Of a stretch of DNA of 35,307 bases, positions 1 through 35,307 are shown one piece after another. Location: assembly GCA_025361335.1 (NCBI GenBank), contig JANYAK010000023.1, forward strand, positions 1 through 35,307. The letters run 5' to 3'. This stretch comes from Coriobacteriia bacterium (lineage in GTDB: Bacteria; Actinomycetota; Coriobacteriia; Anaerosomatales; PALSA-660). The notes beneath the pieces are model-generated. The model saw nothing but the letters and a program-made list of their open reading frames with translations, searched no databases and was not told where the DNA came from. Position numbers and translations under genes: made by a program. Each line of letters opens with the position of its first letter. Within the stretch, counting starts at the first letter, position 1.

Positions 1-36
1 CGTGATTGCCTGCTTCTCAGTCATCGAAAGCGGCAT
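1..36 (-). CDS. Start of a possible transposase (partial, runs off the left edge)
   Basis: Twelve codons are visible, starting MPLSMTEKQAIT and running off the window. From memory, transposases of the integrase-core (IS481-like) kind common in high-GC bacteria often begin with a similar MPL-MTE-QA stretch; this is recall, not a database match. An AGAGG stretch lies directly before the first ATG (position 36), which is too close for normal spacing. The second ATG (position 24) is 12 bases away from it, so the true start is uncertain. The paired direct repeats at 73-136 fit the end of an insertion sequence. With so few codons this could also be chance. Confidence 0.35.
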   Translation of the reverse strand, partial: MPLSMTEKQAIT

Positions 37-44
37 CCTCTTGG

Positions 45-70
45 CCCTTCGCCGGTCGATCCGGCGAGGG
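45..70. other. Inverted repeat next to the putative insertion sequence end
   Basis: CCCT(T)CGCCGG pairs with CCGGCGAGGG around a short TCGAT centre, giving about 10 base pairs with one bulged T. It sits between the partial left-edge ORF and the direct repeats. It could be a hairpin in the leader of that ORF or part of the element end. Confidence 0.3.
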
Positions 71-72
71 CC

Positions 73-136
73 GGTTCGAGTACCTTCCTTTCTGAGGCAT
101 CGAATCGGTTTCGAGTACATTCTTTATGAGGCAACG
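73..136. repeat. Pair of imperfect 30-bp direct repeats, probable insertion sequence end
   Basis: Copy one (73-102) and copy two (107-136) share TTCGAGTAC followed, after a T-rich stretch, by TGAGGCA and CG, with about three differences and one single-base gap over the aligned part. They lie between the partial minus-strand ORF at the left edge and the ABC transporter gene. Direct repeats inside an element end often serve as transposase binding sites, so this could be one end of an element lying mostly outside the window. The other end is not visible. Confidence 0.45.
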
Positions 137-216
137 CGAAGGCTGGCGGACGTCATGCGGCGGCGTACACTCATACGAGCGCCGGCCCACATCCGAGTCC
201 TTTCGAGGAGTCCCGC

Positions 217-948
217 ATGCCCATCGTCGTGACCGAGGCCCTGAGCAAGACCTACGGTGAAGGCGAGACCGCGGTCACCGCGCTCGACTCTGTCGACATC
301 TCGGTCGAACCGGGTGAGTTCGTCGCCATCATGGGCCCCAGCGGCTGCGGCAAGTCCACCCTGCTCAACCTCGTCGGCGGGCTGGACCGGCCCTCGTCCG
401 GCCGCGTGCTCATCGACGGGGCCGATCTCACCACGCTGGATGACGACAAGCTCACCGAGTTGCGTCGCCGTCGCATGGGCTTCGTGTTCCAGTTCTTCAA
501 CCTCATCCCCGTGCTCGACGCCACGGAGAACGCCGCACTCCCTCTCACGCTGGACGGCGCGCCTCATGCCGAACAGCGCGCCCGGGACTGGCTGGGGAAG
601 GTGGGCCTCGGCGACCGCATGGCCAACCGCCCGGACCAGCTCTCCGGCGGCCAGCAGCAGCGCGTCGCCGTGGCACGGGCGCTCTCGACGGAGCCGGCGC
701 TGATCTTGGCCGATGAGCCGACCGGCAACCTCGACTCGAAGTCCGCGACCGAGATCGCCGCTCTCCTCGCGCAGGTGTCGTCCGACTGGGGTCGCGCGGT
801 GCTGATGGTGACGCACGACCCGCGCATCGCGAGCTTCGCCAAGCGGCTCCTGCTGATGAAGGACGGAGCCATCGTCGACGACCTGCCCCTCGACGGCGAC
901 GGCGGCGAATCCGCCCGAAAGGCGATGGAGAAGGCCGGTCTGCTGTGA
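217..948 (+). CDS. ABC transporter ATP-binding protein, MacB/LolD type
   Basis: This 243-residue ATPase should drive the permease encoded next. It has a Walker A motif at residues 40-48 (GPSGCGKST), a Q-loop glutamine at 92 in FQFFNLIP, the signature LSGGQ at 142-146 and Walker B LILADEP at 162-168. The length and the QFFNLIP stretch are typical of the LolD/MacB/FtsE-like group, which exports lipoproteins, peptides or drugs or works mechanically on the envelope. The substrate cannot be read from the sequence. The start is ATG with GAGGAG at 205-210, six bases upstream. Its stop overlaps the start of the permease gene by four bases (GTGA), implying translational coupling. Confidence 0.93.
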   Translation: MPIVVTEALSKTYGEGETAVTALDSVDISVEPGEFVAIMGPSGCGKSTLLNLVGGLDRPSSGRVLIDGADLTTLDDDKLTELRRRRMGFVFQFFNLIPVLDATENAALPLTLDGAPHAEQRARDWLGKVGLGDRMANRPDQLSGGQQQRVAVARALSTEPALILADEPTGNLDSKSATEIAALLAQVSSDWGRAVLMVTHDPRIASFAKRLLLMKDGAIVDDLPLDGDGGESARKAMEKAGLL

Positions 949-3473
949 TCCAGGTACGACTCGCGTGGCGTTACCTCAAGGGTCGCGGGGTGCGGACCCT
1001 GCTCACGACGCTCGCCGTGGTTCTCGGCGTCATGCTCATGTTCGGGATGAACGGCGTCCTGCCGTCCATGATCACGGCGTTTCGCGCCGCGACACTCTCC
1101 TCGGCCGGCCAGGTCGACGTAAGCGTCGCGTCCGATACGGCTGGGACGTTCGGGCTCGACGTGTTCCAGAAGGTGGCGCGCGTGCCGGGGATCGCGGGCG
1201 CCACGCCGTCTCTTCGGCGATTGGCCGCGCTGCCGCCAAAGCCGGGCGTCGCGGACCAGACCTCGCAGGTCTCGGCCGTCACGGTGATAGGCGTCGACCA
1301 GGGCACCGTGACGACGGTGCGCACGTTTCCGCTGGCCTCGGGCAGATTCCTGAGTGGCTCCGACGGTGATGTCGTCGTCATGAACCAGGACCTGGCCGTC
1401 CGGCTCTCCCTGCACACCGGCGACACCTTCGTGCTGCCCTCGTCGATCGGCACCCAGAGATTCACCGTGATCGGGCTGTTGTCCACTCCATCCATCCCAG
1501 GGCAGGATGACGTGTTCGTGCCGCTCGCATCGGCTCAGCGCCTGTTCGCCATGCCGGGTCTCATCAACTCGATCGACGCCGCCTACGCCAAAGGCGCGGA
1601 CCGGGCGGCGGTCGAGGCGGCGATCAAGCGGACGGTGGGCTCCGGCTACAACTTCGGCGGCCTCGGCTCGACGGACCAGTTGCTGGCCAGCCTGCAGATC
1701 GCGGAGTTCGCCTTCAACATGTTCGGCCTATTCGCTCTGGTCGCCGGCGGGTTCATCATCCTCAACACGTTCAGGACGGTCGTGTCCGAGCGTCGCCACG
1801 ACATCGGCATGCTCCGTGCGGTCGGCGCCACGCGGGGGACCGTCGTCGGCATGTTCCTCGTGGAGGCGGTCTTCCAAGGCATCCTCGGCACCGCGATGGG
1901 GATCATTCTCGGCTATGGCTTCGCCGCGCTCACGATCGGCTCCCTCGGTTCCGTGGTGTCGCGCTACCTGCGGTTCTCCCTTGGCCCCCCGCAGTTCACG
2001 GCGACCACTTGGGTCCTCGCCATCGTCCTGGGGCTGGGCGTGACGCTCGTCTCCGCCCTCATCCCGGCGATATCGGCGGGGCGCGTCACGCCGCTCGAGG
2101 CGCTGCGGCCGGCGATCGGGTCGGTCTACGAGGCGGCCTCTCGCACACGCGGCGTCATCGGCGGCGTCCTGATCGGGCTCGCCGTCGCCCTCCTGGCGAC
2201 CCGGCACACGGGCGCCGCGGCGACCGGCGCGCTCGTGTTCATCGTCGGGCTCTCACTGGCGGCTCCGGTGCTCATCCAGCCGCTATCCGACGCCATCGGC
2301 AAGGTGTTCGACCTCTTCATGTCGCGGGAGGCCCGACTCGCTCGCTCGAACCTCCAGCGCAACCCCGGGCGCAGCGCGACGACCGCGTCCGCCGTGATGA
2401 TCGCGCTCGCGGTCGTCATCGCCATGCTCGGCGTGTTCCAGTCCATCTTCGCCGGCTTCATGAACTACATCGACAAGGCGATGGGCGCCGACTTCATGTT
2501 CATCCCGCAGAACATCGTGCTGTCGCAGGGCAACGTCGCCGCCGGCCCTCGGCTCGCCGGCGAGGTCGCCCATACGCCGGGGATCGCCGCGGTAGGCACC
2601 CTGCGCATCGCGCTGGCGAAGGTGAAGGGCGCGTCGGTGCAGGTCATCGGCGTAGATCCGGTGGCGTACCCCAAGGTCGCCGACTTCGTGTGGCAGGAGG
2701 GGTCCGGCTCCGGGGCGATCACGTCCCTCGGCACCGGCCGGCAGCTCATCGCGAACACCATCTACGCGTCGCAGAACGGGATCTCTGTCGGCGACCTGGT
2801 GATGGTCGAGACGCCGAAGGGAACTATCGGCTACCGCGTCGCCGGGGTCGGCAGCGACTACCTCAACGCGAAGCTCGCGACCCTGTATATGTCCCAGGCC
2901 GAGTTGAAGAAGGAGTTCGACGTCACCACGGACATCATGGTGCTCGCGACGTTGAAGGTAGGCGCGGATCGCGCGGGGACGAAGGCGGCTCTCGACACGG
3001 CCGTGGCCGGCTACCCGGCGTTCCGACTCTACGAGTCACAACAGTGGAAGAACGAACAACTCGTGACGTTCGACCAGACGATGATCCTCATGTACTCGCT
3101 CGTGGGGGTGCTCGCCCTGCCCTCGCTGCTCGCGCTCATGAACACGCTCGCGATGAGCGTGCTGGCGCGCACCCGCGAGATCGGCATGTTGCGCGCCGTG
3201 GGCTCCACGCGGACCCAGGTGAGGCGCATGGTGCTGGCCGAATCGCTGTTGCTGTCGGCGATAGGCACGCTGTTCGGCCTTGTCGCCGGTCTGTGGCTCG
3301 GCTACGCGCTCGTCGAGGCGACGAACTCGGTCTTCCCGATGCCGTACACGTTCCCGACCGGCGGCGTCATCGTCGCGATCGTCGTGGGTCTGACCTTCGG
3401 AATGCTCGCGGCTTGGTGGCCGGCACGCCAGGCCTCCAGGCTCAATGTCGTCGACGCCCTGCACTTCGAGTAG
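945..3473 (+). CDS. ABC transporter permease with two FtsX domains
   Basis: This 842-residue membrane protein is the partner of the preceding ATPase. A first membrane helix lies near residues 20-40, followed by a large extracytoplasmic region. The first FtsX domain starts near residue 263 with the hallmark RRHDIGMLRAVGA. A second half repeats this layout, with another FtsX domain near 713 containing TREIGMLRAVGS and a final helix before the C-terminal DALHFE. Duplicated FtsX permeases of about 800-850 residues (MacB_PCD plus FtsX) are common in actinobacteria and move substrates out of the membrane. The start is GTG, overlapping the upstream stop. No outer-membrane partner or periplasmic adaptor gene is nearby, as expected for a one-membrane cell. 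Confidence 0.92.
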   Translation: MIQVRLAWRYLKGRGVRTLLTTLAVVLGVMLMFGMNGVLPSMITAFRAATLSSAGQVDVSVASDTAGTFGLDVFQKVARVPGIAGATPSLRRLAALPPKPGVADQTSQVSAVTVIGVDQGTVTTVRTFPLASGRFLSGSDGDVVVMNQDLAVRLSLHTGDTFVLPSSIGTQRFTVIGLLSTPSIPGQDDVFVPLASAQRLFAMPGLINSIDAAYAKGADRAAVEAAIKRTVGSGYNFGGLGSTDQLLASLQIAEFAFNMFGLFALVAGGFIILNTFRTVVSERRHDIGMLRAVGATRGTVVGMFLVEAVFQGILGTAMGIILGYGFAALTIGSLGSVVSRYLRFSLGPPQFTATTWVLAIVLGLGVTLVSALIPAISAGRVTPLEALRPAIGSVYEAASRTRGVIGGVLIGLAVALLATRHTGAAATGALVFIVGLSLAAPVLIQPLSDAIGKVFDLFMSREARLARSNLQRNPGRSATTASAVMIALAVVIAMLGVFQSIFAGFMNYIDKAMGADFMFIPQNIVLSQGNVAAGPRLAGEVAHTPGIAAVGTLRIALAKVKGASVQVIGVDPVAYPKVADFVWQEGSGSGAITSLGTGRQLIANTIYASQNGISVGDLVMVETPKGTIGYRVAGVGSDYLNAKLATLYMSQAELKKEFDVTTDIMVLATLKVGADRAGTKAALDTAVAGYPAFRLYESQQWKNEQLVTFDQTMILMYSLVGVLALPSLLALMNTLAMSVLARTREIGMLRAVGSTRTQVRRMVLAESLLLSAIGTLFGLVAGLWLGYALVEATNSVFPMPYTFPTGGVIVAIVVGLTFGMLAAWWPARQASRLNVVDALHFE

Positions 3474-3552
3474 GCGACGCCCGGACTCCGCTATCATGTC
3501 GGCGAGCGCATAGGAGCGCCCCGAGACCGCATACGACCGGAGGCGATCCGCC

Positions 3553-4794
3553 ATGAGCCCGCGCCGTCACTACGAGGATGTCCGCGTCGAGGGGCACCTC
3601 ATCGACAGCCAGATCGTCAGTCGGATCATGGACGACATCGTGGAGCTGGACGGCGAGTTCGAGACGCTGGAGTTCGACGTCGGCCGAACGAACCAGGACG
3701 CGTCTCACGCCCTGATCCGCGTGATCGGCCGCGACGCCGACCACCTCGACAAGCTCATGACCGCCGTCCAGGTCCACGGCGCGATCCCCGTCGACCCTTC
3801 CGACGCGCGGTACGAGCCCGCTCCGGCCGACGGGGTGTTCCCCGAGGGCTTCTACTCGACCACCAACATGGACACGTACGTCCGCATCGGGGGCGAATGG
3901 ATCCACGCGGACGGGCCCGAGATGGACCTCGGCATCCGCATCGACCTGGACCCGGCGACCGCAGCAAGCGTCCCCATCGCGCAGGTGCGTGCGGGCGACC
4001 TGTTCGTCGTCGGGCATCGCGGCATGCGCGTCATCCCCGTCGAGCGCCCGAGGGAGAAGCAGGCGTTCGAGTTCATGAACTCCTCGGTCTCGTCGGAGAA
4101 GCCCAAGCAGCAGATCGTCATCGAGGTGGCCCGGCTTCTGCGCCGCGTGAAGAGCGAGGGCAAGACGGCCATCGCGGTCGTCGGGCCGGCCGTCGTGCAC
4201 ACGGGCGCGGCGGGGCACCTCGCCCGCCTCTACGAGATGGGGTACCTGGGCGTGCTGTTCGGCGGGAACGCGGTGGCCACGCACGATGTGGAGTGGGCGC
4301 TGTTCGGGACCTCGCTCGGGGTGCGCCTGGAGGAGGGCACCATCATGCCGGGGGGGCATGAGCATCACCTTCGCGCGATCAATCGCATCCGCGCCGCGGG
4401 CAGCTTCGAGGAGGCCGTGGCTACCGGGGTGCTCACGAAGGGCCTCATGTACACGCTCGTGAAGATGGGCTGTCCCTACGTGCTGGCGGGCTCGATCCGC
4501 GACGACGGGCCCATGCCGGGCGTCATCACCGACGTCCTCGACGCGCAGGCCGCGATGCGGGTCTACTGTCGCGACGCGGGAGCCTGCCTCATGTTCTCGA
4601 CGATGTTGCACTCGATCGCCACGGGGAACATGCTGCCGGCTTCAGTGACCACCGTATGCGTCGACATCAACCCCGCCGTTGTGACGAAGCTCGCGGATCG
4701 AGGCTCGTTCCAGACCGTGGGGGTCGTGACCGATGTGGGCCTGTTCCTCGAGATGCTGGCCAACGAGCTGGCCAAGCCGGTCGAGCAGCACTGA
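3553..4794 (+). CDS. TIGR00300 family protein, ornithine cyclodeaminase-like (LOR/SDH conserved region)
   Basis: The 413-residue protein matches the family called the LOR/SDH bifunctional enzyme conserved region (TIGR00300). The N-terminal part (to about residue 110) contains GHLIDSQIVSRIMDDI and a DVGRTNQDASHA stretch. The C-terminal part carries a Rossmann-like segment around AIAVVGPAVVHTGA and LGVLFGGNAVATHDVE. Archaeal members of this family convert ornithine to proline with loss of ammonia, and the same domain is the C-terminal part of cyanobacterial arginine-guanidine-removing enzymes. Here it stands alone, without the arginine dihydrolase domain. The start is ATG with GGAGGCG at about 3539-3545. 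A role in arginine/ornithine/proline metabolism is inferred from the family; nothing adjacent confirms it. Confidence 0.85.
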   Translation: MSPRRHYEDVRVEGHLIDSQIVSRIMDDIVELDGEFETLEFDVGRTNQDASHALIRVIGRDADHLDKLMTAVQVHGAIPVDPSDARYEPAPADGVFPEGFYSTTNMDTYVRIGGEWIHADGPEMDLGIRIDLDPATAASVPIAQVRAGDLFVVGHRGMRVIPVERPREKQAFEFMNSSVSSEKPKQQIVIEVARLLRRVKSEGKTAIAVVGPAVVHTGAAGHLARLYEMGYLGVLFGGNAVATHDVEWALFGTSLGVRLEEGTIMPGGHEHHLRAINRIRAAGSFEEAVATGVLTKGLMYTLVKMGCPYVLAGSIRDDGPMPGVITDVLDAQAAMRVYCRDAGACLMFSTMLHSIATGNMLPASVTTVCVDINPAVVTKLADRGSFQTVGVVTDVGLFLEMLANELAKPVEQH

Positions 4795-4823
4795 CCGATC
4801 CACCGCATCGCCCGACGCCGCGC

Positions 4824-5405
4824 TCAGAACAGGTCGCTTATCCCGTGGAACGCCTCGACGGCGTGCTCCATCTGCCAGTCGTCGACGTCCAGGTAGAAGC
4901 GCGGGTTGTGCACCATGCCCATGTCGCCCATGAGCTCGATGACGTCGGCCAGAAGACCCGGGGCGCTCAGGATCAGCTCCAGCGCCCTGGGCTTCACGAA
5001 GTCCCCGTTGATCGGGGCTGGCTTGAGCAGGGACGACGACTCCCCGAGCCGCACGACGACGTCGTAGCACAGGTTGCCCTGCCCGAGTATCTCGATCTCG
5101 GAAGTCCCGGGCTCCTGGGTGACGAGGCGCACCCACGACTGCCCGCGCCGCTCGAGTCGGGCGACGCGAGCCAACGTCTCGAAGTCCACCCGCATGGGGA
5201 ACGGCGCCTCCGGGATCTCGCTCAGCGTCTCCCGCAGATTGAGGGCCGCCACCAGCGTGCGGTTCGGGAGTCTCTCCGCCAGAAGGCCGAGCGCGAATCC
5301 GGTCTCGGTCGCCGAGGTGGAGTTCACGACCGTCCTGATCAGGGCGCCGTCGGCCGTGCCGAGACGCGCGGTCAGGTCTGCCAAGGCGCTTGCGTCAACG
5401 TTCAT
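4824..5405 (-). CDS. Conserved-looking protein of unknown function, 193 residues
   Basis: I do not recognise this protein. It starts MNVDASALADLTARLG and ends AFHGISDLF, with no membrane helix or signal peptide. It has the mixed hydrophobic and charged pattern of a soluble folded protein, rich in Asp and Glu near the C-terminus (YLDVDDWQMEH). I chose the ATG at 5403-5405 because the reading upstream of it turns Arg/Pro-rich and low in quality, as non-coding GC-rich DNA does. A weak AGAG lies about nine bases upstream. It is convergent with the TIGR00300 gene, with 29 bases between the stops, so a shared role is not implied by an operon. Confidence 0.7.
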   Translation of the reverse strand: MNVDASALADLTARLGTADGALIRTVVNSTSATETGFALGLLAERLPNRTLVAALNLRETLSEIPEAPFPMRVDFETLARVARLERRGQSWVRLVTQEPGTSEIEILGQGNLCYDVVVRLGESSSLLKPAPINGDFVKPRALELILSAPGLLADVIELMGDMGMVHNPRFYLDVDDWQMEHAVEAFHGISDLF

Positions 5406-5587
5406 TGTGCATCTCTGTGAGCGCGCGGATGGACGTGGGCCACAGCGCATGCGGTGGCCCGCAGGATGAGTATCGACACGAGCGCCCCGGCGCTTGACGC
5501 GCACTCGACCGTACGGGAGGCTCCTGTTTCGGCGATCGCCGCGGCCGCGGGTCCTCGCCACTTCGCTCGCAGCCGGCCGGGTTCGGG

Positions 5588-5593
5588 TACCAT
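5588..5593 (+). promoter_or_regulatory. Possible -10 element (TACCAT) for the LiaF-like gene
   Basis: TACCAT lies in the 263-base divergent gap between the unknown protein (minus) and the membrane protein at 5669 (plus). No convincing -35 is visible. I see nothing else in this gap. Confidence 0.2.
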
Positions 5594-5668
5594 CGAGGTG
5601 CGCCGGGGACGTGCCGACGCCGCCGACTCCCGGCCGTCGCGCCGGGGCCAGCCGAAGGGGGAGCGCTC

Positions 5669-6058
5669 GTGAGCGACCAGCCGAGCGGGTCGATGCCACC
5701 CGCGCCGTCCGAACCGAGGCCGCCTGCCCGCGGGGGCGCGGGATGGATCGGCGGCATCGTGCTCATCGTCCTTGGCGTCGTGTTCATGCTTCAGAGCAGT
5801 GGCATCTTCGTGGGCAACTGGTGGACGGTCTTCATCTACATCCCCGCGGCCATCAGCCTCTTCAACGTGTTCCGGACGTGGCGTCGTGACGGACGATTCA
5901 CGCAGTCGGCAACGGGTTCGCTCGTCGGGGGGCTCCTGCTCACCACCGTGGCGACGATCCTCCTGCTGAACCTCGACTTCAGCCGGTGGTGGCCGGCCAT
6001 CCTTATCGCCATCGGGCTCGGCCTGGTCGTGGGCAATTCACTCATCTCGCGGCGCTGA
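5669..6058 (+). CDS. Small membrane protein, LiaF/LiaI-like transmembrane region
   Basis: This is a 129-residue protein with a Pro-rich cytoplasmic N-terminus (residues 1-24) and four predicted helices, near 26-42, 50-68, 84-101 and 106-125. The pattern GGIVLIVLGVVFMLQ and the later WWPAILIAIGLGLVVGN resemble the repeated transmembrane unit of the LiaI/LiaF-like family (DUF5668), whose members work in envelope-stress sensing. It lacks the soluble C-terminal LiaF domain, so its function remains open. The start is GTG, with GGGGGAGCG just upstream. No Lia two-component partners are adjacent, but a histidine kinase operon begins 190 bases downstream. Confidence 0.7.
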   Translation: MSDQPSGSMPPAPSEPRPPARGGAGWIGGIVLIVLGVVFMLQSSGIFVGNWWTVFIYIPAAISLFNVFRTWRRDGRFTQSATGSLVGGLLLTTVATILLLNLDFSRWWPAILIAIGLGLVVGNSLISRR

Positions 6059-6074
6059 GGCGCGGCGCTGAGGC
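6049..6074. repeat. Tandem 13-bp duplication spanning a stop codon
   Basis: GCGGCGCTGAGGC occurs twice in direct succession, with a third partial copy following. The first copy contains the final Arg codons and stop of the LiaF-like gene. It is probably a recent slippage duplication. Confidence 0.6.
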
Positions 6075-6110
6075 GCGGCGACGGCCGCGCAGGGCACGCC
6101 TCCAAGCACC

Positions 6111-6141
6111 GGCAAAGGGGCCCCACCGAGGCTCCTTCGCC
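6111..6141. terminator. Terminator-like hairpin after the LiaF-like gene
   Basis: GGCAAAGGGGCC pairs with GGCTCCTTCGCC around a 7-base loop. The stem is 12 bp with one mismatch and one G-T pair. No run of T follows, so if it terminates transcription it does so without a classical U-tract. Confidence 0.4.
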
Positions 6142-6177
6142 CGGGCTTGTCCGCGGGTCGCCGCAGCGTGTAGCGGG

Positions 6178-6183
6178 TAAGAT
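6178..6183 (+). promoter_or_regulatory. Possible -10 element (TAAGAT) for the sensor kinase operon
   Basis: TAAGAT lies after the hairpin and about 67 bases before the GTG start at 6251. No -35 with standard spacing is apparent. Confidence 0.25.
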
Positions 6184-6250
6184 AGCGGCATCGGGCACGG
6201 GGGGGCGCGCTCCGGTGTACGAGCGGCGACACTGACTGGCTGGTGCGAAC

Positions 6251-6529
6251 GTGTTCGAGGAGAGCGAGATCGTCGACCTGCTGATGGCGCTGCTTCTGAC
6301 GCCCATCATCTGGTTGAGTTTTCGCACGCTGAAGCTGCCGGGGAAGACGTGGTTCCTCTTCGGGTACTTCGTGATCATGGTCGCCTACGCGTGCACCGTT
6401 GCCGAAGGCTACGTCTTGCCCGACCTGTTCAATGCGCTCGAGCACATCGGGTACGCCCTGGCCGGGGCCGGCTTCGCGGGCGGCGCGTGGTCGATGCTCG
6501 TTGAGTCGCGCCGGGCGGCGCAGCGATGA
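6251..6529 (+). CDS. Small three-helix membrane protein coupled to a histidine kinase
   Basis: This 92-residue protein has hydrophobic segments at roughly residues 8-23, 34-54 and 60-84 and a short basic tail (ESRRAAQR). I recognise no named family. Its layout resembles the membrane part of the kinase encoded next: two helices, a Glu-containing turn (VAEGYV here, NTLEWA in the kinase), an acidic segment and a third helix. Its stop overlaps the kinase start by four bases (ATGA), so the two are co-translated and may form one sensor complex. The start is GTG at 6251 with only a weak ribosome site upstream, so a start slightly elsewhere is possible. Confidence 0.7.
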   Translation: MFEESEIVDLLMALLLTPIIWLSFRTLKLPGKTWFLFGYFVIMVAYACTVAEGYVLPDLFNALEHIGYALAGAGFAGGAWSMLVESRRAAQR

Positions 6530-8028
6530 GCGCGATCGCCGTCGCGGACGGCCTGTCCGTCATCGGGTTCGGCGTCGCGCTGCTGTTCTTCTTCCTTCTG
6601 CCTGTCGATCCCGCCCGTCCGTACGTGCGCCCCATCAAGGCGTTCCTGCTCGCGGCCATGGGCGTGTACGTGTTCGTCGGTATCTCGAACACGCTCGAGT
6701 GGGCCGGGATCACGAAGGTGCTCGACCCGTACGAGGACTACGTCGAGGTGCTCTTCATCCCCTTCGTGGCCTACATCGTGTACGCGATGGCGACCGCCCA
6801 GCAGCTGGAGGATACCAAGCGGGGAAGTGAACTGCTCCGCGACCAGCACGAGTTGCTGTCGAGCATCGTCGACACGAGCCCGGCCGGCGTCCTCGTCGTG
6901 GCCGCGGACGGCAAGATCACGTTCGCGAACGGCCTCGCGCAGGACGTCCTCGGCCTGCGCGAGGCCGCCGCCGGCCGCTTCCTTCCACCTCCGGACGTAC
7001 GATTCAGTCATGAAGCGGGCGGCGTGACGGGGGTCGGCGAAGGACTGGAGGAACTCCTGGACCGGAACCCGGAGGGGCGGGTCCTCCGGTTCGTCGAGCA
7101 TCCGGGCGGGCGGATGATAGTGATCGACGTCCGCACCGAGCCGCTGCCCTTCGCGGCCCCGGGACGCGGGTCCGCGGTCGTCGCCTTCGTGGACACGACC
7201 GCTCAGATGCGCTATCGCCAGGATCTCGAGGAAGCGGTCGAGGTGCGTACCGAGGAACTCATCGAGTTGAACAGCAGGCTCGAGGTGGCGAACGACGCCA
7301 AGAGGGAGTTCCTCACGAGGATGAGCCACGAGCTCAGGACCCCGCTGAGCTCGATCATAGGGTTCACAGCGACCCTCTTGGCAGGCTATGCCGGGGACAC
7401 GTCGGCCGAGCAGAAGAAGCAGCTCGAGGCGATCCGGGCGTCGTCGCGCCAGCTACTCGGCCTGGTCGATGAGGTTCTCGACATCTCGCTCATCGAGGCC
7501 GGACGCCAGATCGTCAACTGGGCCCCCGTGGATGTCGGCATGTTCCTTCGAGGCGTCTACGACAGCATGTCCCCGATCGTTCGCGAGGCTGAGATCGATG
7601 TGGAACTCGACGCCCCCGGCAGCCTCGGCGAGGCGGTCACCGACGAGGACAAACTCGCCCAGGTGCTCCGCAACCTCATCTCTCATGCCATACGATCCAC
7701 TCCCGCGGGGGGCTGGATACGGATAGTGGCGCGTGGCGACGACGGCTCCGTCACGATCACCGTCGCCGACAGCGGGGCCGGCATCGCGCCCGAAGACCTC
7801 GACAGCGTCCTCGTCCCCTTCGGGCAGATGGTGGGCCGCCCAGGCGTGAGGGCGCAGGAGTCCGGGCTCGGACTCGCGATCAGTCACGACCTCGTGGACC
7901 TGCTCGGCGGCGAGATAGCCGTGACCAGCGAGCTGGATCGGGGGTCGACCTTCACGGTCACGCTCCCACGCCGGCCGAGGCCCCGAAGCACCGAGGTTTC
8001 CGGCGCCCCCGAGGCGCCATCGCCGTGA
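6526..8028 (+). CDS. Membrane-bound PAS sensor histidine kinase with an altered N-box
   Basis: The 500-residue protein has three membrane helices (about 8-26, 37-54 and 72-90), a PAS domain (about 105-225) and a coiled linker (230-260). The HisKA domain has phospho-acceptor His268 in MSHELRTPLS, and the ATPase domain spans about 370-482. The G1 box DSGAGI (415-420) and G2 box GLGLA (447-451) are intact. In the N-box the motif reads NLISHA at 383-388, so the position normally occupied by the Mg-ATP-binding Asn is His387. No response regulator is adjacent, so its partner is unknown. It is co-translated with the small membrane protein before it and ends nine bases from the convergent LysR gene. 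Confidence 0.9.
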   Translation: MSAIAVADGLSVIGFGVALLFFFLLPVDPARPYVRPIKAFLLAAMGVYVFVGISNTLEWAGITKVLDPYEDYVEVLFIPFVAYIVYAMATAQQLEDTKRGSELLRDQHELLSSIVDTSPAGVLVVAADGKITFANGLAQDVLGLREAAAGRFLPPPDVRFSHEAGGVTGVGEGLEELLDRNPEGRVLRFVEHPGGRMIVIDVRTEPLPFAAPGRGSAVVAFVDTTAQMRYRQDLEEAVEVRTEELIELNSRLEVANDAKREFLTRMSHELRTPLSSIIGFTATLLAGYAGDTSAEQKKQLEAIRASSRQLLGLVDEVLDISLIEAGRQIVNWAPVDVGMFLRGVYDSMSPIVREAEIDVELDAPGSLGEAVTDEDKLAQVLRNLISHAIRSTPAGGWIRIVARGDDGSVTITVADSGAGIAPEDLDSVLVPFGQMVGRPGVRAQESGLGLAISHDLVDLLGGEIAVTSELDRGSTFTVTLPRRPRPRSTEVSGAPEAPSP

Positions 8029-8037
8029 CGGCCGCGC

Positions 8038-8961
8038 TCAGGCACGCGGCAACGGTCTTCGGCTTACCTCGTCGGACGCCGAGTGCAACGCGGTCAGCGC
8101 GGCGGCTATCGCAGGACTGCCACCGCTCCCGCGCCGTATGACGGCCACCACCCTGCGAGTAAGGTCCGTGTCTGCAGGACGGCGGATGACCAGCTTGGGG
8201 TACGAGGCGAAGAACGCCAGAGGCGGCGCCAGCGCGACCCCGAGCCCCGCTTCCACTGCCGCCAGGATGACCTGATAGTCGTTGCTCTGCAGGCTCACCT
8301 TGGGCTGGAATCCCGCCTCGTTGGCGACCCTGACCTGAACGTCGAGGAACGGCGACCCGTCCCGTCCGACGATCCACTGTTCTCCGGACAGGTCGGCCAC
8401 ACGTACCGGCCCTCCCGCCAGCGGATGGTCGACGTTCAACGCGATGTACATCGGTTCGGTCATCAGCAGATGGCGCTCGACGCCGGGATCCTCCGGCTCC
8501 GGGAGGTGGTCGAACTCGTACGTGACGACCACATCGAGATCGCCGGTCTTGAGCGCAGGGATGCTCTCTTCCGGCTCGAGGTCGCTCATGGTCACCTCGA
8601 GGGCTGGATGCTCCCGACCGAGAGTGGCCAGCGCCGGGACCAGCAGAGCACGCGCCGCGGTGGGGAACGCGCACGTGTTCAGGCGACCGGCCACGCCGTG
8701 CGCCACCTCATCGATGTCGGCCTGCGCCTGCTCAAGGACGGCGAGCACTTGTTCCGTGTGGGCCACGAGGCGTTCACCCGCGGGCGTCAGGCGGACGCTG
8801 CGTCCCGCCGGCTCCAGGAGGTCGGTGCCGGCTTCGCGCTCGAGTGTCGCCATGTGCTGGGATACGGCCGAGGGGGTCATGTACAGCGCTTCCGCTGCGC
8901 GCGTGATGCTGCCGCGGGCGGCGACCTCCCGGAGGATCCTCATGCGATGAACGTTAAGCAT
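8038..8961 (-). CDS. LysR-family transcriptional regulator
   Basis: This 307-residue regulator has an N-terminal winged helix-turn-helix (about residues 4-62, with RGSITRAAEALYMTPSAVSQHM) and a periplasmic-binding-like effector domain (about 90-295). I start it at the ATG at 8959-8961 (MLNVHRMRIL) because the HTH begins there as in other LysR proteins; a longer version would add 12 residues. No clear ribosome site precedes this ATG. Possible -10 sequences, TAAGTT or TATACT, lie within about 15 bases of it, so the message may be leaderless. LysR regulators often control the divergent gene, which here is the tiny membrane protein at 9022/9073. The effector is unknown. Confidence 0.9.
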   Translation of the reverse strand: MLNVHRMRILREVAARGSITRAAEALYMTPSAVSQHMATLEREAGTDLLEPAGRSVRLTPAGERLVAHTEQVLAVLEQAQADIDEVAHGVAGRLNTCAFPTAARALLVPALATLGREHPALEVTMSDLEPEESIPALKTGDLDVVVTYEFDHLPEPEDPGVERHLLMTEPMYIALNVDHPLAGGPVRVADLSGEQWIVGRDGSPFLDVQVRVANEAGFQPKVSLQSNDYQVILAAVEAGLGVALAPPLAFFASYPKLVIRRPADTDLTRRVVAVIRRGSGGSPAIAAALTALHSASDEVSRRPLPRA

Positions 8962-9021
8962 GTAGTATAACTTACGTGATACAGAAGAAAAGGACAATGT
9001 GTCTCACGCATCAAAGAGACG

Positions 9022-9174
9022 ATGATAACGGTGTACCAGAACGACGCACCAGAGCTCTGCGAGGAGGTCAGCATGTTCGAGGACAGTCTGAGCGAGGGTC
9101 ACGTGTACTACGGACGCATGCTCGCCATCATCGCCATCGTCATCGCGGTGGCCTACGTGGTCGCCAGCCTGTAG
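9022..9174 (+). CDS. Tiny single-helix membrane protein (50 or 33 residues)
   Basis: An open frame from ATG 9022 gives 50 residues. An internal ATG at 9073 in the same frame gives 33 residues starting MFEDSLSEGHVYYGRM, followed by one strongly hydrophobic helix (LAIIAIVIAVAYVVASL) to the stop at 9174. The internal ATG has an excellent ribosome site, GAGGAGGT at 9061-9068, while the upstream ATG has only AAAGAG. I favour the 33-residue form. The gene is divergent from the LysR regulator and is followed 30 bases later by a strong hairpin, so it looks like a self-contained transcription unit. I know of no family for it. A short charged head plus one helix is typical of small accessory subunits or regulators of larger membrane proteins. 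Confidence 0.55.
   Translation: MITVYQNDAPELCEEVSMFEDSLSEGHVYYGRMLAIIAIVIAVAYVVASL
9061..9068 (+). promoter_or_regulatory. Strong ribosome binding site that favours the internal start at 9073
   Basis: GAGGAGGT lies four bases before the ATG at 9073, better than anything before the in-frame ATG at 9022. It is therefore the main argument for the 33-residue version of the small membrane protein. Confidence 0.55.
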
Positions 9175-9203
9175 CAGGCCCGGCGCCCCATATCGCCCCC
9201 CCA

Positions 9204-9235
9204 GAGCCGCTGCCGGTGCCCACCGACGGCGGCTC
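9204..9235. terminator. Strong hairpin after the tiny membrane protein gene
   Basis: GAGCCGCTGCCGG pairs with CCGACGGCGGCTC around TGCCCA: 13 base pairs with one mismatch and one G-T pair. A short TTT follows eight bases later, so it is a plausible but U-poor terminator. It may also act on transcripts from the convergent rubrerythrin gene. Confidence 0.5.
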
Positions 9236-9330
9236 CTCCGTTTCCCCGACGGGCGTCGCGAGACGTGGCCCCATTCCCCCGGCTCCGTCCGAGCGAGGCG
9301 ATCAGGACGCAACCAGCCAACAGAACTCGC

Positions 9331-9903
9331 TCAGTACGCTTCGACCCAGACTTCGTAGAACGCCTGGGGATGCGTGCACGCCGGGCAGACATCCGGGGCC
9401 GACGGGCCCTCGTGCACGTAGCCGCAGTTGCGGCACTTCCACCGGATCGGGGCATCCTTGGTGAAGACCCGGGCGGCCTCGACGTTCTCGAGCAGCTTGC
9501 GGTAGCGCCGCTCATGCCACGACTCGACCTCCGCGATCTCGCGCCACGCGGTGGCGATGTCGGGGAAGCCTTCCTTGTCGGCCACCTCGGCGAAGTCCGG
9601 GTAGAGAACGCTCCACTCGAGCTTCTCGCCCTCCGCCGCGGCCAGCAGGTTCTCAGAGGTCGTGCCGATGCGGCCCGCGGGGTAGGTGGCCGTGATCTCG
9701 CAGTCGCCCCCTTCGAGGCATTTGAAGAAGACCTTCGCGTGCTCCTTCTCGTTCTCCGCCGTCTCGAGGAAGAGCGCCGAGATCTGCTCGAAGCCTTCCT
9801 TCCGTGCCGCCGATGCGAAGAACGTGTACCGGTTGCGCGCCTGGCTCTCGCCGGCGAACGACTTGAGCAGATTGCGTTCCGTCTGCGTACCCTTGACCGT
9901 CAC
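9331..9903 (-). CDS. Rubrerythrin
   Basis: This 190-residue cytoplasmic non-haem iron protein reduces hydrogen peroxide, protecting anaerobes from oxidative stress. The N-terminal four-helix di-iron domain shows the expected ligand motifs: AGES near the start, ENEKEH, then GEKLEW and later EVESWHE. The C-terminal rubredoxin-like domain has two CxxC pairs (CRNC and CPAC). The length matches classical rubrerythrin. I chose the GTG at 9901-9903 (MTVKGTQTE) because GGAGG lies five bases upstream and family members begin at this point; the frame stays open far upstream but that part is not coding. The electron donor (rubredoxin or NADH-rubredoxin reductase) is not encoded here. Confidence 0.95.
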   Translation of the reverse strand: MTVKGTQTERNLLKSFAGESQARNRYTFFASAARKEGFEQISALFLETAENEKEHAKVFFKCLEGGDCEITATYPAGRIGTTSENLLAAAEGEKLEWSVLYPDFAEVADKEGFPDIATAWREIAEVESWHERRYRKLLENVEAARVFTKDAPIRWKCRNCGYVHEGPSAPDVCPACTHPQAFYEVWVEAY

Positions 9904-9908
9904 GGATG

Positions 9909-9913
9909 CCTCC
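9909..9913 (-). promoter_or_regulatory. Ribosome binding site fixing the rubrerythrin start
   Basis: On the minus strand GGAGG precedes the GTG start by five bases. This decides against the much longer open frame that continues upstream. Confidence 0.7.
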
Positions 9914-10092
9914 TTGCCGTGGACCGATTCCAGACAGGACATACCCGTATCGGAGAGGGTGCTCGCTTCACGCGCGACGCGGGGAGGATCGGGGCAGGTG
10001 AGTGGAGGACGCGGGCGCGCCGGTGGCCGCCGACACGCGCCGGCTCGGCTGCCTCGCGCGGTGCTACGCTTACGGAGGGAGGTGGCGCGCGC

Positions 10093-11184
10093 GTGGAGGA
10101 AGACTTCAGTCTCGACAACCTTGGCTTCACCGATCGCGAGAGGGCGCTGTTCGCCGGCCTCGACGGCGAGGATCTCGTGCCGGCCCGAGTGATCCGGGCC
10201 GACCGGGGCAGCGCGCTGGTGGCCACCGCGCACGGCCTCATCCGCGCGGAACCCTCCGCGAAGATGCGCAAGAACGCCTCCACCATCGCTGAGATGCCGG
10301 CTGCCGGCGACTGGGTGGCGCTGAACACGCCGCCGGGACATGACGTCGCTCTCGTCGAGCACGTGCTGCCGCGATTCTCGGCGTTCACGCGTGGGGACCC
10401 GGGCAAGGCGGCATCCGGACAGGTCCTTGCCGCCAACGTCGACACGGTGTTCGTGCTGCACTCCCTTGCGGAGGCGCCGCACGTCCGGCGGATCGAGCGC
10501 GAGCTGTCGCTGGCTTGGGAGAGCGGAGCCACGCCGGTCGTCGTCCTGTCGAAGGCCGACCTGGCCCCCGACCGGGACGCGGCCATCGCGGCGGTCAAGG
10601 CGGTCGCTTTGGGAGTCGATATCCACATCACGAGCGCGGCCACGGGCGAGGGCGTCGCGGCACTCCTGTGTTACGGGGAGGGGCACCGGACGGTGGCGCT
10701 GATCGGCCCCTCGGGAGCGGGGAAGTCCACGTTGATCAATGCGCTGGTCGGCGCCGATCGGCAGACCACCCGTGAGGTGCGCGTGTCCGACGGGAGAGGG
10801 CGGCACACGACCGTCGCGCGGGAGCTCGTGCCTCTGCCCAACGGCGGGGTGCTCATCGACACTCCGGGCCTGCGGACGGTCGCGCTGTGGGACGCCGAGG
10901 ACGGCATAACGGCGGCGTTCTCCGACATCGCGCGGATCGCGCAGGGCTGCAGGTTCCGCGATTGTTCGCACACGGACGAACCCGGTTGCGCGGTGCTGGC
11001 CGCCGTCGAGTCAGGCGAGCTGGCGCCCGACCGCTTGGCGAGCTGGCGCAATCTGCTCTCGGAGACGCGAGCGTCCGCGGCGCGCGCCGACGCCAAGCTG
11101 GCGGCCGAGGAGCGCCGTCGCTGGAAGACCATCAGCAAGGACTCCACACGGCCGCAGCAGGCCCGGGGCCCGCGTCCGCGCTGA
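10093..11184 (+). CDS. rsgA: Ribosome biogenesis GTPase RsgA
   Basis: This 363-residue circularly permuted GTPase matures the 30S ribosomal subunit. An N-terminal OB-fold region (about 28-95) is followed by the GTPase motifs in permuted order: G4 SKAD at 153-156, G1 GPSGAGKST at 205-213 and G3 DTPG at 256-259. A C-terminal zinc site is formed by Cys286, Cys291, His293 and Cys299, in the typical CRFRDCSHTDEPGC context. The tail is basic. I chose the GTG at 10093, preceded by a strong GGAGGGAGG stretch, although the frame is open well upstream. It is divergent from rubrerythrin, with a gap of about 190 bases that shows no other clear feature. Confidence 0.96.
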   Translation: MEEDFSLDNLGFTDRERALFAGLDGEDLVPARVIRADRGSALVATAHGLIRAEPSAKMRKNASTIAEMPAAGDWVALNTPPGHDVALVEHVLPRFSAFTRGDPGKAASGQVLAANVDTVFVLHSLAEAPHVRRIERELSLAWESGATPVVVLSKADLAPDRDAAIAAVKAVALGVDIHITSAATGEGVAALLCYGEGHRTVALIGPSGAGKSTLINALVGADRQTTREVRVSDGRGRHTTVARELVPLPNGGVLIDTPGLRTVALWDAEDGITAAFSDIARIAQGCRFRDCSHTDEPGCAVLAAVESGELAPDRLASWRNLLSETRASAARADAKLAAEERRRWKTISKDSTRPQQARGPRPR

Positions 11185-11237
11185 TCGGCTCGGTTCCCCA
11201 CTTGTCACTCGCGGCGCCGCGGCGAGGAACCGACGCG

Positions 11238-12158
11238 CTACTCCTCGGACAGGAAGGACTGCCAGCCCGGCAGGCCGTTCTGCTTCGCCCGGTACATCTC
11301 GTGGTCCGCGCGGGTCGCGAGCTCGTCGGGGGCCTCGCCCTTCTCGTAGAGGGCAAGGCCGAGACTGGCGCTGACCCGTATCTCGTGTCCGTTGATGGAG
11401 ATCGGGAGGGCCAGGAGGTCGCTGAGCTTGCATGCCGCGGCCGCCAGGTCGCCGCGCCACTTCAGCCTGGGGAACAGGACCATGAATTCGTCGCCTCCCA
11501 GGCGTGCCACGGTGTCGCTCTCGCGGACGCACGATGCGAGCCGGTGGGCGACGACTTTGAGCACCTTATCTCCCATGGCGTGGCCGAACGTGTCGTTCAC
11601 CGGCTTGAAGTCGTCGAGATCGAGGTAGACCACCCCGACCAGGTCGTCGTGACGGTCGGCAGCCGCGATCGCGCTGCGCAGGTGCTCCTCGAGCGCCGTG
11701 CGGTTGGCCAGCCCCGTGAGTTCGTCGTGGAACGCGAGCTGTCGCATCTGCTTCTCGGCGGCCACACGCGCGCTGATATCGCGGCATACCCAGACGATCA
11801 GCGGACCGTCGTCGGTCTCGACGAGCCGCGCGTGGATCTCGGCGTGAAGGGACGCGTCGCATGGGCACAGGTGCTGCGTCTCGAATCGCGACTCGCCCTG
11901 CTCCATGATGCGGGCGACGCGATCGATCGTCTCGGGCCGTGCGTCGCCCGGCAGCCACTCCCATGGAGCCAGCGCCGCGGCCGAAACGACCGTGCAGCCC
12001 AACTGGCGCGACGCCGCCTCGTTGACGTACGTCAGACGTCCGTCGGGCGTGTGGGCGATGATGCCGTCGGATGTGGCGTCGAGGAGCAGAGACTTGAAGA
12101 CGAGCTCCCGGTCCCGGTCGCTCGATTCGATGGATATATCGACGGTATCTCGCTTCAT
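11238..12158 (-). CDS. PAS-GGDEF diguanylate cyclase
   Basis: The 306-residue cytoplasmic protein has a PAS domain (about 18-132, with DATSDGIIAHTPDGRLTYVN) joined to a GGDEF domain (about 141-296). The catalytic motif GGDEF at 221-225 is intact. Five residues upstream the inhibitory I-site RESD (212-215) is also intact, so the enzyme should make cyclic di-GMP from two GTP with product feedback. No membrane segment is seen, so the PAS domain probably senses an internal signal. The start is ATG with an excellent AAGGAGGTG five bases upstream. The exopolysaccharide locus at 17.5-26.5 kb might be one target of c-di-GMP, but its synthase shows no PilZ domain, so no link is proven. Confidence 0.94.
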   Translation of the reverse strand: MKRDTVDISIESSDRDRELVFKSLLLDATSDGIIAHTPDGRLTYVNEAASRQLGCTVVSAAALAPWEWLPGDARPETIDRVARIMEQGESRFETQHLCPCDASLHAEIHARLVETDDGPLIVWVCRDISARVAAEKQMRQLAFHDELTGLANRTALEEHLRSAIAAADRHDDLVGVVYLDLDDFKPVNDTFGHAMGDKVLKVVAHRLASCVRESDTVARLGGDEFMVLFPRLKWRGDLAAAACKLSDLLALPISINGHEIRVSASLGLALYEKGEAPDELATRADHEMYRAKQNGLPGWQSFLSEE

Positions 12159-12269
12159 TATGCACCTCCTTGCAGGAAGTATGCATCTTTGTGTTCTCCA
12201 TCATCGGCAGAGAGGGCCCACAAGATTAGGACCGACCGCACAAGTGGCACGCGCAACGGGGCGGTGCGG

Positions 12270-12275
12270 TACGAT
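12270..12275 (+). promoter_or_regulatory. Possible -10 element (TACGAT) for the DMT transporter gene
   Basis: TACGAT is 23 bases before the ATG at 12299. No -35 is obvious. It is suggested only by position and the TANNNT pattern. Confidence 0.2.
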
Positions 12276-12298
12276 CGCCTACGACTCTTGGAGCGCTG

Positions 12299-13141
12299 AT
12301 GAGCACCGTCCTTCTCGCAGTGAGCACCGCGGTACTGTTCGGCTTCTCGGACTTCCTGGGCGGAGTGGCGAGCCGCCGGGATTCCGCGGTGGCCGTGACC
12401 GCACGCGCTCACCTCGTGGGCGTGGTCCTGTTCGCCATCGCGCTGCTGGTGTTCCCGCCGGCCCACGTGACCTCGGGCGACGTGGTGTGGGGCGCCGTGG
12501 CGGGGCTGTCGGGGGGCCTTGGCGTGCTGTGCCTGTACGCGGCACTGTCCACCGGGCGGATGAGCGTGGTCGCGCCCGTCACGGCCGCCTTGTCCGGCTC
12601 CCTGCCCGCGGCCGTCGACCTCGCTCGCGGTACCGCCGTCCGGCCGCTCGGCCTGCTCGGGCTCATGCTCGCGGTCGTGGCGATCGTGATCGTGAGCATG
12701 ACGTCGGACCCCGACCAGGATTACCCGGTGTCGCGGGGGGCGATCGCACTGTCAGTGCTTGCCGGCATCGGGTTCGCGGGGTCCTTCCTCGCCTTCTCCA
12801 ACACCGCATCCGCGAGCGGCCTCTTCCCCTTGCTGGCCGCGCGACTCACCTCGGCGATCCTCATCGGCGCCCTCGCGCTGGTGCGGCGGGGGCGGCTGGG
12901 ACTCGAGCGGTCGGCCTTGGGACCAGCTCTCGGTGCCGGCACGTTCGACGCCGTGGCCAACGTCACGATGCTCGCGGCCATCCACATCGGCCCGCTGGCG
13001 ATCGCCTCCGTCCTGGGCTCGCTGTACCCCGTCGTGGTGCTGCTGCTTGCCAGGATCGTCCTCGGCGAGCGGCTGCGCGGGTTGCAGCGACTGGGGATCG
13101 TCCTCGCGCTCGGAGCCGTGCTGCTGGCCGCGCTGGGCTGA
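12299..13141 (+). CDS. DMT superfamily (EamA) transporter
   Basis: This 280-residue membrane protein has about ten helices arranged as two EamA repeats (residues 1-137 and 147-280). The second repeat contains the family-typical stretch GSLYPVVVLLLARIVLGERL near the C-terminus. EamA proteins export small metabolites such as amino acids or nucleosides; the substrate cannot be read from sequence. The start is ATG with GGAG five bases upstream. The gene is divergent from the diguanylate cyclase and convergent with the nitroreductase-like gene, with five bases between the stops. A second DMT gene lies at 27588; the two are not obviously close copies. Confidence 0.9.
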   Translation: MSTVLLAVSTAVLFGFSDFLGGVASRRDSAVAVTARAHLVGVVLFAIALLVFPPAHVTSGDVVWGAVAGLSGGLGVLCLYAALSTGRMSVVAPVTAALSGSLPAAVDLARGTAVRPLGLLGLMLAVVAIVIVSMTSDPDQDYPVSRGAIALSVLAGIGFAGSFLAFSNTASASGLFPLLAARLTSAILIGALALVRRGRLGLERSALGPALGAGTFDAVANVTMLAAIHIGPLAIASVLGSLYPVVVLLLARIVLGERLRGLQRLGIVLALGAVLLAALG

Positions 13142-13146
13142 CGCCC

Positions 13147-13938
13147 TCAGCCGTGGGGAACGAAGCGTGCCACGTCGGGCGCGGGCAGTTCCTCCCACGA
13201 GCCCGTGACCCCGGCGTGCCCGGCGCCAAGCTCGGCGTGCAGCATGACGATCCCCAGGTCCAGCCCGGCGGTCCAGTACGCCTTCTCCGCTCGGCCGAGC
13301 ACCAGCGCGCCGTCCTCGAACCGCAGGCGCTGGGGCTGACCGTTGCCCCCGGTCGGCGCCCACCGCGCGGCTTCCGCCGCGTCCCTGGCCCATCGGGGCC
13401 ACGCGTCGCCTTCGGAGCCCGGCGCCAGGATCGCGAGAGGCTTGCGCGACGACGACCGCACTATGGAACGCATCGCGCGCTCGTCCAAGGGCTTCCTGGT
13501 CACGGCGAACCCGATCGGCGTGATCGACATGACGCGCTCGCCGGTTGCGACTGGGAACACGTCATCGGCGCGTTCTCGGCGCAGCGACCCGGCGACCCAG
13601 CATGTGTCGAGGCCCAGCCGTGTCGCCTCGAGTATGAACGCCTCGCCGAGGTAGCCAACGACCAGATCGCTGCCCTCGCGTCCGATGAAGGCGGCGACTG
13701 TGCGCGTCCCCCGCACGCTCCCGTAACTGCCCGCGTAGCCCTTGAAGATGTCCTCGGGCGCGTCGGTCACGATCTCGACTCTCGCGTCCGGGCCCGCGCT
13801 GAGGCTCCGGGCCCGCTCGCTCAGCGCGGTGAGCGCGTCCGCGGGAACCGCACGCCCGTCGAATGCCCGACGCGACGTTCGCGTCTTGATGGCGTCATAC
13901 CACGTCGGATCGAGCAAGACAGGGGTGCTGATCAGCAT
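13147..13938 (-). CDS. Nitroreductase-like flavoprotein (putative TM nitroreductase family)
   Basis: The 263-residue protein begins with a nitroreductase-like segment, YDAIKTRTSRRAF (residues 14-26). Later segments include YLGEAFILEATRLGLDTCW (97-114) and, in the second half, WAPTGGNGQPQ (193-203), the position where nitroreductases have an Asn-Arg-Gln-Pro flavin contact. This fits the family Pfam calls putative TM nitroreductase, in which two half-domains sit in one chain. Members probably bind FMN and reduce unknown acceptors. I start at the ATG at 13936-13938 because the family begins near there and an AGAGG lies about nine bases upstream. The longer open frame is not coding-like. Confidence 0.82.
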   Translation of the reverse strand: MLISTPVLLDPTWYDAIKTRTSRRAFDGRAVPADALTALSERARSLSAGPDARVEIVTDAPEDIFKGYAGSYGSVRGTRTVAAFIGREGSDLVVGYLGEAFILEATRLGLDTCWVAGSLRRERADDVFPVATGERVMSITPIGFAVTRKPLDERAMRSIVRSSSRKPLAILAPGSEGDAWPRWARDAAEAARWAPTGGNGQPQRLRFEDGALVLGRAEKAYWTAGLDLGIVMLHAELGAGHAGVTGSWEELPAPDVARFVPHG

Positions 13939-13958
13939 GGCAACACGCCTCTCGTGGT

Positions 13959-13979
13959 CGGGCATACACGGGCATACAC
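13959..13979. repeat. Two direct GGGCATACAC repeats ten bases apart
   Basis: Two copies of the 10-bp unit lie head to tail, one helical turn apart, in the divergent gap between the nitroreductase gene (minus) and the small membrane protein (plus). AGTATA just beyond them reads TATACT on the minus strand, a plausible -10 for the nitroreductase. The repeats could be a regulator site placed downstream of that promoter. Confidence 0.4.
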
Positions 13980-14030
13980 CGGGGAGTATACGCACCGCCG
14001 ACCGGGCCCGTGCATGCCATACTGGCGGAG

Positions 14031-14080
14031 CCGTGCAGGCGTGCAGCCGTGCAGGCGTGCAGGCGGGCAGGTCGGGCAGG
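14031..14080. repeat. Tandem 16-bp repeat with decayed extra units
   Basis: CCGTGCAGGCGTGCAG occurs twice without a gap (14031-14062), followed by related units reading GCGGGCAGG and TCGGGCAGG. It lies upstream of the small membrane protein gene at 14167. It may be slippage-prone low-complexity DNA or a set of protein-binding sites. Confidence 0.55.
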
Positions 14081-14166
14081 CCGCACGCATCGGGTCGCCC
14101 GCGGATGGCATGGCAGTTGCGCTCCCGGCGACGGGATCGCCCTACTCGATGACAAGGTGACGCCGC

Positions 14167-14610
14167 ATGGCATCCGCATTCAGGCTCGAGGTCGACCGCC
14201 GGTGGCTCTACGCGATCGCCGCCGTGGCGTGGTCGGGCGCCGGTCTCATCCTGCTCGGCTGGACCGTGCGCTGGCTGGTCGACGTGTCCGTGCCTGTCGA
14301 GATCGGACTCGGGGTCGCCGGCGCGCTCACCGCCGGAGTCGCCGGTCACTTCCTCTTCGGCCGGATAGTCCTGCGCAACATCCGGCGGATCGCCGAGGGT
14401 CCCGACCGGGCGTCGGTGTTCGCGTTCCAGCCCTTCAAGAGCTACGTGGTGATGGCCTCGATGATCGCGCTGGGCGTCGTCTTGAGGCATTCGAGCCTCC
14501 CCCGCCCCGCGCTCGCCGTCGTGTACGAGGCCATCGGCGGCGCCCTCCTCGGCGCGAGCACGTTCTACTACCGGCGCTTCTTCACTCCGCGGGGGATCAC
14601 CGCGGAGTGA
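14167..14610 (+). CDS. Small four-helix membrane protein of unknown function
   Basis: This 147-residue protein has hydrophobic segments at about residues 14-35, 42-64, 88-107 and 113-135, with a basic loop between helices two and three (RIVLRNIRRIAEGPDRAS). I recognise no family. The start is ATG with AAGGTGA six bases upstream. It is divergent from the nitroreductase gene across a 228-base gap that holds the repeats described at 13959 and 14031. It is convergent with the SulP carrier, with 15 bases between the stops. Confidence 0.7.
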   Translation: MASAFRLEVDRRWLYAIAAVAWSGAGLILLGWTVRWLVDVSVPVEIGLGVAGALTAGVAGHFLFGRIVLRNIRRIAEGPDRASVFAFQPFKSYVVMASMIALGVVLRHSSLPRPALAVVYEAIGGALLGASTFYYRRFFTPRGITAE

Positions 14611-14625
14611 CGGCTGCGGAGTGCG

Positions 14626-16275
14626 TCAGGCGCCGGCCGCTTCGTCGCCCACGGCGGCCACCGCCTCGGCCAGTGTGACCGACGCATGTGCCGCGAGGTC
14701 GTCGGTGATGCCGGCGCGATCGAGCTTCTCGCTCACCTGGGCGTTCGCGCAGCACAGCGCCACGGCCACGCCGCGATGCCTGAGCCGTCCCACCGCGTCG
14801 CGCAGGGCGGCCAGTCCCGTCAGGTCGATGAACGGGACGCGGGTGAGGTCTATCACCACGCCGTCCGGGTCCGTGCCCGTGTGCACGAGCGCCGACTCGA
14901 ACTGCTCGACCGCGCCGAAGAAGAAGGGCCCGTCCATCGTGTAGACGAGCACCCCGTCCGGGATCGGGATCCGCGACCCGGATGGCGAGTGCCCCGCCAA
15001 CTCGTGTCCCTCGAGCTCGCGGACTTCCACCGCGGTCGTCATCCGCCTGAAGAAGTTGAGCATGGCCAGGATGACGCCGACTTCGACGGCCAGGACGATG
15101 TCGGAGAAGACCGTCAGGCCGAGCGTGATGAGCATGACTCCCACGTCCGAGCGTGGGGCGCGGCGGATCGTGCGTGCCACGCGCCCCATGTCGCTCATGT
15201 TGAAGGCGACCACGAACAGTATCGCGGCCAGCGTCGTGAGCGGCACATCGATCGCGAGCGGCGCGAGCGCGATGAGGACCAGCGCGATCACAGCAGCGTG
15301 CGCGATCCCCGCCAGAGGGCTGTTGCCCCCGTGCCGCACGTTCGTCGCGGTGCGTGCGATCGCGCCGGTCGCGGCGAACCCTCCGAACACCGCGGCGCCC
15401 ATGTTCGCCACGCCCTGACCGATGAGCTCCTGATTCGAGTCGTGCTTCGTGCCGGTCATCCCGTCCGCGACGGTGGCGGACAGAAGCGACTCGATCGCCC
15501 CGAGCAGGGCGATCGCGAAGGCCGGCTGGACCAGTTCGAGCGTACTGGCGAAGGTGATGCGCGGGATCGACAACGCGGGCAGGCCCCGCGGGATCCCGCC
15601 GAACACCGAGCCGATGGTGGCGACGGTGGCGGGGTGGAACACGGAGACCCAGACGGTGCCAGCCACGAGCGCGACCAGCGGCCCCGGCACCTTCCCCAGC
15701 ACCGGTATCTTCGGCCACAGCACGATGAGCAGGACGCTCGCGACCCCCAGGCAGGTGGTCGTGGGGTCGAGATGCCCGAGTGATGAGAGTAGGCTCCAGA
15801 GGCGCTCGTGGAAGTACCCGGCGGCGACCTTGGGCAGGCCGAAGAAGTTCTGCCACTGCCCGACCCATATGACGACGGCGATACCGGCGGTGAAGCCGAG
15901 GATCACGGACTCGGGGATGAATCGGATGACGCTGCCGAGCCGGGCTAGGCCGAAGAGCAGGAGGATCCCTCCCGCGAGCAGCGTCACGACCTGCAGTCCG
16001 GCGAACCCGTACTTGGCGGTCACTCCGAAGAGGAGCACGGCGAAGGCGCCGGTGGGGCCCGCGATCTGCACACGGCTTCCGCCGAAGAGGGTGACGAGCA
16101 GCCCGGCCACCAATGCGGTGTACAGGCCGTTCTCGGGCTTCGCGCCGGAGGCGACCGCGAACGCCATCGCCAGCGGTATCGCGACCACGCCGACGACCAC
16201 GCCGGCCACGAGGTTGCGCATCCAGTTGTCGCGCGATAGCAGTCCCGCGCGCCATGCTTCGATGATCGCAGCCAT
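14626..16275 (-). CDS. SulP family anion transporter with STAS domain
   Basis: This 549-residue carrier probably takes up sulfate, bicarbonate or another anion across the cytoplasmic membrane. The N-terminal membrane domain includes the SulP-typical SRVQIAGPTGAF near residues 68-79 and many further helices to about residue 420. A cytoplasmic STAS domain occupies about 435-545. In STAS the usual D-x-S-G phosphorylation-type motif reads DLTG at 484-487, so the hydroxyl residue is Thr. I start at the ATG at 16273-16275, preceded by AAGG, rather than 11 codons earlier. No carbonic anhydrase or sulfate-assimilation gene is adjacent, so the anion is undecided. Confidence 0.93.
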   Translation of the reverse strand: MAAIIEAWRAGLLSRDNWMRNLVAGVVVGVVAIPLAMAFAVASGAKPENGLYTALVAGLLVTLFGGSRVQIAGPTGAFAVLLFGVTAKYGFAGLQVVTLLAGGILLLFGLARLGSVIRFIPESVILGFTAGIAVVIWVGQWQNFFGLPKVAAGYFHERLWSLLSSLGHLDPTTTCLGVASVLLIVLWPKIPVLGKVPGPLVALVAGTVWVSVFHPATVATIGSVFGGIPRGLPALSIPRITFASTLELVQPAFAIALLGAIESLLSATVADGMTGTKHDSNQELIGQGVANMGAAVFGGFAATGAIARTATNVRHGGNSPLAGIAHAAVIALVLIALAPLAIDVPLTTLAAILFVVAFNMSDMGRVARTIRRAPRSDVGVMLITLGLTVFSDIVLAVEVGVILAMLNFFRRMTTAVEVRELEGHELAGHSPSGSRIPIPDGVLVYTMDGPFFFGAVEQFESALVHTGTDPDGVVIDLTRVPFIDLTGLAALRDAVGRLRHRGVAVALCCANAQVSEKLDRAGITDDLAAHASVTLAEAVAAVGDEAAGA

Positions 16276-16377
16276 GTGCCTTGTTCCTGTCAGGGTACGG
16301 GCTATCAACCCTATCAGAACGCGGCCACACGAAGCGACGGCGCGAGCAACGGGTCGGCTACAGAGCGGCCTCGCCCC

Positions 16378-17217
16378 TCAGCCTCGTTCGCGCTCCAGCA
16401 GCTCCCGCTTGCGTTCCACGCCCCACCGGTAGCCGGTGAGGCTGCCGTCAGCGCCGATGACGCGATGGCAGGGGATGGCCAGCGCGATCGGGTTCGCGCC
16501 GCACGCGGCCGCGACGGCCCGCGCCGCGGTCGGGCGGCCGATGCGACGCGCCAGCTGGGAATAGGTGATCGTCTCGCCGCCCGGCACGTCGCGCAGGGCC
16601 GACCACACGAGTTGCTGAAAGGCGGTGCCCCGCACGTCCAGCGGCAGGCCGGTCACGCCACCGGGATGCTCCGCCAGCGAGACCACCGTCTCGATCCATG
16701 CGCGCCGCGTCGCGTCCGCGGGCCGAAGATCGGCACGGGGGAATCGCCGTTCGACCTGTGCGAGCAGGTCGGCGTCGCTCGAGCCGAAGGCGATCATACT
16801 GACGCCGCGCTCGGTCATCGCGACGACGAGCCGTCCCAGCGTCGTGTCCGCGAGCGCGTAGTTCATCACCTCACCGGGCGCCCCTCGCCGATACGCGGCG
16901 GGTGTCATGCCGAGCAGCTGGCTGGTCCGCTCGTAGACGCGACTGGTCGAGCCGAAGCCCGCGCCGTGGATGGCGTCGGCGATCGGCATACCCGCCGCGA
17001 GCGTGTCTCGCAGGCGAGTCGAGCGTCGAGCGCCGGCGTACTCTCGCGGAGTGAGGCCGGTCGTAGCGACGAACGCGCGGCGCAGGGTCGACTCGCTCAC
17101 ATGGACGGAGCGAGCGAGGTCAGCGACAGGCGGCGCACGCAGTCCGGAATCGACGGCATCATCGATCGCCCGGGCCACGGCCGCGATGTCCAGGTCGCGC
17201 TGCGTGTCGGTGTCCAT
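16378..17217 (-). CDS. Ada-like protein: AraC HTH plus methylguanine-DNA methyltransferase, without the zinc sensor domain
   Basis: The 279-residue protein has an AraC-type helix-turn-helix region (about residues 25-112, with VSESTLRRAF and GFGSTSRVYERTSQLLGMTPAAYR). A C-terminal O6-alkylguanine-DNA alkyltransferase domain follows (about 118-275). The active-site Cys250 is in the intact PCHRV motif. It directly removes alkyl groups from guanine. The N-terminal Ada domain that carries the zinc-bound methyl-accepting cysteine in E. coli Ada is absent, so phosphotriester sensing is unlikely. There is no ribosome site before the ATG, but TACACT lies six bases upstream, suggesting a leaderless transcript. 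Confidence 0.9.
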   Translation of the reverse strand: MDTDTQRDLDIAAVARAIDDAVDSGLRAPPVADLARSVHVSESTLRRAFVATTGLTPREYAGARRSTRLRDTLAAGMPIADAIHGAGFGSTSRVYERTSQLLGMTPAAYRRGAPGEVMNYALADTTLGRLVVAMTERGVSMIAFGSSDADLLAQVERRFPRADLRPADATRRAWIETVVSLAEHPGGVTGLPLDVRGTAFQQLVWSALRDVPGGETITYSQLARRIGRPTAARAVAAACGANPIALAIPCHRVIGADGSLTGYRWGVERKRELLERERG

Positions 17218-17223
17218 GCCCGC

Positions 17224-17229
17224 AGTGTA
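17224..17229 (-). promoter_or_regulatory. Possible -10 element (TACACT) for a leaderless Ada-like transcript
   Basis: On the minus strand TACACT is followed by six bases and then the ATG at 17217. This is the spacing expected when transcription starts at the start codon, and no Shine-Dalgarno sequence is present. No clear -35 is visible. Confidence 0.35.
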
Positions 17230-17270
17230 GGCTGCCCGACGGCCAAGGTTCTATCCGGAATGTGTCGCCA

Positions 17271-17301
17271 CGGCGATCCAAGAGGTCCTCCGTGATCGCC
17301 G
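17271..17301. other. Nested inverted repeat in a 271-base intergenic gap
   Basis: CGGCGATC (17271-17278) pairs perfectly with GATCGCCG (17294-17301), and GAGG and CCTC lie symmetrically inside. It sits in the divergent gap between the Ada-like gene and the polysaccharide operon. It could be a regulator site or a hairpin. I see no small gene in the rest of the gap. Confidence 0.35.
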
Positions 17302-17488
17302 GCCTCGATAGGTCGCCGCGCCCAGTTACTCGGGGTGCGCGAGGACCAGCTGCGCGACACGCCCGCGAGGCGGCGCGTTCGGGAATGAACCTACCGTGCG
17401 GCGACATCGACCCTCGCCGGGTCGGCGGGGTGAGCCGCGTGTCACGGCTGGTGGACGCCAACGCGTGACGAGTGGTTGAGAGGTCCTG

Positions 17489-18637
17489 ATGGGCGCAGTG
17501 ATCCTACATGACGACGCGATGATCGACCCGCGTTCACCCGTGGACTCCATCGACGTCTCGGTCATACTGCCGGCGTACAACGAGGTCGACAGCGTCGACG
17601 GGGTCTACGAGCAGGTCACGTCAGTCCTCGCCACGCGCGACTACGAGTACGAGATCATCTTCGTGGACGACGGCTCGACCGACGGGACGTGGGACAAGAT
17701 CGTCGGTCTGGCGAGGCGCGACTCACGGGTCAGAGCCCTGAGGCACCGGCGCAACTTCGGTAAGGCGAGCGCGTTGGCGAACGGGTTCACCTACGCGCGC
17801 GGCGAGATCGTCGTCACGTCCGATGCGGACATGCAATACGACCCGAACGACATCCTGCGGCTCGTCGACAAGATCCTCGAGGGCTTCGATGTGGTGTCGG
17901 CGTACAAGGTGGTACGACGCGACCCCTTGAGCAAGCGCCTCCCATCGAAGTTCTTCAACTTCTTCGTCCGCACCACCACCGGCGTGGATCTGCACGACAT
18001 GAACGCGGGCCTGAAGGCGTTTCGGCACGACGCGGCTCAGGAGCTCATCCGATACGGGTACGGCGAGCTGCATCGCTTCTTCGTCGTGCTGGTAGCGCGG
18101 CGCGGCTTCACGGTCGCCGAAGTGCCGGTCGAGAGCCTGTACCGCACGTCCGGGCGATCCAAGTACGGCGTGGAGCGCTACATGCGGGGCGCTCTCGACT
18201 ACCTGACGGTGTTCTTCCTCTCGGGATACGCGGAGCGTCCCCTGCACCTGCTGGGCGCCATCGGGGTGTGGCTCTCGCTCGCGGGGACCGCCCTCTTCGT
18301 GTGGCTGTTCGCCATGTCGGTGACAGGATCAGGCATCATGCACGACAGCCCGTTCTTCGGTGTGTCGGAACTGCTCGTGATCACCGGGGTCCAGATGATC
18401 ATCTCCGGGCTGATCGCGGAGATGATCAACAACCTGGAGCGTCCCACGATGGGGCGCGCCAAGATCGCGCAGACCGTCCGGATCGAGCGACGCCACTCGC
18501 CCCTGGGGTCGGACCGCGTCGAGGTCGAACGGCGTGAGCGCGATAGTGACGCGCGGTCGCTGGGGGTCGAGACCGGAGCGGGCGCGGCGATCCGCGTTCA
18601 CCCGCACCCTCAGGCCCCGGGATCCGACGGAGCGTAG
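17489..18637 (+). CDS. GT2 glycosyltransferase, polyprenyl-phosphate sugar transferase type
   Basis: This 382-residue protein has a GT-A catalytic domain (about residues 22-235) with SVILPAYNE (24-32), FVDDGS (58-63) and the metal-binding DAD at 112-114. Two membrane helices follow, at about 252-278 and 290-312, then a charged tail. This layout matches DPM1/ArnC/GtrB-like enzymes, which transfer a sugar from a nucleotide donor to a polyprenyl phosphate at the inner membrane face. The resulting lipid-sugar could feed the GT39-like enzyme at 23583. The start is ATG with GAGAGG five bases upstream. It is the first gene of a three-gene plus-strand operon. Confidence 0.9.
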   Translation: MGAVILHDDAMIDPRSPVDSIDVSVILPAYNEVDSVDGVYEQVTSVLATRDYEYEIIFVDDGSTDGTWDKIVGLARRDSRVRALRHRRNFGKASALANGFTYARGEIVVTSDADMQYDPNDILRLVDKILEGFDVVSAYKVVRRDPLSKRLPSKFFNFFVRTTTGVDLHDMNAGLKAFRHDAAQELIRYGYGELHRFFVVLVARRGFTVAEVPVESLYRTSGRSKYGVERYMRGALDYLTVFFLSGYAERPLHLLGAIGVWLSLAGTALFVWLFAMSVTGSGIMHDSPFFGVSELLVITGVQMIISGLIAEMINNLERPTMGRAKIAQTVRIERRHSPLGSDRVEVERRERDSDARSLGVETGAGAAIRVHPHPQAPGSDGA

Positions 18638-18661
18638 GACACGAGTCGGGCGGAGGCCTCC

Positions 18662-20092
18662 TTGGCGAAGAACGTGGCGCGAGGCTCCCTGCTCGGGATG
18701 ATCGGACAGGGTTGGCAGATGGCTGCCGCCTTCGCACTCTACGCCCTGCTGGCGCGCCACCTGGGGCCGGTCCTGTTCGGGCGTTGGAGGATCGTGCTGT
18801 CCCTGCTCGCCTGGTTCGAGGTGTTCATCACTTCGGCCATGGTGAAGGCGGCGACCAAGGCGATCGGGGAGCGCCCGCGGGATGCGGCCGATCTCTCACG
18901 CGCCGCGTATGTCGGGCAGGCGATCGTGGCGGCCGTCGTCTTCCTGGGTGTCCAGCTGGCCGCGCTCCCGATCGCCCGGCTGCTGTCCAACGCCGCCCTC
19001 GCTCCGCTCATCAGGATCGCCGCTTTGGACATCCCTTCGTTCGCGATGCTCATGATCGCGTCGTCGATCGTGCTCGGCGCCCAGCGATACGAGCGTCAGG
19101 CCGTCGCGTGGATCATCTACGCGAGCGCGAAGGTAGGCCTCATCGCGCTGTTCGTGCTGGCCGGGTTCTCCCTGCCTGGAGCGCTCGTGGGCAACGCGCT
19201 CTCATCGATCGTCGGCTTCGCGGTGATGCAGTCCCGCATGGGTCGCGGCAGCATGCGGCCGGCCCAGCTGGCCCAGCTGGCGCGCGGCCTTCTCTTGGCG
19301 TCGGGGCCCTTCCTCGCGCTCAGCCTGGTCGAGGGCGTCGGCCAGAACGTCGACCTGTGGCTGGTGTCGGGCCTGGTGCCCAGCACCGTCTCGGTCGGGC
19401 TGTATGCGTCTGCGGTGGTGCTGGCTGAGGTCCCCGTGTTCCTGTTCCTCGGACTCGACAGGGTGATCTTCGCGTCGGTGACCAGGGCCCGGGCGGAAGG
19501 CGACTGCGAGGGGGCTGACAGGAACACGACCGCGGCCATCCGCACCGCGGTCATGGTCACGGTCCTGGCGATAGCCGTCGCCGCGTCGGTCGGGAGGCAG
19601 GTCATCGAGCTGGTCTACTCCTCCGCATACGCGGGGGCCGCACTGCCGCTCGTCCTCCTCATGGTCGCCGCCATGGGCCGCACCGTGCAGGCGGCGTGCG
19701 GCGAGGTGCTCATGGCCCAAGGCCGTGGCCGGTCCGCGCTGGGGATACTGGCGGCCACGGTCCTGCTCGAGGTGGGCGCGATCGCCATCCTCACCGTGCG
19801 CTTCGGGCTGGTCGGCGCGGCCGCGGGGACCGGTGTGGGCGCCATCGTCGCCGCGTTGTGGTCGGGCTTCGCGCTGCGCTCCTCCACCGGATGGCGCCCG
19901 GTCGCCACCTTGGGGCGCTCGGTGTGCGCCGCGGCGGTCGTCGGAGGAGGTCTGGCGCTGCTGGCACCGGGCCCGCTGCTTCTGCTGTTCGCCGTGCCGA
20001 TGGCGGCGGTAGCCTATGTCGTGTTCCTCCGCGTCATCGGGGAGTTCAGCGCCCAGGACATCTCCGCGATGCGTGCGTCCGTCGGAAGGTAG
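18662..20092 (+). CDS. Polysaccharide flippase, Wzx/MurJ-like (MOP superfamily)
   Basis: The 476-residue membrane protein has roughly twelve to fourteen helices and little hydrophilic sequence between them, starting MAKNVARGSLLGMIGQGWQM. A central LVEGVGQNVDLWLVSGLVP segment resembles MOP-superfamily polysaccharide exporters. Such proteins flip lipid-linked sugar units or move polysaccharide to the outer face. The start codon appears to be TTG at 18662, with GGAGG five bases upstream; the next in-frame ATG, about 12 codons on, lacks a ribosome site. The gene lies 24 bases after the GT2 gene and three bases before the deacetylase gene, so all three are probably co-transcribed. Confidence 0.88.
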   Translation: MAKNVARGSLLGMIGQGWQMAAAFALYALLARHLGPVLFGRWRIVLSLLAWFEVFITSAMVKAATKAIGERPRDAADLSRAAYVGQAIVAAVVFLGVQLAALPIARLLSNAALAPLIRIAALDIPSFAMLMIASSIVLGAQRYERQAVAWIIYASAKVGLIALFVLAGFSLPGALVGNALSSIVGFAVMQSRMGRGSMRPAQLAQLARGLLLASGPFLALSLVEGVGQNVDLWLVSGLVPSTVSVGLYASAVVLAEVPVFLFLGLDRVIFASVTRARAEGDCEGADRNTTAAIRTAVMVTVLAIAVAASVGRQVIELVYSSAYAGAALPLVLLMVAAMGRTVQAACGEVLMAQGRGRSALGILAATVLLEVGAIAILTVRFGLVGAAAGTGVGAIVAALWSGFALRSSTGWRPVATLGRSVCAAAVVGGGLALLAPGPLLLLFAVPMAAVAYVVFLRVIGEFSAQDISAMRASVGR

Positions 20093-20095
20093 ACC

Positions 20096-20941
20096 ATGCC
20101 GGAGCGCACACAGATGATCATCAACGCCGACGACCTCGCTTGGTCGCGCAGCGTGGATCGGGGGATCATCGAGGCGCATCGCGCCGGGATGGTCACCAGT
20201 GCGAGCCTGCTCGCCACCGGCGCCTCGTTCGATCATGCGGTGTCACTCGCCCAGGCCACGCCGTCGCTCAGCGTGGGCATGCACCTGAGCTTCTACCGCG
20301 GAACGACCATCCTTGCGCCGGAACGCGTGTCCGGGATCACCGGCCCCGACGGTCTTCTGCTGGGATCGTGGACCAGCATCGTCTCGCGGCTTGTCGCGGG
20401 CACGTTCGACCTCGGCCAGCTGGAGGGCGAGCTGCGAGCGCAGGTCGATCGCGCGAGGGAGGCGGGCATCCAGCCGACGCACCTCGACGGAGAGAAGCAC
20501 CTGCACCTGTGGCCGTCGGTGTTCGACATCGTGTGCAGGCTCGCCGTGGAATACGACATCCGCGAGGTCCGGGTCGTGCGCGAAAGGCCGTCTGTGCGGC
20601 CCATCCCGGCCGGATTGACGTGGCTGTCGGCCCGCGCCGCGCGCGTCGCCAAGGGATGCGGGCTGGTCGTGTCGGATGCCACGATCGGCTTGACGGAGGC
20701 AGCGACCGATCTCGCCGCCTTGGCCCGGCTTCTCCGGCGCGCCCGCGCGCCGCACGTCGAGTTCATCGTCCATCCGGGGCGTGTGGACGAGGAGTTCATG
20801 CGCATCCAGAGCGTCCTTCCCAATCGGCTCGTCCACGACCGAGAGGAGGAGCTCGCCGTCCTCACCAGCGCGGAGGCGCGCTGCCTCATCGAGAGCGCGG
20901 GATACGAGCTGGTCGGAAGGGGCGGCTGGGAGCGTCAGTAG
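20096..20941 (+). CDS. YdjC/ChbG-type carbohydrate deacetylase
   Basis: The 281-residue protein belongs to the YdjC family of metal-dependent deacetylases that act on N-acetylated sugars (ChbG on chito-oligosaccharides, HpnK in hopanoid synthesis). The metal-site motifs are visible: NADDLA at 10-15, GMHLS with His63 at 61-65, and THLDGEKHLHLW with His129 at 128-139. The usual NADDFG/NADDLG has Ala in the last place here, a mild change. No signal peptide is seen, so it should act in the cytoplasm, perhaps on lipid-linked precursors before export. Its stop overlaps the convergent synthase-hydrolase gene by seven bases. Confidence 0.85.
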   Translation: MPERTQMIINADDLAWSRSVDRGIIEAHRAGMVTSASLLATGASFDHAVSLAQATPSLSVGMHLSFYRGTTILAPERVSGITGPDGLLLGSWTSIVSRLVAGTFDLGQLEGELRAQVDRAREAGIQPTHLDGEKHLHLWPSVFDIVCRLAVEYDIREVRVVRERPSVRPIPAGLTWLSARAARVAKGCGLVVSDATIGLTEAATDLAALARLLRRARAPHVEFIVHPGRVDEEFMRIQSVLPNRLVHDREEELAVLTSAEARCLIESAGYELVGRGGWERQ

Positions 20942-23586
20942 ATCGGTTGGAACGACGCGAGCAGCTTCCACTGATGCGCGTCGAGCGAGCCCACCCATCG
21001 CGTCAGCTCGGCCGGCGTGGTCCCCACGAAATGGTCGGGCGCGATCGCTGCGCGGAACGCCGCGAGGCTTCTCGGCGACGTGTCGATGCGCCAGTCCTGG
21101 GTGGTCGGGCCGGTCTCCACCGAATCGAAGTAGATGACGGCGTTGACGGAGGGGTCGGCCGCGATCCGTGTGTATGCGTCGGTGATCCAGGCCGCCTTGT
21201 CGCCTCCCTGCTCGACGGATGCGAACTCCGCGATGCAGATGGGCTTGTGGAGCGTCCTCAAGAACGCCAGAGGCTTGGCGTACCAGTGGTCGTACATGCC
21301 CCAGGATGAATACCTGCTGGAGGCGCCCCAGTTGAAGCCGCTGACCGCGACCCAGTCGACGTACGCGTCGCCCGGATAGTAGGCCGCGTATGCGTTGGTC
21401 GCTCGACTGGGGACGCTCTCGTGGTTGATGCTCCAGACCCAGGTGACGTTGGTCGCACCCTCGCTCACGAAGATGTCATGGAGGTGGCGCCACGCCGCGA
21501 CGTACAGCTCCGGTGTGTTCCCGTTCGTGACGCCCGACCATGGGTACCAGTTGCCGTTCATCTCGTGCATCGGCCTCAGCATCACGGGGCCGCCGAGCGC
21601 GCGGATGTCCCGTGCCCAGGAGCGGATGTAGTCGTCGTGCGCTCCCGCGACGATCGTGGCAAGCCCGAACACGGGCTGCTTGCCGGGGTTGCGCACGACG
21701 TTCGAGTTGCCTCCCGGGTCCCAGGGCTCCCACGTGATCATCGGGATCTTCCCGCGGCGCATGACGGCGATCACGGCGGCCGCGTCGAACAGCGAGCGGT
21801 TGGAGCTGGCCCACGGCTGGTACCACATCACGATCGACGCCGGCTTGCCGGCCTTCGCCTCGAACGCGTCGAGCACGGCGGGGTCGAACGGCGCCGGTGG
21901 CACGTAGACGCCGAGGTAGGCGCTGGTGGGCAGGGACGCGACCTTGCTCGCCATCGGCAGTGCCGCGGCAGCAGTCGAGGTCGCGGCTGTTGCGCCCCCG
22001 ACGGCCCCGGCGCCCACAGGCCCCGCCGCCTGCCGCAGGAGCGCGCAGCCCGACGTGCCGGCCAGCACGAGCGCGCACGCGAGCAGCAGAAGAAGCGTAC
22101 TTGCCACGTGTTCCGTGGCATGAAGCGGCTTGTGCGGATGCCATGTGAGTCTCACGAAGCCCAGCAGGACCACGATGTGTGCCGTCGCCCATGCCACGTT
22201 GTTCATGACGGAAGGCACCGCACCGAACGTCGCAAGCCCGTACACGGAGGCGCCGGTGAGAGCCGCGATGGCAAGCATGTGCACGACGACCGGGCGCAGT
22301 GTGGCCCTACCCGCCCTCTTCGGCGTGACGACGAAGCGCGCTGCGCGCCCGAACAGCGTGGAGAAGAGTGCCCGGATCTGCACGGGGAACGCAGCGAGCG
22401 TGAACCAGAGGGAGGCGAAGCTCAGCTGGAAGTCGGATGCGTAGATGATGGTCGCGAGCGCGAAGAGCACGTAGGGCAGGAAGTGGACGGGATAGTCGTT
22501 GGGCACCGACACCGGTCGAAGGCCGCCGATGAGGTAGGCCGTGGGGAGCACGAGGTACGCCAGGTATGCGCATCCCGTGAACCAATACATGAAGCCGAGC
22601 GCGTACTGCGCGGCCTGCGGGACGCTCATCGTGCGGGTGAAGGGACGCCGCTTGAAGAGGATCTCCAGCCCTCCGCGCCCCCATCTGAGCTGCTGGCCGA
22701 AGTAGGACCGTACGTCCAGCGGGCCGAGCCCGTCGGCAAGCACCTTCGCGACGTAGACCGAGGAGAAACCGCGTCGCAGAAGCAGGAGCGACCCGCGCAG
22801 GTCCTCCGTGATCGAGTCTTGGGGCAGCCCCCCGATGGCGTCGACGGCCGAGCGCCTGTATACCACGTTGGTACCGCACGAGAAGACGGCCCGGCAACCG
22901 TCCTTGCCCCGCATGATCGGCCCGTAGAACAGGCCCTGCTGCGCGTGGGCGCCTTCGGCCACGCGGTTCTCGACCCGATTGCGGTAGACCTGGGGCGTCT
23001 GGACGAAGGCGACGTTCAGATCGTCGAACGCCCCCATGGTGGCCTCCAAGAAGTCGGCATGCGGCACCTGATCCGCGTCGAAGATGGCGAAGAAGCGGCC
23101 TCCGGTCATGGCCAGCGCGTGGTTGATGTTGCCCGCCTTCGCGCCGGTCAGGTCCTCCCGCGTGACGTAGCCGGCACCGAGGCGGTCTGCCAGTTGGCGG
23201 ATCTCGGGGCTGTGCCCGTCGTCGAGGACGAACACCCTTGCGCGCGGGTGGCGCATCGCGACGGCGGCCGCGACGGTGCGCTCGACGATGTCGGCCGGTT
23301 CGCCGAGAACAGTGACGAACACGTCCACCGTCTCGTTCGTTTGCGAGAAGTCGGGTGTGCGGGGTTCGCTCCACCGCTGCATCGAGATCGTGTACCAGAA
23401 TCCCGCCGCCTGCGCGACGTTGAACAGTTCCGCGAAGACGAGCAGGAGATAGAGCGCGTGGTTCTCAGGACGGGCGTCGAACAGGAGCCACTTCAGGTAC
23501 AGAGCGGCCAGGACGGTGGAGGCCAGCGACAGGATCCGGCAATTCCGCAGGTAGGCGGCTCGCCGCTGTGGGGGGATCTCGATCAT
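20935..23586 (-). CDS. Cellulose-synthase-like GT2 fused to a GH26 glycoside hydrolase
   Basis: The 883-residue protein carries a processive GT2 synthase followed by a GH26 domain. Two N-terminal helices (about 17-36 and 44-67) precede the GT domain, with DDG (122-124), DAD (170-172), TED (260-262) and QQLRW (298-302), the cellulose/hyaluronan-synthase motif set. Further helices run from about 325 to 480, and one at 496-513 ends in a lipobox-like TSGC (Cys514). The GH26 domain (about 555-850) keeps the acid/base Glu675 in RPMHEMN and nucleophile Glu787 in CIAEF. No PilZ domain is present. Topology puts the hydrolase outside, where it could trim the polymer, perhaps a beta-mannan or beta-glucan. 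The start is ATG at 23586, overlapping the upstream stop (ATGA). Confidence 0.88.
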   Translation of the reverse strand: MIEIPPQRRAAYLRNCRILSLASTVLAALYLKWLLFDARPENHALYLLLVFAELFNVAQAAGFWYTISMQRWSEPRTPDFSQTNETVDVFVTVLGEPADIVERTVAAAVAMRHPRARVFVLDDGHSPEIRQLADRLGAGYVTREDLTGAKAGNINHALAMTGGRFFAIFDADQVPHADFLEATMGAFDDLNVAFVQTPQVYRNRVENRVAEGAHAQQGLFYGPIMRGKDGCRAVFSCGTNVVYRRSAVDAIGGLPQDSITEDLRGSLLLLRRGFSSVYVAKVLADGLGPLDVRSYFGQQLRWGRGGLEILFKRRPFTRTMSVPQAAQYALGFMYWFTGCAYLAYLVLPTAYLIGGLRPVSVPNDYPVHFLPYVLFALATIIYASDFQLSFASLWFTLAAFPVQIRALFSTLFGRAARFVVTPKRAGRATLRPVVVHMLAIAALTGASVYGLATFGAVPSVMNNVAWATAHIVVLLGFVRLTWHPHKPLHATEHVASTLLLLLACALVLAGTSGCALLRQAAGPVGAGAVGGATAATSTAAAALPMASKVASLPTSAYLGVYVPPAPFDPAVLDAFEAKAGKPASIVMWYQPWASSNRSLFDAAAVIAVMRRGKIPMITWEPWDPGGNSNVVRNPGKQPVFGLATIVAGAHDDYIRSWARDIRALGGPVMLRPMHEMNGNWYPWSGVTNGNTPELYVAAWRHLHDIFVSEGATNVTWVWSINHESVPSRATNAYAAYYPGDAYVDWVAVSGFNWGASSRYSSWGMYDHWYAKPLAFLRTLHKPICIAEFASVEQGGDKAAWITDAYTRIAADPSVNAVIYFDSVETGPTTQDWRIDTSPRSLAAFRAAIAPDHFVGTTPAELTRWVGSLDAHQWKLLASFQPIY
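22105..22107 (-). other. Possible internal GTG start for a separate GH26 lipoprotein form
   Basis: This in-frame GTG (Val494 of the fusion protein) would give a 390-residue product starting MASTLLLLLACALVLAGTSG, then Cys. That reads like a lipoprotein signal, though it lacks N-terminal positive charges. Only a weak GGAA precedes it, so the intact fusion is the simpler reading. Confidence 0.25.
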
Positions 23587-25208
23587 GGCCTCACCACCGG
23601 ATTCAGGAAGAACCCGCGCTGTGTGCCGACCTCGTAGAGCGTCACCCGGATCCGTCGGAACTTGCGATCCTGCTTCAGGACGTAGCTCTCGGCAGTCAGC
23701 CATCTCGTGACGAGTGTCCGGTCGAGCGCGATGCGGGGCGTCTCCTGCCACGTGGCGACGACCCAGACGCGGCGGGATATGCCCACTTGGCGGACGAGGT
23801 CCTGCGCCAGTTGCGCGGGACTGTTGCGCGGCCGCCCCTTCGCGCCGTACAGGGGCACCGCCCGGACAGCGGCATATGCATCGGGCGGCAGGTAGTACTC
23901 GGGGATGGAGGTGACGAAGTTGGGCAGCAGCAGGATGGTGTCGCCTTGCTGGTAGCGGGCGGCCACGAGCGCCATCGCCTCTCGGTTTTCCCACTTGACG
24001 ACGCTCGACGGGTCGAACGACTGATCCGTCCAGGCTGCCGCCGCGACCACGACCAGCACCGCCGCCGTGGCCCAACGCGCGGACGTCCGCATCTCGGCGA
24101 CGGCGCGGGCGGCAAGGATGACCACGCAGACACCGACGGCCGTGTAGTAGCGGGCCTCCAGCACGATCGGCTGCCACGAGCCGAGAAGTGTGATGGCGAG
24201 GGCGCCGCCGACACCGCCGGCGATGAGGTATCGCGTCCGCGGCGACACGTGCCGGGCGAACCCCGCGCTCACGAACACGAGCGTGATGAGCAGCGGCCAC
24301 ATCGCGACAAGGTCGCGCGTGATCGCCTCGGAATGGAAGCCGAACAGCGACTCCACGGGCACGAGGATGAGCTGGTTGAAGTGCGCACCGATGACGGGGG
24401 GTTCCCCGCCGTAGTTGAACGCCCCCGTGGCCCCACGAAGGAGCTCGCGATGCGCGATCACCTTCGGGAGCCACCATGCGAGGGGCACCATCGCCACCAG
24501 CAGAGCGCCAACCCAGGCGGCGACTTCTGGAAGCCGCCGCACGGCGCCTAGAGGGGGCGTCGAGCGTGGGCGCGGCTCCCCGGCGGGGTCCTCCGCGTGC
24601 ATGCGTCCGCGCGCGTGGGCGAACAGGACGTAGACGCCTTGTCCGAGGACGAGGAACGCGAAGAAGTACTGAGTCATGAGCCCCGCGCTCGTCGCGAGCG
24701 CGTACAGCACCCACCAACCGAAGCCGCGGCGCCGCAGGCCTTTCCACAACGCACCGGTGCTGAGCAGGGCGAAGACCAGCACCATCGTGTACATGCGCGC
24801 TTCCTGCGCGTACCAGATGAGAAACGGCGAGATCGCGACCATCGCGGCGGCTATGGCACCGACGCGACGGTCGTAGATGTCCCTGGCCACCCAGTACATC
24901 AGCGGGATGGCCACGATGCCCCACACGATGGGGAAGCCCCTTACGGCGACCTCGGACCTGCCGAAGTACACGATCCAGTAATGCAGCAGGGTGTGGAACA
25001 GGGGAGGATGCACGTTGCCGGCCATCTTCTCGAGCATCTGGGCGATGCCCCAGGAGGCTTGGCGCACTGAGGTCGTCTCGTCGAGCCAGAAGCCGCGAGT
25101 GTCGATCGTGGCGATGCGCAGCGCGGCCCCGACGAGGGTGAGGCTCGCGACGATCAAGAAGGCCGCGGCGCGCGAGAGCCCCTCGCCGGTCCTCGGATCG
25201 GGACGCAT
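23583..25208 (-). CDS. GT39-like membrane glycosyltransferase
   Basis: This 541-residue multi-span protein resembles the PMT_2/ArnT-like glycosyltransferases (GT39/GT83), which use polyprenyl-phosphate sugars outside the membrane. After the first helix the loop carries FWLDETTS with Asp43-Glu44, the typical catalytic acidic pair, and then NVHPPLFH (65-72), another family hallmark. About ten or more helices follow, then a soluble C-terminal domain from about residue 425. The ATG at 25206-25208 has a strong GAGGAGGT upstream. Its stop overlaps the start of the synthase-hydrolase gene by four bases, so the two are coupled. The GT2 at 17489 is a plausible donor-lipid maker. Confidence 0.87.
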   Translation of the reverse strand: MRPDPRTGEGLSRAAAFLIVASLTLVGAALRIATIDTRGFWLDETTSVRQASWGIAQMLEKMAGNVHPPLFHTLLHYWIVYFGRSEVAVRGFPIVWGIVAIPLMYWVARDIYDRRVGAIAAAMVAISPFLIWYAQEARMYTMVLVFALLSTGALWKGLRRRGFGWWVLYALATSAGLMTQYFFAFLVLGQGVYVLFAHARGRMHAEDPAGEPRPRSTPPLGAVRRLPEVAAWVGALLVAMVPLAWWLPKVIAHRELLRGATGAFNYGGEPPVIGAHFNQLILVPVESLFGFHSEAITRDLVAMWPLLITLVFVSAGFARHVSPRTRYLIAGGVGGALAITLLGSWQPIVLEARYYTAVGVCVVILAARAVAEMRTSARWATAAVLVVVAAAAWTDQSFDPSSVVKWENREAMALVAARYQQGDTILLLPNFVTSIPEYYLPPDAYAAVRAVPLYGAKGRPRNSPAQLAQDLVRQVGISRRVWVVATWQETPRIALDRTLVTRWLTAESYVLKQDRKFRRIRVTLYEVGTQRGFFLNPVVRP

Positions 25209-25385
25209 CGTACCTCCTCGGGGTGTACGGGCCGACCTTGGGCGGGCGCGGCCCCGGGGCATCGCCCGCAGCATTAGGTACCCGTTATGCCGCAGCCCCC
25301 GAAGCCGGACGCGCGGTCGCAGCCCCGTCGCCGACGATCGGGGGACGATCGCGAAGGGGGTCAAGAGCCCCGCCGCACCCGCCGA

Positions 25386-25391
25386 TATAAG
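25386..25391 (+). promoter_or_regulatory. Possible -10 element (TATAAG) for the secreted GH26 gene
   Basis: TATAAG lies 50 bases before the TTG start at 25442 in an otherwise GC-rich 233-base divergent gap. No -35 matches at standard spacing. I see nothing else clear in the gap. Confidence 0.35.
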
Positions 25392-25441
25392 AAACGCTGA
25401 ATCGTGCTATTCGTCGGGCTGGGTGCAGAAGGGCGGACGTC

Positions 25442-26458
25442 TTGAAGAGAGTGGTGGCATTGCTCGCAAGCGTGGCCCTCATGTTCGGCACCGTGTTGAC
25501 CCCCGTCCAAGCGGTCTCGGCCCGGTCCTCGTCGACCGCCCGCCATCGCTCTCCGGCTCCGACCCCCGCCCCGCCCCCCATCCCGACCCCCGCCCCGTCG
25601 GCCGGCCGCTGGATCGGCTTCTACCAGTCCGAGGCGGGAACCACCTTCAGCGCTGCGCTGCTGACTTCGCGCGAATCCCTGGTCGCCAAGCATCCCGCTG
25701 TGGTCAACTTCTACCTCTCGGATTCCTCGAGCTTCCCGCTGTCGCGCGTCCAGATCATCCGCGACCACGGTTCGACGCCGATGGTCACTCTGGAGTTCTG
25801 GTCCACGCAGAAGGGCGGCGTCGCGTCGATCACCAACGGCGCCAAGGATTCTTACCTCGCCGGTTTCGCCGATGCCGCGAAGGCGTATGGCGGCGAGGTG
25901 TGGCTGAGGCCCTTCCACGAGATGAACAGCAACTGGTACCCGTGGGCGGGAGCGAGCGCAGGCAACACGCCGGCGCAGGTCGTGGCAGCCTGGAACCACG
26001 TGCGACAGATCTTCGCGTCGCGCGGCGCCACCAACGTCAAGTTCGTCTGGTGCGTCAACAACGACAGCGTCCCGAACACCACGGGCAACGCCATCGGGGC
26101 GTACTGGCCCGGCGATGGCAACGTCGACCTGCTCGCCATCGACGGCTACAACTTCGGGACGTCGCAGTCGTGGTCGGCCTGGCGCGGCTTCCGCAACGTC
26201 ATCGGCGCCTCGTACGCGACGGTCACCGCGCTCAGCGCGAAGCCGCTCTTCCTCGCGGAGACCGGTTGCGTCGAGCAGGGCGGCAGCAAGGCCGCCTGGA
26301 TCACCGACATGTTCGCTTCGCTGGGCACCACGTTCCCGCGCATCACGGGTATCGTCTGGTTCAACGTGAACGACACGACCGCGAACACCGATTGGCGCAT
26401 CGACTCGTCCGCAACCAGCCTGACCGCGTTCAACACCGCCGTCGGGAGTCCGTTCTAG
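25442..26458 (+). CDS. Secreted GH26-family glycoside hydrolase
   Basis: The 338-residue protein has a Sec signal peptide (about residues 1-24, MKRVVALLAS then a hydrophobic core, likely cut after PVQA) and a Pro-rich linker (about 38-53). A GH26 domain follows, at about 55-335. The acid/base Glu160 is in RPFHEMN and the nucleophile Glu273 in FLAETG. GH26 enzymes cut beta-mannan, beta-1,3-xylan or mixed-linkage beta-glucan. The domain is clearly related to the GH26 part of the neighbouring synthase fusion (both have NWYPW and GNTP after the acid/base). The TTG start at 25442 is chosen because the signal peptide begins there; the ribosome site is only fair. It diverges from the GT39-like gene. 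Confidence 0.88.
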   Translation: MKRVVALLASVALMFGTVLTPVQAVSARSSSTARHRSPAPTPAPPPIPTPAPSAGRWIGFYQSEAGTTFSAALLTSRESLVAKHPAVVNFYLSDSSSFPLSRVQIIRDHGSTPMVTLEFWSTQKGGVASITNGAKDSYLAGFADAAKAYGGEVWLRPFHEMNSNWYPWAGASAGNTPAQVVAAWNHVRQIFASRGATNVKFVWCVNNDSVPNTTGNAIGAYWPGDGNVDLLAIDGYNFGTSQSWSAWRGFRNVIGASYATVTALSAKPLFLAETGCVEQGGSKAAWITDMFASLGTTFPRITGIVWFNVNDTTANTDWRIDSSATSLTAFNTAVGSPF

Positions 26459-26480
26459 GTCTTCGACCCGCCCCCCTCGG

Positions 26481-26514
26481 ACAAGGCGCGCGACCTTCGG
26501 GCCGGGCGCCTTGT
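26481..26514. terminator. Hairpin between convergent genes, likely bidirectional terminator
   Basis: ACAAGGCGC pairs perfectly with GCGCCTTGT around a 16-base loop that contains its own small CC-TTCG-GG stem. It lies between the stops of the GH26 gene and the PLP enzyme gene. There is no long T-tract on either side. Confidence 0.5.
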
Positions 26515-26554
26515 TCGCGTGTCCAGCCGGCCGTCGCGCGGACGGCGCCGCGTA

Positions 26555-27511
26555 CTACTCGCCGAGAATCTCGTTCAGGTAGGTCGTGGCCTTCTGACCG
26601 CTGTCGGGTGCGATCGCGACGGCGACGCCGGCACGGCCCGGTTCGCCCAGGTACTTCAGCGCGCCGGCCATGATCGCCGCGGCCGAGGGCCCCACCATCA
26701 GCGCCTCCTCGCGGTAGAGTCGTCTGGCGGCCTCGTCGGTCATATCGTCGTCGACCCAGACCACCTCATCGATCACGGACATGTCGAGGTTGGCGGGGAC
26801 GGCGGTCTCCTCCATGTTCTTCAGTCCCGAGATGTGGTGCCCGCGGACAGGCTGGATGCCAACCGTGACGATGGACGGGTCCTGTTCCTTGAGGAACCTG
26901 CTCGTCCCGACGAGCGTGCCGCAGGTGCCGAACCCGGCGAAGAAGTAGCGCACGCGGCCTTCCGTCTGCGCGAGGATCTCGGGGCCGGTCGACTCGTAGT
27001 GCGCCCTCGCGTTGTCCACGTTGTCGTACTGGTTCGGCATGACGTATGCGTCCGGGTCGGCGTCGCGGATCGCCTGGGCCATCCGGAACGCGACGTCCAT
27101 CGGGTGGAGCCCGGAAGTGTCGTCTTGGGGAGTGCGGATCACCTCGGCGCCGAACGCACGCAGCAGGGCCGTCTTTTCGGGCGAGAGCGCGTGGGGCGCC
27201 GTCGCGACCATGCGCGTCCCCATGAGCTGCGCGATCGCGGCCAGCGCGATCCCGGTGTTGCCCGACGTGGCCTCGACGACGGTCTTGCCCTCGAGCTCGC
27301 CCCGTTCGACGAGACCGGCCAGCAGCCACTTCGCGGTGCGGTCCTTGATGGAGCCGAAGGGGTTGACCCATTCGAGCTTCGCGTAGAGCGACACGTCGGG
27401 GTTCGGACACACGCGCCTCAAGCGAACGATCGGCGTCGGGTGGGCGGTGTCACCGCACATGTCCAGGATGTTCTCGTATCGCGCGAGGTGCGAGTCGTTG
27501 CCGAGTCCCAC
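26555..27511 (-). CDS. Cysteine synthase-like PLP enzyme (CysK/CysM/CBS family)
   Basis: The 318-residue fold-type II PLP enzyme probably makes cysteine or a related amino acid from an activated serine. The Schiff-base Lys56 sits in NPFGSIKDRTA (50-60) and the substrate loop TSGNTG is at 82-87. The PLP-phosphate loop reads GTCGTLVG rather than the usual GTGGTxxG, with Cys in place of Gly. An AHPT insertion stretches the normally compact GDTPIV segment near residues 20-30. A GTG start at 27511 has GAGGAGA five bases upstream. No CBS regulatory domain follows. Sulfide, thiosulfate or homocysteine as co-substrate cannot be decided. Confidence 0.88.
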   Translation of the reverse strand: MGLGNDSHLARYENILDMCGDTAHPTPIVRLRRVCPNPDVSLYAKLEWVNPFGSIKDRTAKWLLAGLVERGELEGKTVVEATSGNTGIALAAIAQLMGTRMVATAPHALSPEKTALLRAFGAEVIRTPQDDTSGLHPMDVAFRMAQAIRDADPDAYVMPNQYDNVDNARAHYESTGPEILAQTEGRVRYFFAGFGTCGTLVGTSRFLKEQDPSIVTVGIQPVRGHHISGLKNMEETAVPANLDMSVIDEVVWVDDDMTDEAARRLYREEALMVGPSAAAIMAGALKYLGEPGRAGVAVAIAPDSGQKATTYLNEILGE

Positions 27512-27587
27512 GGGGCTCTCCTCGGTGTGGAGTCAGTCTGCGAAGGATACATCAGGCGCGTCACGCGCCCTCGGGTGCGCAGCTCGC

Positions 27588-28553
27588 TCAGCGACGGGTC
27601 TGCCGTCGCTCCGGCGACTCGACGTCGGGCGGCGCCACCGGCATCGGGGGCTCGGCCGTCTCAAGAGCGAGCTCGGGCGAGCCGATCTCGCCTAGGACGA
27701 CGCCGCCGACGATGGCCACGCATGCCACGCCCTGGAAGAGCGTGAGCGCCTCGCCCAGCACGAGCCAGCCCGTGATGACCGCCACCAGGGGGATGAGGTT
27801 GATCGACATCGCAGCGCGGCTCGCGTGCATGCGGGAGATGGCCATGTTGTAGAGCCCGAGCCCGCCGACCGTCACGAAGCACCCTAGATAGAGGGCGGCG
27901 ATCCACGCCGTCCGGGGGGCCGCCAGCCACGTCAGCGGGTTCGACAGCAGCGCGCCCGGGAGGAAGAAGATCGCGCCCATGACGCTTTGGACGCCTGTGA
28001 GGAACCACGGATCGTAGCGCGTGCTCATCCTCTTCAGCACGAGCATGTATCCCGCTGCGCTCACCATTGCGAGCACCTCGAGCATGTTCCCGAGGGCGGG
28101 GGCCGGCGCGTCCGCAGCCGGAGCGCCGATGAGCGACAGAGCCACCACTCCGCCGACCGAGATCGCGAGCCCCAACACCGCGGGAAGCGGCAGCCGTTCC
28201 TTGAAGAACGCCCACGCACCCGCCGCGACGAGCAGGGGCACGATCGCGGACACCATGCCGGCCTGCGCCGACGTCGTGAGATTGATGGCGTAGCCCTCGA
28301 GCAGGAAGTAGAGGCAGGGCTCGAACAGCCCGAGAAGGATCAGCCACTTCCAGTCGCCGCGCCGGTAGTCCGGCCGCGGGATCCTGCGCCAGAACGGCAA
28401 GAGGACGAGCGTGCCGAGGAACATCCGGATCCAGACCACAGCCATCGGCTGGAAGCCGGCGAGCGCTGTCTTCATCGCCGCGAAGCTCGTGCCCCACAGC
28501 ACGACCGCCCCGATGAGGCAGGCCAGTGAGACCGGATCGAACCGCCTCGCCAC
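27588..28553 (-). CDS. DMT superfamily (EamA) transporter
   Basis: This 321-residue membrane protein has ten predicted helices in two EamA repeats. The first starts with the characteristic GAVVLWGTSFAAMKTALAG, and the second includes INLIPLVAVITGWLVLGEAL. A Pro/Glu-rich hydrophilic tail of about 30 residues follows the last helix. The family exports amino acids or other small metabolites. Lying 76 bases downstream of nothing on its own strand but upstream of the cysteine synthase-like gene, it could be co-transcribed with that gene and export its product; this is only inference. The start is GTG at 28553. Confidence 0.9.
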   Translation of the reverse strand: MARRFDPVSLACLIGAVVLWGTSFAAMKTALAGFQPMAVVWIRMFLGTLVLLPFWRRIPRPDYRRGDWKWLILLGLFEPCLYFLLEGYAINLTTSAQAGMVSAIVPLLVAAGAWAFFKERLPLPAVLGLAISVGGVVALSLIGAPAADAPAPALGNMLEVLAMVSAAGYMLVLKRMSTRYDPWFLTGVQSVMGAIFFLPGALLSNPLTWLAAPRTAWIAALYLGCFVTVGGLGLYNMAISRMHASRAAMSINLIPLVAVITGWLVLGEALTLFQGVACVAIVGGVVLGEIGSPELALETAEPPMPVAPPDVESPERRQTRR

Positions 28554-28691
28554 GCACGACTCCCTACTCCGCCGACGGTCACCAATCGTAACCGAAGTCG
28601 GGTCCCGGGTGGTTCACTGACCGAACGCCGAGGCTACATCAGGTCGTTCCGCGCGCGCGAGAGCCCGGCGCGCTGTCCGGCGTTTGAGACC

Positions 28692-29174
28692 CTACACGCC
28701 CAGCGCGCGCCGCTTCTCGAGGATGGTCTCCGCGTGGTCCTCAAGGTGCTCGACCGCGTGCGCGAGGATTGCGGCCAGCGTCTGGACGCCGTTCTCCGAG
28801 TGGACGGCCGTGCGCTGCCACAGGTCGGGCGAGAGCCGGTCGAGGTCGGCGGCAAGCTGTTCGCGCTGTGCCTCCAGCAGCCGCAGGTCGAGTTCCAGGT
28901 CGCGCTCGTGGTAACGGAGCGGGATCGGGTAGCTGGCGGACTCGACTCCCATGAGCAGGGGCTTCGTGGTGGCGATGGTGCGCTTGAGGCGGTCGCACAT
29001 GAACTGGTCGGAGTCCACGATGTGGCAAGCCACCTCGAGCGAGCTCATCTTGCCGGCGATCGGGCGGGCGCGCAGGGCCTCGGCATCGAACCCGGCGAGC
29101 GCTTCACGCAGGATGGCCGGACCGCGCCGGTAAGCGGCGACAAGGTCGGCGGGGCAGCGATGTGCGTCGGTCAT
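28692..29174 (-). CDS. DinB-superfamily protein
   Basis: This 160-residue four-helix-bundle protein shows the three-histidine metal site of the DinB/YfiT superfamily: His51 in CHIVDSD, and His139 and His143 in LAHAVEHLEDH. Members bind zinc or nickel, and some are thiol-dependent transferases acting on mycothiol or bacillithiol; this member's substrate is unknown. The ATG at 29172-29174 has AAGGAG five bases upstream, and the frame upstream of it is not coding-like. It is divergent from the alpha/beta hydrolase. The 138-base gap downstream, before the DMT gene, holds a loose inverted repeat (AACGCCG at 28624 with CGGCGTT at 28678). Confidence 0.85.
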   Translation of the reverse strand: MTDAHRCPADLVAAYRRGPAILREALAGFDAEALRARPIAGKMSSLEVACHIVDSDQFMCDRLKRTIATTKPLLMGVESASYPIPLRYHERDLELDLRLLEAQREQLAADLDRLSPDLWQRTAVHSENGVQTLAAILAHAVEHLEDHAETILEKRRALGV

Positions 29175-29310
29175 CAGTGCTCCTTCGAACCGGGGCTGTG
29201 TGCCGATGATAGCGCGGGAGGCGACACCGAGGAGTCGCGATACAGGGGTGACCGAACCCGCCGCATGCGCGACACTCGAGTCGAGGACCCACGCATCGGG
29301 AGGCGACACT

Positions 29311-30141
29311 GTGAGCCTGTTCGTCAACGAGCTCGGCCCGTCCGATGCAGCTACGATCGTGTTCCTGCACGGCGGGGGCGGCGCCGGCTGGATGTGGCAG
29401 CCTCAGATCGACGCCCTCCAAGGCTCCTACCATATCCTCGTGCCCGACCTTCCCGAGCAGGGTCGCAGCACCGATGCCGGCGCATTCACGATGCCGTCGG
29501 CGGCGGAGCAGGTCGCGGCTCTGGTCCGCGAGCGCGCGCACGGTGGCCGGGTGCATCTGGTCGGCCTTTCGGAGGGCGCGCAGGTCGTCGTGCAGCTGCT
29601 CGCGAGCGAACCTCGACTCGCCGAGACCGCGGTCGTCTCGAGCGCGCTGGTGCGCCCTATTCCGGGAGCCGGCGCGATGTCGTCGCGCGGGGTGCTCAAG
29701 TGGACCTACCGGACGAGCATCGCGGCACTGCGCAACGTGGACTGGTGGATCCGCTGGAACATGCACGGTGCGGCCGGCGTGCCCGACGAGTACTTCACCC
29801 ATTTCCGCGAGAGCTTCCGCACCCTGTCCGAGCAGGGCTTCGTCGACCTCATGGCGGCGAACCAGGCGTTCCGCCTGCCCGACGGCCTCGGTGACGTGAC
29901 CTCAAGGGTCCTGGCGGTCTGCGGCGCCGGCGAGTATGCGGCGATGAAGGCGTCGGCGCGAGACATCGCCGATGCGATCCCGGGAGGGCGCGCGTACCAG
30001 GTGATGCACCCGAAGGCGACGTCGCTGGCGCGGCAGCACAACTGGAGCATGACCGCGCCGGACGTGTTCACGGCGATGGTGCGCGCCTGGATCGAGGGCG
30101 GTCCGCTGCCCGAGCGGTTGGTGGAGATGCCGAGGGCGTAG
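29311..30141 (+). CDS. Alpha/beta hydrolase
   Basis: The 276-residue cytoplasmic protein has the oxyanion-hole segment HGGGG (20-24) and the nucleophile elbow GLSEG with Ser87. A likely acidic residue is at 208 (CGAGEY), and the catalytic His243 is in RQHNWSMTAPDVF. This is a complete triad of the alpha/beta hydrolase fold. The substrate (ester, lactone or other) is unknown. The GTG at 29311 is preceded by GGGAGGCG and gives a start close to the first beta strand. The frame is open for about 37 codons upstream but that part is not fold-like. It is convergent with the ABC permease gene. Confidence 0.88.
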   Translation: MSLFVNELGPSDAATIVFLHGGGGAGWMWQPQIDALQGSYHILVPDLPEQGRSTDAGAFTMPSAAEQVAALVRERAHGGRVHLVGLSEGAQVVVQLLASEPRLAETAVVSSALVRPIPGAGAMSSRGVLKWTYRTSIAALRNVDWWIRWNMHGAAGVPDEYFTHFRESFRTLSEQGFVDLMAANQAFRLPDGLGDVTSRVLAVCGAGEYAAMKASARDIADAIPGGRAYQVMHPKATSLARQHNWSMTAPDVFTAMVRAWIEGGPLPERLVEMPRA

Positions 30142-30189
30142 GCCGTTCTTCGCAGCGCGGCCGAGGCAGTTAGCCGCAGTCCGGAGGAC

Positions 30190-30972
30190 CTACTGCACGT
30201 TGTCGGCCCAGCGCAGTTGCGCGATCGTGGCGGCGATGCCTGCGACGAACGTCAGCCCGAGCACGACGTAGCTGCCGGGCGGAAGCGTCCGCACCGGGCT
30301 GCCAACCATGCCGATCATCGACGGCACGATCGACCAGGGGAACCAGTCGGCCCAGCCGGTCTTTCCGAACACGTTGCCCAGGGCCATCATGGCGATCGCG
30401 AAGCCGAGCGGGGGCATGTAGCCGCGCCCCGCCGCGGTGATCCAAGCGACCGCCGGCGCCAGAAGGTACGAGATCCCCGCCGCCAGAAGCGTGTTGCGAA
30501 CGATATCGGCGGCCAGCGACGCCGAGAAGCCCGGCAGGCCCAAGGCCAGCCCGACCGCGAACGCCTCGGCGAGGACCGCCACCACGAGCGCGGCCCACCA
30601 CGCCGCCACGACGACGAGCTTCGCGATCACGAACCAGCGTCGGCCCACCGGGAGCGCGAGCATGTTCTTCGCGGTGCCGTCGGCATACTCCCGCCCGAAG
30701 ACGTAGGCGACGATGAACGACAGCAGCAGCATTCCGCCGGCCCCGACGATCAGCGTGAGCGCGGAGCCGTACGCCGCCCACGTGGCTTCCAGCCCCGAGA
30801 GGTTCGCCTTCGTGCCAAGAAGTCCGAGCTGAGCCGCGCGGCCGGGCTCCCGGACGATCCACATGAACAGCGCGAGAGCGAGCGGCCCCATCGAGAGCCC
30901 TCCCAGCGTCAGCCAGGTCACTTTCGAACGGCGCAGCTTGAGAAACTCCGTCGCGAGGACCGACGAGAACAT
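30190..30972 (-). CDS. ABC-2 type transporter permease
   Basis: The 260-residue protein has about six membrane helices and begins with the family-typical FSSVLATEFLKLRRSKVTWLT. A FGREYADGTAKNMLALPVGR segment after the second helix is typical of ABC-2 permeases of the kind paired with BcrA-like ATPases. It starts six bases after the stop of the ATPase gene, so the two form one exporter, perhaps for a peptide or drug. Confidence 0.88.
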   Translation of the reverse strand: MFSSVLATEFLKLRRSKVTWLTLGGLSMGPLALALFMWIVREPGRAAQLGLLGTKANLSGLEATWAAYGSALTLIVGAGGMLLLSFIVAYVFGREYADGTAKNMLALPVGRRWFVIAKLVVVAAWWAALVVAVLAEAFAVGLALGLPGFSASLAADIVRNTLLAAGISYLLAPAVAWITAAGRGYMPPLGFAIAMMALGNVFGKTGWADWFPWSIVPSMIGMVGSPVRTLPPGSYVVLGLTFVAGIAATIAQLRWADNVQ

Positions 30973-30978
30973 CAGGCC

Positions 30979-31884
30979 TCACCCCCCCGTGAGCCGGAGG
31001 AAGTAGGTCTCGAGGTCCTCGGAGGTGGGCGTGAGGGAGGTGAGCTCGAGGCCGGCGCTCACCAGGGCCCGCGCGATGTCGGGGCAGCGCTCCCCCGCGC
31101 CGAAGACGCGCAGGGTGTCCCCCTCGCGCTCGACGTGGGCGAAGCCGACCGCTCGCAGAAGCGCCTCGGCTCGGTCCAGGTCCGAGGTCCGCACCTCGAT
31201 GTACGAGCGTGCCTTGGCGGCCAGCTCGTCGCGGTCGAGCTCCTCGAGCAGGCGGCCGTCGTGCACGATGCCGATGCGGTCGGCCAGGTGCGCGACCTCG
31301 GCAAGGATGTGGCTCGACATGAACACGGTCACGCCGCGTTCGTCGGCCAGCGAGCGCAACATGTCGCGCACCTCGACGATGCCGGCCGGGTCGAGCGCGT
31401 TGGCGGGCTCGTCCAGCACGAGGACGTCGGGCGCGTGCAGCAGCGCGCGGGCCAGCGAGAGGCGCTGCTTGTTGCCGAGCGAGAGGTGGTCCGCGCGCCG
31501 GTCGGCGTATTGCGAGAGCCCCAGCCGCTCGATGGCGTCGGCGACGGCGGTTTTCGGAGCGCCTGTCAGCCGGCGCTGGATGTCGAGGTTTTCGCGCACC
31601 GTGAGGTTGGGGTAGGCCGTCGCGGTCTCGACCAGGTAGCCGACGCGCCCGAACACGCTCGTCTCTCCCGGTCCGATGCGGCGCCCGAGCATGGTGACCT
31701 CGCCGGCGCTTGGCCGGATGAGCCCCAGCAGCATGCGGATCGTGGTCGTCTTGCCCGCCCCGTTGCGGCCGAGGAAGCCGTAGACCTCGCCGCGGCGCAC
31801 GTCGAGATCGAGCCCGTCGACGGCGAGCACGTCGCCGAAGCGCTTGGTGAGCGCATGAGTGGCGATAACGGTGTCGGTGGGCAT
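30979..31884 (-). CDS. ABC transporter ATP-binding protein, BcrA-like
   Basis: This 301-residue ATPase has Walker A GRNGAGKT (39-46), Walker B VLVLDEP (154-160) and a signature that reads LSLGNKQ (134-140) instead of LSGGQ. The LSLGxKQR form is common in the bacitracin/lantibiotic-immunity type of ABC-2 exporters. A C-terminal accessory domain of about 85 residues (215-301) follows the nucleotide-binding domain, as in that group. The start is ATG with GAGGA upstream. It diverges from the restriction-modification gene. Drug or peptide efflux is a family-based guess. Confidence 0.9.
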   Translation of the reverse strand: MPTDTVIATHALTKRFGDVLAVDGLDLDVRRGEVYGFLGRNGAGKTTTIRMLLGLIRPSAGEVTMLGRRIGPGETSVFGRVGYLVETATAYPNLTVRENLDIQRRLTGAPKTAVADAIERLGLSQYADRRADHLSLGNKQRLSLARALLHAPDVLVLDEPANALDPAGIVEVRDMLRSLADERGVTVFMSSHILAEVAHLADRIGIVHDGRLLEELDRDELAAKARSYIEVRTSDLDRAEALLRAVGFAHVEREGDTLRVFGAGERCPDIARALVSAGLELTSLTPTSEDLETYFLRLTGG

Positions 31885-31974
31885 TCGGGTCCTCGGCTGG
31901 CGACGGTGCTGGATTCAAGCAGTCTGCGCGGAACGTGCCAGCCTGTCCAACAGCGTCGGAGTGTCTGGCGGTAC

Positions 31975-31983
31975 TGCTATCCT
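31975..31983 (+). promoter_or_regulatory. Extended -10 promoter candidate (TGCTATCCT)
   Basis: TGCTATCCT fits the TGnTAnnnT extended -10 pattern, 35 bases before the GTG start at 32019. A ribosome site GAGGGGGA follows at 32008-32015. It lies in the 134-base divergent gap between the ABC ATPase and the restriction-modification gene. Confidence 0.4.
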
Positions 31984-32018
31984 TGAGCCGCCAGCCATGG
32001 TCAGCCCGAGGGGGACTC

Positions 32019-35000
32019 GTGAGCGCACCGGTCGAGGCGTATTTCGCACAACTGCGTGGCATCCGTGCGTCCGGGGCCGGGGTGGCTGAGACCACCTACT
32101 ACCCGGCGGTGAAGTCGCTGCTCGACGACGTCGGCAAGCACCTCAAGCCGAAGGTCACCGCACTCATGCAGCTGCGCAACGCCGGCGCGGGCATCCCGGA
32201 CGGTGGGCTCTTCACTGCGGGGCAGCTTAAGGGCTGGGAGCCGGGCGTCGATCCGCTGGCGGGACAGATGCCACAGCGCGGCGCCATCGAGGTCAAGGGC
32301 ACCGCTGACGATGCGTTTGCGGTCGCGAAGTCCGAGCAGGTCGCTCGCTACGTCGAGCGCTACGGGCTCGTGCTCGTGACCAACCTGCGCGACTTCGTGC
32401 TCGTGGGCCGCAGCGCCGACGGGTCGGGCGTTCGCGAACTCGAGTCGTGCCGCTTGGCCGAGACCGAGGCGGGCTTCTGGGCGAAAGTCGCCCAACCGCG
32501 CAAGTATGCGGAGGCCGCCGGCGAGGGCCTGCTGGAGTTCCTGCGCCGAGCGCTTCTGCACGACGCACCACTCACCGACCCGAAGGACGTCGCTTGGTTC
32601 CTCGCGAGCTACGCGCGCACCGCGCGCCTGCGCTTGGAGCAGAAGCACGAGTTGCCCGCGCTCGATCAGCTGCGCAGCCAGCTCGAGGAGTCGCTCGGCC
32701 TGAAGTTCGAGGGTGAGAAGGGCGACCACTTCTTCCGATCCACGCTGGTGCAGACACTCTTCTATGGCATGTTCGCGAGCTGGGTTCTGTGGGCGCGCGA
32801 CCGCGATCACACGCGCGAGATCCCGTGGGACCAACGCTTCCAGTGGGAGACGGCCACCGCCACCCTGCACGTACCGATGGTCTACGAGCTCTTCCGCCAG
32901 TTCGCCGACGTGCGCCAGCTCGGTGCGCTCGGCATCTCCGAGGTGCTCGAGTGGGCCGAGGAGGTCATCTGGCGGATCGACCGCAAGGCGTTCTTCGAGA
33001 AGTTCCGCGAGGACCACGCAGTGCAGTACTTCTACGAGCCGTTCCTTGAGGCGTTCGACCCGCAGCTGCGTAAGGAGCTCGGTGTCTGGTACACGCCGGA
33101 CGAGGTCGTCAAGTACATGGTCGCGCGCGTGGACACCGTGCTGCGCGAGGAACTCGGCATCGCCGACGGTCTGGCCGACCCGTCCGTGGTTGTACTCGAC
33201 CCGTGCTGCGGCACCGGTGCCTATCTCGTGGAGGTGCTGCGCAAGATCGACGAGACGCTCACCGCGAAGGGCGCTGACGCGCTGACCCGCAACGACGTGA
33301 AGCAAGCCGCGATGCATCGCGTCATCGGCTTCGAGATCATGCCGGCGCCGTTCGTGGTGGCGCACCTGCAGATGGGCATCCTGCTCGCCGAACTCGGCGT
33401 ACCGCTGAAGGACGCGGACGAGCGCGCCGCGGTGTATCTGACGAACGCGCTCACGGGTTGGGGCGACGGCGGAGTGACGCCGCCGAAGGATAAGCGCGTC
33501 GGGGAGGGGCAGTTGCACTCGACGGTGCTGTTCCCCGAGTTCGCCGAGGAGCGGGACGCGGCGGATCGGATCAAGAGGGACGAGCAGATTCTCGTTGTGA
33601 TCGGCAACCCGCCGTACAACGGGTTCGCTGGGCTGGCGGTCGACGAGGAGCGGGACCTGACCGAGGTCTATCGGACAGCGAAGCGGACTGCGGCCCCGCA
33701 GGGGCGCGGCTTCAATGACTTGTACGCCAGATTCCTGCGAATCGCGGAGCGTCAAATCGCCGAGCGCTCGGGGCGAGGCGTCGCATGCCTCATCACGAAC
33801 TACTCGTGGCTCGACGGGCTGTCGTTCACGGGGATGAGAGAGCGCTTCTTGGACGGGTTCGACCGCATCTGGATCGACAACCTAAACGGCGACAAGTATA
33901 GGTCAGGGAAGACCACGCCCTGCGGTGACCCAGACCCGAGTGTCTTCTCAACCGCTCGCAACCGCGAAGGAATCCAAGTGGGCACAGCAATCGGGCTCAT
34001 GGTCCGTTCGGCAGGTCTATCTACGAAGAGCATTGACTATCGGGATCTGTGGGGAGCGAGCAAGCTAGGAGTCCTGGATTCGGATGCGGCGAATCCGCGC
34101 GCAATGGAATACCAGACGGTTGACCCGGACCCCGCTGTCGGCTTCCCCTTCTCTCCGGTGAGTGTCGCCCCCGGCTATCTGCGATGGCCACGAATCACAG
34201 AGGTGTTCGCCTGGCGCTCGCCGGGGGTCACCACGAGTCGGGACCAGGCTTTGGTCGACATCGACTTGGAGCGCTTGCACGCGCGGATGAGCGTCTACTT
34301 CGATTCGGATCAGTCCATGCAGCACGTCTCTTCGGTGGCACCGTCACTCGCGGTCTCCACAGGTCGGTTCGACCACGTCGCCGTGAGGCGCACTCTCCTT
34401 GCGATGGGGCGCGAGAGCGGCATGTTCGAGAAGTACGCGTATCGGCCGTTTGATGACCGGTGGGTGTACTGGCATCCGCACACGAAACTGCTCGACGAGA
34501 AGCGCGAAGGACTGGCCGCCGCCGTGGCCGCAGGCAGTCTCGTGTTCACGTGCCGTCAGAAGGCCGAGCGCCAGACCGAAGGGAGCCCCTTCTACATCAC
34601 GAATGCGCTGCCCGACTGGCACCTGACTCGTCCGGGGAGCGTCTGCTTCCCAATCAGGCCGACCATTCCGGGAGCGCTCTTCGATACGCCCATCGGCTTG
34701 ACTGACCGAGCGACGGTTTGGGCCGAGGAGACCGGCAACGACGTCCTGTCGAGTCAAGACAGCCTGTGGTTCCACACTGTCGCGGTCGGGCACTCACCCA
34801 CTTACCTCGCGGAGAATGCAGATGCTGTCCGGCAGGACTGGCCGCGCATACCGCTGCCCGTTGCCATTGCTGCCCTCGAATACTCGGCCCGCTTGGGACG
34901 ATGGGTGTCCGACCTGCTGAGCGGCTCCAGCACGGTCACGGGCGATTCGGGCGAATCACGCGTCTCAACGGCACCCCGAATTGGCGTGTTGACTCGCATT

Positions 35001-35307
35001 GGCGCGCGTACTCTCGATCCCGCGACAGATCTCGCGGTTACTGCCCGTTGGGGCATCGCCGGCAAGGGCGGCATCACAATGCCCTCCACCGGCAAGCTGA
35101 ACGAGCGCGCCTACACCGACGACGAGCACGCCGCCATCGCCGAGGGCGCCGAGCCGCTTGGCCTGACCGCCGACCAGGCGATCGCCCTCCTCGGCGAGAC
35201 CTGCTTCGACATCTACCTCAACGACGTCGCGTACTGGCGCTGCGTGCCGGCCAACGTGTGGCGCTACACGATAGGCGGCTACCAGGTCATCAAGAAGTGG
35301 CTGAGCT
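32019..35307 (+). CDS. Type ISP/IIG-like restriction-modification enzyme (partial, runs off the right edge)
   Basis: At least 1096 residues are visible and the frame is open at the edge. The N-terminal part has a PD-(D/E)xK-type nuclease motif: Asp61 in IPDGG, Glu91-Val-Lys93, then Gln107 and Tyr111 in a QxxxY arrangement. After a helical region, an N6-adenine methylase follows, with motif I DPCCGTGAYL (about 395-404) and motif IV NPPY (about 529-532). The C-terminal half is the specificity region, with YRPFDDRWVYW near residue 808, as in the type ISP C-terminal family. No helicase motor is seen, unlike LlaGI-type enzymes. From family length, probably only a few dozen residues are missing. 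Codons at about 33850-35040 are visibly less GC-rich. Confidence 0.88.
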   Translation, partial: MSAPVEAYFAQLRGIRASGAGVAETTYYPAVKSLLDDVGKHLKPKVTALMQLRNAGAGIPDGGLFTAGQLKGWEPGVDPLAGQMPQRGAIEVKGTADDAFAVAKSEQVARYVERYGLVLVTNLRDFVLVGRSADGSGVRELESCRLAETEAGFWAKVAQPRKYAEAAGEGLLEFLRRALLHDAPLTDPKDVAWFLASYARTARLRLEQKHELPALDQLRSQLEESLGLKFEGEKGDHFFRSTLVQTLFYGMFASWVLWARDRDHTREIPWDQRFQWETATATLHVPMVYELFRQFADVRQLGALGISEVLEWAEEVIWRIDRKAFFEKFREDHAVQYFYEPFLEAFDPQLRKELGVWYTPDEVVKYMVARVDTVLREELGIADGLADPSVVVLDPCCGTGAYLVEVLRKIDETLTAKGADALTRNDVKQAAMHRVIGFEIMPAPFVVAHLQMGILLAELGVPLKDADERAAVYLTNALTGWGDGGVTPPKDKRVGEGQLHSTVLFPEFAEERDAADRIKRDEQILVVIGNPPYNGFAGLAVDEERDLTEVYRTAKRTAAPQGRGFNDLYARFLRIAERQIAERSGRGVACLITNYSWLDGLSFTGMRERFLDGFDRIWIDNLNGDKYRSGKTTPCGDPDPSVFSTARNREGIQVGTAIGLMVRSAGLSTKSIDYRDLWGASKLGVLDSDAANPRAMEYQTVDPDPAVGFPFSPVSVAPGYLRWPRITEVFAWRSPGVTTSRDQALVDIDLERLHARMSVYFDSDQSMQHVSSVAPSLAVSTGRFDHVAVRRTLLAMGRESGMFEKYAYRPFDDRWVYWHPHTKLLDEKREGLAAAVAAGSLVFTCRQKAERQTEGSPFYITNALPDWHLTRPGSVCFPIRPTIPGALFDTPIGLTDRATVWAEETGNDVLSSQDSLWFHTVAVGHSPTYLAENADAVRQDWPRIPLPVAIAALEYSARLGRWVSDLLSGSSTVTGDSGESRVSTAPRIGVLTRIGARTLDPATDLAVTARWGIAGKGGITMPSTGKLNERAYTDDEHAAIAEGAEPLGLTADQAIALLGETCFDIYLNDVAYWRCVPANVWRYTIGGYQVIKKWLS

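Follow-up and report, generated by a model that had tools for sequence, protein, structure and literature searches.

The cellulose synthase BcsA is encoded together with a cellulase, BcsZ (GH8), whose gene lies within the same operon according to the accessible text of one account (PMC5070118). BgsA of Sinorhizobium and Rhizobium etli is described in the part of its source available to us as a BcsA-like synthase without PilZ (PMC10374906); its mixed-linkage product is an expected lichenase substrate. RiGT2 of Romboutsia ilealis, likened here by its description only, is also a BcsA-like mixed-linkage glucan synthase. CtLic26A, the lichenase that forms the GH26 domain of Endoglucanase H, is itself part of a plant-glucan-degrading enzyme. 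In the Arn scheme, ArnC is a polyprenyl-phosphate GT2, ArnD a deacetylase, and ArnT a GT-C enzyme. Excerpts on the lipid A aminosugar routes describe the genes lgmA-C (PMC4993483) and NaxD, a member of the YdjC superfamily that deacetylates undecaprenyl-phosphate-GalNAc before the sugar is transferred to lipid A (PMC11279074). Fusions known in exopolysaccharide operons include BcsAB, BcsZC, and GT-PgaB deacetylase; the accessible sections of that source describe no synthase-glycoside hydrolase fusion, and GH26 does not occur in that paper (PMC7112194). No description of a GT2-GH26 synthase-hydrolase was found in the literature searched, most subscription papers lying outside its scope.

We analyzed a 35,307-nucleotide stretch of DNA (the window) from a Coriobacteriia bacterium of the order Anaerosomatales (contig JANYAK010000023.1). 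The sequence-only reading had proposed an exopolysaccharide or envelope glycan locus of six genes with two GH26 domains, and this proposal was supported. An ORF check confirmed all six genes (Table 1), as did their Pfam domains; the Pfam scan covered 8 window proteins, and the gene finder was a simple codon-usage script. Both GH26 proteins scored above the PF02156 gathering threshold of 20.2 bits (54.2 and 34.8 bits). The YdjC and fusion genes overlap tail to tail by the 7 bp noted earlier (20935-20941). The presumed coupling of the GT39-like and fusion genes was borne out by a 4-bp overlap (ATGA); the start call of the GT39-like gene is uncertain, and its true start may lie further in. The secreted GH26 paralogue diverges from the GT39-like gene, as that reading had it, and forms its own clade on the GH26 tree (quick method; built without the duplicates L024 and L025, short hits, and hits not exceeding 80 bits). 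The source genome has GH26 at three places, the third on a different contig.

Table 1. Features of the locus (positions in the window).
Feature	Position	Strand	Evidence
Polyprenyl-phosphate GT2, ArnC/GtrB-like, two C-terminal membrane helices	17489..18637	+	PF00535 3e-33; ArnC/GtrB matches; hydropathy
Wzx-like flippase, TTG start	18662..20092	+	PF01943 1.4e-15; 11 hydrophobic segments
YdjC-type deacetylase, no membrane segment	20096..20941	+	PF04794 1.8e-55; ChbG structure 7e-24
Synthase-hydrolase fusion, 883 aa from ATG	20935..23586	-	PF13641 2e-23 and PF02156 2e-14 in one chain
BcsA-type GT2 catalytic part, QQLRW and FVVTPK gating loop, ~aa 86-430	22297..23331	-	Sequence, motifs, fold
Extra membrane helix linking both fusion domains, aa 498-516	22039..22095	-	Hydropathy 2.34; AF2 helix 492-520
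GH26 domain, CtLic26A-like, aa 555-851, with E675 and E787	21034..21924	-	Profile, fold
GT-C (GT39/PMT_2-like), putative lipid-linked sugar transferase	23583..25364	-	PF13231 8e-14; fold; ATGA overlap
Secreted GH26 paralogue, divergent	25442..26458	+	PF02156 1.5e-8; N-terminal hydrophobic segment; own clade

The synthase half of the fusion matched BcsA by sequence (4e-48), with cellulose synthases as its nearest relatives, and by fold in a predicted model (Z 35.8). It has the features of a processive BcsA-type GT2 (D, D, D (TED), QxxRW, and the FxVTxK gating loop), and the set D, DD, DAD, TED, QxxRW, F-VT-K was complete in the 8 rows formed by the window and its clade. For one of these rows (L026), QQMRW was taken from the alignment because the pattern scan had chosen another spot; the out-of-frame row window:20938-22100 was ignored. 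The synthase scored 245.2 bits against the CelA model TIGR03030, below the cut-off of 699.1 bits. In contrast to the BcsA/BcsZ system, Pfam revealed no PilZ domain in the window fusion, and the six non-fused clade members have only 68-92 residues after the gating motif; BcsB (PF03170) was found in 0 of 8 genomes with the gene set, while control genomes were positive. The hydrolase is a GH26, fused or membrane-anchored, and GT-C and deacetylase genes are added. The fusion is, as modeled, a BcsA-type processive GT2 synthase with a GH26 domain attached through a single additional membrane helix.

Membership in the BgsA group was considered and dropped. The window synthase was not sister to BgsA on the synthase tree, whose BgsA references were R. 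etli bgsA and a Sinorhizobium homologue adjoining HlyD, and an HlyD-like BgsB partner was absent among the 8 window proteins scanned. The available text of one paper holds BcsA Glu299 to be important for linkage (PMC6821405). In our own placement of BcsA 299 on the alignment, this column is Glu in BcsA, Arg in BgsA, and Gly in the window synthase, a difference that also counts against a glucan-editing reading of the locus.

Among solved structures, the GT2 claimed to be of polyprenyl-phosphate type matched ArnC (6e-38) and GtrB (4e-27) best, and it combines ArnC/GtrB/DPM homology with C-terminal membrane helices; it reached 144.4 bits against the ArnC equivalog model (NCBIfam, cut-off 529 bits). 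The ArnT equivalog cut-off was not reached, and neither the GT-C profile nor the flippase had a match among PDB sequences. The predicted GT-C model (mean pLDDT 71.9) has the GT-C fold and matched Pmt4 (Z 25.5), an oligosaccharyltransferase (Z 24.2), and ArnT (Z 23.8). Enzymes of this kind use such donors, which is consistent with the earlier suggestion that the GT2 could charge the carrier for the GT39-like enzyme. No Wzy polymerase was found among the 8 window proteins scanned, and a Wzx/Wzy reading was dropped on this ground. A polyprenyl-phosphate GT2, a deacetylase, and a GT-C gene occur in one set in the window and its relatives; these are the enzyme kinds of the ArnC-ArnD-ArnT and NaxD/Lgm routes. 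Unlike in those routes, the proposed acceptor is a glucan rather than lipid A, the flippase is Wzx-like, and the genes adjoin a synthase.

Six other genomes of the order and one Bipolaricaulota contig carry homologous gene sets, which takes the arrangement beyond chance. All 8 sets contain a deacetylase, drawn from two unrelated families (YdjC in 2, PF01522 in 6). YdjC was present in only 2 of the 61 order genomes, and the PF01522 deacetylase takes its place elsewhere. The neighborhood is conserved, as the sequence-only reading had asked to be checked, but not with all six genes in every set, and the six-gene block was dropped as a conserved unit. The constant core is GT-C, synthase, GH26, and a deacetylase. 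A close ArnC-like gene was missing in G003, the flippase was not seen within 20 kb in G012, and the parts of the set sit on separate contigs in G010, points that weigh against the pathway proposed below. For an empty-site comparison, the contig of the same-genus genome G001 stops beside the flanking SulP gene.

From these computed features (gene order, domains, motifs, predicted folds, hydropathy, co-occurrence, and recurrent pairing and fusion) we infer the sugar, linkage, sidedness, the glucan as GT-C acceptor, and all activities. We give about an even chance to the following reading: a synthase-dependent beta-glucan undergoes trimming where it leaves the channel, and the ArnC-like GT2, the flippase, and the GT-C enzyme decorate it with a deacetylated sugar supplied in lipid-linked form. 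The GT2 half would polymerize a UDP-sugar, most likely UDP-glucose, and push the chain through its own membrane channel, in a BcsA-like manner but without PilZ and BcsB. The extra helix would keep the GH26 half outside at the channel exit, where it may cut the nascent chain for length control, release, or transglycosylation. The ArnC/GtrB-like GT2 would load a sugar onto polyprenyl phosphate, the deacetylase would strip its acetyl group, the Wzx-like protein would flip it, and the GT-C enzyme, co-translated with the synthase, would attach it to the outgoing glucan. The separate secreted GH26 may remodel or release the finished polymer.

It is possible, but somewhat unlikely, that two systems share one locus: one, the fusion, would make and trim an undecorated glucan; the other, consisting of the ArnC-like GT2, the deacetylase, the flippase, and the GT-C enzyme, would glycosylate proteins or another envelope polymer. 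The GT-C model fits protein O-mannosyltransferases and oligosaccharyltransferases as well as it fits ArnT, and does not distinguish protein from lipid glycosylators. Six of the 8 sets, all of the PF01522 type, carry further GT2/GT4 or FemAB-like genes, which suggests that the lipid-linked unit may be an oligosaccharide, and the genes of the locus fall into two convergent groups. Against this division, 7 of the 8 gene sets show a 4-bp overlap between the end of the GT-C gene and the start of the synthase gene, indicating translational coupling. The two genes also have an identical distribution: of the 61 order genomes, the same 7, from 5 families, carry each of them.

We also examined how often synthase and GH26 are paired. 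A GH26 lay within 1 kb of the synthase match in 27 of 70 public-genome loci, a count biased towards pairs because the query held both domains. Such neighbors occur in at least 4 phyla, and the pairing label must have changed at least 4 times across the synthase tree (81 rows above 100 bits, reduced to 58 by removing 23 near-copies; L024 was removed as a duplicate of the G008 locus, and L109 was left unlabeled). The tally of 48/296 is a lower bound, since scoring in most genomes stopped at three candidates. Of 21 loci inspected, 5 encode both domains in a single ORF, which with the window gives six fused proteins. We consider it unlikely that the fusion is a draft-genome frame error or local accident, with the synthase and a lipoprotein GH26 normally being two proteins of the same pathway. 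Separate genes are indeed present within the window's clade (G008, G012, G030, G036, and L026), and the synthase and GH26 frames of G008 overlap by one base step, so that a small indel would fuse both. However, the window frame shows no interruption, and its codon use is coding-like. A single open frame also spans both domains in G003, a genome from the same family whose linker differs, and in four further actinobacterial contigs. Where relatives encode the two domains separately, 5 of 6 GH26 proteins bear a lipobox. In Gram-negative synthase/GH26 pairs the GH26 lacks a signal peptide, a poor fit to trimming outside the cell.

The GH26 half is of CtLic26A type by both sequence and fold. Its family profile reached 284 bits against CtLic26A and at most 63 bits against all remaining solved GH26 enzymes, among them mannanases and beta-1,3-xylanases; the predicted model superposed on CtLic26A with Z 36.8 (1.3 Å over 269 residues, 41% identity), versus Z of at most 26.1 for mannanases. 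E675 and E787, which we take to be the two catalytic Glu of GH26, were invariant in all 16 GH26 sequences. Unlike CtLic26A, the GH26 of the fusion is carried by a synthase that includes a membrane helix, and it belongs to a set of glycan-making genes. The likeness to CtLic26A makes a beta-1,4/1,3-glucan a likelier product than mannan, as judged from sequence and model; beta-1,4 linkages are expected in the chain, probably along with some beta-1,3 linkages. The mannose hinted at earlier was accordingly abandoned. Most characterized GH26 enzymes are mannanases in the available text of one source (PMC13390465), but a beta-mannan or glucomannan polymer with the GH26 halves as mannanases is improbable given these scores and a synthase nearest to cellulose synthases. 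That the GH26 genes serve feeding on outside beta-glucan, as the plant-glucan-degrading context of CtLic26A might suggest, and lie beside the synthase by coincidence is highly improbable, since pairing and fusion with synthases recur in several lineages and neither a sugar transporter nor a further glucanase was found among the 8 window proteins scanned.

Beyond the decorated glucan proposed for this locus, we tentatively consider, with less than even confidence, a widespread class of glycan-building machinery: BcsA-type synthases that come with a lichenase-type GH26 editor of their own, either fused to the synthase or anchored where the chain exits. In the lineage of the window, a co-translated GT-C enzyme would add a cationic hexosamine to the glucan as it emerges, via an Arn-like lipid route. 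On this view, CtLic26A-type lichenases would have originated as editors of bacterial glucans, with the plant-degrading enzyme as a secondary use. Confirmation of the product would give lichenase-type GH26 a likely natural role and lead one to expect mixed-linkage or related beta-glucans in additional bacterial phyla; the exchange of two unrelated deacetylases within one gene set would then point to deacetylation as a constant requirement of the pathway. Many exopolysaccharide operons encode a hydrolase for their own polymer, which raises the question of why one and the same polymer is both made and cut. Here the making and cutting of one polymer would be combined in a single protein; having synthase and hydrolase in one polypeptide sets both their ratio and their location, and opens the question to test through changes at E675 or E787.

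All six genes of the putative exopolysaccharide or envelope glycan locus were present as the sequence-only reading had described them, including both GH26 domains. Its interpretation was correct in outline; however, its hint of mannose and its treatment of the six genes as one unit are doubtful. The YdjC and fusion genes overlap tail to tail by 7 bp, and the GT39-like lipid-linked sugar transferase gene (GT-C gene) shares ATGA between its stop and the fusion start. By Pfam, the flanking genes encode a PLP-dependent enzyme and an Ada-like AraC/methyltransferase protein. In the latter (window 16378-17217, minus strand), an AraC-type HTH is joined to an O6-methylguanine-DNA methyltransferase domain. 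The source genome, a draft assembly, comprises 1.8 Mb on 61 contigs.

Genes of the window's locus, and GH26 genes directly downstream of synthases in Nitrospirota and deltaproteobacteria
Feature	Position	Strand	Remark
ArnC/GtrB-type GT2	17489-18637	+	Pfam above cut-off
Wzx-like flippase	18662-20092	+	Pfam above cut-off
YdjC deacetylase	20096-20941	+	Pfam above cut-off
Synthase-hydrolase fusion	23586-20935	-	Pfam above cut-off
GT-C gene, upstream of fusion	25364-23583	-	Pfam above cut-off
Secreted GH26, divergent	25442-26458	+	Pfam above cut-off
GH26	L027:11708-12580		No signal peptide
GH26	L062:9899-10783		No signal peptide
GH26	L080:11434-12303		No signal peptide
GH26	L046:11895-12800		No signal peptide
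GH26	L037:12057-12995		No signal peptide

The synthase half of the fusion resembles cellulose synthases (E. coli BcsA match, 4e-48) and carries the processive-synthase motifs and an FVVTPK gating loop. No PilZ domain was found in the fusion by Pfam, and BcsB was found in none of eight genomes searched, with positive controls. An AlphaFold2 model built from 38 sequences of the loci analysed here had a mean pLDDT of 91; its linker at 506-539 was disordered. In comparisons of this model with solved structures, BcsA was the match for the synthase half (Z 35.8, 463 residues, 2.1 Å) and the lichenase CtLic26A that for the GH26 half (Z 36.8, 269 residues, 1.3 Å, 41% identity); the remaining GH26 structures listed reached Z 26.4 at most, with 16-21% identity. 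A profile from 16 GH26 sequences scored CtLic26A at 284 bits and every other solved GH26, including mannanases and beta-1,3-xylanases, at 63 or less. The two glutamates expected to be catalytic were invariant in all 16.

An extra hydrophobic helix lies between the two domains (498-516 by hydropathy, 492-520 in the model). If the topology follows that of BcsA, the sixth helix would leave the chain on the inside, and the extra helix would then place GH26 outside. Where relatives have the two domains in separate genes, the GH26 N-terminus is a hydrophobic stretch, with a lipobox in five of six; the fusion thus resembles a synthase gene that has merged with one for a lipoprotein GH26. In the GH26 tree, synthase-adjacent and divergent secreted enzymes formed separate groups, each containing several families of the order. 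The two GH26 enzymes retained at the locus therefore seem to have differing jobs, one membrane-held and one free. A third GH26 of the window's genome (L111:8907-10328, plus strand, contig C30) has a C-terminal DUF5648; genes for a GT4 and for a glucose/sorbosone dehydrogenase-like protein lie nearby.

Of the order's 61 genomes, 7 gave strong synthase matches (G000, the source genome, and G003, G008, G010, G012, G030 and G036). The GT-C gene occurred in exactly the same seven, from five families; the chance probability of this co-occurrence is 2e-9 if relatedness is ignored. Both genes were absent from six of eight genomes of the window's family, including the same-genus genome. The ArnC-like GT2 was detected at E ≤ 1e-60 in seven of the 61 (six synthase carriers, G003 lacking it, plus G002), and YdjC in two. 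Eight gene sets were compared, from the seven genomes and Bipolaricaulota contig L026. The GT-C gene adjoins the synthase gene in all eight, with a 4-bp overlap in seven; a flippase is present in seven and the ArnC-like GT2 lies within the locus in six. Parts of the G010 set are split over two contigs. Among named genomes that carry this set, the nearest is that of Actinobacteria bacterium HGW-Actinobacteria-7 (G008; NCBI phylum Actinomycetota), whose GT-C gene (L104:10761-12388) is in two overlapping frames, a true split or a frame error.

A deacetylase was present in all eight sets, YdjC-type in the window and G008 and PF01522-type in G030, G012, G003, G036, G010 and L026. TFDD and two His were invariant in five aligned PF01522 deacetylases. 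The PF01522-type sets also contain GT4/GT2 genes, none of which was seen in the two YdjC-type sets. That deacetylases of two unrelated families replace each other speaks for a constant requirement for deacetylation in this pathway.

The closest matches of the locus GT2 are ArnC and GtrB, and the GT-C model (mean pLDDT 72) matched Pmt4 (Z 25.5), OST (24.2) and ArnT (23.8). NaxD, of the YdjC superfamily, removes acetyl from undecaprenyl-phosphate-GalNAc before lipid A transfer (PMC11279074), and Bordetella requires lgmA-C to place glucosamine on its lipid A (PMC4993483). Enzymes of these kinds lie beside a glucan synthase in the window, and on this basis we propose that its GT2, deacetylase and GT-C enzymes would decorate the glucan with hexosamine. 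The glucan as acceptor is the least secure step of this route.

One scan of species genomes yielded 80 loci, 70 with a synthase match above 100 bits. GH26 lay within 1 kb of the synthase in 27 of the 70, a share biased because the query contained both domains; the phylum spread is less affected. Pairs occurred in Actinomycetota, Bipolaricaulota, Nitrospirota, Thermodesulfobacteriota and records labelled Deltaproteobacteria. On a synthase tree of 58 rows, GH26 neighbourhood required at least four changes, two forced by well-supported branches, and none of 500 shuffles was as low. Thus, GH26 joined related synthases on more than one occasion, or was lost in between. Besides the window, 5 of 21 loci examined had both domains in a single open frame (G003 and four other actinobacterial contigs). 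Acidimicrobiales L067:8440-12472 (also L069 and L084) shares the window's layout of a GH26-synthase fusion and a second, divergent GH26. At L085:5490-7463 (plus strand), a GH26 close to a synthase gene is joined to RTX calcium-binding repeats.

Gram-negative pairs had TPR, SPOR or BcsS-like partners, as in cellulose-like polymer export. Synthases at L037:9899-12067 and L046:9683-11905 end in C-terminal SPOR or Cds6_C (NTF2-like) domains, and a BcsS-like gene follows the latter. No signal peptide or membrane segment was found in the five checked Nitrospirota and deltaproteobacterial GH26 directly downstream of a synthase, so these may act in the cytosol. In a related synthase group of Microbacteriaceae, HlyD and GH81 take the place of GH26. 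The example examined (L030:9803-14230, plus strand) may be a gene set for a beta-1,3-glucan that includes a hydrolase for it; GH81 is a beta-1,3-glucanase family, so here too a synthase lies beside a glucanase.

BcsZ reduces cellulose output in Salmonella (PMC5070118), BcsAB, BcsZC and GT-PgaB are among the fusions on record (PMC7112194), and the authors of a 2026 Actinoplanes paper know of no characterised Wzx/Wzy cluster with a GH26 enzyme (PMC13390465). No account of a GT2-GH26 synthase-hydrolase was found in the part of the literature covered. The locus is probably a form of synthase-dependent exopolysaccharide system with a dedicated hydrolase. Its parts belong to known families; unusual, and open to testing, are the proposed making and trimming of a polymer by one chain, the spread of this design and the replacement of one deacetylase family by another.

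Follow-up and report, generated by a model that had tools for sequence, protein, structure and literature searches.

The role of the hydrolases that belong to polysaccharide synthase systems (Bcs, Alg and Ccs) is poorly understood. The locus described here raises the question whether a synthase and a hydrolase can be parts of the same protein and, if so, what such a protein would make and cut. The window (the whole stretch of 35,307 nucleotides that was analysed) contains one frame in which a GT2 synthase is followed by a GH26 domain (Table 1).

Domains of the fused frame

When the stop-free frame of 883 aa was searched using Pfam, both a GT2 domain (Glyco_tranf_2_3, residues 87-305, E-value 2e-23) and a GH26 domain (Glyco_hydro_26, residues 652-772, E-value 2e-14) were found, in agreement with the preliminary description. 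The GH26 match scored 54.3 bits against a gathering score of 20.2 and, together with both catalytic residues (E675 and E787), places the C-terminal part in this family. The previously listed synthase motifs (DDG, DAD, TED and QxxRW) and the two glutamates are all intact. The GT2-GH26 fusion in this uncultured actinobacterium is real and is one membrane protein.

Table 1 Features of the GT2-GH26 locus (positions refer to the window unless a locus is named)
Feature	Position	Strand	Remarks
Polyprenyl-phosphate sugar transferase-like GT2 (ArnC/PgfS-like)	17489..18637	+	near-locus homologues in L024, L025, L026
MOP/Wzx-type polysaccharide flippase	18662..20092	+	L024, L025 and L027 have homologues near the locus
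YdjC-like protein (carbohydrate deacetylase family)	20096..20941	+	3' end overlaps that of the fusion by 7 bp (tail-to-tail); same place in L024
Fused GT2-GH26 CDS	20935..23586	-	ATG start, 883 aa, single stop-free frame
GH26 domain, lichenase type, residues ~556-849	21040..21921	-	
Nucleophile Glu787 (IAEF)	21226..21228	-	alignment to CtLic26A
Acid/base Glu675 (RPMHEMNG)	21562..21564	-	alignment to CtLic26A
Seventh membrane helix, residues 492-517	22036..22113	-	hydropathy, low-confidence AlphaFold2 helix, comparison with separate genes
BcsA-like GT2 synthase part, residues 1-485	22132..23586	-	six predicted membrane segments
FxVTxK gating loop as FVVTPK, residues 418-423	22318..22335	-	motif defined in PMC10374906
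QxxRW motif as QQLRW, residues 298-302	22681..22695	-	
TED motif, residues 260-262	22801..22809	-	
DAD (DxD) motif, residues 170-172	23071..23079	-	
DDG motif, residues 122-124 (D122/D123)	23215..23223	-	
GT-C membrane glycosyltransferase (PMT_2), N-terminal WLDET	23583..25208	-	4-bp overlap (ATGA) with the fusion start
Second GH26 gene, transcribed away from the GT-C/GT2-GH26 operon	25442..26458	+	syntenic divergent homologues in L024, L025, L026
Further GT2-GH26 fusions	L191:5154-8498, L192:5803-8586, L193:6282-9224		other actinobacterial class

The GT2 part carries the D,D,D,Q(Q/R)xRW signature of processive BcsA/CesA-like beta-glycan synthases and resembles BcsA over its whole length including the channel helices, both in a PDB sequence search (7lby, E-value 9e-48; 4hg6, E-value 3e-45) and when the predicted structure was searched with Foldseek (E-value 7e-31). 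It is not a BcsA proper. TIGR03030 was matched with an E-value of 1e-72 at 245 bits, below the equivalog cut-off of 699, and neither a PilZ domain nor a BcsB partner was found in the organism's own genome (92 % complete), so that regulation and partners probably differ from those of Bcs systems. No GH17 domain was found by Pfam in the fusion, which sets it apart from NdvB-type cyclic glucan synthases with their N-terminal GH17. The synthases of the unfused relatives stop at about 490-515 aa and are also without PilZ. Since these proteins and the own genome have no PilZ, which moreover would be cytoplasmic while GH26 is predicted outside, we concluded that the earlier idea of a hydrolase in the PilZ position is not suitable.

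The GH26 part was compared with characterized members of the family. In the PDB sequence search, the Clostridium thermocellum lichenase CtLic26A was matched with an E-value of 1.8e-53, and the next best GH26 reached 6e-11. Judged by these E-values, the domain is nearer to CtLic26A than to mannanases. The structure search gave the same result: CtLic26A was found with an E-value of 5e-22 (TM-score 0.87-0.90 over the target), whereas mannanases reached 1e-10 or weaker. Lichenases form a branch separate from mannanases in the published GH26 tree (PMC6556568). A mannanase identity was rejected on the basis of the sequence search, the alignment to CtLic26A and the structure search. As the domain is near CtLic26A and far from mannanases, a beta-glucan product appears likelier than mannan; of the two products proposed previously, a mannan-like polymer and a mixed-linkage beta-glucan, we retain the latter type and disfavour the former. 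The product would most likely be a beta-(1,3;1,4)-glucan or a beta-1,4-glucan. GT2 sequences cannot separate cellulose from mixed-linkage glucan, and the model of a mixed-linkage glucan synthase fits cellulose too (PMC10374906). Assigning the linkage from GT2 residues was dropped, as such residues were uninformative in that study of RiGT2.

Seven hydrophobic segments were observed in the hydropathy profile of the fusion. If the N-terminus lies inside, as in BcsA-type enzymes, seven segments would put GH26 outside the membrane, where it had been predicted before. In the AlphaFold2 model, the two domains are linked by a low-confidence helix (residues 492-517), and the inter-domain confidence is low (pTM 0.57).

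Separate and fused genes in relatives

GT2 carriers, defined by an E-value of 1e-40 or lower, were found in 7 of the 69 genomes of the order. The members inspected, fused or unfused, are represented by one assembly per species, and several are MAGs. GT-C, GT2 and GH26 are consecutive on one contig in six of the seven; GT2 and GH26 are fused in the present genome (G000) and G003, and are adjacent separate genes in G008, G012, G030 and G036. In the seventh genome (G010), contig C235 ends after GT-C and GT2. The same tail of GT2 (LEQLESEAR and a stop) opens contig C90 and GH26 comes next, so that the order is likely the same though split over two contigs.

In the five relatives with separate genes, GH26 lies just downstream of GT2 and has its own N-terminal signal peptide. 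The lipobox is canonical in four of them (LAGC, LTGC, VAGC and LASC), and G012 has VPGC. By this comparison, the seventh helix of the fusion appears to be the former signal peptide of a once separate GH26 gene; the sequence GTSGC (C514) is left in the helix region, with T at -3, and is not a canonical lipobox. G036 has its GT2 stop codon in frame with the start of GH26, at a distance of 12 nt (L027:7905-7920). This genome was ruled out as fused because a TGA separates the two genes, and it is one stop-codon loss short of fusion.

A second fused member of the family (953 aa; L028, public record L099, uncultured Coriobacteriia bacterium) comes from an independent MAG. When the GT2 tree was drawn, G000 grouped with the unfused G008, G030 and G012, and G003 with the unfused G010; a single fused clade in the family was rejected (AU p 5e-7). 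Three further fusions, confirmed by Pfam, were found in another actinobacterial class, that of G707 (G891, 1114 aa; G896, 927 aa; G814, 980 aa). The fused state takes at least four changes on the wider tree, in which the G891 branch is long. Judging by these trees, the fusion has arisen several times, and a fusion that was then split may be part of the four-change count. In other parts of the phylum, GT2 and GH26 lie side by side without fusion in G546, G511 and G980, and are divergent in G472. The preliminary description had named homologues that are always two genes as the pattern that would speak against it; adjacent pairs are indeed found in most relatives, yet other fusions exist.

GH26 matches were observed in all seven GT2 genomes (2-7 in each) and in only two of the 62 other genomes (Fisher p ~3e-8, calculated by hand with kinship ignored). 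This strong genomic linkage supports the coupled synthesis and trimming suggested previously. Since the two genes are adjacent in relatives and were fused in several cases, the chain is probably made and trimmed in one coupled process. On contig C30 of the own genome, GH26 is joined to DUF5648 in a frame of 544 aa (L031:6694-8328).

The neighbourhood of the fusion is conserved. GT-C adjoins GT2 in the remaining six system-bearing genomes, and it lies beside GT2 in 49 of 80 public loci (L098-L177), including some public entries for these same genomes. The pair spans Actinomycetota, Acidobacteriota and Patescibacteria-type lineages, and the two are fused in L114:5125-9078. We know of no description of the GT-C/GT2 pair as a unit. 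G008 reproduces the whole order of the window (divergent GH26, GT-C and GT2-GH26, with YdjC, the flippase and the ArnC/PgfS-like GT2 following in convergent orientation), and G030, G012 and G036 reproduce parts of it; in G003, the segment that was compared yielded matches to GT-C and GH26 alone. The window also encodes an AraC-type HTH fused to an O6-methylguanine-DNA methyltransferase (Ada-like; 16378-17217, minus strand) and a Type ISP-like restriction-modification protein (Type_ISP_C, N6_Mtase; 31935-35306, plus strand) that runs off the contig end.

Proposed role of the GH26 domain

On the basis of these comparisons, we consider it fairly probable that the protein synthesises beta-glucan processively and carries its own tethered, exit-side GH26 of lichenase type, which acts on the emerging chain. 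The BcsA-like GT2 would polymerise a glucose chain from UDP-sugar on the cytoplasmic side, and the growing chain would be pushed through the synthase's own channel. The seventh membrane helix would tether the GH26 endo-glucanase at the outer face of the protein, where it would cut or, as a retaining enzyme, transfer the emerging chain, and chain length or release would be set at the exit. The GT-C encoded alongside may decorate the glucan. The fusion would fix a coupling that relatives get from a separate membrane-anchored GH26 encoded by the next gene. The fusion itself, its intact motifs, the lichenase-like character of GH26, the conserved gene neighbourhood and the recurrence of the fusion are evident from the sequences; the topology, the substrate and the cutting of the protein's own product we infer. 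A wider extension, which is possible but rather doubtful, is that Actinomycetota have a class of 'self-trimming' synthases, repeatedly fused from an ancestral GT2 and a tethered GH26, that would make a set-length mixed-linkage (or cyclic or branched) glucan with side sugars added by GT-C.

We also analyzed other explanations. The GH26 domain might mainly catalyse transglycosylation, by which the nascent chain would be cyclised, branched or passed on to another acceptor. GH26 is, like GH17, a retaining family of clan GH-A. Published GH17-GT2 BcsA-like proteins, discussed as cyclic glucan synthases, were proposed to cleave and cyclise their chain (PMC10237404). However, among characterised proteins the nearest relative is CtLic26A, a hydrolase, and we regard a mainly transferring GH26 as unlikely. 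It is quite unlikely that the domain serves to scavenge or turn over beta-glucan from the environment and is co-transcribed by chance, the fusion acting merely as an anchor: the further GH26 genes (25442-26458 in the window, C30, and up to seven matches in G036) do resemble a degradation set, but GH26 is nearly confined to genomes carrying the GT2 synthase, lies directly behind it and was fused to it repeatedly.

The junction itself allows two more readings. An internal GTG at residue 494, preceded by a weak GGA and followed by a signal-peptide-like stretch, or cleavage by signal peptidase near C514, where GTSGC persists from the ancestral lipobox region, could yield two proteins from the open frame, so that the fusion would be only formal. 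We consider this distinctly improbable, as the T at -3 of GTSGC is non-canonical, the fused G003 is without such a cysteine, an in-frame stop is absent and three more fusions are known.

GC3 is 0.78-0.97 across the fused frame including the junction. Residue 484 is the last invariant GT2 position, and beyond it the next stops of the other two frames lie at residue-equivalents 586 and 704 (~100 and ~220 codons). As these stops are distant, a single missed or extra base cannot give back a normal two-gene layout, which also speaks against a stop or frameshift hidden at residues ~480-555. Thus, although the genes are adjacent in unfused relatives and often in different frames, an assembly error in which a frameshift merged them is hardly credible, as neither other frame has a nearby stop, a second fusion of the family comes from an independent MAG (L028/L099) and three more are found elsewhere.

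Comparison with known systems

The proposed synthase with a tethered GH26 was compared with known systems. BcsA/BcsZ systems likewise combine a synthase with a glucanase active outside the cytoplasm, and BcsZ is a separate GH8 protein. CtLic26A is a secreted plant-glucan degrader unattached to a synthase. Its structures (PDB 2bv9 and 2vi0) share with the present domain the GH26 fold, the catalytic Glu pair and the HExNGxWYPW region, at 37-38 % identity in the structural alignment.

The claim that the hydrolase is always kept as a separate protein was too strong, as GH17-GT2 BcsA-like proteins have been published (PMC10237404) and GH5-GT2 fusions occur in the same class. In the latter (L061-L065 of G336, G397, G300, G249 and G342), a GH5 cellulase is N-terminal to the GT2 synthase in frames of 1072-1141 aa. 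The GH17-GT2 'Orphan'/NdvB proteins of pseudomonads (PMC10237404) are also single polypeptides with a BcsA-like GT2 in the membrane and cytoplasm and a hydrolase outside. However, their GH17 is N-terminal and linked to beta-1,3-glucan, whereas the GH26 described here is C-terminal, lichenase-like, from Actinomycetota and derived from a neighbouring gene. The clostridial Ccs cluster (CcsA and the GH5 protein CcsZ; PMC7710045) resembles the present locus in having a BcsA-like synthase and an adjoining cognate beta-glucanase without BcsC, but CcsZ is a separate protein. No CcsB-, CcsH- or CcsI-like genes were recognised in the window by Pfam.

The bacterial mixed-linkage glucan synthases RiGT2 (PMC10374906) and BgsA (PMC5567048) are both BcsA-like GT2 proteins with D,D,D,QxxRW. 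The FxVTxK gating loop is common to the fusion and RiGT2, and BgsA is, like the fusion, without PilZ; in contrast, RiGT2 requires a PilZ-like domain for activity. GH26 is unmentioned in the RiGT2 paper (PMC10374906). The wps-1 locus of A. missouriensis, which has a GH26, was rejected as a comparison because it is a Wzx/Wzy cluster with no synthase fusion.

No description of a GT2-GH26 fusion was found in the literature searched, which was mostly without subscription papers. The hydrolase-synthase principle is known from GH17-GT2 and CcsZ, and the pairing of GT2 with GH26, in what is probably a beta-glucan synthase to which a cognate lichenase is tethered, appears to be new. The lichenase-type GH26 serves as a cue to the product of the synthase and points to a beta-glucan, perhaps mixed-linkage, from an uncultured actinobacterial lineage. 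With unfused sisters available in the same order, this natural one-to-one fusion offers a direct handle on whether a hydrolase works on the nascent chain and determines its length.
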